Part shown: positions 1 through 39,853 of the stretch, piece by piece
Position numbering within the stretch: the first letter of the stretch is position 1
How the letters are laid out: each line of letters begins with the position of its first letter
From: Dehalococcoidia bacterium
Lineage (GTDB): Bacteria; Chloroflexota; Dehalococcoidia; GIF9; AB-539-J10
Reading direction: 5' to 3'
Assembly: GCA_016933195.1 (NCBI GenBank)
Contig: JAFGBN010000107.1
Coordinates: 1-39,853 of the forward strand
DNA length: 39,853 nucleotides
The notes under the pieces: generated by a model
Told to the model about the DNA's origin: nothing
Databases searched by the model: none
Seen by the model: only the letters and a program-made list of their open reading frames with translations
Program-made: the position numbers and the translations under genes

Positions 1-897
1 AAGCAGCAACTGGCACATCTGGTTCGCCATATGTTCGTGGCCAATGCCCTTGCGCAAAATGCCTACCGTGAGCTTCTATCCTCACCATTCCTGTCGGCTA
101 TTACCGAAGGCTGTATTGAAGTAGGGAGGGACTTGCAGCATGGTGGCGCCAGATACAACTTTGGACCTGCTGTAAATGAGATCGGAATCGCTGATACCGC
201 TGACTCTCTGGCGGTTATCAGAAAGCTCGTCTTTGAGTACAATCGCCTGACCATGGAGGAACTCCTTAATGCTTTGTCCAACAACTTCGAAGGCCGGGAG
301 GAATTGAGGGGCCAGTTCTTGCACCATGTTCCCAAATTCGGTAATGACGAAGATGGAGTCGATGGCATTGCCAATGAGGTGGTCCAGCTCTGTAACGAAG
401 AGGTTATGAAGTATAAGAACATCTTCGGTGGGCAGGCCCAGGCAGGAATAATTGCAGTTACCGCTGGCATACCGTTTGGAAAAGTGGTTGGTGCCCTGCC
501 CAGCGGTAGAAAAGCTGGTGAGCCTCTAGCGGACAATGTCTCTCCCTACCCCGGCAATGATAAGAAGGGACCGACAGCCATCCTGAGATCGGTAGCCAAG
601 CTGGATGTAGCCAGGCTGAGGAATGGGACGCTGCTCAATCTGCGTCTCAGCCCTACCGCGGTTAGCACGCCAGAGGGACTGCACAAAATGGCTAGCTTTA
701 TCCGAGGCCTGTGTGACATCGGCTGCTGGCATATCCAGTTCAACGTGGTGGACACTGCCGTGCTCAGGGATGCACAGCAGCATCCAGAGAAATATAGCGA
801 TCTCTTAGTACGCGTCGCTGGATACAGCGCCTATTTTACCCAGCTTCACAAGGAAGTCCAGGAAGACATCATCAGGCGCACGGAGCACTGCGTTTAG
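1..897 (+). CDS. Glycyl radical enzyme (pyruvate formate-lyase-like), C-terminal part
   Basis: The frame is open to the first base of the window, so the listed ATG at 31 is internal and the gene begins upstream. The visible 298 or so residues are the C-terminal part of a glycyl radical enzyme. The clearest sign is the radical loop RVAGYSAYF about 27 residues from the end, where the glycine hydrogen is abstracted by the activase. Other family segments are the HGGARYNF stretch, the ALPSGRKAGEPLADNVSP stretch and the FNVVDTAVLRDAQ stretch. The active-site cysteine loop lies before the window, so substrate class (C-N, C-O or C-S lyase, dehydratase or formate-lyase type) cannot be decided here. 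The activase starts one base after the stop codon, so the pair is surely co-translated. The family works only without oxygen. Confidence 0.93.
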   Translation, partial: KQQLAHLVRHMFVANALAQNAYRELLSSPFLSAITEGCIEVGRDLQHGGARYNFGPAVNEIGIADTADSLAVIRKLVFEYNRLTMEELLNALSNNFEGREELRGQFLHHVPKFGNDEDGVDGIANEVVQLCNEEVMKYKNIFGGQAQAGIIAVTAGIPFGKVVGALPSGRKAGEPLADNVSPYPGNDKKGPTAILRSVAKLDVARLRNGTLLNLRLSPTAVSTPEGLHKMASFIRGLCDIGCWHIQFNVVDTAVLRDAQQHPEKYSDLLVRVAGYSAYFTQLHKEVQEDIIRRTEHCV

Positions 898-1857
898 ATG
901 AGACAGGGCCTAATTTTCGACGTGCAGAGATTCTCACTACACGACGGGCCAGGCCTGCGAACTCTTATCTTCTTCAAGGGTTGTCCGCTAAGTTGCTGGT
1001 GGTGCTCCAACCCTGAATCCCATCATGGGTGTCAGGAGATAATGTTCGATGCCCGGCGTTGCAAAGGATGTGGCGTCTGTGTTGCAGCCTGTCCCTCGGG
1101 AGCACTCACCAGGGATAGTAAGGGCAACTTTATCTATCGGCCTGAGATATGCCGCCTTTGTGGTGCCTGTGCCGAGGCCTGTCCTGAAGAAGCACGTCGC
1201 CTGGTGGGGAGATGGGTCACCGTGGAGGGGCTTATGCTGGAAGTTGAGAGGGATGTGCCGTTCTTCAGGAGGTCGGGTGGGGGCGTGACCTTGGGAGGTG
1301 GCGAACCGACATCCCAGCCGGAATTTGCCCTGGACCTTCTCAAGGCATGCCAGGAGCGGGGCATCAATACTGCTATGGAAACATCGGGATATGCGCCATG
1401 GAAGGTGATTTCTGAGCTAAGCCGACACCTGGACTACATCCTCTTCGATATTAAGCACATCGATCCGGTACAACATAAACGACTGACCGGGGTAAGCAAC
1501 CTGAGGATACTCGACAATCTAGGGAAGCTATGCCGGGTTCATGCCCGTGTTGTTCCTCGTTACCCGCTGATACCCGGCTGCAATGACGGTGAAGCGGACA
1601 TCTTGGCCATGGCCAGGTACATAAAGGCTCAAGGACATGTTGAAAAGGTGGAGGTTATTCCTTACCATCGTTACGGGGAGCTCAAATATGAGATGCTGAG
1701 CAGGAAATATCGGCTGGCTGAATTAGCTATACCAGATTCTGAGATGGTGGCTCGGGCCTGCGAACTGATACGCTCTCAAGGACTCGCCTGCGAAGCCAGT
1801 GCACTGAGTATGCTCTCTTTGTCAAGAAAAAGGGGAGAGAATATACTTCGCGATTGA
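898..1857 (+). CDS. Glycyl-radical enzyme activating enzyme (radical SAM)
   Basis: This 319-residue protein should install the glycyl radical on the enzyme encoded just upstream. The radical SAM cluster motif is CPLSCWWC near residue 30 (CxxxCxxC). It is followed by a ferredoxin-like insert with two CxxCxxCxxxC motifs (CKGCGVCVAACP and CRLCGACAEACP), which marks the three-cluster type of activase used by non-PFL glycyl radical enzymes rather than the short PflA type. GGGEPTSQPEF is the SAM-binding GGE motif. The ATG follows the upstream TAG with no gap, and I see no separate Shine-Dalgarno, so translation is probably coupled. The function is secure at family level; partner specificity is inferred from adjacency. 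Confidence 0.95.
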   Translation: MRQGLIFDVQRFSLHDGPGLRTLIFFKGCPLSCWWCSNPESHHGCQEIMFDARRCKGCGVCVAACPSGALTRDSKGNFIYRPEICRLCGACAEACPEEARRLVGRWVTVEGLMLEVERDVPFFRRSGGGVTLGGGEPTSQPEFALDLLKACQERGINTAMETSGYAPWKVISELSRHLDYILFDIKHIDPVQHKRLTGVSNLRILDNLGKLCRVHARVVPRYPLIPGCNDGEADILAMARYIKAQGHVEKVEVIPYHRYGELKYEMLSRKYRLAELAIPDSEMVARACELIRSQGLACEASALSMLSLSRKRGENILRD

Positions 1858-2504
1858 CTCTTGCTTTTTACTTTGCGTCTGAGATAGAACGGACATGGCA
1901 AGGTGAGAATGATGGTATAAAGGGTGGCAATCGCTAAAGTAGAGAAGGGCAATATTGAAGCCGCCGCTCGTGAGGCAATTGTTTCGGCTGGCTGTTCGGA
2001 GGAGCTTATCAACAGTTGACCAGCCCCCAATAGTGATACCATTTGTTAAGTCATAGCTAGTATAGCTTCAGGTGCTGGTGGATGGTGTCCCAGAGCACTA
2101 TGAGGATGTACCTGATTATATTTCACACAGGCAGAGATTCATGATGGGATGTGCTTTCTCAGCTTGCCAAACTCAGTTCAAAGGAGATAGATTTTGTCGA
2201 ATTGTGTTTCAACGATAACCAGCGTAAGTACGCCTGCGGGATTATCCTTTATGAAACTAATTACTTCCGATTGGTTCATCGACCCAACACCTGGAACAAC
2301 CATAGCGCCTCCTTGATATGATTAATTCAGATAAATTCTAACATATGCAGGCGATATGGTTTATGGGGCACCGAGCAGTGCAGCGCGATGGAGCCTTGAC
2401 CCCTCGTCGGATACCGTGGTAGAGTGACGGAGCTCGTTCGTAGTGTGCCTGTCATAGGACTGACCAGACGCGAAATTATCTAAATCTAAGGAGGCAAGGA
2501 TAAG
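1858..2504. other. Intergenic stretch with small relics
   Basis: No intact gene is visible between the activase and the flavin reductase. A short plus-strand frame from a GTG at 1924 to a TGA near 2019 encodes about 31 residues (ending SAGCSEELINS) without a good ribosome site, and may be debris. A better candidate is the minus-strand ORF at 2178..2303, listed separately. The last 20 bases carry the AAGGAGG ribosome site of the next gene. Confidence 0.5.
2178..2303 (-). pseudogene. Short ORF, possible truncated flavin split-barrel (PNPOx-like) gene
   Basis: A 41-residue ORF too short for the ORF track. It has a strong AAGGAGG ribosome site six bases before an ATG. The part around MNQSEVISFIKDNPAGVL resembles the N-terminal helix and first strand of pyridoxamine-phosphate-oxidase-like split-barrel flavoproteins, which often begin with a helix followed by 'NPxGVLATV'. 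The frame then ends, and I could not find the rest of such a protein in the other frames, so a truncated remnant is the likelier reading. The resemblance is from memory of the family and is weak. Confidence 0.35.
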
Positions 2505-4424
2505 ATGAAAAGTCGGCTTTGGGAACCCTTTCGAATAGGCCAGATGGAATTGAGAAACCGGATAGTGATGCCGCCCATAACAACGCAGTATGCCAGTGAG
2601 GAGGGCTATGTTACGGAGCGTACCAGGAACCACTATGAGGCGCGGGCCCGTGGTGGGGCAGGGCTGCTTATCGTGGAGGCCTCCTATATTCACCCGCGTG
2701 GGCAGGGGTTTGGCCACCAGCTGAATATCAGCGACGATAAATTTATTCCGGGCCTGAGTGAGCTGGCCCAGGAGATTCAAGGGCATGGTGCCAGGGCGGC
2801 TATTCAGCTCTATCACGGGGGCAGGGAGGCCAAACCGAAAGATAGTGAGATGCAAACTGTGGCTCCCTCATCGCTGGCTGGCTCAAGCGGCAAGGTACCT
2901 GAGGAGCTCACAGTTGACGAGATAAGGGAAATCGTGGGCTTTTTTGCCAGGGCGGCAGGCAGAGCTAAGAAAGCCGGGTTTGACGGTGTGGAAATCCATG
3001 GAGCGCATGGCTACCTCGTTGACCAGTTTCTGTCTCGTTCTACCAATAAGCGGAGGGATGCCTATGGGGGCGACCTGCGCAACCGGGCGAGGTTTCTCAT
3101 TGAAATCATAGAAGCTGTGAGAGGAATGGTAGGCAGTGACTATCCCGTCTGGTGTCGAATAAATGGCAGTGAATACGGGTTTGAGCATGGGACTTCTCTG
3201 GAGGAGGCTAAGGAGATAGCCCTGATGGCCCAGGAGGCTGGCGCCGATGCTATCCATGTGTCTGCCGGTGGACCCCAAAACCCGATTAATCGGCCATCTC
3301 CCACCTTTGTCCCGGCTGTGGTTGCTGATTTAGCTGGGGGAGTCAAACAGGCGGTCACCATGCCCGTGATAGCTGTAGGAAAGATTACCCCTGAGGCGGG
3401 TGAGAGGATTCTGGCCGAGGGCAAGGCGGACCTTGTGGCTATTGGCAAAGGGCTCCTGGCTGATGCGGAGCTTCCCAACAAAGTGGCCACCGGTAAATTA
3501 GATGACATCAGGCCCTGTATATACTGCATGGCGTGTATGGACGACCTGCGCTCTTCTGATGTAGTAGGCATAAGGTGCCAGGTAAACGCTGCTTTGGGAC
3601 GAGAGCTAGAATACAGGATTGTCCTGGCGGAACAGCCCAGGAAGGTCCTTGTGGTTGGTGGTGGTCCTGCCGGCATGGAAGCTGCCAGGGTAGCGTCTTT
3701 AAGGGGGCACAAGGTGACGCTCTGGGAGAAAGGACCCAGGCTGGGAGGGCAGTTAATTCAGGCAGCCATCCCGCCGCATAAAGACCGAATCGGGGCCCTG
3801 ACCGCATATCTACAAACGCAATTGAAGAAGCTCAATGTCAAAATAGAATTGGGCAAAGAAGTAACGGCAGCTATGATTGAGAGCTTTGGTCCTGAAGCGG
3901 TTGTCCTGGCTGTGGGGACAAGGCCCGTGGTCCCTGATATTCCGGGGCTGGACAGGGCCCATGTAGTCCAGGCGGGGGACGTTCTGGAGGGCAAGGTGGA
4001 GGTGGGAAATAAGGTTGTAGTAGTGGGAGGGGAGCTGGTGGGTTGCGAGACAGCTGAGTTTCTTGCCGAAAAAGGAAAGAAAGTTACCGTCACACGAAGA
4101 AGCCCGGAAATGGCTCTGGGAGTGGGAAACAGCCTTAGAGCTTTCTTCCTGGGTAGGCTTCTGGAGAAGGGTGTCACCCTGCTCACTGAGATAAAATACG
4201 ACGAAGTTACTCCGGGATATCTTGTGGTTACGACCAAAGAGGGGGAGAGGAAGACTATAGGGGCCGACACGATAGTCCTGGCAGCGGGGTCTGTATCCGA
4301 CAAAAAGCTTTACCAGCAAGTCAAGGGGAAGGTATCCGAGATTTACCTTGTTGGGGACTGTGTCGAGCCGCGGAAAATACGCGAGGCTATTGCCGAGGGG
4401 TATCAGGCAGGCTTGAAGATATAG
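2505..4424 (+). CDS. NADH:flavin oxidoreductase, 2,4-dienoyl-CoA/enoate reductase type
   Basis: A 639-residue, three-part reductase. Residues about 1-340 form the old-yellow-enzyme FMN TIM barrel, with HGAHGYLVDQFLS and the RRDAYGG segment typical of the family. Next comes a 4Fe-4S loop, CIYCMACMDD with a later cysteine near GIRCQVNAALG. The last 260 residues are an FAD/NAD(P) pair of Rossmann folds, with VLVVGGGPAGMEAA and VVVVGGELVGCETAEF. Members reduce conjugated double bonds (2,4-dienoyl-CoA, 2-enoates) or demethylate small amines; the sequence alone does not tell which. The start is supported by AAGGAGG about ten bases upstream. It stands alone and is followed by a possible terminator. 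The length is slightly below the roughly 670 residues of E. coli FadH. Confidence 0.9.
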   Translation: MKSRLWEPFRIGQMELRNRIVMPPITTQYASEEGYVTERTRNHYEARARGGAGLLIVEASYIHPRGQGFGHQLNISDDKFIPGLSELAQEIQGHGARAAIQLYHGGREAKPKDSEMQTVAPSSLAGSSGKVPEELTVDEIREIVGFFARAAGRAKKAGFDGVEIHGAHGYLVDQFLSRSTNKRRDAYGGDLRNRARFLIEIIEAVRGMVGSDYPVWCRINGSEYGFEHGTSLEEAKEIALMAQEAGADAIHVSAGGPQNPINRPSPTFVPAVVADLAGGVKQAVTMPVIAVGKITPEAGERILAEGKADLVAIGKGLLADAELPNKVATGKLDDIRPCIYCMACMDDLRSSDVVGIRCQVNAALGRELEYRIVLAEQPRKVLVVGGGPAGMEAARVASLRGHKVTLWEKGPRLGGQLIQAAIPPHKDRIGALTAYLQTQLKKLNVKIELGKEVTAAMIESFGPEAVVLAVGTRPVVPDIPGLDRAHVVQAGDVLEGKVEVGNKVVVVGGELVGCETAEFLAEKGKKVTVTRRSPEMALGVGNSLRAFFLGRLLEKGVTLLTEIKYDEVTPGYLVVTTKEGERKTIGADTIVLAAGSVSDKKLYQQVKGKVSEIYLVGDCVEPRKIREAIAEGYQAGLKI

Positions 4425-4458
4425 AGTATCGGGCATCGAAAAAACGCAGTGCAGGGTT

Positions 4459-4477
4459 GGCTTTATAAGCCTGTTTT
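4459..4477 (+). terminator. Possible rho-independent terminator after the flavin reductase
   Basis: GGCTT-TAT-AAGCC forms a 5-bp stem with a three-base loop, followed by TGTTTT. It lies 35 bases after the reductase stop codon. The stem is short and the T run is interrupted, so this is a moderate call. Confidence 0.4.
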
Positions 4478-4782
4478 GTCTGCTACTCCGCGCATCCCTA
4501 TAGTTGTGTCACTTATCGGCCAGGTTCACCGCACTCTCCTTGTTATATTGTTAGAGTGCACCAGGGGATAGTGCGAAACCCTTGAGAGGAGCCGCTTGTG
4601 ATATGTCCCGAAGTCAAATATCCTCAAAAACAGCTTGACTCAAGAAGTTTGATTACCAAGATGACGCGGTGATACAATTGAGGTCAGGTGAGGCAAGAGG
4701 TCGCCGTAGCGGGAATCGATGAAAAAGACCTCTTGCTGGGGCGAATTTCGCCCGGATATAAGGACAAGCTGGCTATGATTTG
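4478..4782. other. Intergenic stretch before the tRNA cluster
   Basis: About 300 bases with no supported gene. It must carry the tRNA promoter, but the only -35-like element I see (TTGACT near 4634) has no convincing -10 at 16-18 bases. A GAGGAG run near 4590 is not followed by a usable ORF. Confidence 0.4.
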
Positions 4783-4858
4783 GGGCGGTTAGCTCAGTGG
4801 TGAGAGCGCTTGCTTCACACGCAAGAGGTCACTGGTTCAAGTCCAGTACTGCCCACCA
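4783..4858 (+). tRNA. tRNA-Val (anticodon CAC)
   Basis: A full cloverleaf. Acceptor GGGCGGT pairs with ACTGCCC, the D arm is GCTC/GAGC, and the anticodon stem CTTGC/GCAAG encloses loop TTCACAC. The T arm is CTGG-TTCAAGT-CCAG, with discriminator A and an encoded CCA. The anticodon CAC reads GUG. It closely resembles the Val(TAC) gene at 5284, so the two are probably duplicates that diverged in the anticodon arm. Confidence 0.96.
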
Positions 4859-5042
4859 TAGGCTTGTTAGCGAGAAAGAGGTAGATGGATAGCTGAGAAT
4901 AGAAAGGGTTTGCCTGGTGCTGGCAGAGAGCGATGAACATAATGGTGGGGCATTCGAGCTAATTAGTGGTGGGATGATGATTACCCTGACGAGATTAAGC
5001 ATACCGTTCTTATATTCTTAGCTAAGGAGTAATTTGAATAGG

Positions 5043-5128
5043 GCCGAAGTGGCGGAAAGGCAGACGCGCTACGTTCAGGGCGTAGTGCCCTTAAGGGCGT
5101 GAGGGTTCAAATCCCTCCTTCGGCACCA
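5043..5128 (+). tRNA. tRNA-Leu (anticodon CAG)
   Basis: A class II tRNA of 86 bases with a long variable arm. Acceptor GCCGAAG pairs with CTTCGGC, and the anticodon stem CTACG/CGTAG encloses loop TTCAGGG, giving anticodon CAG for CUG codons. The variable arm has the GCCCTTAAGGGC hairpin, the T arm is GAGGG-TTCAAAT-CCCTC, and ACCA is encoded at the 3' end. Confidence 0.96.
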
Positions 5129-5189
5129 TTTGCACCGGGCCTGAAAAGTATATGGAGTGGGGCGAGGAGTTTTTTGGGGGAGAGGAGAT

Positions 5190-5266
5190 GCGCCTGTAGC
5201 TCAGCAGGATAGAGCGCAGCCCTGCGGAGGCTGAGGTCGCGGGTTCAAATCCCGCCAGGCGTGCCA
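5190..5266 (+). tRNA. tRNA-Arg (anticodon GCG)
   Basis: A full cloverleaf. The acceptor GCGCCTG pairs with CAGGCGT, with a G-U pair at position 1-72. The D arm is GCTC/GAGC, and the anticodon stem CAGCC/GGCTG encloses loop CTGCGGA. The T arm is GCGGG-TTCAAAT-CCCGC, with discriminator G and an encoded CCA. The loop puts GCG at positions 34-36, reading CGC and CGU. Most bacteria use Arg(ACG), edited to inosine by TadA, for these codons, so GCG is unusual (see findings). The reverse-strand ORF of the track over this region is a spurious antisense of the tRNAs. Confidence 0.94.
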
Positions 5267-5283
5267 CTTATTTGGCGAGGGAT

Positions 5284-5359
5284 GGGCGGTTAGCTCAGTG
5301 GTTAGAGCGCCTGTTTTACACACAGGAGGCCAGAGGTTCAAGTCCTCTACTGCCCACCA
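5284..5359 (+). tRNA. tRNA-Val (anticodon TAC)
   Basis: Acceptor GGGCGGT pairs with ACTGCCC. The anticodon stem CCTGT/ACAGG encloses loop TTTACAC, giving anticodon TAC, which reads GUA and, with modification, other valine codons. The T arm is GAGG-TTCAAGT-CCTC and ACCA is encoded. Together with Val(CAC) at 4783 it makes an isoacceptor pair. Confidence 0.96.
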
Positions 5360-5717
5360 TGAATCGGGTACAACAAAAACCCTGTTTGTTAACAATTGTC
5401 TATAGCTACACCATTGCTACTCAGGTGTGTTAAAACCATGGCTATGAGGCATACGGGTGGACTAACTATGATATATAGCTTTGTTCTAACCTGACTCTCG
5501 CAAAATTATCATGGAGATATACTCAAATAGTCAAGTCTAAGGACATTCTCAAAACCTACAGGTCAACCTACACGTCAATAAGAAACCAGAGAAGGATTTT
5601 GAGAAGGGATTCGGCTATCGGTTGCAATCGTAATAAACGTAATAAAACAGAAGTAGCTGGTGCGTTCGCACCTTTGGCATCAATAAAGATTCTGACCCTG
5701 TTTGGAGAATAAGGTCT
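5360..5717. other. Intergenic stretch after the tRNA cluster
   Basis: About 360 AT-rich bases between the last tRNA and the end of the minus-strand gene at 5718. I see no gene, no convincing terminator and no repeat here. Confidence 0.5.
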
Positions 5718-6149
5718 CTATGAACTAGACCAAAGCCGTGGTACCTCCATAGCCAACAGCACAGAGCCCATTGCAAAAGATAAAGCGCCTACTACCATGC
5801 CTATGGCACTCGCATGAATGAAGGGGCTTGACTCTTCGATTAGTGGGAAACATATTCCAAAAACCACGAAAGCTAAAGTCGCCACTAGGTACATTATGCC
5901 AATACGTCTCAACCTCAAGGCTAGGTTGGGCAGGTCTGGTTTGGATGACCCTTTATTAAGAAACCCACTTGCTAAGACAAGGCCTCCTATTACAGCAGAG
6001 ATTGTAGCCAATTGTAACCCCACAGGTTCTCCACCTTCCCCAAAGTTGGTCTTGATGATATATAAGACGATAGCAACTGAGAATAGCACAGCTACAAAGT
6101 ATGCCAAAACATAAGCTAGGCTCTTTAACTTATCGGCTGAGTTACTCAT
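5718..6149 (-). CDS. Hypothetical four-helix membrane protein
   Basis: A 143-residue protein I do not recognise. It has four hydrophobic segments, at roughly residues 10-30, 44-62, 86-104 and 112-132, with charged linkers. One linker holds a GSSKPDLPNLALRLRR stretch, which suggests a cytoplasmic basic loop. The start is well supported by GGAGGTG about nine bases upstream of the ATG. A perfect 15-base palindrome (6321..6335) lies 172 bases upstream and could belong to its control region. No function can be assigned. Confidence 0.75.
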   Translation of the reverse strand: MSNSADKLKSLAYVLAYFVAVLFSVAIVLYIIKTNFGEGGEPVGLQLATISAVIGGLVLASGFLNKGSSKPDLPNLALRLRRIGIMYLVATLAFVVFGICFPLIEESSPFIHASAIGMVVGALSFAMGSVLLAMEVPRLWSSS

Positions 6150-6493
6150 TTACATACACCTCCGCAAGAATTATGGGCATTGTGACGACGCTTCCCAGCC
6201 TAATCATTAGCCACAACACATCTCGTTGAATCATACGTCAAGTAAACTCAGAATGGAAGACATGAACAAATAGAGCGGAGGGGGAACACTCCACAGCAAT
6301 TGATGTCAACTACTGCGAGGGTTAGAATTTCTAACGAAAATTCTACTTGGTCAAGAAGTCTTAGGCTTGGATTTTATTGACCTTGAATCATCCTTTTGTG
6401 GCTTTTATACTCAATAAGGATTTAACTGCTTCTTCAGAATGAAGCGGGGGCAATCATCTTGTCTTCTCTTTTGTGGTCTTAGGCATTACAAAG
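6150..6493. other. Intergenic stretch between membrane protein and HicA-like gene
   Basis: About 340 bases without a supported gene. It holds the palindrome GTTAGAATTTCTAAC, listed separately, and on the minus strand a TTGACC about 15 bases before TAGAAA that overlaps the palindrome. That could be a weak promoter for the membrane-protein gene at 5718. Confidence 0.45.
6321..6335. promoter_or_regulatory. Perfect 15-base palindrome, candidate operator
   Basis: GTTAGAA-T-TTCTAAC is a perfect inverted repeat with 7-base arms. A 13/15 identical copy (GTTAGAATATCTATC) is at 7502..7516, in the promoter region of the DUF3467/HicBA-like operon. The two copies bracket that operon, which is the basis for proposing a regulator-binding site. 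Confidence 0.45.
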
Positions 6494-6766
6494 CTATCCC
6501 TTGGCCACATTGATGTAATCTGCCCGCCCCTTTGTGCACTTAATTATTCCCTTAAAAAGCGACATTGTTATCTTCAATTGCCTTGCCATTAGGTTCAAAA
6601 GATTATCATCAATATCTTTGCCACTATGAGACATATGAGTCTGTCCTAGAAATGTCCCATCATCATCAAAGACTTCGTAGACTATGTGTGGGTGCCTTCC
6701 AGATTGCTTCCGAGCATTAAGCTTATTAAGACCTTCTTTGACCTTTAAAGCCGAGAATACTGCCAT
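6494..6766 (-). CDS. HicA-like small protein (putative RNA-binding toxin component)
   Basis: A 90-residue protein whose layout fits the HicA-type dsRBD-like fold. It has an N-terminal helix (EGLNKLNARKQSGRHPHIVYE), two strands with a DGTFLGQTHMSHSGKDI turn, and a helix DDNLLNLMARQLKI. I recall a group of HicA-like proteins with the pattern 'SHGxKEIxDxLLxxMARQLxLxxxxFxxLIxC', and this one matches it, including the late cysteine (IIKCTKG). The catalytic histidine of HicA would be the H of SHSG. It starts five bases after the HicB-like gene, with no ribosome site of its own, so translation is probably coupled. RNase activity is inferred from fold likeness only. Confidence 0.6.
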   Translation of the reverse strand: MAVFSALKVKEGLNKLNARKQSGRHPHIVYEVFDDDGTFLGQTHMSHSGKDIDDNLLNLMARQLKITMSLFKGIIKCTKGRADYINVAKG

Positions 6767-6771
6767 ATTTA

Positions 6772-7170
6772 CTATATTTTTGCTATTACCCTGTTCAGGA
6801 AATCAAAGTCCTTTTTCAAATTAGGGGAAAGCTTAGGGTAATGTTCATTTAGACTTTCGAAATAACACAGCAAGGCTTCCTCGTAATCGTAAAGGGCATC
6901 TACTATGGTATCGCCGATACCATGTCGGTCAACATCCTCATCTACAACCAAATAACCATTAAGATATGGTTCAACTTGCACCCACAGTTCCTTGGCTAAG
7001 CTATATTTATTGGAGAGAAATCTCGTAATGGGCATTTTAAACGCCCCCAACCAAAGATTACTGTTATGTTGCCATTTGTAAATACTGCTCAAAGAATTAT
7101 TTTCCTGAACTATTGGCTTTGTCGTGTAGCCACTAGATGCGTTCCTATCCAGTAACATCGTTGCTCTCAT
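6772..7170 (-). CDS. HicB-like small protein (putative antitoxin partner)
   Basis: I choose the ATG at 7170 (protein begins MRATMLLDRN), one base after the stop of the DUF3467 gene. The track start at 7227 would overlap that gene by 56 bases. The protein is 132 residues. The C-terminal half, with LNGYLVVDEDVDRHGIGDTIVDALYDYEEALLCYFESL, has the beta-strand, turn, then 'GxGDTxxDAL..Y..AL..YFESL' helix order seen in HicB-type partial RNase H folds. The tail, PNLKKDFDFLNRVIAKI, is a long helix. Position directly before the HicA-like gene supports a partner role. No DNA-binding domain is evident. The assignment is structural guesswork plus context. Confidence 0.55.
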   Translation of the reverse strand: MRATMLLDRNASSGYTTKPIVQENNSLSSIYKWQHNSNLWLGAFKMPITRFLSNKYSLAKELWVQVEPYLNGYLVVDEDVDRHGIGDTIVDALYDYEEALLCYFESLNEHYPKLSPNLKKDFDFLNRVIAKI

Positions 7171-7171
7171 A

Positions 7172-7483
7172 TTATTCTGCAGATTCCTTTTGTTTAGTAT
7201 ATTTGTTGTAATTATCTTGTAGTGCATCTATAAGCTCTTTAAATTTACTAGGAGTAAGAGCTATGCGTGAAACTACTGTAGCTGGTATTGATTTGAGCCC
7301 ATCAATATCTTCCTTTGTGGGAGATATTAAATACGGAGGGTGAAGTTGAGCAAACGTAAGAAAGAATTCGTCACTGGTATGACTCACAAAAGTGTAGTTG
7401 ATATAAATAATTGGCACCTCATTTGCACCCTCGATTTGAATCCGTAATGCTACTCTTTTGTTTTCCCTTTGCTTATTAGCCAT
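7172..7483 (-). CDS. DUF3467 family protein
   Basis: The track starts at 7552, but the ATG at 7483 (MANKQREN) has a GGGGAGAG ribosome site and sits well for the family, giving 103 residues. The core pattern fits DUF3467: a strand-rich start (INYTFVSHTSDEFFLTFAQ), then the stretch ATVVSRIALTPSKFKELIDALQDNYNKYTKQ. Proteins of this family are small and of unknown function. It is the first gene of a tight three-gene unit with HicB-like and HicA-like proteins, sharing a promoter at 7524..7552. Co-occurrence suggests it takes part in that module, perhaps as regulator or chaperone, which is inference. Confidence 0.75.
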   Translation of the reverse strand: MANKQRENKRVALRIQIEGANEVPIIYINYTFVSHTSDEFFLTFAQLHPPYLISPTKEDIDGLKSIPATVVSRIALTPSKFKELIDALQDNYNKYTKQKESAE

Positions 7484-7501
7484 CTTTCTCTCCCCTAAGG
7501 C

Positions 7502-7516
7502 GTTAGAATATCTATC
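7502..7516. promoter_or_regulatory. Imperfect palindrome near the DUF3467 operon start
   Basis: GTTAGAATATCTATC is a near-palindrome, 13/15 identical to the perfect one at 6321..6335. A further TCTAAC half site is at 7526..7531 and overlaps the predicted -10. The arrangement, between the -10 and the ribosome site, suits a repressor operator such as the autoregulation typical of toxin-antitoxin operons. Confidence 0.4.
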
Positions 7517-7523
7517 AAGAGGG

Positions 7524-7552
7524 ACTCTAACACCATACCCAGATACTGTCAA
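7524..7552 (-). promoter_or_regulatory. Predicted sigma-70 promoter of the DUF3467/HicBA-like operon
   Basis: On the minus strand, TTGACA (7547-7552) is followed after 17 bases by TAGAGT (7524-7529). The DUF3467 start codon is about 40 bases downstream. Consensus -35, 4/6 -10 and ideal spacing. Confidence 0.55.
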
Positions 7553-7703
7553 TCCGCTTCAGCTAAATTTTGGTTTGCCAAATATACAAGTCCGGTAATA
7601 GTAATGCTGGCACTCGCACAGGCATTATTCGCTTCACTCCCAGCTACCTCATTATCAGGCATGCTGGTATCAGCAATGGATTGGCGTACCTTTAGTCGGT
7701 TTT

Positions 7704-8015
7704 CTATTCTTTGCGTTTGAAACCTAGTAACGTAATATTAGATGTAGCTATCAAGCAAAGTCCCACAATACCAACGACCGTCGCAATGCCTGTAGTACGT
7801 TCTCCCAGAATGTCACCATCAAACATAAAGAATGCGGCAGTCAATGCTAAAATAAGTCCTATTATCCATTGTGTAAAGAATGCCTTCTTATTCCTGATGA
7901 CAGGTTGCTCTAATTTTCCTTCCTTTCGTTTTGTCCAGGCACGCAATGCTATCAAAGCCAGTACTACCACTACTCCACCTATTACAATAACCACAATCGG
8001 TAGACTCTCGCTCAT
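7704..8015 (-). CDS. Hypothetical three-helix membrane protein
   Basis: A 103-residue protein with three hydrophobic segments: residues about 5-26 (VVIVIGGVVVVLALIAL), 48-66, and 76-95. A basic linker (WTKRKEGKLEQPVIRNKK) lies between the first two. A strong GGAGGAGATT ribosome site precedes the ATG. I do not recognise a family. It is separated by 152 bases from the DUF3467 operon's promoter; a 37-codon frame at 7549..7662 in that gap has no ribosome site and is not called. Confidence 0.7.
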   Translation of the reverse strand: MSESLPIVVIVIGGVVVVLALIALRAWTKRKEGKLEQPVIRNKKAFFTQWIIGLILALTAAFFMFDGDILGERTTGIATVVGIVGLCLIATSNITLLGFKRKE

Positions 8016-8180
8016 TTCTAATCTCCTCCGGTTATTGTCGCTATTGTTATAGCTTCACCTCTACCTTGCCTTAATACAATTATAACCTTTAGCCAACCGC
8101 AAATAGAAGACCTGTACGGGGCCAACATTTACTTAATACAAAGGCAGCCAAACCGTTGTTGTAAAAGTAGAGACTAATTC

Positions 8181-8867
8181 TCATTGGGCAGCTCTGGTCT
8201 TGCTTAAAGCCACCCTGGCTCCCACCAAAGCTAATAAGCCGGAGATCAGGAGTGCCTTCCGCCCATCGGGCATAGCAATCCAGAAGCCCTGCCAGAGGGA
8301 GTCCATTACCTCTCTGAGGTCAATCTCAGGGAACTTGAACCACCTCTCACCTGTTTCGGGGTCCTGCTGGTAAAACTTGACTTTAGCATTCTCGATAGAG
8401 GTCTCTCTTTTCCCTTCATAGTCCACCCATACATGAATGGGAGACAAATTGACTTGATAAGGGATGTTCTTCAGTTCGAAAATAGAAGCCAGGACTAAGG
8501 CGCGGGCCTTGCAATCGCCCTCCCCTTTCTCCAGTACCTCCCCGACAGTGGGAAAGTACCAGGGAACGCTATAGACTTCCCAGTCGTAGCGATAGGGTAT
8601 CCTCTCCAGGACCGCTTTCTCTATATCCGTGGGAGCAGAGGGAAAATCCCCTGCAATTGATTCAACAGCGCCGGGGTCGATATCGAGGTCAAAAACCCTC
8701 TCGATACTGACAGGCAGGTTCAAGGGATTGGGGTATAGTACAAAAAGTATCCAGAGTACCAGCATTAAGGGGAAATAGCTCTGAAAAATACTTCTAGCTA
8801 TAACCTTTCGTTTAGCGTTAGTACTACGTGGTATTTCTTCTGGTTTTGTTACACGGATATTTACCAT
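8181..8867 (-). CDS. Membrane-anchored transglutaminase-like protein
   Basis: A 228-residue protein. One hydrophobic helix is near residues 28-47 (FPLMLVLWILFVLYP) and another near the C terminus (ALLISGLLALVGARVAL). Between them is a transglutaminase-like papain-fold core. The nucleophile Cys is in GEGDCKARALVLASIFE, the His in SPIHVWVDY and a likely Asp follows it. Such proteins act as cysteine proteases or transglutaminases, or as inactive scaffolds. With helices at both ends the core probably faces outward. It follows the zincin-like gene by 23 bases and is probably co-transcribed with it. The ribosome site is weak. Confidence 0.75.
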   Translation of the reverse strand: MVNIRVTKPEEIPRSTNAKRKVIARSIFQSYFPLMLVLWILFVLYPNPLNLPVSIERVFDLDIDPGAVESIAGDFPSAPTDIEKAVLERIPYRYDWEVYSVPWYFPTVGEVLEKGEGDCKARALVLASIFELKNIPYQVNLSPIHVWVDYEGKRETSIENAKVKFYQQDPETGERWFKFPEIDLREVMDSLWQGFWIAMPDGRKALLISGLLALVGARVALSKTRAAQ

Positions 8868-8890
8868 AGCCAGACACTTGAATTCTAAAT

Positions 8891-9274
8891 CTACCTGGAC
8901 CGCCGCCTCTCGCTTTCTATTCTCTGCAAAGTCTTCTCATCAGTGCCAAAGTGGTGAGCTATCTCATGGCGCACTACTTCCCCTATTTTCACCTCAATTT
9001 CCTCAGCTGAGTGACACTGTGCCTCTACAGGCCTTTGGAAGATGCTTATCTTATCTGGCAGGACCATTCTATATCCTCTGCCCCGCCAGGCCTGGGGTAC
9101 ACCCTGATAAAGGCCCAACAATTGGCCGGGATGTCTGAGCTTGACTTGCCTGAGCTGCCCTGGTGTCGGCCAATCCTCTACAACTATGTCAACATTCTCC
9201 AGCCTGTCTCGAAACTCGGGTGGCAGGTCGTTGACTGCTCTTGCAACAAGAGCCTCAAATCGCTCTCTCTCCAT
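8891..9274 (-). CDS. Zincin-like metallopeptidase family protein
   Basis: A 127-residue protein with the zinc-protease motif HEIAHHFG (HExxH) near residue 109, then a conserved acidic residue in GTDE. The N-terminal half, MERERFEALVARAVNDLPPEFRDRLENVDIVVEDWP, is the usual start of the short zincin-like family (PF06262), whose members are about 110-140 residues and mostly uncharacterised. AGAGGT about ten bases upstream supports the ATG. Proteolytic activity is not shown by the sequence; metal binding is likely. Confidence 0.85.
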   Translation of the reverse strand: MERERFEALVARAVNDLPPEFRDRLENVDIVVEDWPTPGQLRQVKLRHPGQLLGLYQGVPQAWRGRGYRMVLPDKISIFQRPVEAQCHSAEEIEVKIGEVVRHEIAHHFGTDEKTLQRIESERRRSR

Positions 9275-9449
9275 TCTGCAGACCTCTCTGTCCCGTCAGT
9301 GAACGTAATGTACCTTGCACCATTCTATCACAAGAAGCGTTTTGGGAGCCTGCTACTTCACTCTGCTGTTTCACTTTGGAAAATCAAGGCCTCCGGCATC
9401 GTTCAAGTTGACATAACTGTAGAACACCAGCAAGTTAAATAAGGATTCC

Positions 9450-9478
9450 TTGACGAAGGTTGCAAAATAGGATAGGCT
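9450..9478 (+). promoter_or_regulatory. Possible promoter of the aroH-serA operon
   Basis: TTGACG (9450-9455), 17 bases, TAGGCT (9473-9478), 33 bases before the aroH ATG. The -10 matches only 3/6, so this is a tentative call, but it is the best-placed pair in the 237-base gap. Confidence 0.3.
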
Positions 9479-9511
9479 ATCGCCTTAAAACCAGAAGGGA
9501 GAACTATCAAA

Positions 9512-9895
9512 ATGTGGTGTTGTGGCATCAGGGGTGCCGTTACCGTTCCAGAGAATAATAGAGAGAGCATCATAGCTGCGGCTAAGGGGTTGCTTGAGGA
9601 AATGGTCCAGGCTAATGGAGTTGAAGTTGATGATATAGCTACTATAATTTTTACCACTACATCAGACTTGAATGCTGAGTTCCCTGCAGCAGCAACACGA
9701 GAGTTGGGGTGGCCGCAGCAGCTTGCCCTGCTTTGCACACATGAAATGAATGTTCCCGGCAGTTTACCACAATGCTTGAGAATTCTGATGCTAGCAAATA
9801 CTGAAAAAAGACCCGAAGGAATCACGCATGTTTACCTGGGAGAAGCAAAAAGGTTGAAGGAGAAACATCAGCACCAATTGGGAGGCAGGAAATGA
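9512..9895 (+). CDS. aroH: Chorismate mutase, AroH class
   Basis: A 127-residue chorismate mutase of the Bacillus AroH type, converting chorismate to prephenate for phenylalanine and tyrosine. It lines up along its full length with the known family: [12 protein letters not shown] at the N terminus (with the active-site Arg), [19 protein letters not shown], then [15 protein letters not shown] (active-site Glu and Arg) and HVYLGEA (active-site Tyr). AAGGGAG about ten bases upstream supports the start. The next gene overlaps by four bases (ATGA), so the two are translationally coupled. It heads a six-gene plus-strand operon. Confidence 0.95.
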
Positions 9896-10932
9896 TTGTA
9901 GTCATGAAAGCTAGCTCTAGCCAGGACGAAATAGACAGGGTTGCCAGGCGAATCGAGGAATCAGGATTGAAGGCGCACATATCACAAGGCGTGGAACATA
10001 CCATTATTGGTGTAGTGGGGCAGGCCTTGTCTGAAATTCGGGATATGCTGCAACTGCTCCCTGGAGTAGATGAAGTTATCCCTGTTAGCAAGCCTTATAA
10101 ACTTGCCAGTCGGGAGTTTCATCCCCAGAACACCGTAGTCAAAGTAAATAACCTCACTATCGGCGACGATGGCGTAATCATTATAGCTGGACCTTGTGCT
10201 GTAGAAAATGAGGAGCAGCTTTTAGCTACAGCTCGGGGAGTTAAGGCGTGTGGTGCCAATGTACTACGAGGTGGTGCCTTTAAGCCACGTACATCGCCAT
10301 ACTATTTTCGTGGATTAGGCATGAAGGGACTTGAGATGCTGGCGAAAGCCCGTGAGGAAACTGGCATGCCAGTCATAACTGAGGTAATGGCGCCACGAGA
10401 CGTCGAATTAGTAGCCAGCTATGCTGATATAGTCCAGGTTGGGGCAAGAAATATGCAAAACTTCATTTTGCTTGACGAAGTGGGAAAGCTGAAGAAACCG
10501 GTAATGCTCAAGCGAGGCATGTCATCTACCATCCAGGAATGGTTGTTAGCTGCTGAATACATCCTGGCTCAGGGGAATGAGCAGCTTATCCTCTGTGAAC
10601 GCGGCATCAGGACGTTTGAAACTTTCACTCGTAATACTATGGATATCAGCGCTATCCCTGTTATCAAGAGGGTTAGTCACCTGCCTGTCATTGCTGACCC
10701 CAGCCACGCCACAGGCAAATGGTATTTGGTGGCTCCACTAGCACTAGCAGCAATAGCGGCAGGAGCAGACGGACTGATGATAGAAGTCCATCCTAACCCT
10801 GACCAGGCACTTGCAGATGGAGCACAATCGCTCACCTTCGATAACTTCCAGGGACTTATGTCTCAATTGGCACCTGTTGCTCAAGCTGCAGGTAGAAAAT
10901 TAGCTACTCCCGGCACAAAAGTTGAACCCTGA
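9892..10932 (+). CDS. aroF: 3-deoxy-7-phosphoheptulonate (DAHP) synthase
   Basis: A 346-residue type I-beta DAHP synthase, catalysing the first shikimate step from phosphoenolpyruvate and erythrose 4-phosphate. Residues about 1-75 are the ferredoxin-like N-terminal domain ([23 protein letters not shown]), which binds aromatic amino acids for feedback control in this subfamily. The barrel carries [43 protein letters not shown] and DPSHATGKW. The ATGA overlap with aroH mirrors genomes where the two are fused or adjacent, and physical association with chorismate mutase is possible. Confidence 0.96.
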
Positions 10933-10937
10933 GCTAC

Positions 10938-11885
10938 ATGGGCATTGCACAAGAGCTAGCTAATTTGGTCCCACGGGAGGAAACATTCCTCACTATTGGT
11001 GTCTTTGATGGTATTCACCTGGGGCATTGCTACCTGTTAAAAAATCTGATACAGCGAGCTAAGGAGGAAGATTTACTTAGTGGAGTGGTCACCTTTGATC
11101 CCCATCCGCAATCGGTACTACACCCGCACGACCAGCTACCCTGGCTGAGCAATTTGGAAAGCAGGGTCAAATCTCTTCAGGAACTGGGTATAAATCTGGT
11201 CGCCGTGCTATCTTTTACTTCTGAGGTGTCACAACTGGGTGCGGGGCAGTTCATCTCGTTACTTAAAAAATATCTCAGGATGCGCGGTCTTATGATGGGC
11301 CCTGACTCTGCTTTAGGAAAAGGGCGGGAGGGGAATACTGACCTGATTCGCTCGCTAGGACAAGAGATGGGGTTTAGCGTAGAAACCATAGCCCCCTTTA
11401 CAGTTGGCGGTGAAATAGTGAGCAGTACTCTTATTCGACAAGCGCTAGCTCAAGGTAATATGATAAAGGTGGAGAACTTGCTGGGGCATTGTTTCTGCCT
11501 TATGGGTAAGGTTGTGACCGCAGATAAACGTGGTGGTGTTTTGGGATTTCCCACTGCTAACCTGAGTGTACAGGCCGAACAAGCGTTGCCTGGCAATGGG
11601 GTTTATGCTACTGTCACTCAAGTAGGTGGCAAGCAATTTGCTTCAGCGACCAATGTTGGCACTCGCCCTACCTTTGAAGAAGGTGCGAAATGGGTAGAAA
11701 CTCACCTGTTAAATTATGAAGGGGATTTATATGGCAGGGAGATTAAGATAGAATTTGTGCAGAAGTTAAGAGAAGAGCTGCGTTTCACCTCCCCCGAGAA
11801 GCTCAGAGCTCAAATCGGGAAAGATATTCGAGAGGTAGAAGCCCTGATTGAAGCGAAGGGCCTGCTGAGGATTGAAAATGATTGA
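10938..11885 (+). CDS. ribF: Bifunctional riboflavin kinase / FAD synthetase
   Basis: A 315-residue RibF, making FMN and then FAD. The N-terminal nucleotidyltransferase part shows GVFDGIHLGHCYLL (HxGH), VVTFDPHP and STLIRQAL. The C-terminal kinase part shows KRGGVLGFPTANL, GVYATVTQVGG, SATNVGTRPTF and ETHLLNYEGDLYG. Length is normal. It starts five bases after the DAHP synthase stop and overlaps tyrS by 8 bases, so it is well inside the operon. Abundant flavoproteins in the genome would need it, but its place in an aromatic operon is simply packing as far as I can tell. Confidence 0.95.
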   Translation: MGIAQELANLVPREETFLTIGVFDGIHLGHCYLLKNLIQRAKEEDLLSGVVTFDPHPQSVLHPHDQLPWLSNLESRVKSLQELGINLVAVLSFTSEVSQLGAGQFISLLKKYLRMRGLMMGPDSALGKGREGNTDLIRSLGQEMGFSVETIAPFTVGGEIVSSTLIRQALAQGNMIKVENLLGHCFCLMGKVVTADKRGGVLGFPTANLSVQAEQALPGNGVYATVTQVGGKQFASATNVGTRPTFEEGAKWVETHLLNYEGDLYGREIKIEFVQKLREELRFTSPEKLRAQIGKDIREVEALIEAKGLLRIEND

Positions 11886-13086
11886 TACTGGACTCGACTA
11901 CGTATTAAAGCGAGGAGTAGCTGAAACCATCGTTGAGCCTGAACTGAGAAAGCTATTGGAATCAGGAAAGGTTTTGAACCTGAAGCAGGGCTTCGACCCC
12001 AGCGCTCCTGATATTCATTTAGGACATGTGGTTGGCCTGAGAAAGTTGCGTCAGTTACAGGACCTGGGACATCGGGTCACCCTTATAGTTGGCGACTGGA
12101 CAGCGCGAATCGGCGACCCGAGCGCTCAGTCAGCTACTCGTCCCATGCTTTCCTTGCAGCAGGTGGAAGCTAATGCTCAGACCTATTTGCAACAATTCTT
12201 CAAAGTGGTGGATAAGGATAAAACAGAGGTGAGATGGCAAAGCGAATGGTACAATAAATTCACCTTAGAGGAAGTGATTAAACTTACCAGTAGATTTACT
12301 ATAGCACAACTTCTCGCTAGAGAGGATTTCAGCAAAAGGTATAACTCTGGCAACCCTATCTCTCTAACGGAGATGCTTTATCCTTTACTTCAAGCATATG
12401 ACTCGGTAGCCATCCATGCAGATGTCGAATTTGGCGGCACCGACCAGAAATTCAATTGCCTTCTAGGCAGAGAACTGCAGCAAATTATGGGGCAAAATCC
12501 CCAGCAAGTTTTCCTCGTTCCCCTTCTCGTTGGCACCGATGGCAGTCAGAAGATGAGCAAGAGCTTGGGTAATCAAATAGGCGTTGACGAGCCTCCTGCG
12601 GAAATGTGCGGCAAGGTAATGTCCATCCCTGATTTCCTCATTATTGATTATTTCGAGTTGGTGACTGACGTTCCCGAGGAGAGGATTGCCGAGTTTAGGG
12701 AGCAATTGAAAAATCACTCAGTCAATCCGATTAACATCAAAAAAGAACTAGCTCATGAAATCGTAAAACAATTCTACGGTAAGCAGGCAGCGGATGAAGC
12801 AGAAGCGAACTTCGCCAAAGTATTCCAAAGGAGAGAGGTACCCGAGGAGATACCTGAGTATGTTTTTGCCGCTAAATATATTGGAGACGGACTATACCAG
12901 CTTGACATCGCTCCAAAACTAGTCGAGGGAGAACTGGTCAAGAGTAAAAGTGAACTGAAACGCCTGCTTGCCCAAGAGGCAATCGAGTTAGATGGAAACA
13001 AAGTAAGCAGCAGCATTGTTAATGTTCACCGGGGCAGCATTCTCAAGATAGGAAAACGCTGTTTTGTTAAAATAGCTATTAGATAA
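11878..13086 (+). CDS. tyrS: Tyrosyl-tRNA synthetase
   Basis: I prefer the ATG at 11878 (MIDTGLDYVLKRG), which has GAGG a few bases upstream, over the TTG at 11872 in the track; this gives 402 residues. It is class I, with HIGH-type motif HLGH in PSAPDIHLGHVVG near residue 47 and KMSKS in DGSQKMSKSLGNQ near residue 225. A C-terminal S4 RNA-binding domain starts at ELVKSKSELKRLLAQ. FGGTDQKFNCLLGRELQ is typical of the longer TyrS2/TyrZ-like bacterial form. It overlaps ribF by 8 bases. No T-box leader is present, since the gene is internal to the operon. Confidence 0.95.
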   Translation: MIDTGLDYVLKRGVAETIVEPELRKLLESGKVLNLKQGFDPSAPDIHLGHVVGLRKLRQLQDLGHRVTLIVGDWTARIGDPSAQSATRPMLSLQQVEANAQTYLQQFFKVVDKDKTEVRWQSEWYNKFTLEEVIKLTSRFTIAQLLAREDFSKRYNSGNPISLTEMLYPLLQAYDSVAIHADVEFGGTDQKFNCLLGRELQQIMGQNPQQVFLVPLLVGTDGSQKMSKSLGNQIGVDEPPAEMCGKVMSIPDFLIIDYFELVTDVPEERIAEFREQLKNHSVNPINIKKELAHEIVKQFYGKQAADEAEANFAKVFQRREVPEEIPEYVFAAKYIGDGLYQLDIAPKLVEGELVKSKSELKRLLAQEAIELDGNKVSSSIVNVHRGSILKIGKRCFVKIAIR

Positions 13087-13106
13087 GAACATAAAGGAGT
13101 CTGAAA

Positions 13107-14186
13107 ATGCAATTACGTATTCCAGGACCAACACCCTGCCCACCTCAAGCTCTCCAGGCTATGAGCAGGCAGATGATAAATCATCGAGGGGAAGAATTTG
13201 ACAAAATTATCAAATCGGTAACGGGGAAACTAAAACAAGTATTTCAGACGGAAGGGGATGTTTTCGTGCTCACAGCTTCAGGCACTGGGGGCCTGGAGGC
13301 GGCTATCGTCAATACACTATCGCCGGGTGATAAGGTTTTATCTACGTCCAATGGAGTTTTCGGTGACCGCTTTGCTGATATTGCTGTGCAATATGGCGCG
13401 GAAGTTACCCGCCTCGATACTGAATGGGGGAGGCAAGTTGACCTTGATGCAGTGGACAAAGCATTAGGGGTGGACAGCGACATCAAGGCAGTGCTGGTGA
13501 CTCACAACGAAACGTCCACAGGGGTGACCAATAATCTTGCTGGGATAAGCGCTATAGTGGAGAAATTCGATAAACTCCTTCTGGTTGACGCAGTAAGCAG
13601 CCTGAGCTGTATCAATTTACCTGCCGATGACTGGCATTGCGATGTAGTCGTCACTGGCTCCCAGAAAGGCTGGATGATACCCCCGGGTCTGGCCATGGTA
13701 GGCGTAAGTGAAAAGGCGTGGCAAGCCCACGCTCAAGCTAAGATGTCACGCTTTTACTGGGATTTTGCCAAAGCCAGAGATTATCTGAAAATAGGGCAGA
13801 CTCCCTGGACACCGGCCGTTTCCAACTTCTATGCACTGGATGCTACCTTGGATTTGATGCTGAACGAAGGACTGGCCAATATATTCGCCAGGCATGCCAG
13901 GGTAGCCCAAATAGCCAGAGATGGAGTGAAGTCACTGGGGTTATCACTTTTTCCCGAAGAAGACTGTGCTTCTAACACGGTAACCGCAGTGAATGTCTTT
14001 GATAAAATCGATGTCCCTAAATTAATTCAAATTCTCAGGGATGAGCATGACGTGGTTATTGCTGGAGGCCAGAGAAAGCTGTCAGGCCAGATATTCCGTA
14101 TAGGCCATCTCGGCCTTGTGTATGAGGAGGATATCGAGCTGGTACTGGAGGCATTAAGCAAAGTTTTGCCACAAGCAAGGCGGTAA
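13107..14186 (+). CDS. Class V aminotransferase, serine/alanine-glyoxylate type
   Basis: A 359-residue PLP enzyme of the class V group. The Schiff-base lysine is in VVVTGSQKGWMIPPG and the cofactor-binding Asp in LLLVDAVSSLS. TASGTGGLEAAIVN is the phosphate-binding loop. The next gene is serA, and the two almost touch (7 bases), so the likely role is phosphoserine aminotransferase-like transamination in serine synthesis. Family members also act as alanine-glyoxylate or serine-pyruvate aminotransferases, and this cannot be settled from sequence. AAAGGAG upstream supports the start. Confidence 0.88.
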   Translation: MQLRIPGPTPCPPQALQAMSRQMINHRGEEFDKIIKSVTGKLKQVFQTEGDVFVLTASGTGGLEAAIVNTLSPGDKVLSTSNGVFGDRFADIAVQYGAEVTRLDTEWGRQVDLDAVDKALGVDSDIKAVLVTHNETSTGVTNNLAGISAIVEKFDKLLLVDAVSSLSCINLPADDWHCDVVVTGSQKGWMIPPGLAMVGVSEKAWQAHAQAKMSRFYWDFAKARDYLKIGQTPWTPAVSNFYALDATLDLMLNEGLANIFARHARVAQIARDGVKSLGLSLFPEEDCASNTVTAVNVFDKIDVPKLIQILRDEHDVVIAGGQRKLSGQIFRIGHLGLVYEEDIELVLEALSKVLPQARR

Positions 14187-14193
14187 GGATATC

Positions 14194-15756
14194 ATGAAAA
14201 TTTTAGTCTCTGATCCAATTGTTGAAGAGGGGATACAATCCCTGTATGGTTACGCTCAAGTCGATATCAAGACTAACCTGGAGCCCGGGCAGCTCAAGGC
14301 CATAATTGGCGATTACGATGCTTTGATTGTGCGTAGTCAGACTCAAGTATCTGCAGATATTATTGAATCTGGCGAGAAACTCAAGGTGATTGGCCGAGCA
14401 GGGGTAGGCATAGATAACATCGATGTTGATGCTGCTACCAGAAAAGGCATAGTTGTGGTTAACGCCCCTACGGGCAATACCGTATCTGCGGCAGAACATG
14501 CTATTGCCCTTATGCTTGCCCTGGCACGTAATGTACCTCAAGCAAATAGTCGGCTCAAATCGGGCAAATGGCAGAGAGGGGAATTGGTTGGCACTGAGCT
14601 CAGAAATAAGACCCTGGGCATTATCGGCATAGGTAACGTGGGCTCTGAAGTAGCCAAGCGTGCCCAGGCTTTTGAAATGCATGTTATCGCCCATGACCCA
14701 TTCGTCTCGGCAGACTATGCTCATCATCTCAAAGTAGATTTGGTTTCCCTGGAGCAGCTTCTCAGAGAAGCAGATTTCATTAGCCTTCACGTGCCATTGA
14801 CAGCAGCTACCAAGAGATTAATTGGCCCTAAGGAGTTGGCCAAAGTAAAACCACAGGTTCGAATTATAAATTGTGCTCGAGGTGGACTGGTTGACGAGAA
14901 AGCAGTGGTTACAGCAATCGAGCAGGGGAAAATAGCTGGCGCTGCCTTCGATGTCTTCAGCAAGGAGCCGATAACGGAGAGTCCTCTATTTAAAGAGGAC
15001 AAAATAATTGTCACTCCTCACCTGGGTGCTTCTACAGTTGAAGCCCAGACCAATGTTGCCAGAGATGTGGCTGAGCAAATTCTGGCCGTGCTCCAGGGGC
15101 AATTCAGCAAGTATGCTGTTAATGCTCCATACATTTCTTCCGAATTAATACCCTTCATAAAAGTAGCTTCAACCGTTGGTAGCCTTGCCAGTCAGTTAGT
15201 GGAGGGACAAATAGGTTCTATACATGTCAGGTATTGTGGTGAACCTACCAACTATGATTGTAACCCTATTGGGACAGCGATCATCAGCGGTTTGTTACAA
15301 CAAGCAAGTGAGGAAAGAATCAATTTGGTCAACGTTGGGTTCATTGCCACTCAGCGGGGCTTGAAGGTCAGCGAGGAAAAACAGACCACCTGTCAGAACT
15401 ATTCTAACTTGCTTACTTTGGAAATCAATACCAGTATGGGGACTATCATCATATCGGGCACGGTTAGGGACAATGAAACCCACATCGTTCAGGTTAATGA
15501 CTTCTGGATGGATATAGTGCCTACCGGCGGCTATTTCCTTTTCTGCGACCACCTTGACCGCCCCGGGCTTGTGGGTGCTATTGGTAATATAACTGGCAAA
15601 GCCGATATCAATATAAGTTCCATGCACTTATCCCGACTTAAACTGCGGGGACAAGCACTCATGATTTTAGCTCTGGACGAACCACTCGCCGAAGAGCAAC
15701 TACAAGAAATTCTGTCCCTTCCCGGCATTTACACTGCCAAGACAGTAAAGTTATGA
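14194..15756 (+). CDS. serA: D-3-phosphoglycerate dehydrogenase
   Basis: A 520-residue long-form SerA, oxidising 3-phosphoglycerate with NAD+ in the first step of serine synthesis. Visible are the substrate part IGRAGVGIDNID, the NAD fold TLGIIGIGNVGSEVAKRA near residue 150, catalytic NCARGGLVDE, and the catalytic His in TPHLGAST. An intervening (ASB) domain follows from about residue 320. A C-terminal ACT domain begins near HLDRPGLVGAIGNI and implies serine feedback. It is the last gene of the aroH operon. The next gene is convergent, and I see no strong terminator in the 68-base gap. Confidence 0.96.
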   Translation: MKILVSDPIVEEGIQSLYGYAQVDIKTNLEPGQLKAIIGDYDALIVRSQTQVSADIIESGEKLKVIGRAGVGIDNIDVDAATRKGIVVVNAPTGNTVSAAEHAIALMLALARNVPQANSRLKSGKWQRGELVGTELRNKTLGIIGIGNVGSEVAKRAQAFEMHVIAHDPFVSADYAHHLKVDLVSLEQLLREADFISLHVPLTAATKRLIGPKELAKVKPQVRIINCARGGLVDEKAVVTAIEQGKIAGAAFDVFSKEPITESPLFKEDKIIVTPHLGASTVEAQTNVARDVAEQILAVLQGQFSKYAVNAPYISSELIPFIKVASTVGSLASQLVEGQIGSIHVRYCGEPTNYDCNPIGTAIISGLLQQASEERINLVNVGFIATQRGLKVSEEKQTTCQNYSNLLTLEINTSMGTIIISGTVRDNETHIVQVNDFWMDIVPTGGYFLFCDHLDRPGLVGAIGNITGKADINISSMHLSRLKLRGQALMILALDEPLAEEQLQEILSLPGIYTAKTVKL

Positions 15757-15824
15757 ATCGCCTTAACTTTTGCTCCCAACACCCACGATTTCCTCAGTTA
15801 CAATTCCCATTACTCCTCCGGGTT

Positions 15825-17804
15825 TCATCTGTGCCATAAGCCTTGGCTATACCTTAGTATCACCACAAGAGGCTCAACAAAACCCTCTCTGGCTACTGTT
15901 CTTAAAACCTCGTGCCGGGAGATAAAGGCAGCTAGTGGCGGGCTAACCCGGTAATAGAAAGCGACAAGCTCAGCACCTACCCTGTTGGGCAGCATAACCT
16001 CATCTCTGAACTCTCTTAGAACCTCTATCTCCTCTGCTGCGGATGTGCCGTAAGCCGCGGTAGCAATAAAACAAGCTCCTACGGTAATATCTGCCGTATC
16101 TGGGTCTGAGTCTAGCTCTCCATCATTCACCACCAGTGTGATTGTGGTGGTTCCTACAGGAAGTTCCACCGTTGGGCTTACGCCGTAGGCAATATTGCCA
16201 TCCCAAGTCCAGGTATAAGTTAAGGGGTCGCCATCTTGGTCATAGGAACCAGAACCATCAAGAGTGACCTCTGCCGTCTCGGTGCCTGCTGGACCTCCAT
16301 AGACTAGTCGGTCTGGGCCAGCATCAGCGACTGGTGGGCGATTATGGGTAACAGCGATGGTATCATCGCCACAAACAGGAAACTCGTTCAAGTCATAATC
16401 GCGCACCACCCCGGTAAAGGTATAATAGCCTTCCACCATTGATGCTGTAACGGTGTAGGTGAAGGTTGCCGCATCGCCAGAGAATGTGAACTTAACTATA
16501 TTAGCTAGTACCTCCACCCCGATATTTGGATCTGTGCAACTGCCCACCACATAGGCGAACTCAAAAGGAAGGGTCTCTGTCACTTGACCGGTGGAGCCAC
16601 AGCCCCATGCTTCAATGCCGACATTGAAGTTAGCGCCTGGTTTTACTATGGTCGAGAGGTTCCTGGTAGCCATTGTCTTGGTAAATTGCTTCTTCCCCTT
16701 CTCCAGGCAGATGATGTTCTCGCCATTGAAGGGGTCGTCTTGGGGGGTTGTGCTGCCGGGATAAGAGGTGAGGACGACGATCATAATCTTTTCCTCGACA
16801 CAGAGGTCAAGCTCGGTGGGGTCAACTATCAATACGGCGCGAGCTCTGCCCCTGACATCACCAGAGAGGCTATCCTCAGTTGTATTCCAGGCATACCATG
16901 GGAACACAATCGCGCCCGTGTCCGCAGGTGGTGGCGGAATAATCTCGTTCCAACTGAAGATGGTGGGGTCTGCAAACCTGTCGTCCGCAGTGCCGGAGAC
17001 AAGATCTGGACCCAGGCCATAGTGGTTGATGTAGTCGAAGGGCTCACCAAGGTCAAGGTCCTCTACTATGTACCTACCGTGAGCTGCCCAATGGTCGTCA
17101 TCCAGAGCGCCTTGATGTGCCGCCAGATAGTCCATCAAGTCGTCGATGAACTCTTGGTTCTCGTCGGTGTCCTGGAACAGCCACCAGTGGACTATGGCAT
17201 GACCGGCAGGCACAGTCCCAGGCACCTCAGGGAACTCAGCGTAAACCATATCAGTTATGGTCTCTTCTATCTCCTCTGTGGCAACAGGGCTGACGGTCAC
17301 AGTCTCGGTATGCTGCACTCCGTCTGTATCAGGGTCAACATCGAGCTCGGTGTGGTCAAGCTCACCCCAGTTCTTCTGCGTGTGCAGGGTGACGCACTCC
17401 GTCTCCGAAGCTAGAGTACCCGGCACAGTGACACAGACCTTGGCATATATATGGATGCCACCCCTGAGGTAGGATTTGATTATGATGCAAGTATCGTCGC
17501 TGTGATTTGCAGGGTCAAACACTCCTCCTGCCCATGGCTCCTCGCAGTCCTGAATGTCATCGGGGTCCAGGTTTGCGACTGGCTCGAGCCACCACTCGAT
17601 GCTCGCGCCATAAGGCACATTCTCCAAACATATCTGCTGGCACGCTCCCTTGACATCCCAAGCCATAGACGTAGGGACAATCTCCACGCTATCGAGGTCA
17701 TCTGCAACAACTTTGGCTTGGCCTGGCACCATGCTCAAGCCGAGACATAGTGCCAAGGCAACCGCTACATAAATTGACTTGTTACGCCATTTTGTTTTAC
17801 TCAT
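15825..17804 (-). CDS. Secreted PKD-domain protein with CFI-box C-terminus
   Basis: A 659-residue exported protein. The signal peptide is clear: KWRNKSIYVAVALALCLGLS then PGQAK. A long region of unknown, acidic, aromatic-rich sequence follows (about 40-495). A PKD domain sits at about 497-577 (PPVADAGPDRLVYGG ... DPLTYTWTWDG). The last 80 residues start with CFIATAAYGTSAAEEIEVLREFRDEV and match the 'CFI-box' C-terminal module found at the end of many secreted bacterial proteins, with later hydrophobic residues (LVAFYYRVSPPLAAFI). That module's role is not established. AGGGGGG upstream supports the start. Large plus-strand ORFs across it are shadows. No enzymatic motif is seen; adhesion or surface display is plausible. 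Confidence 0.85.
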   Translation of the reverse strand: MSKTKWRNKSIYVAVALALCLGLSMVPGQAKVVADDLDSVEIVPTSMAWDVKGACQQICLENVPYGASIEWWLEPVANLDPDDIQDCEEPWAGGVFDPANHSDDTCIIIKSYLRGGIHIYAKVCVTVPGTLASETECVTLHTQKNWGELDHTELDVDPDTDGVQHTETVTVSPVATEEIEETITDMVYAEFPEVPGTVPAGHAIVHWWLFQDTDENQEFIDDLMDYLAAHQGALDDDHWAAHGRYIVEDLDLGEPFDYINHYGLGPDLVSGTADDRFADPTIFSWNEIIPPPPADTGAIVFPWYAWNTTEDSLSGDVRGRARAVLIVDPTELDLCVEEKIMIVVLTSYPGSTTPQDDPFNGENIICLEKGKKQFTKTMATRNLSTIVKPGANFNVGIEAWGCGSTGQVTETLPFEFAYVVGSCTDPNIGVEVLANIVKFTFSGDAATFTYTVTASMVEGYYTFTGVVRDYDLNEFPVCGDDTIAVTHNRPPVADAGPDRLVYGGPAGTETAEVTLDGSGSYDQDGDPLTYTWTWDGNIAYGVSPTVELPVGTTTITLVVNDGELDSDPDTADITVGACFIATAAYGTSAAEEIEVLREFRDEVMLPNRVGAELVAFYYRVSPPLAAFISRHEVLRTVAREGFVEPLVVILRYSQGLWHR

Positions 17805-18293
17805 ATTTCCCCCCTCTTCAGAATACTCAACTTACTTTCGCTCTCACCTGAAGTCAATCTCTCCCTCCGGCATATTCCCAACCTGCTTCATAAGGCTCAG
17901 GATAGTCGCTTGGTGGATTATAGGAATGGCTAGTTAGCCCAATTAGTGGAAAGATAAAAAAGCAAGAACTGCAACAATGCGTGGTAGCATGAGTATGGTA
18001 GGAATTAATGTCCCAGCCTGACGACCTCACCACCGTCTTGCTTCTCAACCCCCTGACACCCTTCTCAATTACGAACGACTTTGTCAGTCCCCTCGTCCAG
18101 CCACACCCTCTCCTCCTATATTAAATGATAACACCATAGAAGGAATAATCAATAGCTTTTGGAGAGATTTCGGTTTTACTCTGCCTCAACTTCTTACGAC
18201 TTAGGAGCGTGATTTATATAGGTTGGTCATCTAAAACAATTCTCTCCCTTTTGGAGGGAGGATGGGTCAATTACCCCTATCTCAATCCTTTGC
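17805..18293. other. Intergenic stretch within the surface locus
   Basis: About 490 bases without a supported gene. The 64-residue minus frame of the track (17854..18048) has no recognisable content. On the minus strand TTGACT, 17 bases and TAAGTT lie before the PKD gene, a weak promoter candidate. A terminator-like hairpin is at 18232..18260. Confidence 0.45.
18232..18260 (-). terminator. Possible terminator after the EF-hand-tagged surface gene
   Basis: Read on the minus strand, CTCCC-TCCAAAA-GGGAG is followed by AGAATTGTTTTA. It lies about 35 bases after the stop of the gene at 18294..18989. The stem is only five pairs and the T run is broken. Confidence 0.4.
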
Positions 18294-18989
18294 CTATGCA
18301 AAGTACAACATGATAACCTCTATTGCCTGCGCCTTGCTTATCTTGCCGCTGAAATAGTCCTGAATGGCGTGAATGGCTTCCATCTTCTGGATTATGCCGT
18401 CCTGGTTTTCATCATATGCCCAGGGGTCCCACTCTTCCCCGGTGGTGAAGTTCCACCAGGTATCGCTTGTGGTGCAGAGTGGCTCGCCATCACAGGCTGT
18501 AGCATACCAGCTATATGTGGTATTGGCAGCGAGTCCCGACCAGGTAACCGCTGCTCTGTCTCCACTGGCTACGCCGGTAGCGGTATCAATGACGCTGCCA
18601 TCCGAGGCATCATGGAAGGTAATGTCCATGGCATCGCCATCAGGGTCACTGACCAGGACGCTCAGGGTGACTGGGATAAAGGCGGTGGCACTGTCTCCCG
18701 GGGAGGGATTTGTTGGCGTATTTGGTGCTTGATTTGCGCCTGGTGTCGCCATCCTGTGCCAGTAGCCTGACTCCAGCGTGTAGCTGGCGCTGGTGGAAGT
18801 CCCCACTGCCGGCTGTCCCACGGTGCTTCTCATGGTATAGCTATCCGAATTACTTGGCTCACCGCCGCCACTGATAACGCTCCAGTCAATGCCATAGTTG
18901 TCCGAGGACATAGCCCAGACCCCACCGCCTAGCATCAGCGCCGCAGAGACAATCACGACAGACCATAGCAGTATCTTTGTTCTGTTCAT
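18294..18989 (-). CDS. Secreted protein with Fn3-like domain and EF-hand-like C-terminal tag
   Basis: A 231-residue exported protein with signal peptide KILLWSVVIVSAALMLGGGVWA. Residues about 28-80 (NYGIDWSVISGGGEPSNSDS ... STVGQPAVG ... LESGYWHRM) form a module I associate with secreted Chloroflexota proteins. Residues about 90-185 look like a fibronectin-III/immunoglobulin-like domain (PNTPTNPSPGDSATAF ... NTTYSWYATACDG). The last 43 residues, beginning DPWAYDENQDGIIQKME, hold a calcium-loop-like DENQDGII and two helices, similar to half a dockerin. The same tag, nearly identical in DNA, ends the broken gene at 21549. It begins 16 bases after the 646-residue gene and has AGAGGGG upstream, so the two form an operon. 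Confidence 0.85.
   Translation of the reverse strand: MNRTKILLWSVVIVSAALMLGGGVWAMSSDNYGIDWSVISGGGEPSNSDSYTMRSTVGQPAVGTSTSASYTLESGYWHRMATPGANQAPNTPTNPSPGDSATAFIPVTLSVLVSDPDGDAMDITFHDASDGSVIDTATGVASGDRAAVTWSGLAANTTYSWYATACDGEPLCTTSDTWWNFTTGEEWDPWAYDENQDGIIQKMEAIHAIQDYFSGKISKAQAIEVIMLYFA
18300..18428. repeat. Copy A of a 129-bp repeat encoding the EF-hand-like tag
   Basis: This stretch matches 21555..21683 base for base except at three positions, in the same orientation. It encodes the C-terminal DPWAYDENQDG ... VIMLYF tag. All three differences are compatible with the tag protein being unchanged. Confidence 0.93.
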
Positions 18990-19005
18990 CTCTTTCCCCT
19001 CTTGC

Positions 19006-20946
19006 TTACTGTAAGGTGACCAGGATGTCTATGACACCAGTGCCGGACTCCAGCTCGCCCAGTGCCTTGCCCAGCATGGTGCCTAGCTTCATCTCGGTGG
19101 CCTTCATGGCATGGCCCGGTGTGCTGGAGGTGGTCAGCAGGTCTCCTCTGTGGACAGGCCCGTTCTCTGCAGAGACCTTGCAGGGCACAATGCCCAGGAC
19201 AGCCACAGGGAGCTCGTCACCGTTCTGGTCTTCCATTACATGGGGTGAACCGAGAAAGCCCGGCTCCTCCGAATAAACCCCAATGACAGCACTGGAATAC
19301 GGCCGTGAGGATAGTTGGACTGCTCTGTCCTGCTCATCGCTGATAACCAGCACGTCGCCCGGCTGGTAATCTTCAGTTATTCCCTCGGTGCTCATCAACT
19401 CGGCGAAGTCGGCAGCACCCTGCCAGCCTCCATCGGCATAGGCTGCGCCAGTATTGGTGACCTTGAAATCCACATCGGCATCGCTGCCTGCTCTTATGTA
19501 GTCTCGCCCAACCCCGTTGAAGATGCGCAGGCCATCCTGACCGGCATTCTGGACGCGGAGGGCGTCACCGCCTGCATCGGCCACGTAGACGCCGCTCCAG
19601 TTGGCATCCTCGATGCGGACGCCGTCATGGCCGGCTGAGCTGACATGGACGCCGCTTTGGCTGGCAGAGTCAACTTGGAAGCCATAACCGCCGGCATCTT
19701 CGACGCGGACGCCGTCATGGCCGGCTGAGTAGACGCGGACGCCGCAGGAGCTGGCGTTCGCGACGCGGATGCCGTCTAAGCCGGTACTTCCGACATAGAC
19801 GCCGGTATAGTCGGCATGCGCGATGTAGAAACCGTTATGGCCGGCATTCTGGACGTTGATAGCGTCAGTGCGTGCATCGAAGATGTTGAGGCCGCTATGT
19901 TGGGCATGCTCAACGTAGAAGCCATTAGAGCCGGCACTATAGACGCTGACGCCGTCACCGCCGGCTGAGTAGACACGGACGCCGCTGGAGGTGGCACTCG
20001 CGACGTGGAGGCCGTAGCGGTCGGCAGAGTCGACATAGACGCCGTCTCCGCCGGAGCTGTTGAATTCGCCGCCAGGGCCACTTCCACTGTTCGTTACGCT
20101 GAGTACAGCTGAACTGCTCGACCCGGTCATGCCATCGCCCGACTGGTTAACATACTTGTCGCTCAGAGTACTAGTGCCCTCGTAAAGGTTCGAGGCCACA
20201 CCGGAGCGGCCCCAGTCCTGACCCGTGGATAGAAACGCGCTGGAATTAAGCCCATCCAGGGTATCGGCATCCAGGCCTGACCCGGCGCCGTCATCATCAA
20301 GTATCTCGCCTATGGCTGCGCCATCATCCAGGTGATCGGAGGAAACAGCGTGGTTAGCAATCATAGCGGATGTGATGGAGTCCATCTGACCTTCGTTGAC
20401 ATACCTGTTAGTGAGCTTGGTGGTGCCTTCGTAAAGGTTCGAGGCTACACCGGAGCGACCCCAGTCCTGACCCGTGGACAAGAAAGCGCTGGAATCAAGA
20501 CCATCCAGAGTATCGGCATCGTTGGCCTTCTCCGCCTTTATGGCGTATGGTATGGAGATGAGGCGCTGCCGTGGTTGCAATACCTCGCCATTGACTACTA
20601 TCTCCAGGTAACGGTCACTTCCATCGAACAGGTCAGCAGGGAAAGAGACATATTGCCCCAGCTGTACGCTGAATAGGCTGTTGACCACCGCCACCGCCTG
20701 CGGCTCACTCCACAGTGCAGCGCCGCCAAGTTCCACATCATATACGCGGAACTCCATGTTGTAAGTGCCGTCCAGAGGATTGCCTTGGCCATCCGTCAGT
20801 TGCCCCTGGTAGTTTATCCTGGCTATTACAGGGTCACCGGCAGCCGCTGGCGGGGTTGCTATCACCCCGCTGGTAAGAAGTGCTGCCACAAGCACAACCG
20901 CTGCCACCACCCCGATTAGCCTTTTGTTCTTCATGATCTTTTTCAC
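19006..20946 (-). CDS. Large secreted protein with 10-residue tandem repeats
   Basis: A 646-residue exported protein. The GTG at 20946 has AAGGAGG six bases upstream and is the start. The signal peptide is about residues 1-31 (RLIGVVAAVVLVAALLTSG). Residues 40-135 form a beta-rich domain (INYQGQLTDGQGNPLDGTYN ... SIPYAIKAEKAND) that commonly opens surface or fibre proteins. A 42-residue module DADTLDG ... YEGT ... RYVN appears twice (143-184 and 226-267). Residues 298-477 are eighteen 10-residue repeats of the form AGxDGVxVxx. The C-terminal region (about 500-646; DFAELMSTEGITEDYQPGDVLVIS ... GDLLTTSSTPGHAMK) resembles chaperone-like or attachment ends of fibre proteins. A fibrous surface or appendage protein is the best guess. 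I know no exact homologue. Confidence 0.88.
   Translation of the reverse strand: MKKIMKNKRLIGVVAAVVLVAALLTSGVIATPPAAAGDPVIARINYQGQLTDGQGNPLDGTYNMEFRVYDVELGGAALWSEPQAVAVVNSLFSVQLGQYVSFPADLFDGSDRYLEIVVNGEVLQPRQRLISIPYAIKAEKANDADTLDGLDSSAFLSTGQDWGRSGVASNLYEGTTKLTNRYVNEGQMDSITSAMIANHAVSSDHLDDGAAIGEILDDDGAGSGLDADTLDGLNSSAFLSTGQDWGRSGVASNLYEGTSTLSDKYVNQSGDGMTGSSSSAVLSVTNSGSGPGGEFNSSGGDGVYVDSADRYGLHVASATSSGVRVYSAGGDGVSVYSAGSNGFYVEHAQHSGLNIFDARTDAINVQNAGHNGFYIAHADYTGVYVGSTGLDGIRVANASSCGVRVYSAGHDGVRVEDAGGYGFQVDSASQSGVHVSSAGHDGVRIEDANWSGVYVADAGGDALRVQNAGQDGLRIFNGVGRDYIRAGSDADVDFKVTNTGAAYADGGWQGAADFAELMSTEGITEDYQPGDVLVISDEQDRAVQLSSRPYSSAVIGVYSEEPGFLGSPHVMEDQNGDELPVAVLGIVPCKVSAENGPVHRGDLLTTSSTPGHAMKATEMKLGTMLGKALGELESGTGVIDILVTLQ
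19516..20055 (-). repeat. Eighteen in-frame 30-bp repeats (10-residue units)
   Basis: The coding repeat encodes 18 uninterrupted units of exactly ten residues, for example AGHDGVRVED and ASQSGVHVSS. Position 5-6 is usually G-V/L/F/I, and position 8 is usually V or I. Position 4 mostly cycles D, Y/N, S/T, giving a 30-residue (90-bp) super-period. Alternating hydrophobic positions suggest a beta-solenoid. Confidence 0.9.
20146..20520 (-). repeat. Two copies of a 126-bp module within the surface gene
   Basis: Positions 20395..20520 and 20146..20271 encode 42-residue modules differing at only a handful of residues; both contain AFLSTGQDWGRSGVASNLYE. They are separated by 41 codons that end in another DDG-rich stretch. 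The pattern indicates an internal duplication. Confidence 0.88.
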
Positions 20947-21548
20947 CTTTCACCTCCTTAGCACTTTCTTTTTAGTCCTCTTTCTCTCTCAGATTTCCTA
21001 ATCTGCTTCCACAGGCTTCCCTTATTTCTACTTTGTCGGCATAGACTCTCAACTCGACCTGTAGCCTGCCCTCTATATTCATATTCTAATAGAATAAAAA
21101 GAAATTTCAAGAGTCTCGGAGAGGTTCTAGTTACGAAGGTGAGGAACAGCGTCTCTTGCTCTGTGTACAAGCTCTGGCTTCTACACTGCGATATTTTTCG
21201 GTTACTTTTCTACCTCAGAATGACGGGAAGCGGAGGGCTCAGAATATCAGTCAGAAGTTGCTGAGCGCTCTGCATGGAGCAAAAACTGGCTCAGGTCAGG
21301 AACGCTTCTGGAACTAAGCTCATAACATTTGCTATAGGGTTTTGCCATGATATAGCTGCTACCAAAACATAATGTCAGGCAAGGCACTTGGGCCAGTACC
21401 GCCCGCTCGCCTTGTTGGGACACGGCTCCGCGAGCCACACAATCTTGCTTTGTGGCTGTTTGGCTAAGGAATCTCTCCATTCCGTGATTGGCACAATCAG
21501 AAGTACTGTTCCTAAATCACAGCAGATTCCAAGGAAAGGGTTTTTCCT
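20947..21548. other. Long leader/intergenic region upstream of the surface operon
   Basis: About 600 bases. The part near the gene holds the ribosome site and, about 140 bases upstream of the GTG, a good promoter (21083..21110). The rest carries two unlikely minus frames of the track (20958..21170, 21247..21480) without ribosome sites. A short hairpin AAGGAAA/TTTCCTT at 21531..21549 overlaps the stop of the broken gene and could weakly end its transcript. Confidence 0.5.
21083..21110 (-). promoter_or_regulatory. Predicted promoter of the surface-protein operon
   Basis: On the minus strand, TTGAAA (21105-21110), 16 bases, TAGAAT (21083-21088), in an AT-rich context. It would give a leader of about 130 bases before the GTG at 20946. 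Confidence 0.45.
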
Positions 21549-21939
21549 TTAACCAAAGTACAGCATGATAACCTCTATTGCCTGCGCCTTGCTTATCTTG
21601 CCGCTGAAGTAGTCCTGAATGGCGTGAATGGCTTCCATCTTCTGGATTATGCCATCCTGGTTTTCATCATATGCCCAGGGGTCGAAATAGTTCTCAGAAG
21701 GCTCCATCAGGGGATAGTCGTCCGTATCCGAGTTGATGCTGTAGGGTGTCTCGCCGATGCCGTCTCCATTGGTATCGCTCCCGGCGTAATCTCCCCAGTG
21801 GTTACCCAGGTAGCTGGTGTAGCGAGTGCCGTTATAGCTGTAGGTTATTTCATCCGGAGAGTTCCAGGTGTTGGTTGAGTTTTCGGAATAGACGAATGAG
21901 CAGAAATATAAGTGCGATTCCAGAGATTTTGCTAGGCAT
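21549..21939 (-). pseudogene. Broken NosD-like beta-helix protein gene with EF-hand-like tag
   Basis: Not in the ORF track. On the minus strand an ATG at 21939, preceded by GAGGAGAGGGG, starts a signal-peptide-like sequence (MPSKISGIALIFLLIRLF) that stops in its own frame after 29 codons. In another frame the sequence reads NTWNSPDEITYSYNGTRYTS, then LGNHWGDYAGSDTNGDGIGE and PYSINSDTDDYPLMEP. This is the typical end of NosD-type right-handed beta-helix proteins, and it continues into the DPWAYDENQDG tag and a TAA at 21549. So the 5' end and the 3' end of a gene survive, and the middle is deleted with a frame change. It could also be an assembly artefact. Confidence 0.8.
21555..21683. repeat. 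Copy B of the 129-bp EF-hand-tag repeat
   Basis: Partner of 18300..18428, three mismatches over 129 bases, same orientation, 3255 bases apart. It forms the 3' end of the broken NosD-like gene. Confidence 0.93.
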
Positions 21940-22060
21940 TTCCCCTCTCCTCATTGTTCAAGCCTTCTTGCCTACATAGTCATTTATGATGGAGTGGCTA
22001 AAATTCACCCACATTCTATCCCAACAATAAGGCTAGGTGAAGGGCATCCAATCCAGCCCG

Positions 22061-23335
22061 TTAATCTAAAGAATTGATAATTAACCCGGTGGGGGGTTTA
22101 GGGTAGAAGTAAGTCGATTTGCGTGGCATCCTGTCTTTGGCGTCAGCGATGGCCTTGACTGTTTCTGGCTGTGTGGGATTTAGCAAGAAGGCTAGCTGGT
22201 ATTTCCCTTCCCTTATCTGTTGATAAGCCTCAATTGCGTTAACGGTATGAGCTACGTCTTCGCTATCGGGTGCGAAGGCCAGAATGTTGTCCAGAATAAC
22301 GTGATTGAGGAGACTGATGGCTAAGCTCCTGTAAGCCTGAGAACGATTGCCGGGCATCATAGTTTCGAAGGGAATATCCTGACGTTGCTTTAGAAACACC
22401 AGGCGTCCAGATTCCAAGCCTAAAACTCCGAAATGGCTGGGTTCTGAACTGTCAATTGAGTCTCTGCCAAGAGGAACAGACTCAAGGATGAAAAACTCTT
22501 CAAGCCGATTCTTCAATCCCGCTAAGACTGAAGGTGATATACCACGCACCAATCTATGGAGAGGAAGTACAACCAGCCCGGGGTCAGAGAACTCAACCAG
22601 GGTCATCATCATATAATTGAAGGCTTCCTTGCCGGAAAAAGTTGCAGCCGCTGAGGTCCTCTCCTTCTGATAATCTAATGCCGTTTCATATCTGTGGTGG
22701 CCATCCGCTATGTAAAGAGCTTGGCTGGAGAGGCGCTGGCTTATACCCTGTTGAAATTTTGGATGAGTTATCGCCCAGACGATATGTCTTTCGCCAGAGT
22801 CGGCTATCTCGATTGCGGGCTTAGCTTGAGATGCCTCAGCCAATATCGAGGCGACTTTTCGTTCGGGGTCCTGGTATAGGGAAAGCAGCGGACTGAAGTT
22901 GGCCTGGCAAGCTCGCATTAACTGTAGGCGGTCATTCTTAGCTTTAGGATATGTTTCTTCATGGGGATATATGCCATTGCCCCACGGTTCTAGCCTGACG
23001 CAGGCTATTAGTCCACGGCGTTTCCTCTCTTCTCCCAGGTAAACGAAATAATGGTCATGGAGATAAAAGGCTGGATGCTCATCAACTTCGAGAACCCCTT
23101 GCTTTAGCCATTGCCGTAAAATAATACCTGCTCTACTATACTTGTTATTTGTGGCGTTATCTTCGGGTTGCTCTGGTTGCAATTCCAGGCGAATAGCATT
23201 GTAATCACTTCTTTCATAGTAAAGCTTTTGCTCCTCAGGAGCGATGATGTCATACGGGGGGCAAATAATGGAAGCCAAATCCCCAACTATGTCCTCGTTA
23301 TATCGTATGCCTCTAAGTGGATAGACTTCAGCCAT
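22061..23335 (-). CDS. DUF1015 family protein
   Basis: A 424-residue member of the DUF1015 family. It starts with EVYPLRGIRYNEDIVGDLASIICPPYDII, the usual opening, and has the invariant IADGHHRYETAL near residue 215 and HEETYPKAKNDRLQLM. Biochemical role is unknown; the family is common in anaerobes and is often found near serA or purine genes. It starts 40 bases after the purL stop and is probably in the purQL operon. The end, STYFYPKPPTGLIINSL, is the standard C terminus, so the gene is full length. Confidence 0.92.
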   Translation of the reverse strand: MAEVYPLRGIRYNEDIVGDLASIICPPYDIIAPEEQKLYYERSDYNAIRLELQPEQPEDNATNNKYSRAGIILRQWLKQGVLEVDEHPAFYLHDHYFVYLGEERKRRGLIACVRLEPWGNGIYPHEETYPKAKNDRLQLMRACQANFSPLLSLYQDPERKVASILAEASQAKPAIEIADSGERHIVWAITHPKFQQGISQRLSSQALYIADGHHRYETALDYQKERTSAAATFSGKEAFNYMMMTLVEFSDPGLVVLPLHRLVRGISPSVLAGLKNRLEEFFILESVPLGRDSIDSSEPSHFGVLGLESGRLVFLKQRQDIPFETMMPGNRSQAYRSLAISLLNHVILDNILAFAPDSEDVAHTVNAIEAYQQIREGKYQLAFLLNPTQPETVKAIADAKDRMPRKSTYFYPKPPTGLIINSLD

Positions 23336-23375
23336 TTCTTTGTTCTTTGGATACCTTCCTTTCTAAAAAGGCCTT

Positions 23376-25586
23376 TTAGATTAATAGCTGTTTAAGGCCA
23401 TAGCGCCAGGCCTTTTCTACTTTGGCCAGAGGTAAATCAATGTAACCTTTCACTGATAGGCGCTTGCCTCCAACTTTCCCCAGCCATGTTAATGGCACTC
23501 GCCACCTTCCAGCTATTCGGTTCAATTTAGTTACTGAATTAGGTGGTATTGTTACCACAATCTGTGACTGGTGCTCCCCGAAGAGCGCAGAATCCACTCT
23601 CCCTGATATTTTCCAGTCTTCACCCTTAAAACCAATGCTGCCAGCGACACAACTTTCGGCAATGGCTACTGCCAGACCACCCTCAGAGCAATCATGGGCT
23701 GATTTGACAACTCCACGCTTTATGGCCTCTAGGCAGCACCGCTGGACCCTTTTTTCCAGGTTCAAATCAATAGTGAGCTTACCTCTTACCAGACCGTGTA
23801 TCAGCTCCAGATATTCGCTGCCACAAAGAGACTCTTTGCCGTCACCCGGGGTAGAGCCTAGCAGAGCCACTAAATCGCCTTCATCTTTGAAGGACATTGT
23901 ACAGTGCCTGTTGATATCGTCTATAATCCCTACCATACCCACAACCGGAGTGGGGTAGATAGCTTCACCTTTGGTTTCATTATAAAGGCTAACATTGCCA
24001 CTTATAACAGGGGTTTGCAGTTCGCGACAGGCCCGGGCCATGCCTTTAATGCATTCCTTAAGTTGGTAGTAGACATCTTCTTTTTCGGGATTGCCAAAGT
24101 TGATACAATCGGTGATAGCTAAAGGTTCAGCACCACTGCAGACCAGGTTACGGGCAGCCTCTGCTACAGCGATGACGCCGCCTAAATAAGGGTCGAGGTA
24201 GCAGTATCGTCCATTGCCGTCGCTAGTTAACGAAATACCTTTCGTAGTGCCCTTAACGCGTAAAACCGCGGCGTCACTGCCGGGAACAACCACAGTATTA
24301 TCCAGCACTTGATGGTCGTACTGTCGGTAAATCCACTCCTTGCTGGCAATATTAGGGGAAGCCAGCAGGCGAAGTAGGATGGAGTTACATTGTCTTAACT
24401 TAATATCAGGGACATCGCACATGTCAAAGGACTGAAGTTCTCCAAGCCATGCTGGCTTTCTGCTTCGTGGCCGATAAAGAGGTGGAGAAACTAATAAATT
24501 CACCGGGGCTTCAGCGACAACTTCTTCTCCTTCCTTAATCACGGCTAGGCCAGTGTCGGTAACCTGGCCAATAATATCGGAGTGGAGTTCCCAGTGGTCG
24601 AGCAAGCTTTTTACCTTATCCTCATAGCCCTTCTTTACAATCACCAACATCCTCTCCTGTGATTCTGAGAGCATCACTTCGTAAGGAGTCATGTTCTCTT
24701 CACGGCGAGGCACCTTATTCACATCTATTTCCACCCCTCCTCCACCTCTAGCAACAGATTCTACAGCAGCACTGGTCAGCCCAGCAGCTCCCAAATCTTG
24801 CATGCCCACAATCCAATCAGTCTGGCTAAGTTCAAGGCATGCCTCCATAAGTAATTTCTCCAGAAAAGGGTTGCCCACTTGGACTGTCGGCCTTAGCTCC
24901 AGTTCTTCCTCGAAAGCCCGCGAGGCCAAGCCTGAAGCACCGTAAATCCCATCACGACCGGTATCGGCTCCCACTAACATTAGTGGGCTACCTGCACCAC
25001 TGGCCTGGGCTCCAACCAGCTTATCTTTCTCTGCAATACCCAAACACAGGGCATTAACCAGCAAGTTGGACGAGTAACAATCGGCAAAAAATGTTTCCCC
25101 ACCAACATCGGGTATTCCCAAACAGTTTCCATAGCCTGCAATACCTCCGACAACTCCGTTAAATAAATAGCGATTGCGGGGTTGGGTTAAAGGGCCAAAC
25201 CGAAGGGAGTTGAGCAATGCTATGGGTCTGGCGCCCATGGTGAATATATCGCGTACAATGCCACCTACGCCGGTAGCTGCCCCTTGGTAGGGCTCAATTA
25301 CCGAAGGATGGTTATGAGATTCCATTTTCATCACCACTGCCTGCCCGTTGCCGATATCCACTGCCCCGGCATTCTCCTCTCCAGGGCCAACCAAGACACG
25401 CTTACTTCGGGAGGGCAAAAGCTTGAGTAGAGACTTGGAATGTTTGTAACCACAGTGCTCACTCCATAAGGAGCCGAACATGGCCAACTCCACCTCGGTG
25501 GGCTCTCTCCCTAACTGCTGGACGATGAGCTCATACTCTTTTTCGCTTAAAGCAACTTTATCCAGAGCTTCTTTGGAAATATTCAA
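23376..25586 (-). CDS. purL: Phosphoribosylformylglycinamidine synthase, PurL subunit
   Basis: The 736-residue 'small' PurL, which converts FGAR to FGAM with ATP and ammonia delivered by PurQ. Motifs include [16 protein letters not shown] near the N terminus, [40 protein letters not shown], a second half with [18 protein letters not shown], and [14 protein letters not shown] near the end. Length fits the small form, which also needs PurS. No purS is next to purQ here. The first 29 bases overlap the end of purQ, an arrangement that suggests translational coupling. Confidence 0.96.
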
Positions 25587-26265
25587 TAATCGACTCCCAA
25601 ATCAAATTGCCATCTATACTACCAAGAAGTAATTCACAGGCTCGTTCAGGATGAGGCATCATGCCCAATACATTGCCCTCTTTGTTTACAATGCCGGCAA
25701 TATTATATAAGGAACCGTTGGGGTTGGCCTCCTCGGTGATCTTGCCTGAAGGAGTGGAATAGCGAAAAATAACCTGATGATTACCTTCCAGTTTCTCTAT
25801 AGTAGCCTCATCAGCGTAGTAATTGCCTTCGTAATGGGAAATAGGAATTTTCAAAACTTGCCCTTTCTCGCACCTGGAAGTAAAAGACGAAGAATTGTCC
25901 TCCACTCTAAGATTGACCCATTGACAGCGATATTGCAGATGGCTGCTGGGCAATAATATTCCAGGTAGAAGCCCAGCTTCGCAAAGAATCTGAAAACCGT
26001 TGCAAATGCCAATAACCAGTCCTCCATCATGAGCAAATTGCTCCACCGTTGTCATGATAGGAGAAAAACGAGCTATAGCTCCTACCCTGAGGTAATCACC
26101 GTAGGAAAATCCCCCGGGGAGGATGATGCAGTCATAGCCAGATAATTTAGTCTCCTTATGCCAGATGTAACTAACTTCTTGTCCCAGCACATCATGAAGA
26201 GCATAGTGGCAATCCCGCTCACTCCAAGTGCCGGGGAAAATAATAATTCCGAATCTCATACTCAA
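25558..26265 (-). CDS. purQ: Phosphoribosylformylglycinamidine synthase, glutamine amidotransferase subunit
   Basis: A 235-residue class I glutaminase that feeds ammonia to PurL. The nucleophile Cys is in [15 protein letters not shown] near residue 93, and the His-Glu pair in [10 protein letters not shown] near the C terminus. [18 protein letters not shown] is the usual oxyanion region. The start is either the ATG at 26265 or the next one two codons in (MRFGIIIF), which matches family N termini better; no clear ribosome site decides it. First gene of purQ-purL-DUF1015. Confidence 0.95.
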
Positions 26266-26493
26266 ATAAAAAGGATGGCAGCATTATTTTACCACCCTTA
26301 TGCCATTAAGTTACTAATTTAAAAGTACCGTAAGCCAATATCCAGGTTTGTTCATGAGGTGTGCGGCTGGCGATTCAAGCCGGGGGGTGGCTTGTGAAAT
26401 TGAGGGTTGTGATTGTTTAAGGCAGAGGAGAAGGAAGAGAATTGCCATAACCCCCATAACCTCTGAAATATTTTCTAACTTGCCTTTATGAAT

Positions 26494-26943
26494 TCAAATA
26501 GCAGCAAGCAGTTGCGCAACTATGTCGCTTACTTCTTTGCCATCAGCTTTGCCCTTAAGCTGCGGCATAAGCTGAGACATGACTCTGCCTTTGTCATTCG
26601 GTCCTTTAGCTCCGACCTCAGTGATTACTTGCTGTGCTGCAGCCAGAATTTCCTCATGACTCATTTGTTTAGGAAGATAGTTCATGAGAATGCCCAATTC
26701 TGCTTCTTCCTTGGCCACAAGGTCACTGCGGTTCCCTTGCTTAAAAGCCTCGATGCTCTCTCGATGGCGCTTTACTTGCTTAGTAATGATATCGAGCACT
26801 TTATTATCATCGGCGGGCTTTTGCTGAGCAATTTCGGCATTCTTTATATCGGAAAGCAGCAGTCTTAGTATAGAAATTTGGGTTCTCTCTTGCTGCTTAA
26901 GCGCCTTCTGCAGTGCTTCTCTTATGTTGTCCCTCAGCGCCAT
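26494..26943 (-). CDS. yqeY: GatB/YqeY domain protein
   Basis: A 149-residue YqeY-type protein. It is helical throughout, with LRDNIREALQKALKQQERTQISILRLLLSDIKNAEI, then KRHRESIEAFKQGNRSDL and YLPKQMSHEEILAA, all standard. The fold is like the tail of GatB and binds tRNA-like RNA, but the exact role is unknown. It starts five bases after the rpsU stop, the usual rpsU-yqeY pairing, and must be driven by the rpsU promoter. The ATG lies just after the rpsU stop, so coupling is likely. Confidence 0.93.
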   Translation of the reverse strand: MALRDNIREALQKALKQQERTQISILRLLLSDIKNAEIAQQKPADDNKVLDIITKQVKRHRESIEAFKQGNRSDLVAKEEAELGILMNYLPKQMSHEEILAAAQQVITEVGAKGPNDKGRVMSQLMPQLKGKADGKEVSDIVAQLLAAI

Positions 26944-26948
26944 TTTAG

Positions 26949-27125
26949 CTACCTGGAACTCTTCCGCCTCTTGGCTGCCTCTTTTTTCTTCCGTTCCTCA
27001 CTGGGTTTCTCATAAAATCTGCGCCGGCGAACTTCAGCTAAAATACGAGCCTCCTGCACCCGCTTATTGAATCTGCGCAGTAGACTCTCGAAACTCTCTC
27101 CTGAACCAAGTCTCACATCAGCCAT
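26949..27125 (-). CDS. rpsU: Small ribosomal subunit protein bS21
   Basis: Missed by the ORF track because it is only 58 residues. The sequence reads [20 protein letters not shown], then [20 protein letters not shown] with a basic tail ([17 protein letters not shown]). This is clearly bS21, a basic protein near the anti-Shine-Dalgarno end of 16S rRNA. It has no visible Shine-Dalgarno, and its predicted -10 lies only 15 bases before the ATG, so the mRNA should have a leader of about 9 bases. yqeY follows at once. Confidence 0.95.
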
Positions 27126-27140
27126 AACTTAAAACAAGGT

Positions 27141-27169
27141 ATTCTATCTTCATTGCTCAGCCTTGTCAA
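27141..27169 (-). promoter_or_regulatory. Strong predicted promoter of rpsU-yqeY
   Basis: On the minus strand, consensus TTGACA (27164-27169), 17 bases, TAGAAT (27141-27146; 5/6). The rpsU ATG follows 15 bases after the -10, so transcription should start about 8-10 bases before it. This is among the best promoter matches in the window. Confidence 0.65.
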
Positions 27170-27469
27170 TAATGTATGGGCTCCTGTCAAATTATGTGGA
27201 AACAAACACGAGGCAAAACAAATCCTAGAAACTGCCCTCGGATTAGGTAGATTAATGGCAGGCATGTTACTAATCAGGCGAATGAGTACATTACGTTGAC
27301 GGGATTTTATTCATTGTGATAATCTCTGTTTTGGGAGGGAGGAAGGATGGACTGCTGGTTCTACATGAGCATCGCTTCTGTAAGTGACGCAAAAAAATCA
27401 CGACGAATTCCCGGGAACAATAAACAGATAGCGTGGGTACTTACTCGGAGTATTTAACAAGGAGGGGTT
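27170..27469. other. Divergent intergenic region between rpsU and the dehydratase gene
   Basis: About 300 bases between divergent promoters. It contains the plus-strand promoter at 27296..27323 and a predicted leader of about 140 bases before the dehydratase ATG, ending with AAGGAGGGG. I see no known riboswitch or leader peptide in it. Confidence 0.5.
27296..27323 (+). promoter_or_regulatory. Predicted promoter of 4-hydroxybutyryl-CoA dehydratase gene
   Basis: TTGACG (27296-27301), 16 bases, GATAAT (27318-27323). Both hexamers match 5/6. The start codon is about 147 bases downstream, leaving a long leader. Confidence 0.55.
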
Positions 27470-29002
27470 ATGCTAAGGACAGCTAAAGAATATATAGATA
27501 GCCTGCGTGAACTCAAAGAGAACCTCTATTTACTTGGAGAGAAGGTAGATAATTGGGTTGATAATCCTATCATCAGGCCATCAATTAATGCTGTAGCAAT
27601 GTCCTACAAGCTTGCTCATGAACCTGAGACCAGGGACTTAGCAGTTACAAAATCCATGTTAACAGGGAAGGAAGTGAATAGATTCAACGCGCTTTACAAA
27701 AGCCCTGAGGACATGGTCAAGAAAGTGAAGTTACAGAAGGTATTAGGCCAGAGGACAGCCTGTTGTTTCCAAAGATGTGTGGGCATGGACGCGATTAATG
27801 CCGTTTTCAGCACCACTTATGAAATTGACGAGAAATATGGAACGGAATACCACAAGAGATTTAGAAAATGGCTGGAGTATGCTCAAGAGAATGACATTTG
27901 TATCCAGGGCGCCATGACTGATACTAAGGGCCACCGAGGGGTACCCCCATCTAAACAGGCTGACCCTGATATGTTTGTACATGTAGTAGAGCGGAGGAAT
28001 GACGGGATTGTAATAAGAGGAGCGAAGGCAAGCCAGACAGGAACTGTGAATTCACACGAAATGCTCGTGATGCCAACCCTTAATATGCGAGAGGGTGACG
28101 AGGATTATTCAGTAAGCTGTGCTGTACCTGTAGATGCCCCAGGAGTAATTCTCATCTACGGAAGACAATCCTGCGATACTCGCAAGCTTGAGGAAGGTGA
28201 TATTGATGTTGGCAACTACAACTTCGGAGGACAGGAAACACTGACTATTTACGATAATGTTTTCGTGCCCTGGGATAGAGTTTTTATGTGTGGAGAAAAG
28301 GAATTTGCCATCATGCTGGTGGAGAGGTTTGCTTCTTACCATCGGCAGAGTTACGGTGGTTGCAAGGCAGGAATTGCCGATGTGCTCATTGGTGCAACAG
28401 CCTCGATGGCTGATTATAACGGAGTGCGCAGAGCTCCTCATATCAGGGAGAAAATCGGTGAGATGATTCATCTCGCGCAGACAGTACATGCCTGCGGGCT
28501 AGCCTCCGCCTACGAGGGATGGAAGACTAAAGCCGGTAATTACCAGAGCGACATACTTATATCCAATGTATGCAAGCACAACGTGACCAGATTTCCTTAT
28601 GAGCTTACTAGGCTTGCCGAGGATATAGCTGGCGGCATCTTAGTAACAACACCTGCCGAGAAGGATTTCAAGCATCCTGTGATAGGAAAGTATGTTGACA
28701 AGTATTTAAAAGGAGTTCCTGATGTCCCTACAGAGGACCGATATCGTATGTTAACACTGATTCATGCTATGTCCTTTGGTCAAATTGCTCCTAGTTACCA
28801 TACGGAATCAATGCATGGAGCTGGATCACCTCAAGCACAAAAGATCATGATTGATCGTGAAACAGATATGGACCTTAAGCAAAGCCTTGCACGTAGCCTG
28901 GCTGGCGTTGATGAGAGAGAGGATGTGTTGGATTCAAATTCAAAAGGTGGTTGGAAGAAGACCACCGAGTTAGATTCTGACACCTGGCCAAGAAGCAAGT
29001 AA
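27470..29002 (+). CDS. abfD: 4-hydroxybutyryl-CoA dehydratase / vinylacetyl-CoA isomerase
   Basis: A 510-residue enzyme that converts 4-hydroxybutyryl-CoA to crotonyl-CoA using FAD and a 4Fe-4S cluster. The known iron ligands of Clostridium AbfD (Cys99, Cys103, His292, Cys299) are all present: CCFQRCVGMDA places Cys at 99 and 103, and HRQSYGGCKAG places His at 291 and Cys at 298. This pattern distinguishes it from the related flavin hydroxylases (HpaB), which lack the cluster. GVPPSKQADPD and ASQTGTVNSHEM also fit. AAGGAGGGG precedes the ATG. A normal-length family member is about 490 residues, and the extra is at the C terminus. The next gene, an iron alcohol dehydrogenase, fits 4-hydroxybutyrate metabolism. 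The direction of flux is not known. Confidence 0.92.
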   Translation: MLRTAKEYIDSLRELKENLYLLGEKVDNWVDNPIIRPSINAVAMSYKLAHEPETRDLAVTKSMLTGKEVNRFNALYKSPEDMVKKVKLQKVLGQRTACCFQRCVGMDAINAVFSTTYEIDEKYGTEYHKRFRKWLEYAQENDICIQGAMTDTKGHRGVPPSKQADPDMFVHVVERRNDGIVIRGAKASQTGTVNSHEMLVMPTLNMREGDEDYSVSCAVPVDAPGVILIYGRQSCDTRKLEEGDIDVGNYNFGGQETLTIYDNVFVPWDRVFMCGEKEFAIMLVERFASYHRQSYGGCKAGIADVLIGATASMADYNGVRRAPHIREKIGEMIHLAQTVHACGLASAYEGWKTKAGNYQSDILISNVCKHNVTRFPYELTRLAEDIAGGILVTTPAEKDFKHPVIGKYVDKYLKGVPDVPTEDRYRMLTLIHAMSFGQIAPSYHTESMHGAGSPQAQKIMIDRETDMDLKQSLARSLAGVDEREDVLDSNSKGGWKKTTELDSDTWPRSK

Positions 29003-29096
29003 GATTAAGTGGAGACGTACTCTTAATTTGAGCAACGAGAAGATTGTGGCGAGCAAATTCAGGCATCAAATTTAGAGAGAAGGGAGAACGACGAAA

Positions 29097-30275
29097 ATGA
29101 TGAGACGGTTTTTTGCCCCGAGGGAGATAGATTATGACTGGGGTGCCTTGGAAGCACTGAAAAGAGTTAGCGGGAAAAAGGCGCTTATTGTTACCGGTCC
29201 TCTGGTGCAAAAGTTGGGGCATATAGCAAGGGTGGAGGCAATGCTTAAGGCAAATGAGATTGAGACCAGTGTATTCAATGAAACTGAAGCTGACCCTTCA
29301 GGAGAGACTGTTATTAAGATAGCTACCTTGGCAAACGAGTTTCAGCCAGATTTATTCATTGTGGTGGGTGGAGGTTCCCCTATTGATGCGAGTAAAGCCG
29401 CTTGGGCTTTCTATGAAAACCCGAAGCTTGCTACTATGCCATTGCGGGATGTTCCAAGAGCATTGCGTCGCACTTCTTTTCGTCAAAAGGCGAGATTGAT
29501 AGCTATCCCCACCACTAGTGGTACAGGGTCCGAGGTTACTAGCGCGGCGCTGATTACAGACCGCCAGGCTGACCCACCGGTTAAAGTTTTCCTTATGTCA
29601 GCCGATATGGCTCCTGATATTGCTATTATCGACCCTGAGCTTGCCTTCACCATGCCTCCCAGTGTTACAGCTAACACTGGATGTGATGCGCTGGTTCATT
29701 CCGTGGAATGCTTTTTGCTCACCCCTCCATCGGATATCGTTGACGGGCTAGCAACAAAAGCAGCCAACACCATTTTGACCTGGCTACCCAAGGCAGTTGC
29801 CAATGGTAAGGATAGAGCCGCTCGAGAAAAGATGCATACGGCTGCCACTATGGCAGGCTTGGCTTTCTCAAACGGACGCTTGGATTTAGTTCACTCCTGT
29901 GCACATCAAATAGAGGTTGCCTTTGATATTCCACACGGCCGAGCCTGTGCTCTTATGCTAAACCATGTGCTAGCCTATCTTTTCCCCTTTGTAGCAGCTC
30001 GAGCAGGTGAGCTGGCAGCAGCACTCGGTTTCCAAGCTGTCAGCGAGAAAGAGGCAATGGAAAAGCTGATAGCAGCGATCGAGCAGCTTAAAAAAGATGT
30101 AGGCATACCGGCTTCAATAAAGGGAATAGGCACCGTTGACGAAGCAAATTTCAGGGCTAAGTTGAACAAGATGGCAGCAAATACCCTCGCCAGCTGTGCA
30201 GCAGGACCGACGCCAACGGACGTGAAGCGCCTGTTTTTAAAAGCATGGGAGGGAGCTCCAGTTGAAGTAGTCTAG
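29097..30275 (+). CDS. Iron-containing alcohol dehydrogenase, likely 4-hydroxybutyrate dehydrogenase
   Basis: A 392-residue group III alcohol dehydrogenase. The nucleotide-binding motif is VVGGGSPIDASKA near residue 93, followed by AIPTTSGTGSEVTS. Iron ligands fit by position and spacing: Asp197 and His201 in GCDALVHSVE, His266 in LVHSCAHQ and His280 in DIPHGRACA (the usual D-x3-H-x64-H-x13-H). Substrate is suggested by the neighbour 4-hydroxybutyryl-CoA dehydratase: interconversion of 4-hydroxybutyrate and succinate semialdehyde. Other short alcohols remain possible. Two ATGs stand in tandem (29097, 29100), with AAGGGAG upstream. Confidence 0.85.
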   Translation: MMRRFFAPREIDYDWGALEALKRVSGKKALIVTGPLVQKLGHIARVEAMLKANEIETSVFNETEADPSGETVIKIATLANEFQPDLFIVVGGGSPIDASKAAWAFYENPKLATMPLRDVPRALRRTSFRQKARLIAIPTTSGTGSEVTSAALITDRQADPPVKVFLMSADMAPDIAIIDPELAFTMPPSVTANTGCDALVHSVECFLLTPPSDIVDGLATKAANTILTWLPKAVANGKDRAAREKMHTAATMAGLAFSNGRLDLVHSCAHQIEVAFDIPHGRACALMLNHVLAYLFPFVAARAGELAAALGFQAVSEKEAMEKLIAAIEQLKKDVGIPASIKGIGTVDEANFRAKLNKMAANTLASCAAGPTPTDVKRLFLKAWEGAPVEVV

Positions 30276-30335
30276 CCCAATATAGATTCAGGCGGAGACT
30301 ACAAATTATAAGTGGATATTTAGGTGATGTTGAGG

Positions 30336-30363
30336 TTGACAGCCTTAATTTATTTAAAATAAT
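30336..30363 (+). promoter_or_regulatory. Predicted promoter of the HdrD-like gene
   Basis: Consensus TTGACA (30336-30341), 16 bases, AATAAT (30358-30363; 5/6). The start codon is 23 bases beyond the -10, leaving a short leader that carries AAGGAGG. The gene can thus be transcribed apart from the dehydrogenase. Confidence 0.5.
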
Positions 30364-30385
30364 GTCTTAAGGAGGTTAAGGGAAA

Positions 30386-31399
30386 ATGTGGCATCCAGAA
30401 AGGTGTGACCTATGTGGTGAATGCTTGGAAGCATGCCAATATGTTAATTACGACAGTGAAAAAGCCATAGCGGAAATAAAAGCCCTTATGGAAGGGAAAA
30501 AGACAGATATCTTGAAGGACTGTGTGACCTGCATGGCCTGCAATGAGTATTGCGCGGATGTAAAGGGAAACGCAGCTAATCCTTTTGACCGCATCGCTGA
30601 ACTTCATGAAAAGACGGGTATTCAGCATGTACCACCAGCAATAGTTAATTTTCTAAATGGCTCAGTTATGCGCAGCGAACTAATTAAAGGAGATCCTGAC
30701 AAGCCTGTTATGTCTATTTGCGTGCAGGAAGCTATGCTTCCTGCCAGAGCCCTTGAGAGCCAGATGTTTGACGGCTTGACCATAGCTAAAGGGGGGAAAT
30801 ACTTCTGCTTTTTTGCTCAGTTACATGTGGGTAAGGAGAGCATCACGAGGGAGAACATGCCAACTTTTGTGAACGCTGTAGCCAGCCTGGGGGCTAAGGA
30901 GGTAATCTTTTTACATGATGAGTGCCATGTTGCAGCAACTAAAATTGCGCCAGACTATGGCATTGAGGTGCCTTTTAAGTCTATCCACATTATCGAATAT
31001 ATGTTGAACTATCTTAAGGAACACCGGAATAATATTACCAAAATCAATAAAAAGATTGCCTGTCATCGCAACTGCTCATCACGATACATCTCGGCGGAGA
31101 TAGAACCCATGCTGGATGAGCTCTTTGAATTGGTCGGTGTGGAGCGAGTAGCCAGGAAGTACGACCGTGATAAAGGACTTTGTTGCACCTTTGCGTTTGG
31201 CCCTCTTATGCCTAAGAAGGCTGAGGAGGTGCGCGAGATGAATATTGCCGATGCCAAAGAGCATGGAGCTGATGCCATGGTATTTGTCTGCCCTTGGTGC
31301 TGGCGTACTCTAGCCGGAGAATGCGAAGAGCATGGCTTATCACCAATTTTCATAACTGACCTCTGTCGCATGGCTCTAGGTGAAAAGAAACTTTCCTAG
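30386..31399 (+). CDS. HdrD-like Fe-S oxidoreductase (ferredoxin plus CCG domains)
   Basis: A 337-residue protein with two N-terminal 4Fe-4S motifs, CDLCGECLEACQ near residue 7 and CVTCMACNEYC near residue 46. A C-terminal region follows with cysteine-rich CCG-type motifs (ACHRNCSSRY, KGLCCTFAFG and VFVCPWCWRTL). This matches the layout of HdrD/GlpC-type subunits, in which CCG domains can hold noncubane 4Fe-4S clusters. No HdrB/HdrA neighbour is present. It sits between an alcohol dehydrogenase and a FAH-family gene, so an electron-transfer role to acyl-CoA or fatty-acid metabolism is plausible but inferred. AAGGAGG supports the ATG. Confidence 0.88.
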   Translation: MWHPERCDLCGECLEACQYVNYDSEKAIAEIKALMEGKKTDILKDCVTCMACNEYCADVKGNAANPFDRIAELHEKTGIQHVPPAIVNFLNGSVMRSELIKGDPDKPVMSICVQEAMLPARALESQMFDGLTIAKGGKYFCFFAQLHVGKESITRENMPTFVNAVASLGAKEVIFLHDECHVAATKIAPDYGIEVPFKSIHIIEYMLNYLKEHRNNITKINKKIACHRNCSSRYISAEIEPMLDELFELVGVERVARKYDRDKGLCCTFAFGPLMPKKAEEVREMNIADAKEHGADAMVFVCPWCWRTLAGECEEHGLSPIFITDLCRMALGEKKLS

Positions 31400-31575
31400 C
31401 AGGCTTTAGGAACGTCAATATTAACTGGAACCTTATATAGGAGCCGTGGGCGGATTGAGTGCGGTTAATATGGAACTTAAGAGACTTTGCCTGAGGTGCT
31501 GTGGTACGAGGTTGAACTAGAGTATCTCACTGCATGAAGCCAGATGATAGAAAGACTAGTGAAAAAGGAGGAAAT

Positions 31576-32340
31576 ATGAAAATTGCGCGTTTTCAGTGGC
31601 AGGGCAAGGTGCGCTGGGGCATCCTCGAGAATAATACAATATTCTCATTGGCTGGGAACCTTTACAGCGAATTCGAGAAGGGGAAAGAGCTGTGCCAGCT
31701 CAAGGATGTCAGGTTGCTGGCGCCGGCAGAGCCCAGCATAACAGTGGCTTGTGGGATGAACTATATGGACCATATCAAGGAGAGGGGCATGCCTGTACCC
31801 CAGGAGCCAGCACTGTTCTTCAAGCCAGTCAACACTGTAATCGGCCCCGAGGATGATATTGTCTATCCGGCTGTGGCGCAAGACCTTCGCTGCGAGGCAG
31901 AGCTTTGTTGCATCATAAAGCAGGAGGCCAAGAATGTTCCCGAGGAGAAAGCCCTGAGCTATGTTTTGGGCTACACCTGTGGTAACGACCTCACGCTTAT
32001 GGATTTGCTCGAAAAAGATGGGCGCCCCACCAGAGCCAAAGGTTTTGATACTTCAGGGCCATTGGGGCCATTCCTCGTCACTGACGTCAATCCTCACAAC
32101 CTCACCATCAAAGGCAGAGTAAACGGCGAAACAATACAGGACAGTAATACCAATCTCATGCTATTCAACATTGAGAAGCTCATCAGCCACATCTCAGCCT
32201 TTCTAACTCTTCGCCCCGGGGATGTGGTCTGGACGGGAACCCCAAAGGGAGGATCCCATCCGGTCAAAACAGGTGACATAATAGAGGTTGAGATTGAAGG
32301 CATTGGCGTTCTCAGAAACAAGGTCGTGGCTCCGAACTAG
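31576..32340 (+). CDS. Fumarylacetoacetate hydrolase family protein
   Basis: The track starts at 31534, but the ATG at 31576 (MKIARFQWQGK) has AAGGAGG six bases upstream and fits the family, giving 254 residues. The FAH fold signature is clear: CGMNYMDHIKERG, metal ligands in the CEAEL stretch, and GNDLTLMDLL with the catalytic-region Asp. The end has GDVVWTGTPKGGSHPV, the standard late motif. Members hydrolyse, decarboxylate or tautomerise beta-keto acids, such as oxaloacetate decarboxylases or acylpyruvases. The exact substrate is unknown. It lies in the 4-hydroxybutyrate cluster. Confidence 0.88.
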   Translation: MKIARFQWQGKVRWGILENNTIFSLAGNLYSEFEKGKELCQLKDVRLLAPAEPSITVACGMNYMDHIKERGMPVPQEPALFFKPVNTVIGPEDDIVYPAVAQDLRCEAELCCIIKQEAKNVPEEKALSYVLGYTCGNDLTLMDLLEKDGRPTRAKGFDTSGPLGPFLVTDVNPHNLTIKGRVNGETIQDSNTNLMLFNIEKLISHISAFLTLRPGDVVWTGTPKGGSHPVKTGDIIEVEIEGIGVLRNKVVAPN

Positions 32341-32457
32341 GCCCGCGGCGGGGAAAACGGGGAAAACTAGATAACTTAGCTGTGTGAGGGTTATTGTTGG
32401 ACAAGAAGCCATTTTGTTGTCTTGAAGGGACACATGAATTAAGATAAAGCTTGAACC

Positions 32458-33381
32458 ATGAATCCATACGACTATGCCAGGAGTGAGGCAAGCTTCAACC
32501 TAAGGGCGAAAGAAACAAAATCGGAATGGTCGCGATATTTGGTTGAGTTCGCCACAGCATACGCCACACCCTCTGAGGAAAGCCGAATCGCACTGGGAGA
32601 GTACTTTCGCCCATTACGGGCGACCAATGCCCCTTTGGTTATCCTCATTCATGGTCTGGGAGACCTTAGTGTAGTCCCGTGCAAACTTCTAGCAAGAACG
32701 CTAATCAATAAGGGGATAGCCTGTTTTATTTTATACCTGGTATTCCATTCTAGCCGCATGCCAGAAACTGTAAGAAAGCGAATGCCTGCCCTCAGTTCTG
32801 AGGAATGGTTTGAAGGCTACCGCATGTCGGTTATTGAAGTGCGCCAGATAGTAGACTGGGTACACAGTAGGCCAGAGATAAATCACGAGCAAATAGCGGT
32901 GATGGGCATAAGCCTTGGCGGTTTTATTTCTGCCATAGCGATGGGTATAGACGAACGCCTCAAGGCTGGCGTGTTTGTTGCCATGGGAGGAAATTCCGAA
33001 GTAATCACCTGGAAAAGTAAGGCTGACACCTTCAGGGAAGGCTCTATTTGTACTAAGGCAGAATGCCGGCAGGTGCACACTTACTACCCACAATATCTTG
33101 CTGAAGTGGCTGAAAAGGGGTTTCAAGATGTTGCTCCCTTTAAACAATGTTTCCTCACCGACACCATGACTTTTGCTCATCGCCTTCGAAACCGCCCAAT
33201 ATTGATGATTAACGCGCTTTGGGACAAGTACATTCCCCGGCAAGCTACACTTGAATTTTGGGAGGCATGTGGCAAGCCTGCTATCACTTGGCTTCCGGCT
33301 GGCCACGCGAGCCTGTGGGCATGTTATCCTTTTATTAGTAGAAAGGTGACTGGCTTTGTCAGTTCTAATTTCAGTGCGTAA
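32458..33381 (+). CDS. Alpha/beta hydrolase
   Basis: A 307-residue hydrolase. The oxyanion HG motif is in LVILIHGLGDLS near residue 66. The nucleophile Ser is in VMGISLGGF near residue 153. The Asp is in NALWDKYIPRQ and the His in AGHASLW near the C terminus. The triad is complete. It has no signal peptide, so it is likely cytoplasmic. Substrate is not predictable; it may be an esterase, thioesterase or lipase-like enzyme serving the preceding acyl cluster. No good Shine-Dalgarno is seen before the ATG (AAGCTTGAACC), so the exact start is uncertain. Confidence 0.85.
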   Translation: MNPYDYARSEASFNLRAKETKSEWSRYLVEFATAYATPSEESRIALGEYFRPLRATNAPLVILIHGLGDLSVVPCKLLARTLINKGIACFILYLVFHSSRMPETVRKRMPALSSEEWFEGYRMSVIEVRQIVDWVHSRPEINHEQIAVMGISLGGFISAIAMGIDERLKAGVFVAMGGNSEVITWKSKADTFREGSICTKAECRQVHTYYPQYLAEVAEKGFQDVAPFKQCFLTDTMTFAHRLRNRPILMINALWDKYIPRQATLEFWEACGKPAITWLPAGHASLWACYPFISRKVTGFVSSNFSA

Positions 33382-33419
33382 AGGTGACGCAGACGGGAGA
33401 TGAGCAATTCTTAAGAGCG

Positions 33420-33575
33420 TTACCCCTCAGAGAAGACCAGATTTAATGTGCCTTTATCTTCTCTCCACAGAGCAGGCAAGCGAAACTCTCTCAAATTAAC
33501 AGGTCGGCAGCGAATACCCAGGGTGACTTCGTACTCCCCACCGTAGTCTTGATTTCTAATGGGTTCCAGCGTCAA
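33420..33575 (-). other. Unlisted 51-codon ORF in a convergent gap
   Basis: Between the converging hydrolase and degV genes, the minus strand has an ORF with a TTG start at 33575: MTLEPIRNQDYGGEYEVTLG, then a stretch RPVNLREFRLPALWRE, ending in FSEG. Its residue mix is protein-like, and the frame is open from just after a stop. It has no evident ribosome site and I do not recognise it. It may be a relic of a longer gene or a real small protein. Confidence 0.3.
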
Positions 33576-33618
33576 GGCAAACTAGGCATGACGGTTTGAA
33601 TCCATCACCGCTCTGTAG

Positions 33619-34470
33619 CTAGCGGCCTTGACTGTTTCCAATCACGCTAACAGCGATGAGGCTGGGCCCTGTGTGAGTGCCAATAACCGGGCTTGCCCGC
33701 GAGATGTAAATAGGCACTTGAGGGAATTTCGAACGGAACCGCTGAATCAAGCTGTTAGCCTTGTCGAAGTCAGTTGCATACTCCACAGCTAGCCCTCCAA
33801 CATCGCCAAAGCTCGCGGCAAGATCATATAGATGGTCTATTGCCTTAGCCCTGGACCGTTCCTTGGCATAGGGAAGCACCTCACCATCCTTCATACCGAT
33901 GACTGGATTCACCTTGAGCAATGAACCAAGGAAGGCTTGCGCTTTCCCGATGCGCCCACCCCGTTCCAGGTATTCAAGAGTATCGAAGGCACCACGCAAA
34001 TCTACACGATGAACTGTGTGATGGACTGTATCCAGCACCTGATCAAGGCTAGCTCCAGCCTGAGCTGCTTTGGCCGCGGCAATTACTACGAAGCCCTGTG
34101 CCATAATCGCCCATTCCGAATCTACGACCTCTACTCGGCACTGCTTCTTCATTAACCCTATGCTCTGCAACGCCACCTGATAGGTGGCACTGAGCTTGGA
34201 GGTAAGAGTGATAACCACGATTTCGTCTGTTTTCTGGGCCAGTCCATCGTATGCGTTGGCAAATGTCGCCGGAGGTGGTGCGGATGTCCCAGGCAGAACC
34301 CTGCTCTTCTTAAGCTTCTCATAGAACTGCTCGGGGCTCAGGTCAAGACCATCACGGTAGACATCGGTGCCAAAGCGGACAATGAGCGGCACCACTGTGA
34401 TCCCGAGCTCTTCAGCCACACTAGGTGGCAAGTCGGCAATACTATCGGTCACAATAGCTACTTTAGGCAT
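33619..34470 (-). CDS. DegV family fatty-acid-binding protein
   Basis: Start taken at the ATG at 34470 (MPKVAIVTDSIADLPP) because it matches DegV N termini and has GAGAGGA upstream; the track ORF begins nine codons earlier. This gives 283 residues. DegV (FakB-type) proteins bind a fatty acid and present it to a kinase. Visible are VTDSIADLP, the TSAPPPATF loop, LTSKLSATYQ and the fatty-acid-pocket region GGRIGKAQAFLGSLLKVNPV. No FakA kinase is in the window. It follows the small membrane-protein gene at 34533 by 62 bases. Confidence 0.92.
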   Translation of the reverse strand: MPKVAIVTDSIADLPPSVAEELGITVVPLIVRFGTDVYRDGLDLSPEQFYEKLKKSRVLPGTSAPPPATFANAYDGLAQKTDEIVVITLTSKLSATYQVALQSIGLMKKQCRVEVVDSEWAIMAQGFVVIAAAKAAQAGASLDQVLDTVHHTVHRVDLRGAFDTLEYLERGGRIGKAQAFLGSLLKVNPVIGMKDGEVLPYAKERSRAKAIDHLYDLAASFGDVGGLAVEYATDFDKANSLIQRFRSKFPQVPIYISRASPVIGTHTGPSLIAVSVIGNSQGR

Positions 34471-34532
34471 AGATATCGTCCTCTCGTCGTACGACAAGCA
34501 GTGACAAAAGGAGCACTGGTCTAGCTATGGAG

Positions 34533-34763
34533 TTACTTCCTATCAGTCAGTTCAGACTTTGCCAGCATACTGCCGAGCGCCACTGCCCATAGCGACAAGG
34601 CAACCCCTACACCTAAAATCCACAGGTTCAGCTGATATCCTTGGCGAATACCCGCTAGAATCATCCTGGACAATAGGTAAATAAAACCTATCCCGGACCC
34701 GGCTAACATGGCGTGGGCCACTATGCGCCATCCCCTCCGTGTTAGAAACTTGTCTACTATCAT
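34533..34763 (-). CDS. Small two-helix membrane protein
   Basis: A 76-residue protein with a basic N terminus (FLTRRGWR) and hydrophobic segments near residues 17-37 (HAMLAGSGIGFIYLLSRMI) and 45-68 (NLWILGVGVALSLWAVALGSML). A strong AAGGAGGGAG ribosome site precedes the ATG. I do not recognise a family. It lies immediately upstream of degV in the same direction. Confidence 0.7.
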   Translation of the reverse strand: MIVDKFLTRRGWRIVAHAMLAGSGIGFIYLLSRMILAGIRQGYQLNLWILGVGVALSLWAVALGSMLAKSELTDRK

Positions 34764-34972
34764 CGCTCCCTCCTTGCCTGTCTATTTGACATTATACTCT
34801 AAATGTAGAACCCAGCGAAAAACGGAGGGGGAAAGCGAGCACCCCAAGATTCTAATTAGAGGTCGTTTAGCAACGAGTGTTTTGCTTGCCCTCCCCCGTG
34901 AAAGGGCTATCTTTCTTACCTTCCTGGATTATACGGAGCCTGTCCTGTTTCCCCTTACCCTTGTAATATGTA

Positions 34973-35009
34973 CAGAGAGGGTTCTTGAAAAATTGCTAAA
35001 CAATCTCAA
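34973..35009 (+). repeat. 37-bp direct repeat, copy 1
   Basis: Matches 39723..39759 at 34 of 37 bases in the same orientation. The invariant part AAAATTGCTAAACAATCTC holds a small hairpin ATTG-CTAAA-CAAT. This copy ends 10 bases before the -35 of the promoter for the first carboxyltransferase. Confidence 0.9.
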
Positions 35010-35019
35010 GCATCTGCAT

Positions 35020-35048
35020 TTGAATACGCCACGATGTTATTGTAGAAT
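35020..35048 (+). promoter_or_regulatory. Predicted promoter of the first carboxyltransferase gene
   Basis: TTGAAT (35020-35025), 17 bases, TAGAAT (35043-35048). The -10 matches 5/6. It lies 10 bases after the 37-bp repeat, with a leader of about 80 bases to the ATG at 35135. Confidence 0.55.
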
Positions 35049-35134
35049 TCACATGCTTTGAGCAGATTACAAAGCCATTCCAATGAGACTCTCAAAGTAT
35101 TGCGGTAGCCCTAATAATAATATCTGGAGGCGAA

Positions 35135-36700
35135 ATGAGCTGGCAGAATGAGATTGATGAACTTAGGCGAAGACAGGAATTGGCAAAGCAAATGGGAGGA
35201 GCCGAGGCAGTCGCAAGACAGCACGCTAAAGGGAGGCTTACTGTCAGGGAACGAATTGACGCGCTCCTTGACGCAAATTCATTTAAGGAAATTGGGTCAA
35301 TTTTCGGTAAAGCTGAATATGATGACAAGGGGGAGCTGAAATCATTCACTCATGCTGCTCACGTTATAGGTACCGGGAGAATCAATGGCAGGGCAGTGTG
35401 TATTGATGGGGGAGATTTCACAATTCGTGGTGGCTGGTCGGACCCGACCAGTTTTGTAGGTGTAGGGGGGTTCACTATAGAGAAAATGTCCCTGGAGCGG
35501 CATATTCCTTTCATTCGCCTGTTAGATTCGGCTGGTGGAAGTGTCGTAAGTATCAAAAATAGGGGGCGCACTGTTCTCTTGGGCAATCCTAATGAGTTTG
35601 GTCCTTGGTGGGAGCTAATGGCAAGGGTTCCAGTTGTTTCAGCAGCCCTAGGTGACTTGGGCGGACACCCACCAGTACGGGTAGCAGCCTCTCATTGGAG
35701 TATCATGACCAAAGGCACCAGTAATCTGTTTGTTGCGGGCCCCCCCCTGGTAAATCAAGCACTGTATACGAACATTAAGAAGGAGGAACTGGGTGGTTAT
35801 AAAGTTCATGCTTACCAGAGCGGGGTGGTCGATAATGTAGCTGAGGATGAAGAAGACGCTTTCTGCCAGATAAAGACCTTCTTAAGCTATCTGCCCCAAA
35901 GTGTGTGGCACCAGCCACCGCGAGTTGAGACTGGGGATGACCCGAATAGAAGTGATGAAGAGCTAATTTCTATTATACCCAAACAGCGGAGGAAGCTATA
36001 CTCCATACGCGATGTACTAAAACACATAGTTGATAAAGACTCAATGTTTGAAATTTCCCCATTCTATGGGAGGTCTTTGGTTACCTTTTTGGCACGTATG
36101 GATGGTTACCCGGTTGCAGTAATTAGCAACGACTGTATGTTCTCTGGAGGTGCACAGACTGCCGCCGCCTGTGAGAAGATGACACGATTTATCGATTTCG
36201 CCGATACATTCCATCTGCCTATTATATATCTGGTTGATTGTCCTGGTTTCATGATAGGTCCTCAGTCAGAAAAAGAAGGAATAGAACGGAAGTCGGCTCG
36301 GCTGGCTTTTGCCATGGCACAATTAACTGTACCTGCGATGGCGATAATACTGAAGCGGTCCTTTGGTGTAGCTGGAGCCCTGCATGGGCATATATCTCGT
36401 CTAAATCTTCGCTATGCCTGGCCATCGGGGGTATGGGGCTCTCTGCCCATAGAGGGAGGCGTGATGGCTGCGTATCGGAGAGAAATTGAAGCTGCTCCTG
36501 ACCCAGAGGCAAAGCGTCTGGAGTTAGAGAATGATTTTGCCCAATATGCTTCGCCCTTCCGAACCGCCGAAGCATTCGACGTTGAAGAAATTATTGATCC
36601 TCGAGATACCAGGCCGATTCTATGCGGGTTTGTAAGAGATGCCCAGGAGATTACTGCCACTCAGCTTGGGCCTAAGTGCCGCGTCGGGGTGAGGCCGTAG
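35135..36700 (+). CDS. Acyl-CoA carboxylase/decarboxylase carboxyltransferase subunit (MmdA-like), first copy
   Basis: A 521-residue carboxyltransferase of the propionyl-CoA carboxylase beta / methylmalonyl-CoA decarboxylase alpha family, moving CO2 between biotin and an acyl-CoA. It has the usual start (MSWQNEIDELRRRQELAKQMG, then GRLTVRERIDALLD), two crotonase-fold halves, CoA/biotin loops (LLDSAGGSVVS in the first half, VDCPGFMIGPQSEKEG in the second) and DPRDTRP at the end. GGSVVS differs from the GGARM seen in the second copy at 37809, so the two paralogues probably use different substrates. No biotin carboxylase or carrier gene is in the window. TCTGGAGG supports the start. Confidence 0.9.
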   Translation: MSWQNEIDELRRRQELAKQMGGAEAVARQHAKGRLTVRERIDALLDANSFKEIGSIFGKAEYDDKGELKSFTHAAHVIGTGRINGRAVCIDGGDFTIRGGWSDPTSFVGVGGFTIEKMSLERHIPFIRLLDSAGGSVVSIKNRGRTVLLGNPNEFGPWWELMARVPVVSAALGDLGGHPPVRVAASHWSIMTKGTSNLFVAGPPLVNQALYTNIKKEELGGYKVHAYQSGVVDNVAEDEEDAFCQIKTFLSYLPQSVWHQPPRVETGDDPNRSDEELISIIPKQRRKLYSIRDVLKHIVDKDSMFEISPFYGRSLVTFLARMDGYPVAVISNDCMFSGGAQTAAACEKMTRFIDFADTFHLPIIYLVDCPGFMIGPQSEKEGIERKSARLAFAMAQLTVPAMAIILKRSFGVAGALHGHISRLNLRYAWPSGVWGSLPIEGGVMAAYRREIEAAPDPEAKRLELENDFAQYASPFRTAEAFDVEEIIDPRDTRPILCGFVRDAQEITATQLGPKCRVGVRP

Positions 36701-37808
36701 CTAGTAACTGGTGATGCCATTTTGGCAACGAGAGGAGAGGTGCAAGGGCAGGAAATTCAACATGGGCGATTATGGATATCCGAGGCCATTCTCATGAGGC
36801 AAGAATCCTATAGTGCATCCATATTATTTCAGGTTTTATTCCCGCGAATGTTATTTGAAATTAGGCCATTACTTGGCCCAGGCTAGCTGCCATCTTGAGT
36901 AAAACCTTAGTTTATCAGGATTTTGCGGATGCTGAGATTCATAGACAACAATTCATGACACGCTTAGTAGAATGCAACGCAATGATGATTGGGAGAGAAT
37001 GATGCCTTCGCGTCCAGCCAGCGGCTCACTAATAGAGTCCATAGTTTATGAATTCACTCCTATTATCCGAGTGCAGACCCAGGAGGGGAAATGGAAGGCG
37101 TGTTCTCATATGATGGATAGCTGTCCCAACCCTTTGCTATCCCTTGCCCCCGTACTTCCTGGCACTCTATCCATCCCGTGGCTAAATCTACCATGCTCAG
37201 TGTGGTGAGATGGAATTCCTCAGCGCTCTCTCTACAGTAAGCTATCGTATCAGTTTCCAAATACCCGGGGTGACTCCGGTCTAACTCAGCAAAGGTGTGT
37301 ATTGGAATAGGTGTTTTGAGTAAAGTCCCAGGCTTGGTGGTACTGAAGGGACGACGCTTCATCCTTAAATGATATGGATGCAGCAGCCTATCTATAGTAG
37401 ATGGACTCATCTGGCAAAGCTGAGTTTCTATGCCAGAGGAAGTGTTAAATCGCTGTGCTGTTTGGGTATTGGTATCAGTCTCCTATAAATGGATGTAACC
37501 GCCGTGAGCATATCCGATCAGCGGCTTTTTATACCACCTTAAGAACCCTGGCTGCCTCGTGTCATTTTGACCCTCCTTTTGGGTAACACTTTTTTTGAGG
37601 CAACGATACCTCCTTCAGTAACAACAATGATGAGTTAATTCGCGCTGTGGAAAATCTCGATGAGAGGGCTTATAATGGGAAGGGAAAAGCCGATGGTATT
37701 CGACGGGGTAACTGAGCCAGATTCCTCAGGGTTGGCTGTCCAGCGATAGGAGTCCGGACTACAGGTGGTCTCCTTGGTTTAACAACGATATGGCGAAGGA
37801 AGTATGGA
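36701..37808. other. 1.1-kb gap holding a transposase relic
   Basis: No intact gene. A perfect small hairpin TGCCA-TTT-TGGCA is 34 bases after the carboxyltransferase stop, but no T run follows, so it is not called a terminator. The middle is the transposase relic listed next. From about 37600 to 37710 the plus strand has a short frame ending KGKADGIRRGN that I do not recognise and do not call. Confidence 0.55.
37029..37482 (-). pseudogene. Frameshifted DDE (rve-type) transposase relic
   Basis: On the minus strand, after a stop at 37485, the frame reads QLCQMSPSTIDRLLHPYH, then PFSTTKPGTLLKTPIPIHTF, then HPGYLETDTIAYC and LSMVDLATGWIECQEVR. This matches the N-terminal and first catalytic part of a family of integrase-core transposases ('SPATIDRLLKPYR... 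STTKPGTLLKKxIPIRTF ... PGFxExDLVAHC ... TDxATGWTE'), with the first catalytic Asp. The next part, RLPFPLLGLHSDNRSEFINY (second Asp in SDN), is in another reading frame, about 37029-37100, showing a frameshift. The rest decays, and the start and C terminus are missing. The track ORF 37063..37410 covers only the first part. Confidence 0.85.
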
Positions 37809-39353
37809 ATGGATTTTGAAAAGCTGCTTCAACAGTTGGAAATGAAAAAAGAAAAAGCTCTTGGCCAAGGAGGACCGGAGAAGATTCAGCGACAACATGA
37901 CCGTGGCAGACTAACGGCACGGGAACGCATAGACAAGTTGCTAGACCTGGATTCTTTCCTAGAGCTTGGCCTCCTTGCTCATTCCGAATGGCCGGGCATG
38001 GCGGAAAAGACACCAACCGATGGGTTGATTGTCGGGTTCGGCAAAATAAATGGGAGAAGAGTCGCAGTGTCAGCGAATGATTTTACCGTAATGGCATCCA
38101 CGAATGCTAAGATTAATCTGAGAAAATTGCTTCAGTTCAAAACTCAGGTCAACAAATTGGGAATTCCGTATATCCATCTGGGTGAAGCTGGTGGAGCGCG
38201 AATGCCTGATTGTCAAGGGGCAGACAAAATGTTCGAACTTGGGGGTGGTGGCACTGATACAGCGAAACCAGAGTATGTTCACTTCCGTGAACAGCCGTAT
38301 ATGTTTGCAGCTATGGGAGAATGCTATGGTGTAGCAGATTTTCAGGCATGTGTTGCAGACTTTGTCGTCCAAGTTAAAGGAAGTGCTATTGCAGTCTCAG
38401 GACCAAGAGCTCTCGGAAGGGCAATAGGGGAAACCTTCACTGGTGAGGAAATGGGAGGATGGGAAATCCATTCCAAAGTGACTGGGATGACAGATCAGGT
38501 AGCGGAAAATGAGGAGCACAGTCTGGAAATCATAAAAAAATACCTCGATTATATGCCCAATAACAACAAAGAATTGCCACCTATCCGCCCTGTCCCTGAG
38601 GGTTCGGAGGAAGGGATGGCAAAGATTCTCGATTTTCTTCCTAAGAGTAGCAAGAGAGCTTATGACATGCACAAAATCATTGAGTGCATCGTTGATGGAG
38701 GGGAATATTTTGAATTGAAGCCCGATTTTGGTTCCATGCTAATTACCTGCCTTGCTCGAATCAATGGGCAAGTTGTTGGAATTAACGCCAGTAACCCAAT
38801 TGTGAATGTAGGTGCCACTGATACCAATGCATTAGAGAAGTCTACAAGCTTTTTATGTCTTTGCGACTCCTACAACATTCCTCTTATCTTTCTAGCTGAT
38901 ACGCCGGGTCACTTAACAGGCAAGGAGGCAGAGCGAAAAAGAGTCGGATCTCGCGTTGTAAATCAAATTCAGGCCTTGTTTCAAGTAACTGTTCCGAAGA
39001 TTACAATCAATATTCGTAAAAATTATGGACAAGCAATGCTCAATATGTGCAGCCTGGGAACAGGGCATGACTTTCTCGTCGCATGGCCAACAGCAGAGCT
39101 CGGTTTCATGGATCCGGCGATCGCAGCAGACGTCGTATATGGCAACCTCCCAGAAGAGGAAAGGCAAAAGAAGGTGGAGAAGATGATGGCTGACACCTCA
39201 CCATACCCTGCTGCGGGATCATATTGGATACAGGATATCATAAATCCATACGATACTCGTAAATATATAATCAGTGTACTCGATATAGTTCGAGATTCGG
39301 AGAATCAGGGAATGAGCAAACATCTTCTTGCAAACTGGCCGAAGAAATTTTAG
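37809..39353 (+). CDS. Acyl-CoA carboxylase/decarboxylase carboxyltransferase subunit (MmdA-like), second copy
   Basis: A 514-residue paralogue of the protein at 35135. It opens FEKLLQQLEMKKEKALGQGG and GRLTARERIDKLLD, with HLGEAGGARMPDCQGAD in the first half and ADTPGHLTGKEAERKR in the second. It ends with INPYDTRKYI. GGARM is the classic oxyanion loop of acetyl/propionyl-CoA carboxyltransferases. Which acyl-CoA it uses is unknown. An out-of-frame ATG at 37804 precedes the in-frame ATG at 37809; a GAAGGA ribosome site is close, and either is compatible. I see no clear promoter directly upstream, so it may rely on read-through or on elements in the transposase-relic gap. Confidence 0.9.
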   Translation: MDFEKLLQQLEMKKEKALGQGGPEKIQRQHDRGRLTARERIDKLLDLDSFLELGLLAHSEWPGMAEKTPTDGLIVGFGKINGRRVAVSANDFTVMASTNAKINLRKLLQFKTQVNKLGIPYIHLGEAGGARMPDCQGADKMFELGGGGTDTAKPEYVHFREQPYMFAAMGECYGVADFQACVADFVVQVKGSAIAVSGPRALGRAIGETFTGEEMGGWEIHSKVTGMTDQVAENEEHSLEIIKKYLDYMPNNNKELPPIRPVPEGSEEGMAKILDFLPKSSKRAYDMHKIIECIVDGGEYFELKPDFGSMLITCLARINGQVVGINASNPIVNVGATDTNALEKSTSFLCLCDSYNIPLIFLADTPGHLTGKEAERKRVGSRVVNQIQALFQVTVPKITINIRKNYGQAMLNMCSLGTGHDFLVAWPTAELGFMDPAIAADVVYGNLPEEERQKKVEKMMADTSPYPAAGSYWIQDIINPYDTRKYIISVLDIVRDSENQGMSKHLLANWPKKF

Positions 39354-39575
39354 TCCGTATGAATAACTACAACTGTGTGTCCGACTTCCATTAAAGCACA
39401 ACAGTTGAGCCCTAACTTGCATGGTATTATTGGGATGCACATAGACCTCTTGGCTAGAAGCAGTCGTTACCTGGGATCCTAGGAGTCTTTATATATGGGA
39501 TGGATAGTGATACGCCATAGTCTTTGCGTCGTCGAATTGGCTGTATTCTCGATAGCGCAGTTGGTGTAATGTAGA

Positions 39576-39662
39576 CTATTTATCTAACGCCATTACCAAG
39601 AACATGGCTACTTGATAAGTTGCAGGATGAGGGTCGGCTTCTTTATACCTTACCTTAGCCAT
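39576..39662 (-). other. 28-codon ORF with ideal ribosome site
   Basis: On the minus strand AAGGAGG stands six bases before an ATG that starts MAKVRYKEADPHPATYQV and ends MALDK. A TATTAT -10-like element is about 30 bases upstream. The first residues resemble N termini of carboxymuconolactone-decarboxylase/AhpD-like proteins ('MARIxYKEAxD'), so this may be a truncated gene. A real micro-protein is possible too. Confidence 0.4.
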
Positions 39663-39722
39663 AATAGACCTCCTTAGCCTTCGTCCAAGTATAATAGCTT
39701 TGAATGCATTTGACTAACTCTG

Positions 39723-39759
39723 CAGAGAGGATTTTTGGAAAATTGCTAAACAATCTCAA
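39723..39759 (+). repeat. 37-bp direct repeat, copy 2
   Basis: Partner of 34973..35009, with three mismatches over 37 bases, same orientation. It ends 21 bases before the -35-like hexamer of the promoter predicted at 39781 and 86 bases before the ATG at 39846. Confidence 0.9.
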
Positions 39760-39780
39760 TTCGCGAAGTGCGGAGGCTGA

Positions 39781-39808
39781 GATACATGGGTAACACTCAG
39801 GTTATGAT
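39781..39808 (+). promoter_or_regulatory. Possible promoter of the next gene
   Basis: A good -10, TATGAT (39803-39808; 5/6), with a poor -35 (GATACA, 39781-39786; 3/6) at 16 bases. A weak -35 below a conserved upstream repeat would fit an activator-dependent promoter. Confidence 0.35.
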
Positions 39809-39845
39809 TAGTGATGATATTAACCTACCATGAGGAGTTATCAGG

Positions 39846-39853
39846 ATGAGAAA
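39846..39853 (+). CDS. Start of the next gene (partial)
   Basis: ATGAGAAA at the very end of the window follows GAGGAG (39833-39838) by seven bases. Only two full codons are visible, so no product can be named. Confidence 0.4.

Follow-up and report, generated by a model that had tools for sequence, protein, structure and literature searches.

The window, i.e. the whole stretch of 39,853 nucleotides that was analysed, represents contig C28 of a 1.93-Mb metagenome-assembled genome (MAG; 125 contigs, 92.3% complete, 5.1% contamination). Near its start, ARAGORN called a forward-strand tRNA cluster composed of tRNA-Val(CAC) (4783..4858), tRNA-Leu(CAG) (5043..5128), tRNA-Arg(GCG) (5190..5266) and tRNA-Val(TAC) (5284..5359). 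This cluster is conserved in relatives, and Dehalococcoides (L220–L222) retains the order Leu(CAG)-Arg(GCG)-Val(TAC). Within the same cluster, many genomes of the order carry a tRNA-Arg(GCG) up to 99% identical to that of the window outside the anticodon.

The tRNA-Arg(GCG) gene, with its CCA encoded, matched the Rfam tRNA model at 69.1 bits (E = 3.5e-13) with model positions 1–71 complete. Its acceptor stem (GCGCCTG/CAGGCGT) contains a G1-U72 pair, the remaining six pairs being Watson–Crick; the D arm is full, and the T arm is regular (GCGGG TTCAAAT CCCGC). The anticodon stem CAGCC/GGCTG closes the loop CTGCGGA, in which U33 and G37 flank the GCG anticodon (G34 C35 G36, 5224..5226). ARAGORN, the Rfam model and direct reading of the sequence thus all bear out the first-pass annotation of a tRNA-Arg with a GCG anticodon, a G1-U72 pair and an otherwise perfect cloverleaf. 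Bacterial ArgRS recognises arginine tRNAs through A20, C35, G36 and A/G73. All of these elements are present here both in the sequence and in the alignment (A20 in the D-loop, G73 as the discriminator), and the tRNA would be expected to be aminoacylated by ArgRS. The G1-U72 pair is usual in families f1, f2 and f4, with G1-C72 in f3, f5 and f17 and a Watson–Crick A1-U72 in one genome (G008), where position 1 is A; it also occurs in some Chloroflexota Arg(ACG) tRNAs (L176–L178). The pair is thus frequent in the order and represents an unremarkable acceptor-end transition without special meaning.

Several protein-coding genes elsewhere in the window were also observed. By eye, positions 31–1857 (+) encode the C-terminal portion of a protein resembling glycyl radical enzymes and, after it, its likely radical-SAM activase. 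A PKD-like secreted protein (15825–17804, −) ends in GACFIATAAYG and then a hydrophobic tail, an ending which we take to resemble the CFI-box C-terminal motif. The product of 19006–20946 (−), with many short Ala/Gly/Val-rich repeats (e.g. SGVRVYSAGHDGVRVEDAG), is probably a repetitive beta-helix surface protein.

Arginine decoding in the source genome

Reading of all tRNA-model matches in the genome gave five arginine tRNAs, with anticodons GCG, CCG (L018), TCG (L021), TCT and CCT, and neither tRNA-Arg(ACG) nor any other A34 tRNA was called among these matches. No protein scored above the cut-off of the TadA equivalog model; the best matches, a 369-aa protein identified as RibD (360.6 bits to TIGR00326) and a ComEB-type deaminase, both fell far below it. 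The first-pass annotation had raised the possibility of a genome without Arg(ACG) in which TadA could be dispensable, and the tRNA listing and tadA search agree with it in finding neither. Both components of the usual bacterial TadA/I34 system for CGN codons are therefore missing from the set recovered, which, with Arg(UCG) and Arg(CCG) present, has the composition of TadA-independent G34+U34+C34 arginine decoding.

tRNA-Arg(GCG) is the sole arginine isoacceptor found for CGU and CGC in this genome, and since no Arg(ACG), A34 tRNA or TadA was found, these codons must be read via G34 rather than inosine. G34 would pair with C and, by inferred wobble, with U, so that both CGC and CGU could be read; tRNA-Arg(UCG) would serve CGA (and CGG), tRNA-Arg(CCG) would read CGG, and the UCU and CCU tRNAs would read AGA/AGG. 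Codon use was assessed from window genes and rpoB only. Across 23 window genes, the arginine codons comprise CGU 58, CGC 87, CGA 60, CGG 57, AGA 105 and AGG 113; on the tRNA set found, 145 of these 480 codons fall to tRNA-Arg(GCG), so that we would expect the gene to be essential. No significant effect of TadA on codon use was detected after allowing for GC3 (t = −1.3). The earlier suggestion that arginine decoding may be rewired holds only in the sense that CGN codons are served by the ordinary G34+U34+C34 strategy, by which other four-codon boxes are read in bacteria. As the MAG is 92% complete, absence from this genome alone would be weak evidence.

TadA and arginine anticodons across Chloroflexota

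An exact match to Arg(GCG) was present in 29 of the 61 genomes of the order that were searched, so that the window tRNA is no chance occurrence. No Arg(ACG) tRNA was found in these 61 genomes, and none had a TadA above cut-off, the TadA-model matches there being RibD-length frames or shorter deaminases. Across the class Dehalococcoidia, 34 of 41 genomes carried Arg(GCG), seven gave no Arg(GCG) match by either pattern, and none carried Arg(ACG); TadA was likewise absent from all 41, with the best matches lying in RibD-sized frames. A D-arm-independent pattern applied to the class and to 28 other genomes returned only G34 and no A34 arginine tRNA. The genomes without tadA and Arg(ACG) include the single-contig, Dehalococcoides-type genomes G065, G076 and G102. 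Elp3 of the class relative G065 (a single 1.5-Mb contig) scored 985 bits against PDB 5l7j, to which it is nearly identical (roughly 94% by eye), and that of the window genome 628 bits. We take PDB 5l7j to be Elp3 of Dehalococcoides mccartyi (Glatt et al. 2016, cited in PMC5204126), which would make the class Dehalococcoidia and the phylum Chloroflexota; on these protein scores the window genome would belong to another order of that class than G065.

For the phylum, 301 Chloroflexota genomes at least 85% complete were surveyed, with canonical TadA defined as a match of 124 bits or more. Strict patterns detected Arg(GCG) in 181 and Arg(ACG) in 18 of them, and the D-arm-independent pattern, with which 80 genomes were searched, added Arg(GCG) in 41 and Arg(ACG) in five. 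Canonical TadA was found in 38 genomes. It accompanied Arg(ACG) in 18 of 21 genomes versus none of 220 with GCG only (p = 2e-24, Fisher test, the genomes not being independent); this count omits G173 and G264, whose Arg(ACG) matches were rejected as ARAGORN found no Arg(ACG) there. The three Arg(ACG) genomes with no TadA match (G133, G219 and G312) are all MAGs, and siblings of G219 and G312 have TadA; a stray contig or gaps in the assemblies may account for these cases. In G240, genes for Arg(ACG) and Arg(GCG) stand in tandem (L130, G240:C134); this genome also has a canonical, intact TadA and is a plausible intermediate of an anticodon switch.

We therefore consider it highly probable (roughly 0.93) that tRNA-Arg(GCG) is a functional, sole reader of CGU and CGC within an inosine-free set, and that TadA and Arg(ACG) are absent from the sampled Dehalococcoidia and from most Chloroflexota. 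The first-pass view of this tRNA as exceptional and archaeal in character is not upheld: with Arg(GCG) in 34 of 41 class genomes, it is common in related genomes, being the rule in Dehalococcoidia and in most sampled Chloroflexota, and it has been published for other bacteria.

Indeed, the G34 strategy for arginine is already known, and in Dehalococcoidia it is a lineage-wide trait that the window genome shares. Mollicutes without TadA, namely M. pulmonis and most members of the Pneumoniae group, have Arg(GCG) and Arg(UCG) in place of Arg(ACG) (Yokobori et al. 2013, PMC3711424), as here; however, Mollicutes lack the Arg(CCG) that the present genome keeps, and theirs is a case of reductive parasitism, whereas genome sizes among GCG-decoding Chloroflexota extend beyond 10 Mb. 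The Candidate Phyla Radiation (CPR) shows the same three CGN-box anticodons (GCG, UCG and CCG) and no Arg(ACG) (PMC8629427), but the host here belongs to Chloroflexota and no codon reassignment was seen. In Thermotogae and Spirochaetes, Arg(GCG) likewise stands in place of Arg(ACG), there across the phylum (PMC8007984), while Chloroflexota are mixed, some families keeping ACG with TadA. Deep-branching bacteria without inosine were described by Rafels-Ybern et al. 2019, a work considered here as it is cited in PMC8629427, and which may already list Chloroflexota. The literature searched, with incomplete coverage, yielded no description of Arg(GCG)/no-TadA decoding in Chloroflexota or Dehalococcoides. 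A whole class and most sampled Chloroflexota thus lack inosine-34, which is often regarded as universal among bacteria, so that neither Arg(ACG) nor TadA should be taken for granted there in annotation or in models of decoding.

A TadA orthologue lacking the catalytic glutamate

Moderate TadA matches (mostly 94–125 bits) came from families f28 and f40 (loci L229–L238 and L249–L267), in genomes where Arg(GCG) is present and Arg(ACG) absent by two patterns. The catalytic Glu of the HAE motif is replaced in all 28 of these proteins (Val in 25, Ile in two, Thr in one), and the same 28 sequences retain their zinc ligands (H, PCxxC). An active TadA coexisting with Arg(GCG) in these families was consequently rejected, the active site being without its catalytic Glu. 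An HAE-containing protein (G111b) and HAY matches, which represent other proteins, the latter DnaX-like as judged by motif, were left out of the set. Among Chloroflexota TadAs, the f28/f40 orthologues fall into a single clade (100% support), and in the ten loci checked the gene adjoins tRNA-Ser(CGA)-Ser(GGA) (in L230, for example, it lies upstream of tRNA-Ser(CGA) at 4434–4519). Their median pairwise dN/dS of 0.22 (68 non-independent comparisons) indicates that the protein is maintained under purifying selection and is not decaying.

Eukaryotic ADAT3 is inactivated by the same Glu-to-Val change (PMC8216470), and the f28/f40 proteins resemble ADAT3/Tad3 as TadA-family members in which the catalytic Glu has become Val with the zinc ligands kept. 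Unlike ADAT3, they occur in genomes with no visible canonical active TadA partner and with arginine tRNAs without A34; their closest PDB matches are to bacterial TadA (102.8 bits), ADAT3 reaching only 41 bits. After a switch to G34, this TadA may have lost both its substrate and its catalysis while keeping another role, perhaps RNA binding. It is a more novel lead than Arg(GCG) decoding. Since Chloroflexota include genomes in either decoding state, intermediates between the two and an inactive but conserved TadA, they constitute a good natural system for studying the loss of a nearly universal tRNA modification and possible other roles of TadA.

Direction of change and alternative explanations

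In an unrooted RpoB tree of 76 genomes, Dehalococcoidia grouped as a single clade (99% local support), in which every genome lacks TadA and none has Arg(ACG). Seven changes in active TadA and six in anticodon were placed on this tree, and the two changed together in five of five well-supported independent contrasts (six of six when all branches are considered), a number of contrasts with which a sign test cannot reach 0.05. Loss and repeated gain of TadA both require about seven changes on the unrooted tree. As to the gene neighbourhood, tadA adjoins tRNA-Ser(CGA) in seven of the eight distant TadA-bearing families checked, which favours vertical inheritance with repeated TadA loss. We infer that an ancestral TadA/ACG pair was lost, rather than that the lineage was without inosine decoding from the outset.

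The opposite history, in which G34 is primitive, inosine decoding was never present and some Chloroflexota acquired TadA later, concerns only this evolutionary part of our explanation. GCG is the commonest state in Chloroflexota, Arg(ACG) is likewise missing from CPR among other deep lineages (PMC8629427), and several gains of TadA are allowed by the unrooted tree. Nevertheless, the neighbour tRNA-Ser(CGA) shared by TadA in distant families, and the dead TadA kept at the tRNA-Ser site in f28/f40, which shows at least one later loss of activity, make such a history rather unlikely. We lean, somewhat cautiously, towards the view that Chloroflexota switched repeatedly between I34 and G34 and left intermediates behind, namely the G240 tandem and the non-catalytic TadA of f28/f40 as a bacterial parallel to ADAT3. 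Derivation of Arg(GCG) from Arg(ACG) by an A34G change is unsupported, the window tRNA showing, outside the anticodon, ~75% identity to each of Arg(TCG), Arg(CCG) and Arg(ACG).

That Arg(GCG) is a redundant extra, with a normal Arg(ACG)/TadA pair hidden in the unassembled 8% of this fragmented, 125-contig MAG, has a precedent of sorts in the tandem genes of G240, a member of another family. This is very improbable, however, given that both are likewise missing from independent genomes in the order and the class, of which many exceed 95% completeness and some consist of a single contig. A foreign or contaminating tRNA (archaeal, phage or a binning error) might be suspected from the archaeal habit of using GCG and the 5% contamination estimate, but the tRNA recurs, within a conserved cluster, across many members of the order, which rules this origin out; the flanking genes look bacterial, and we assign this origin practically no weight beside the functional, inosine-free reading.

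Two further regions of the source genome were inspected. At its own tRNA-Ser(CGA), a tadA remnant was sought and rejected: a tyrosine integrase-like frame (L275:5054–6382, G000:C118) ends just upstream of the tRNA, in the position that tadA takes in other families, in what looks like an integrated element using tRNA-Ser(CGA). A degenerate second tRNA-Ala(TGC) (L039:180–290, G000:C37:21595–21666; 42.7 bits, uncalled by ARAGORN) is damaged in both its acceptor stem and its T loop and is likely a tRNA pseudogene.
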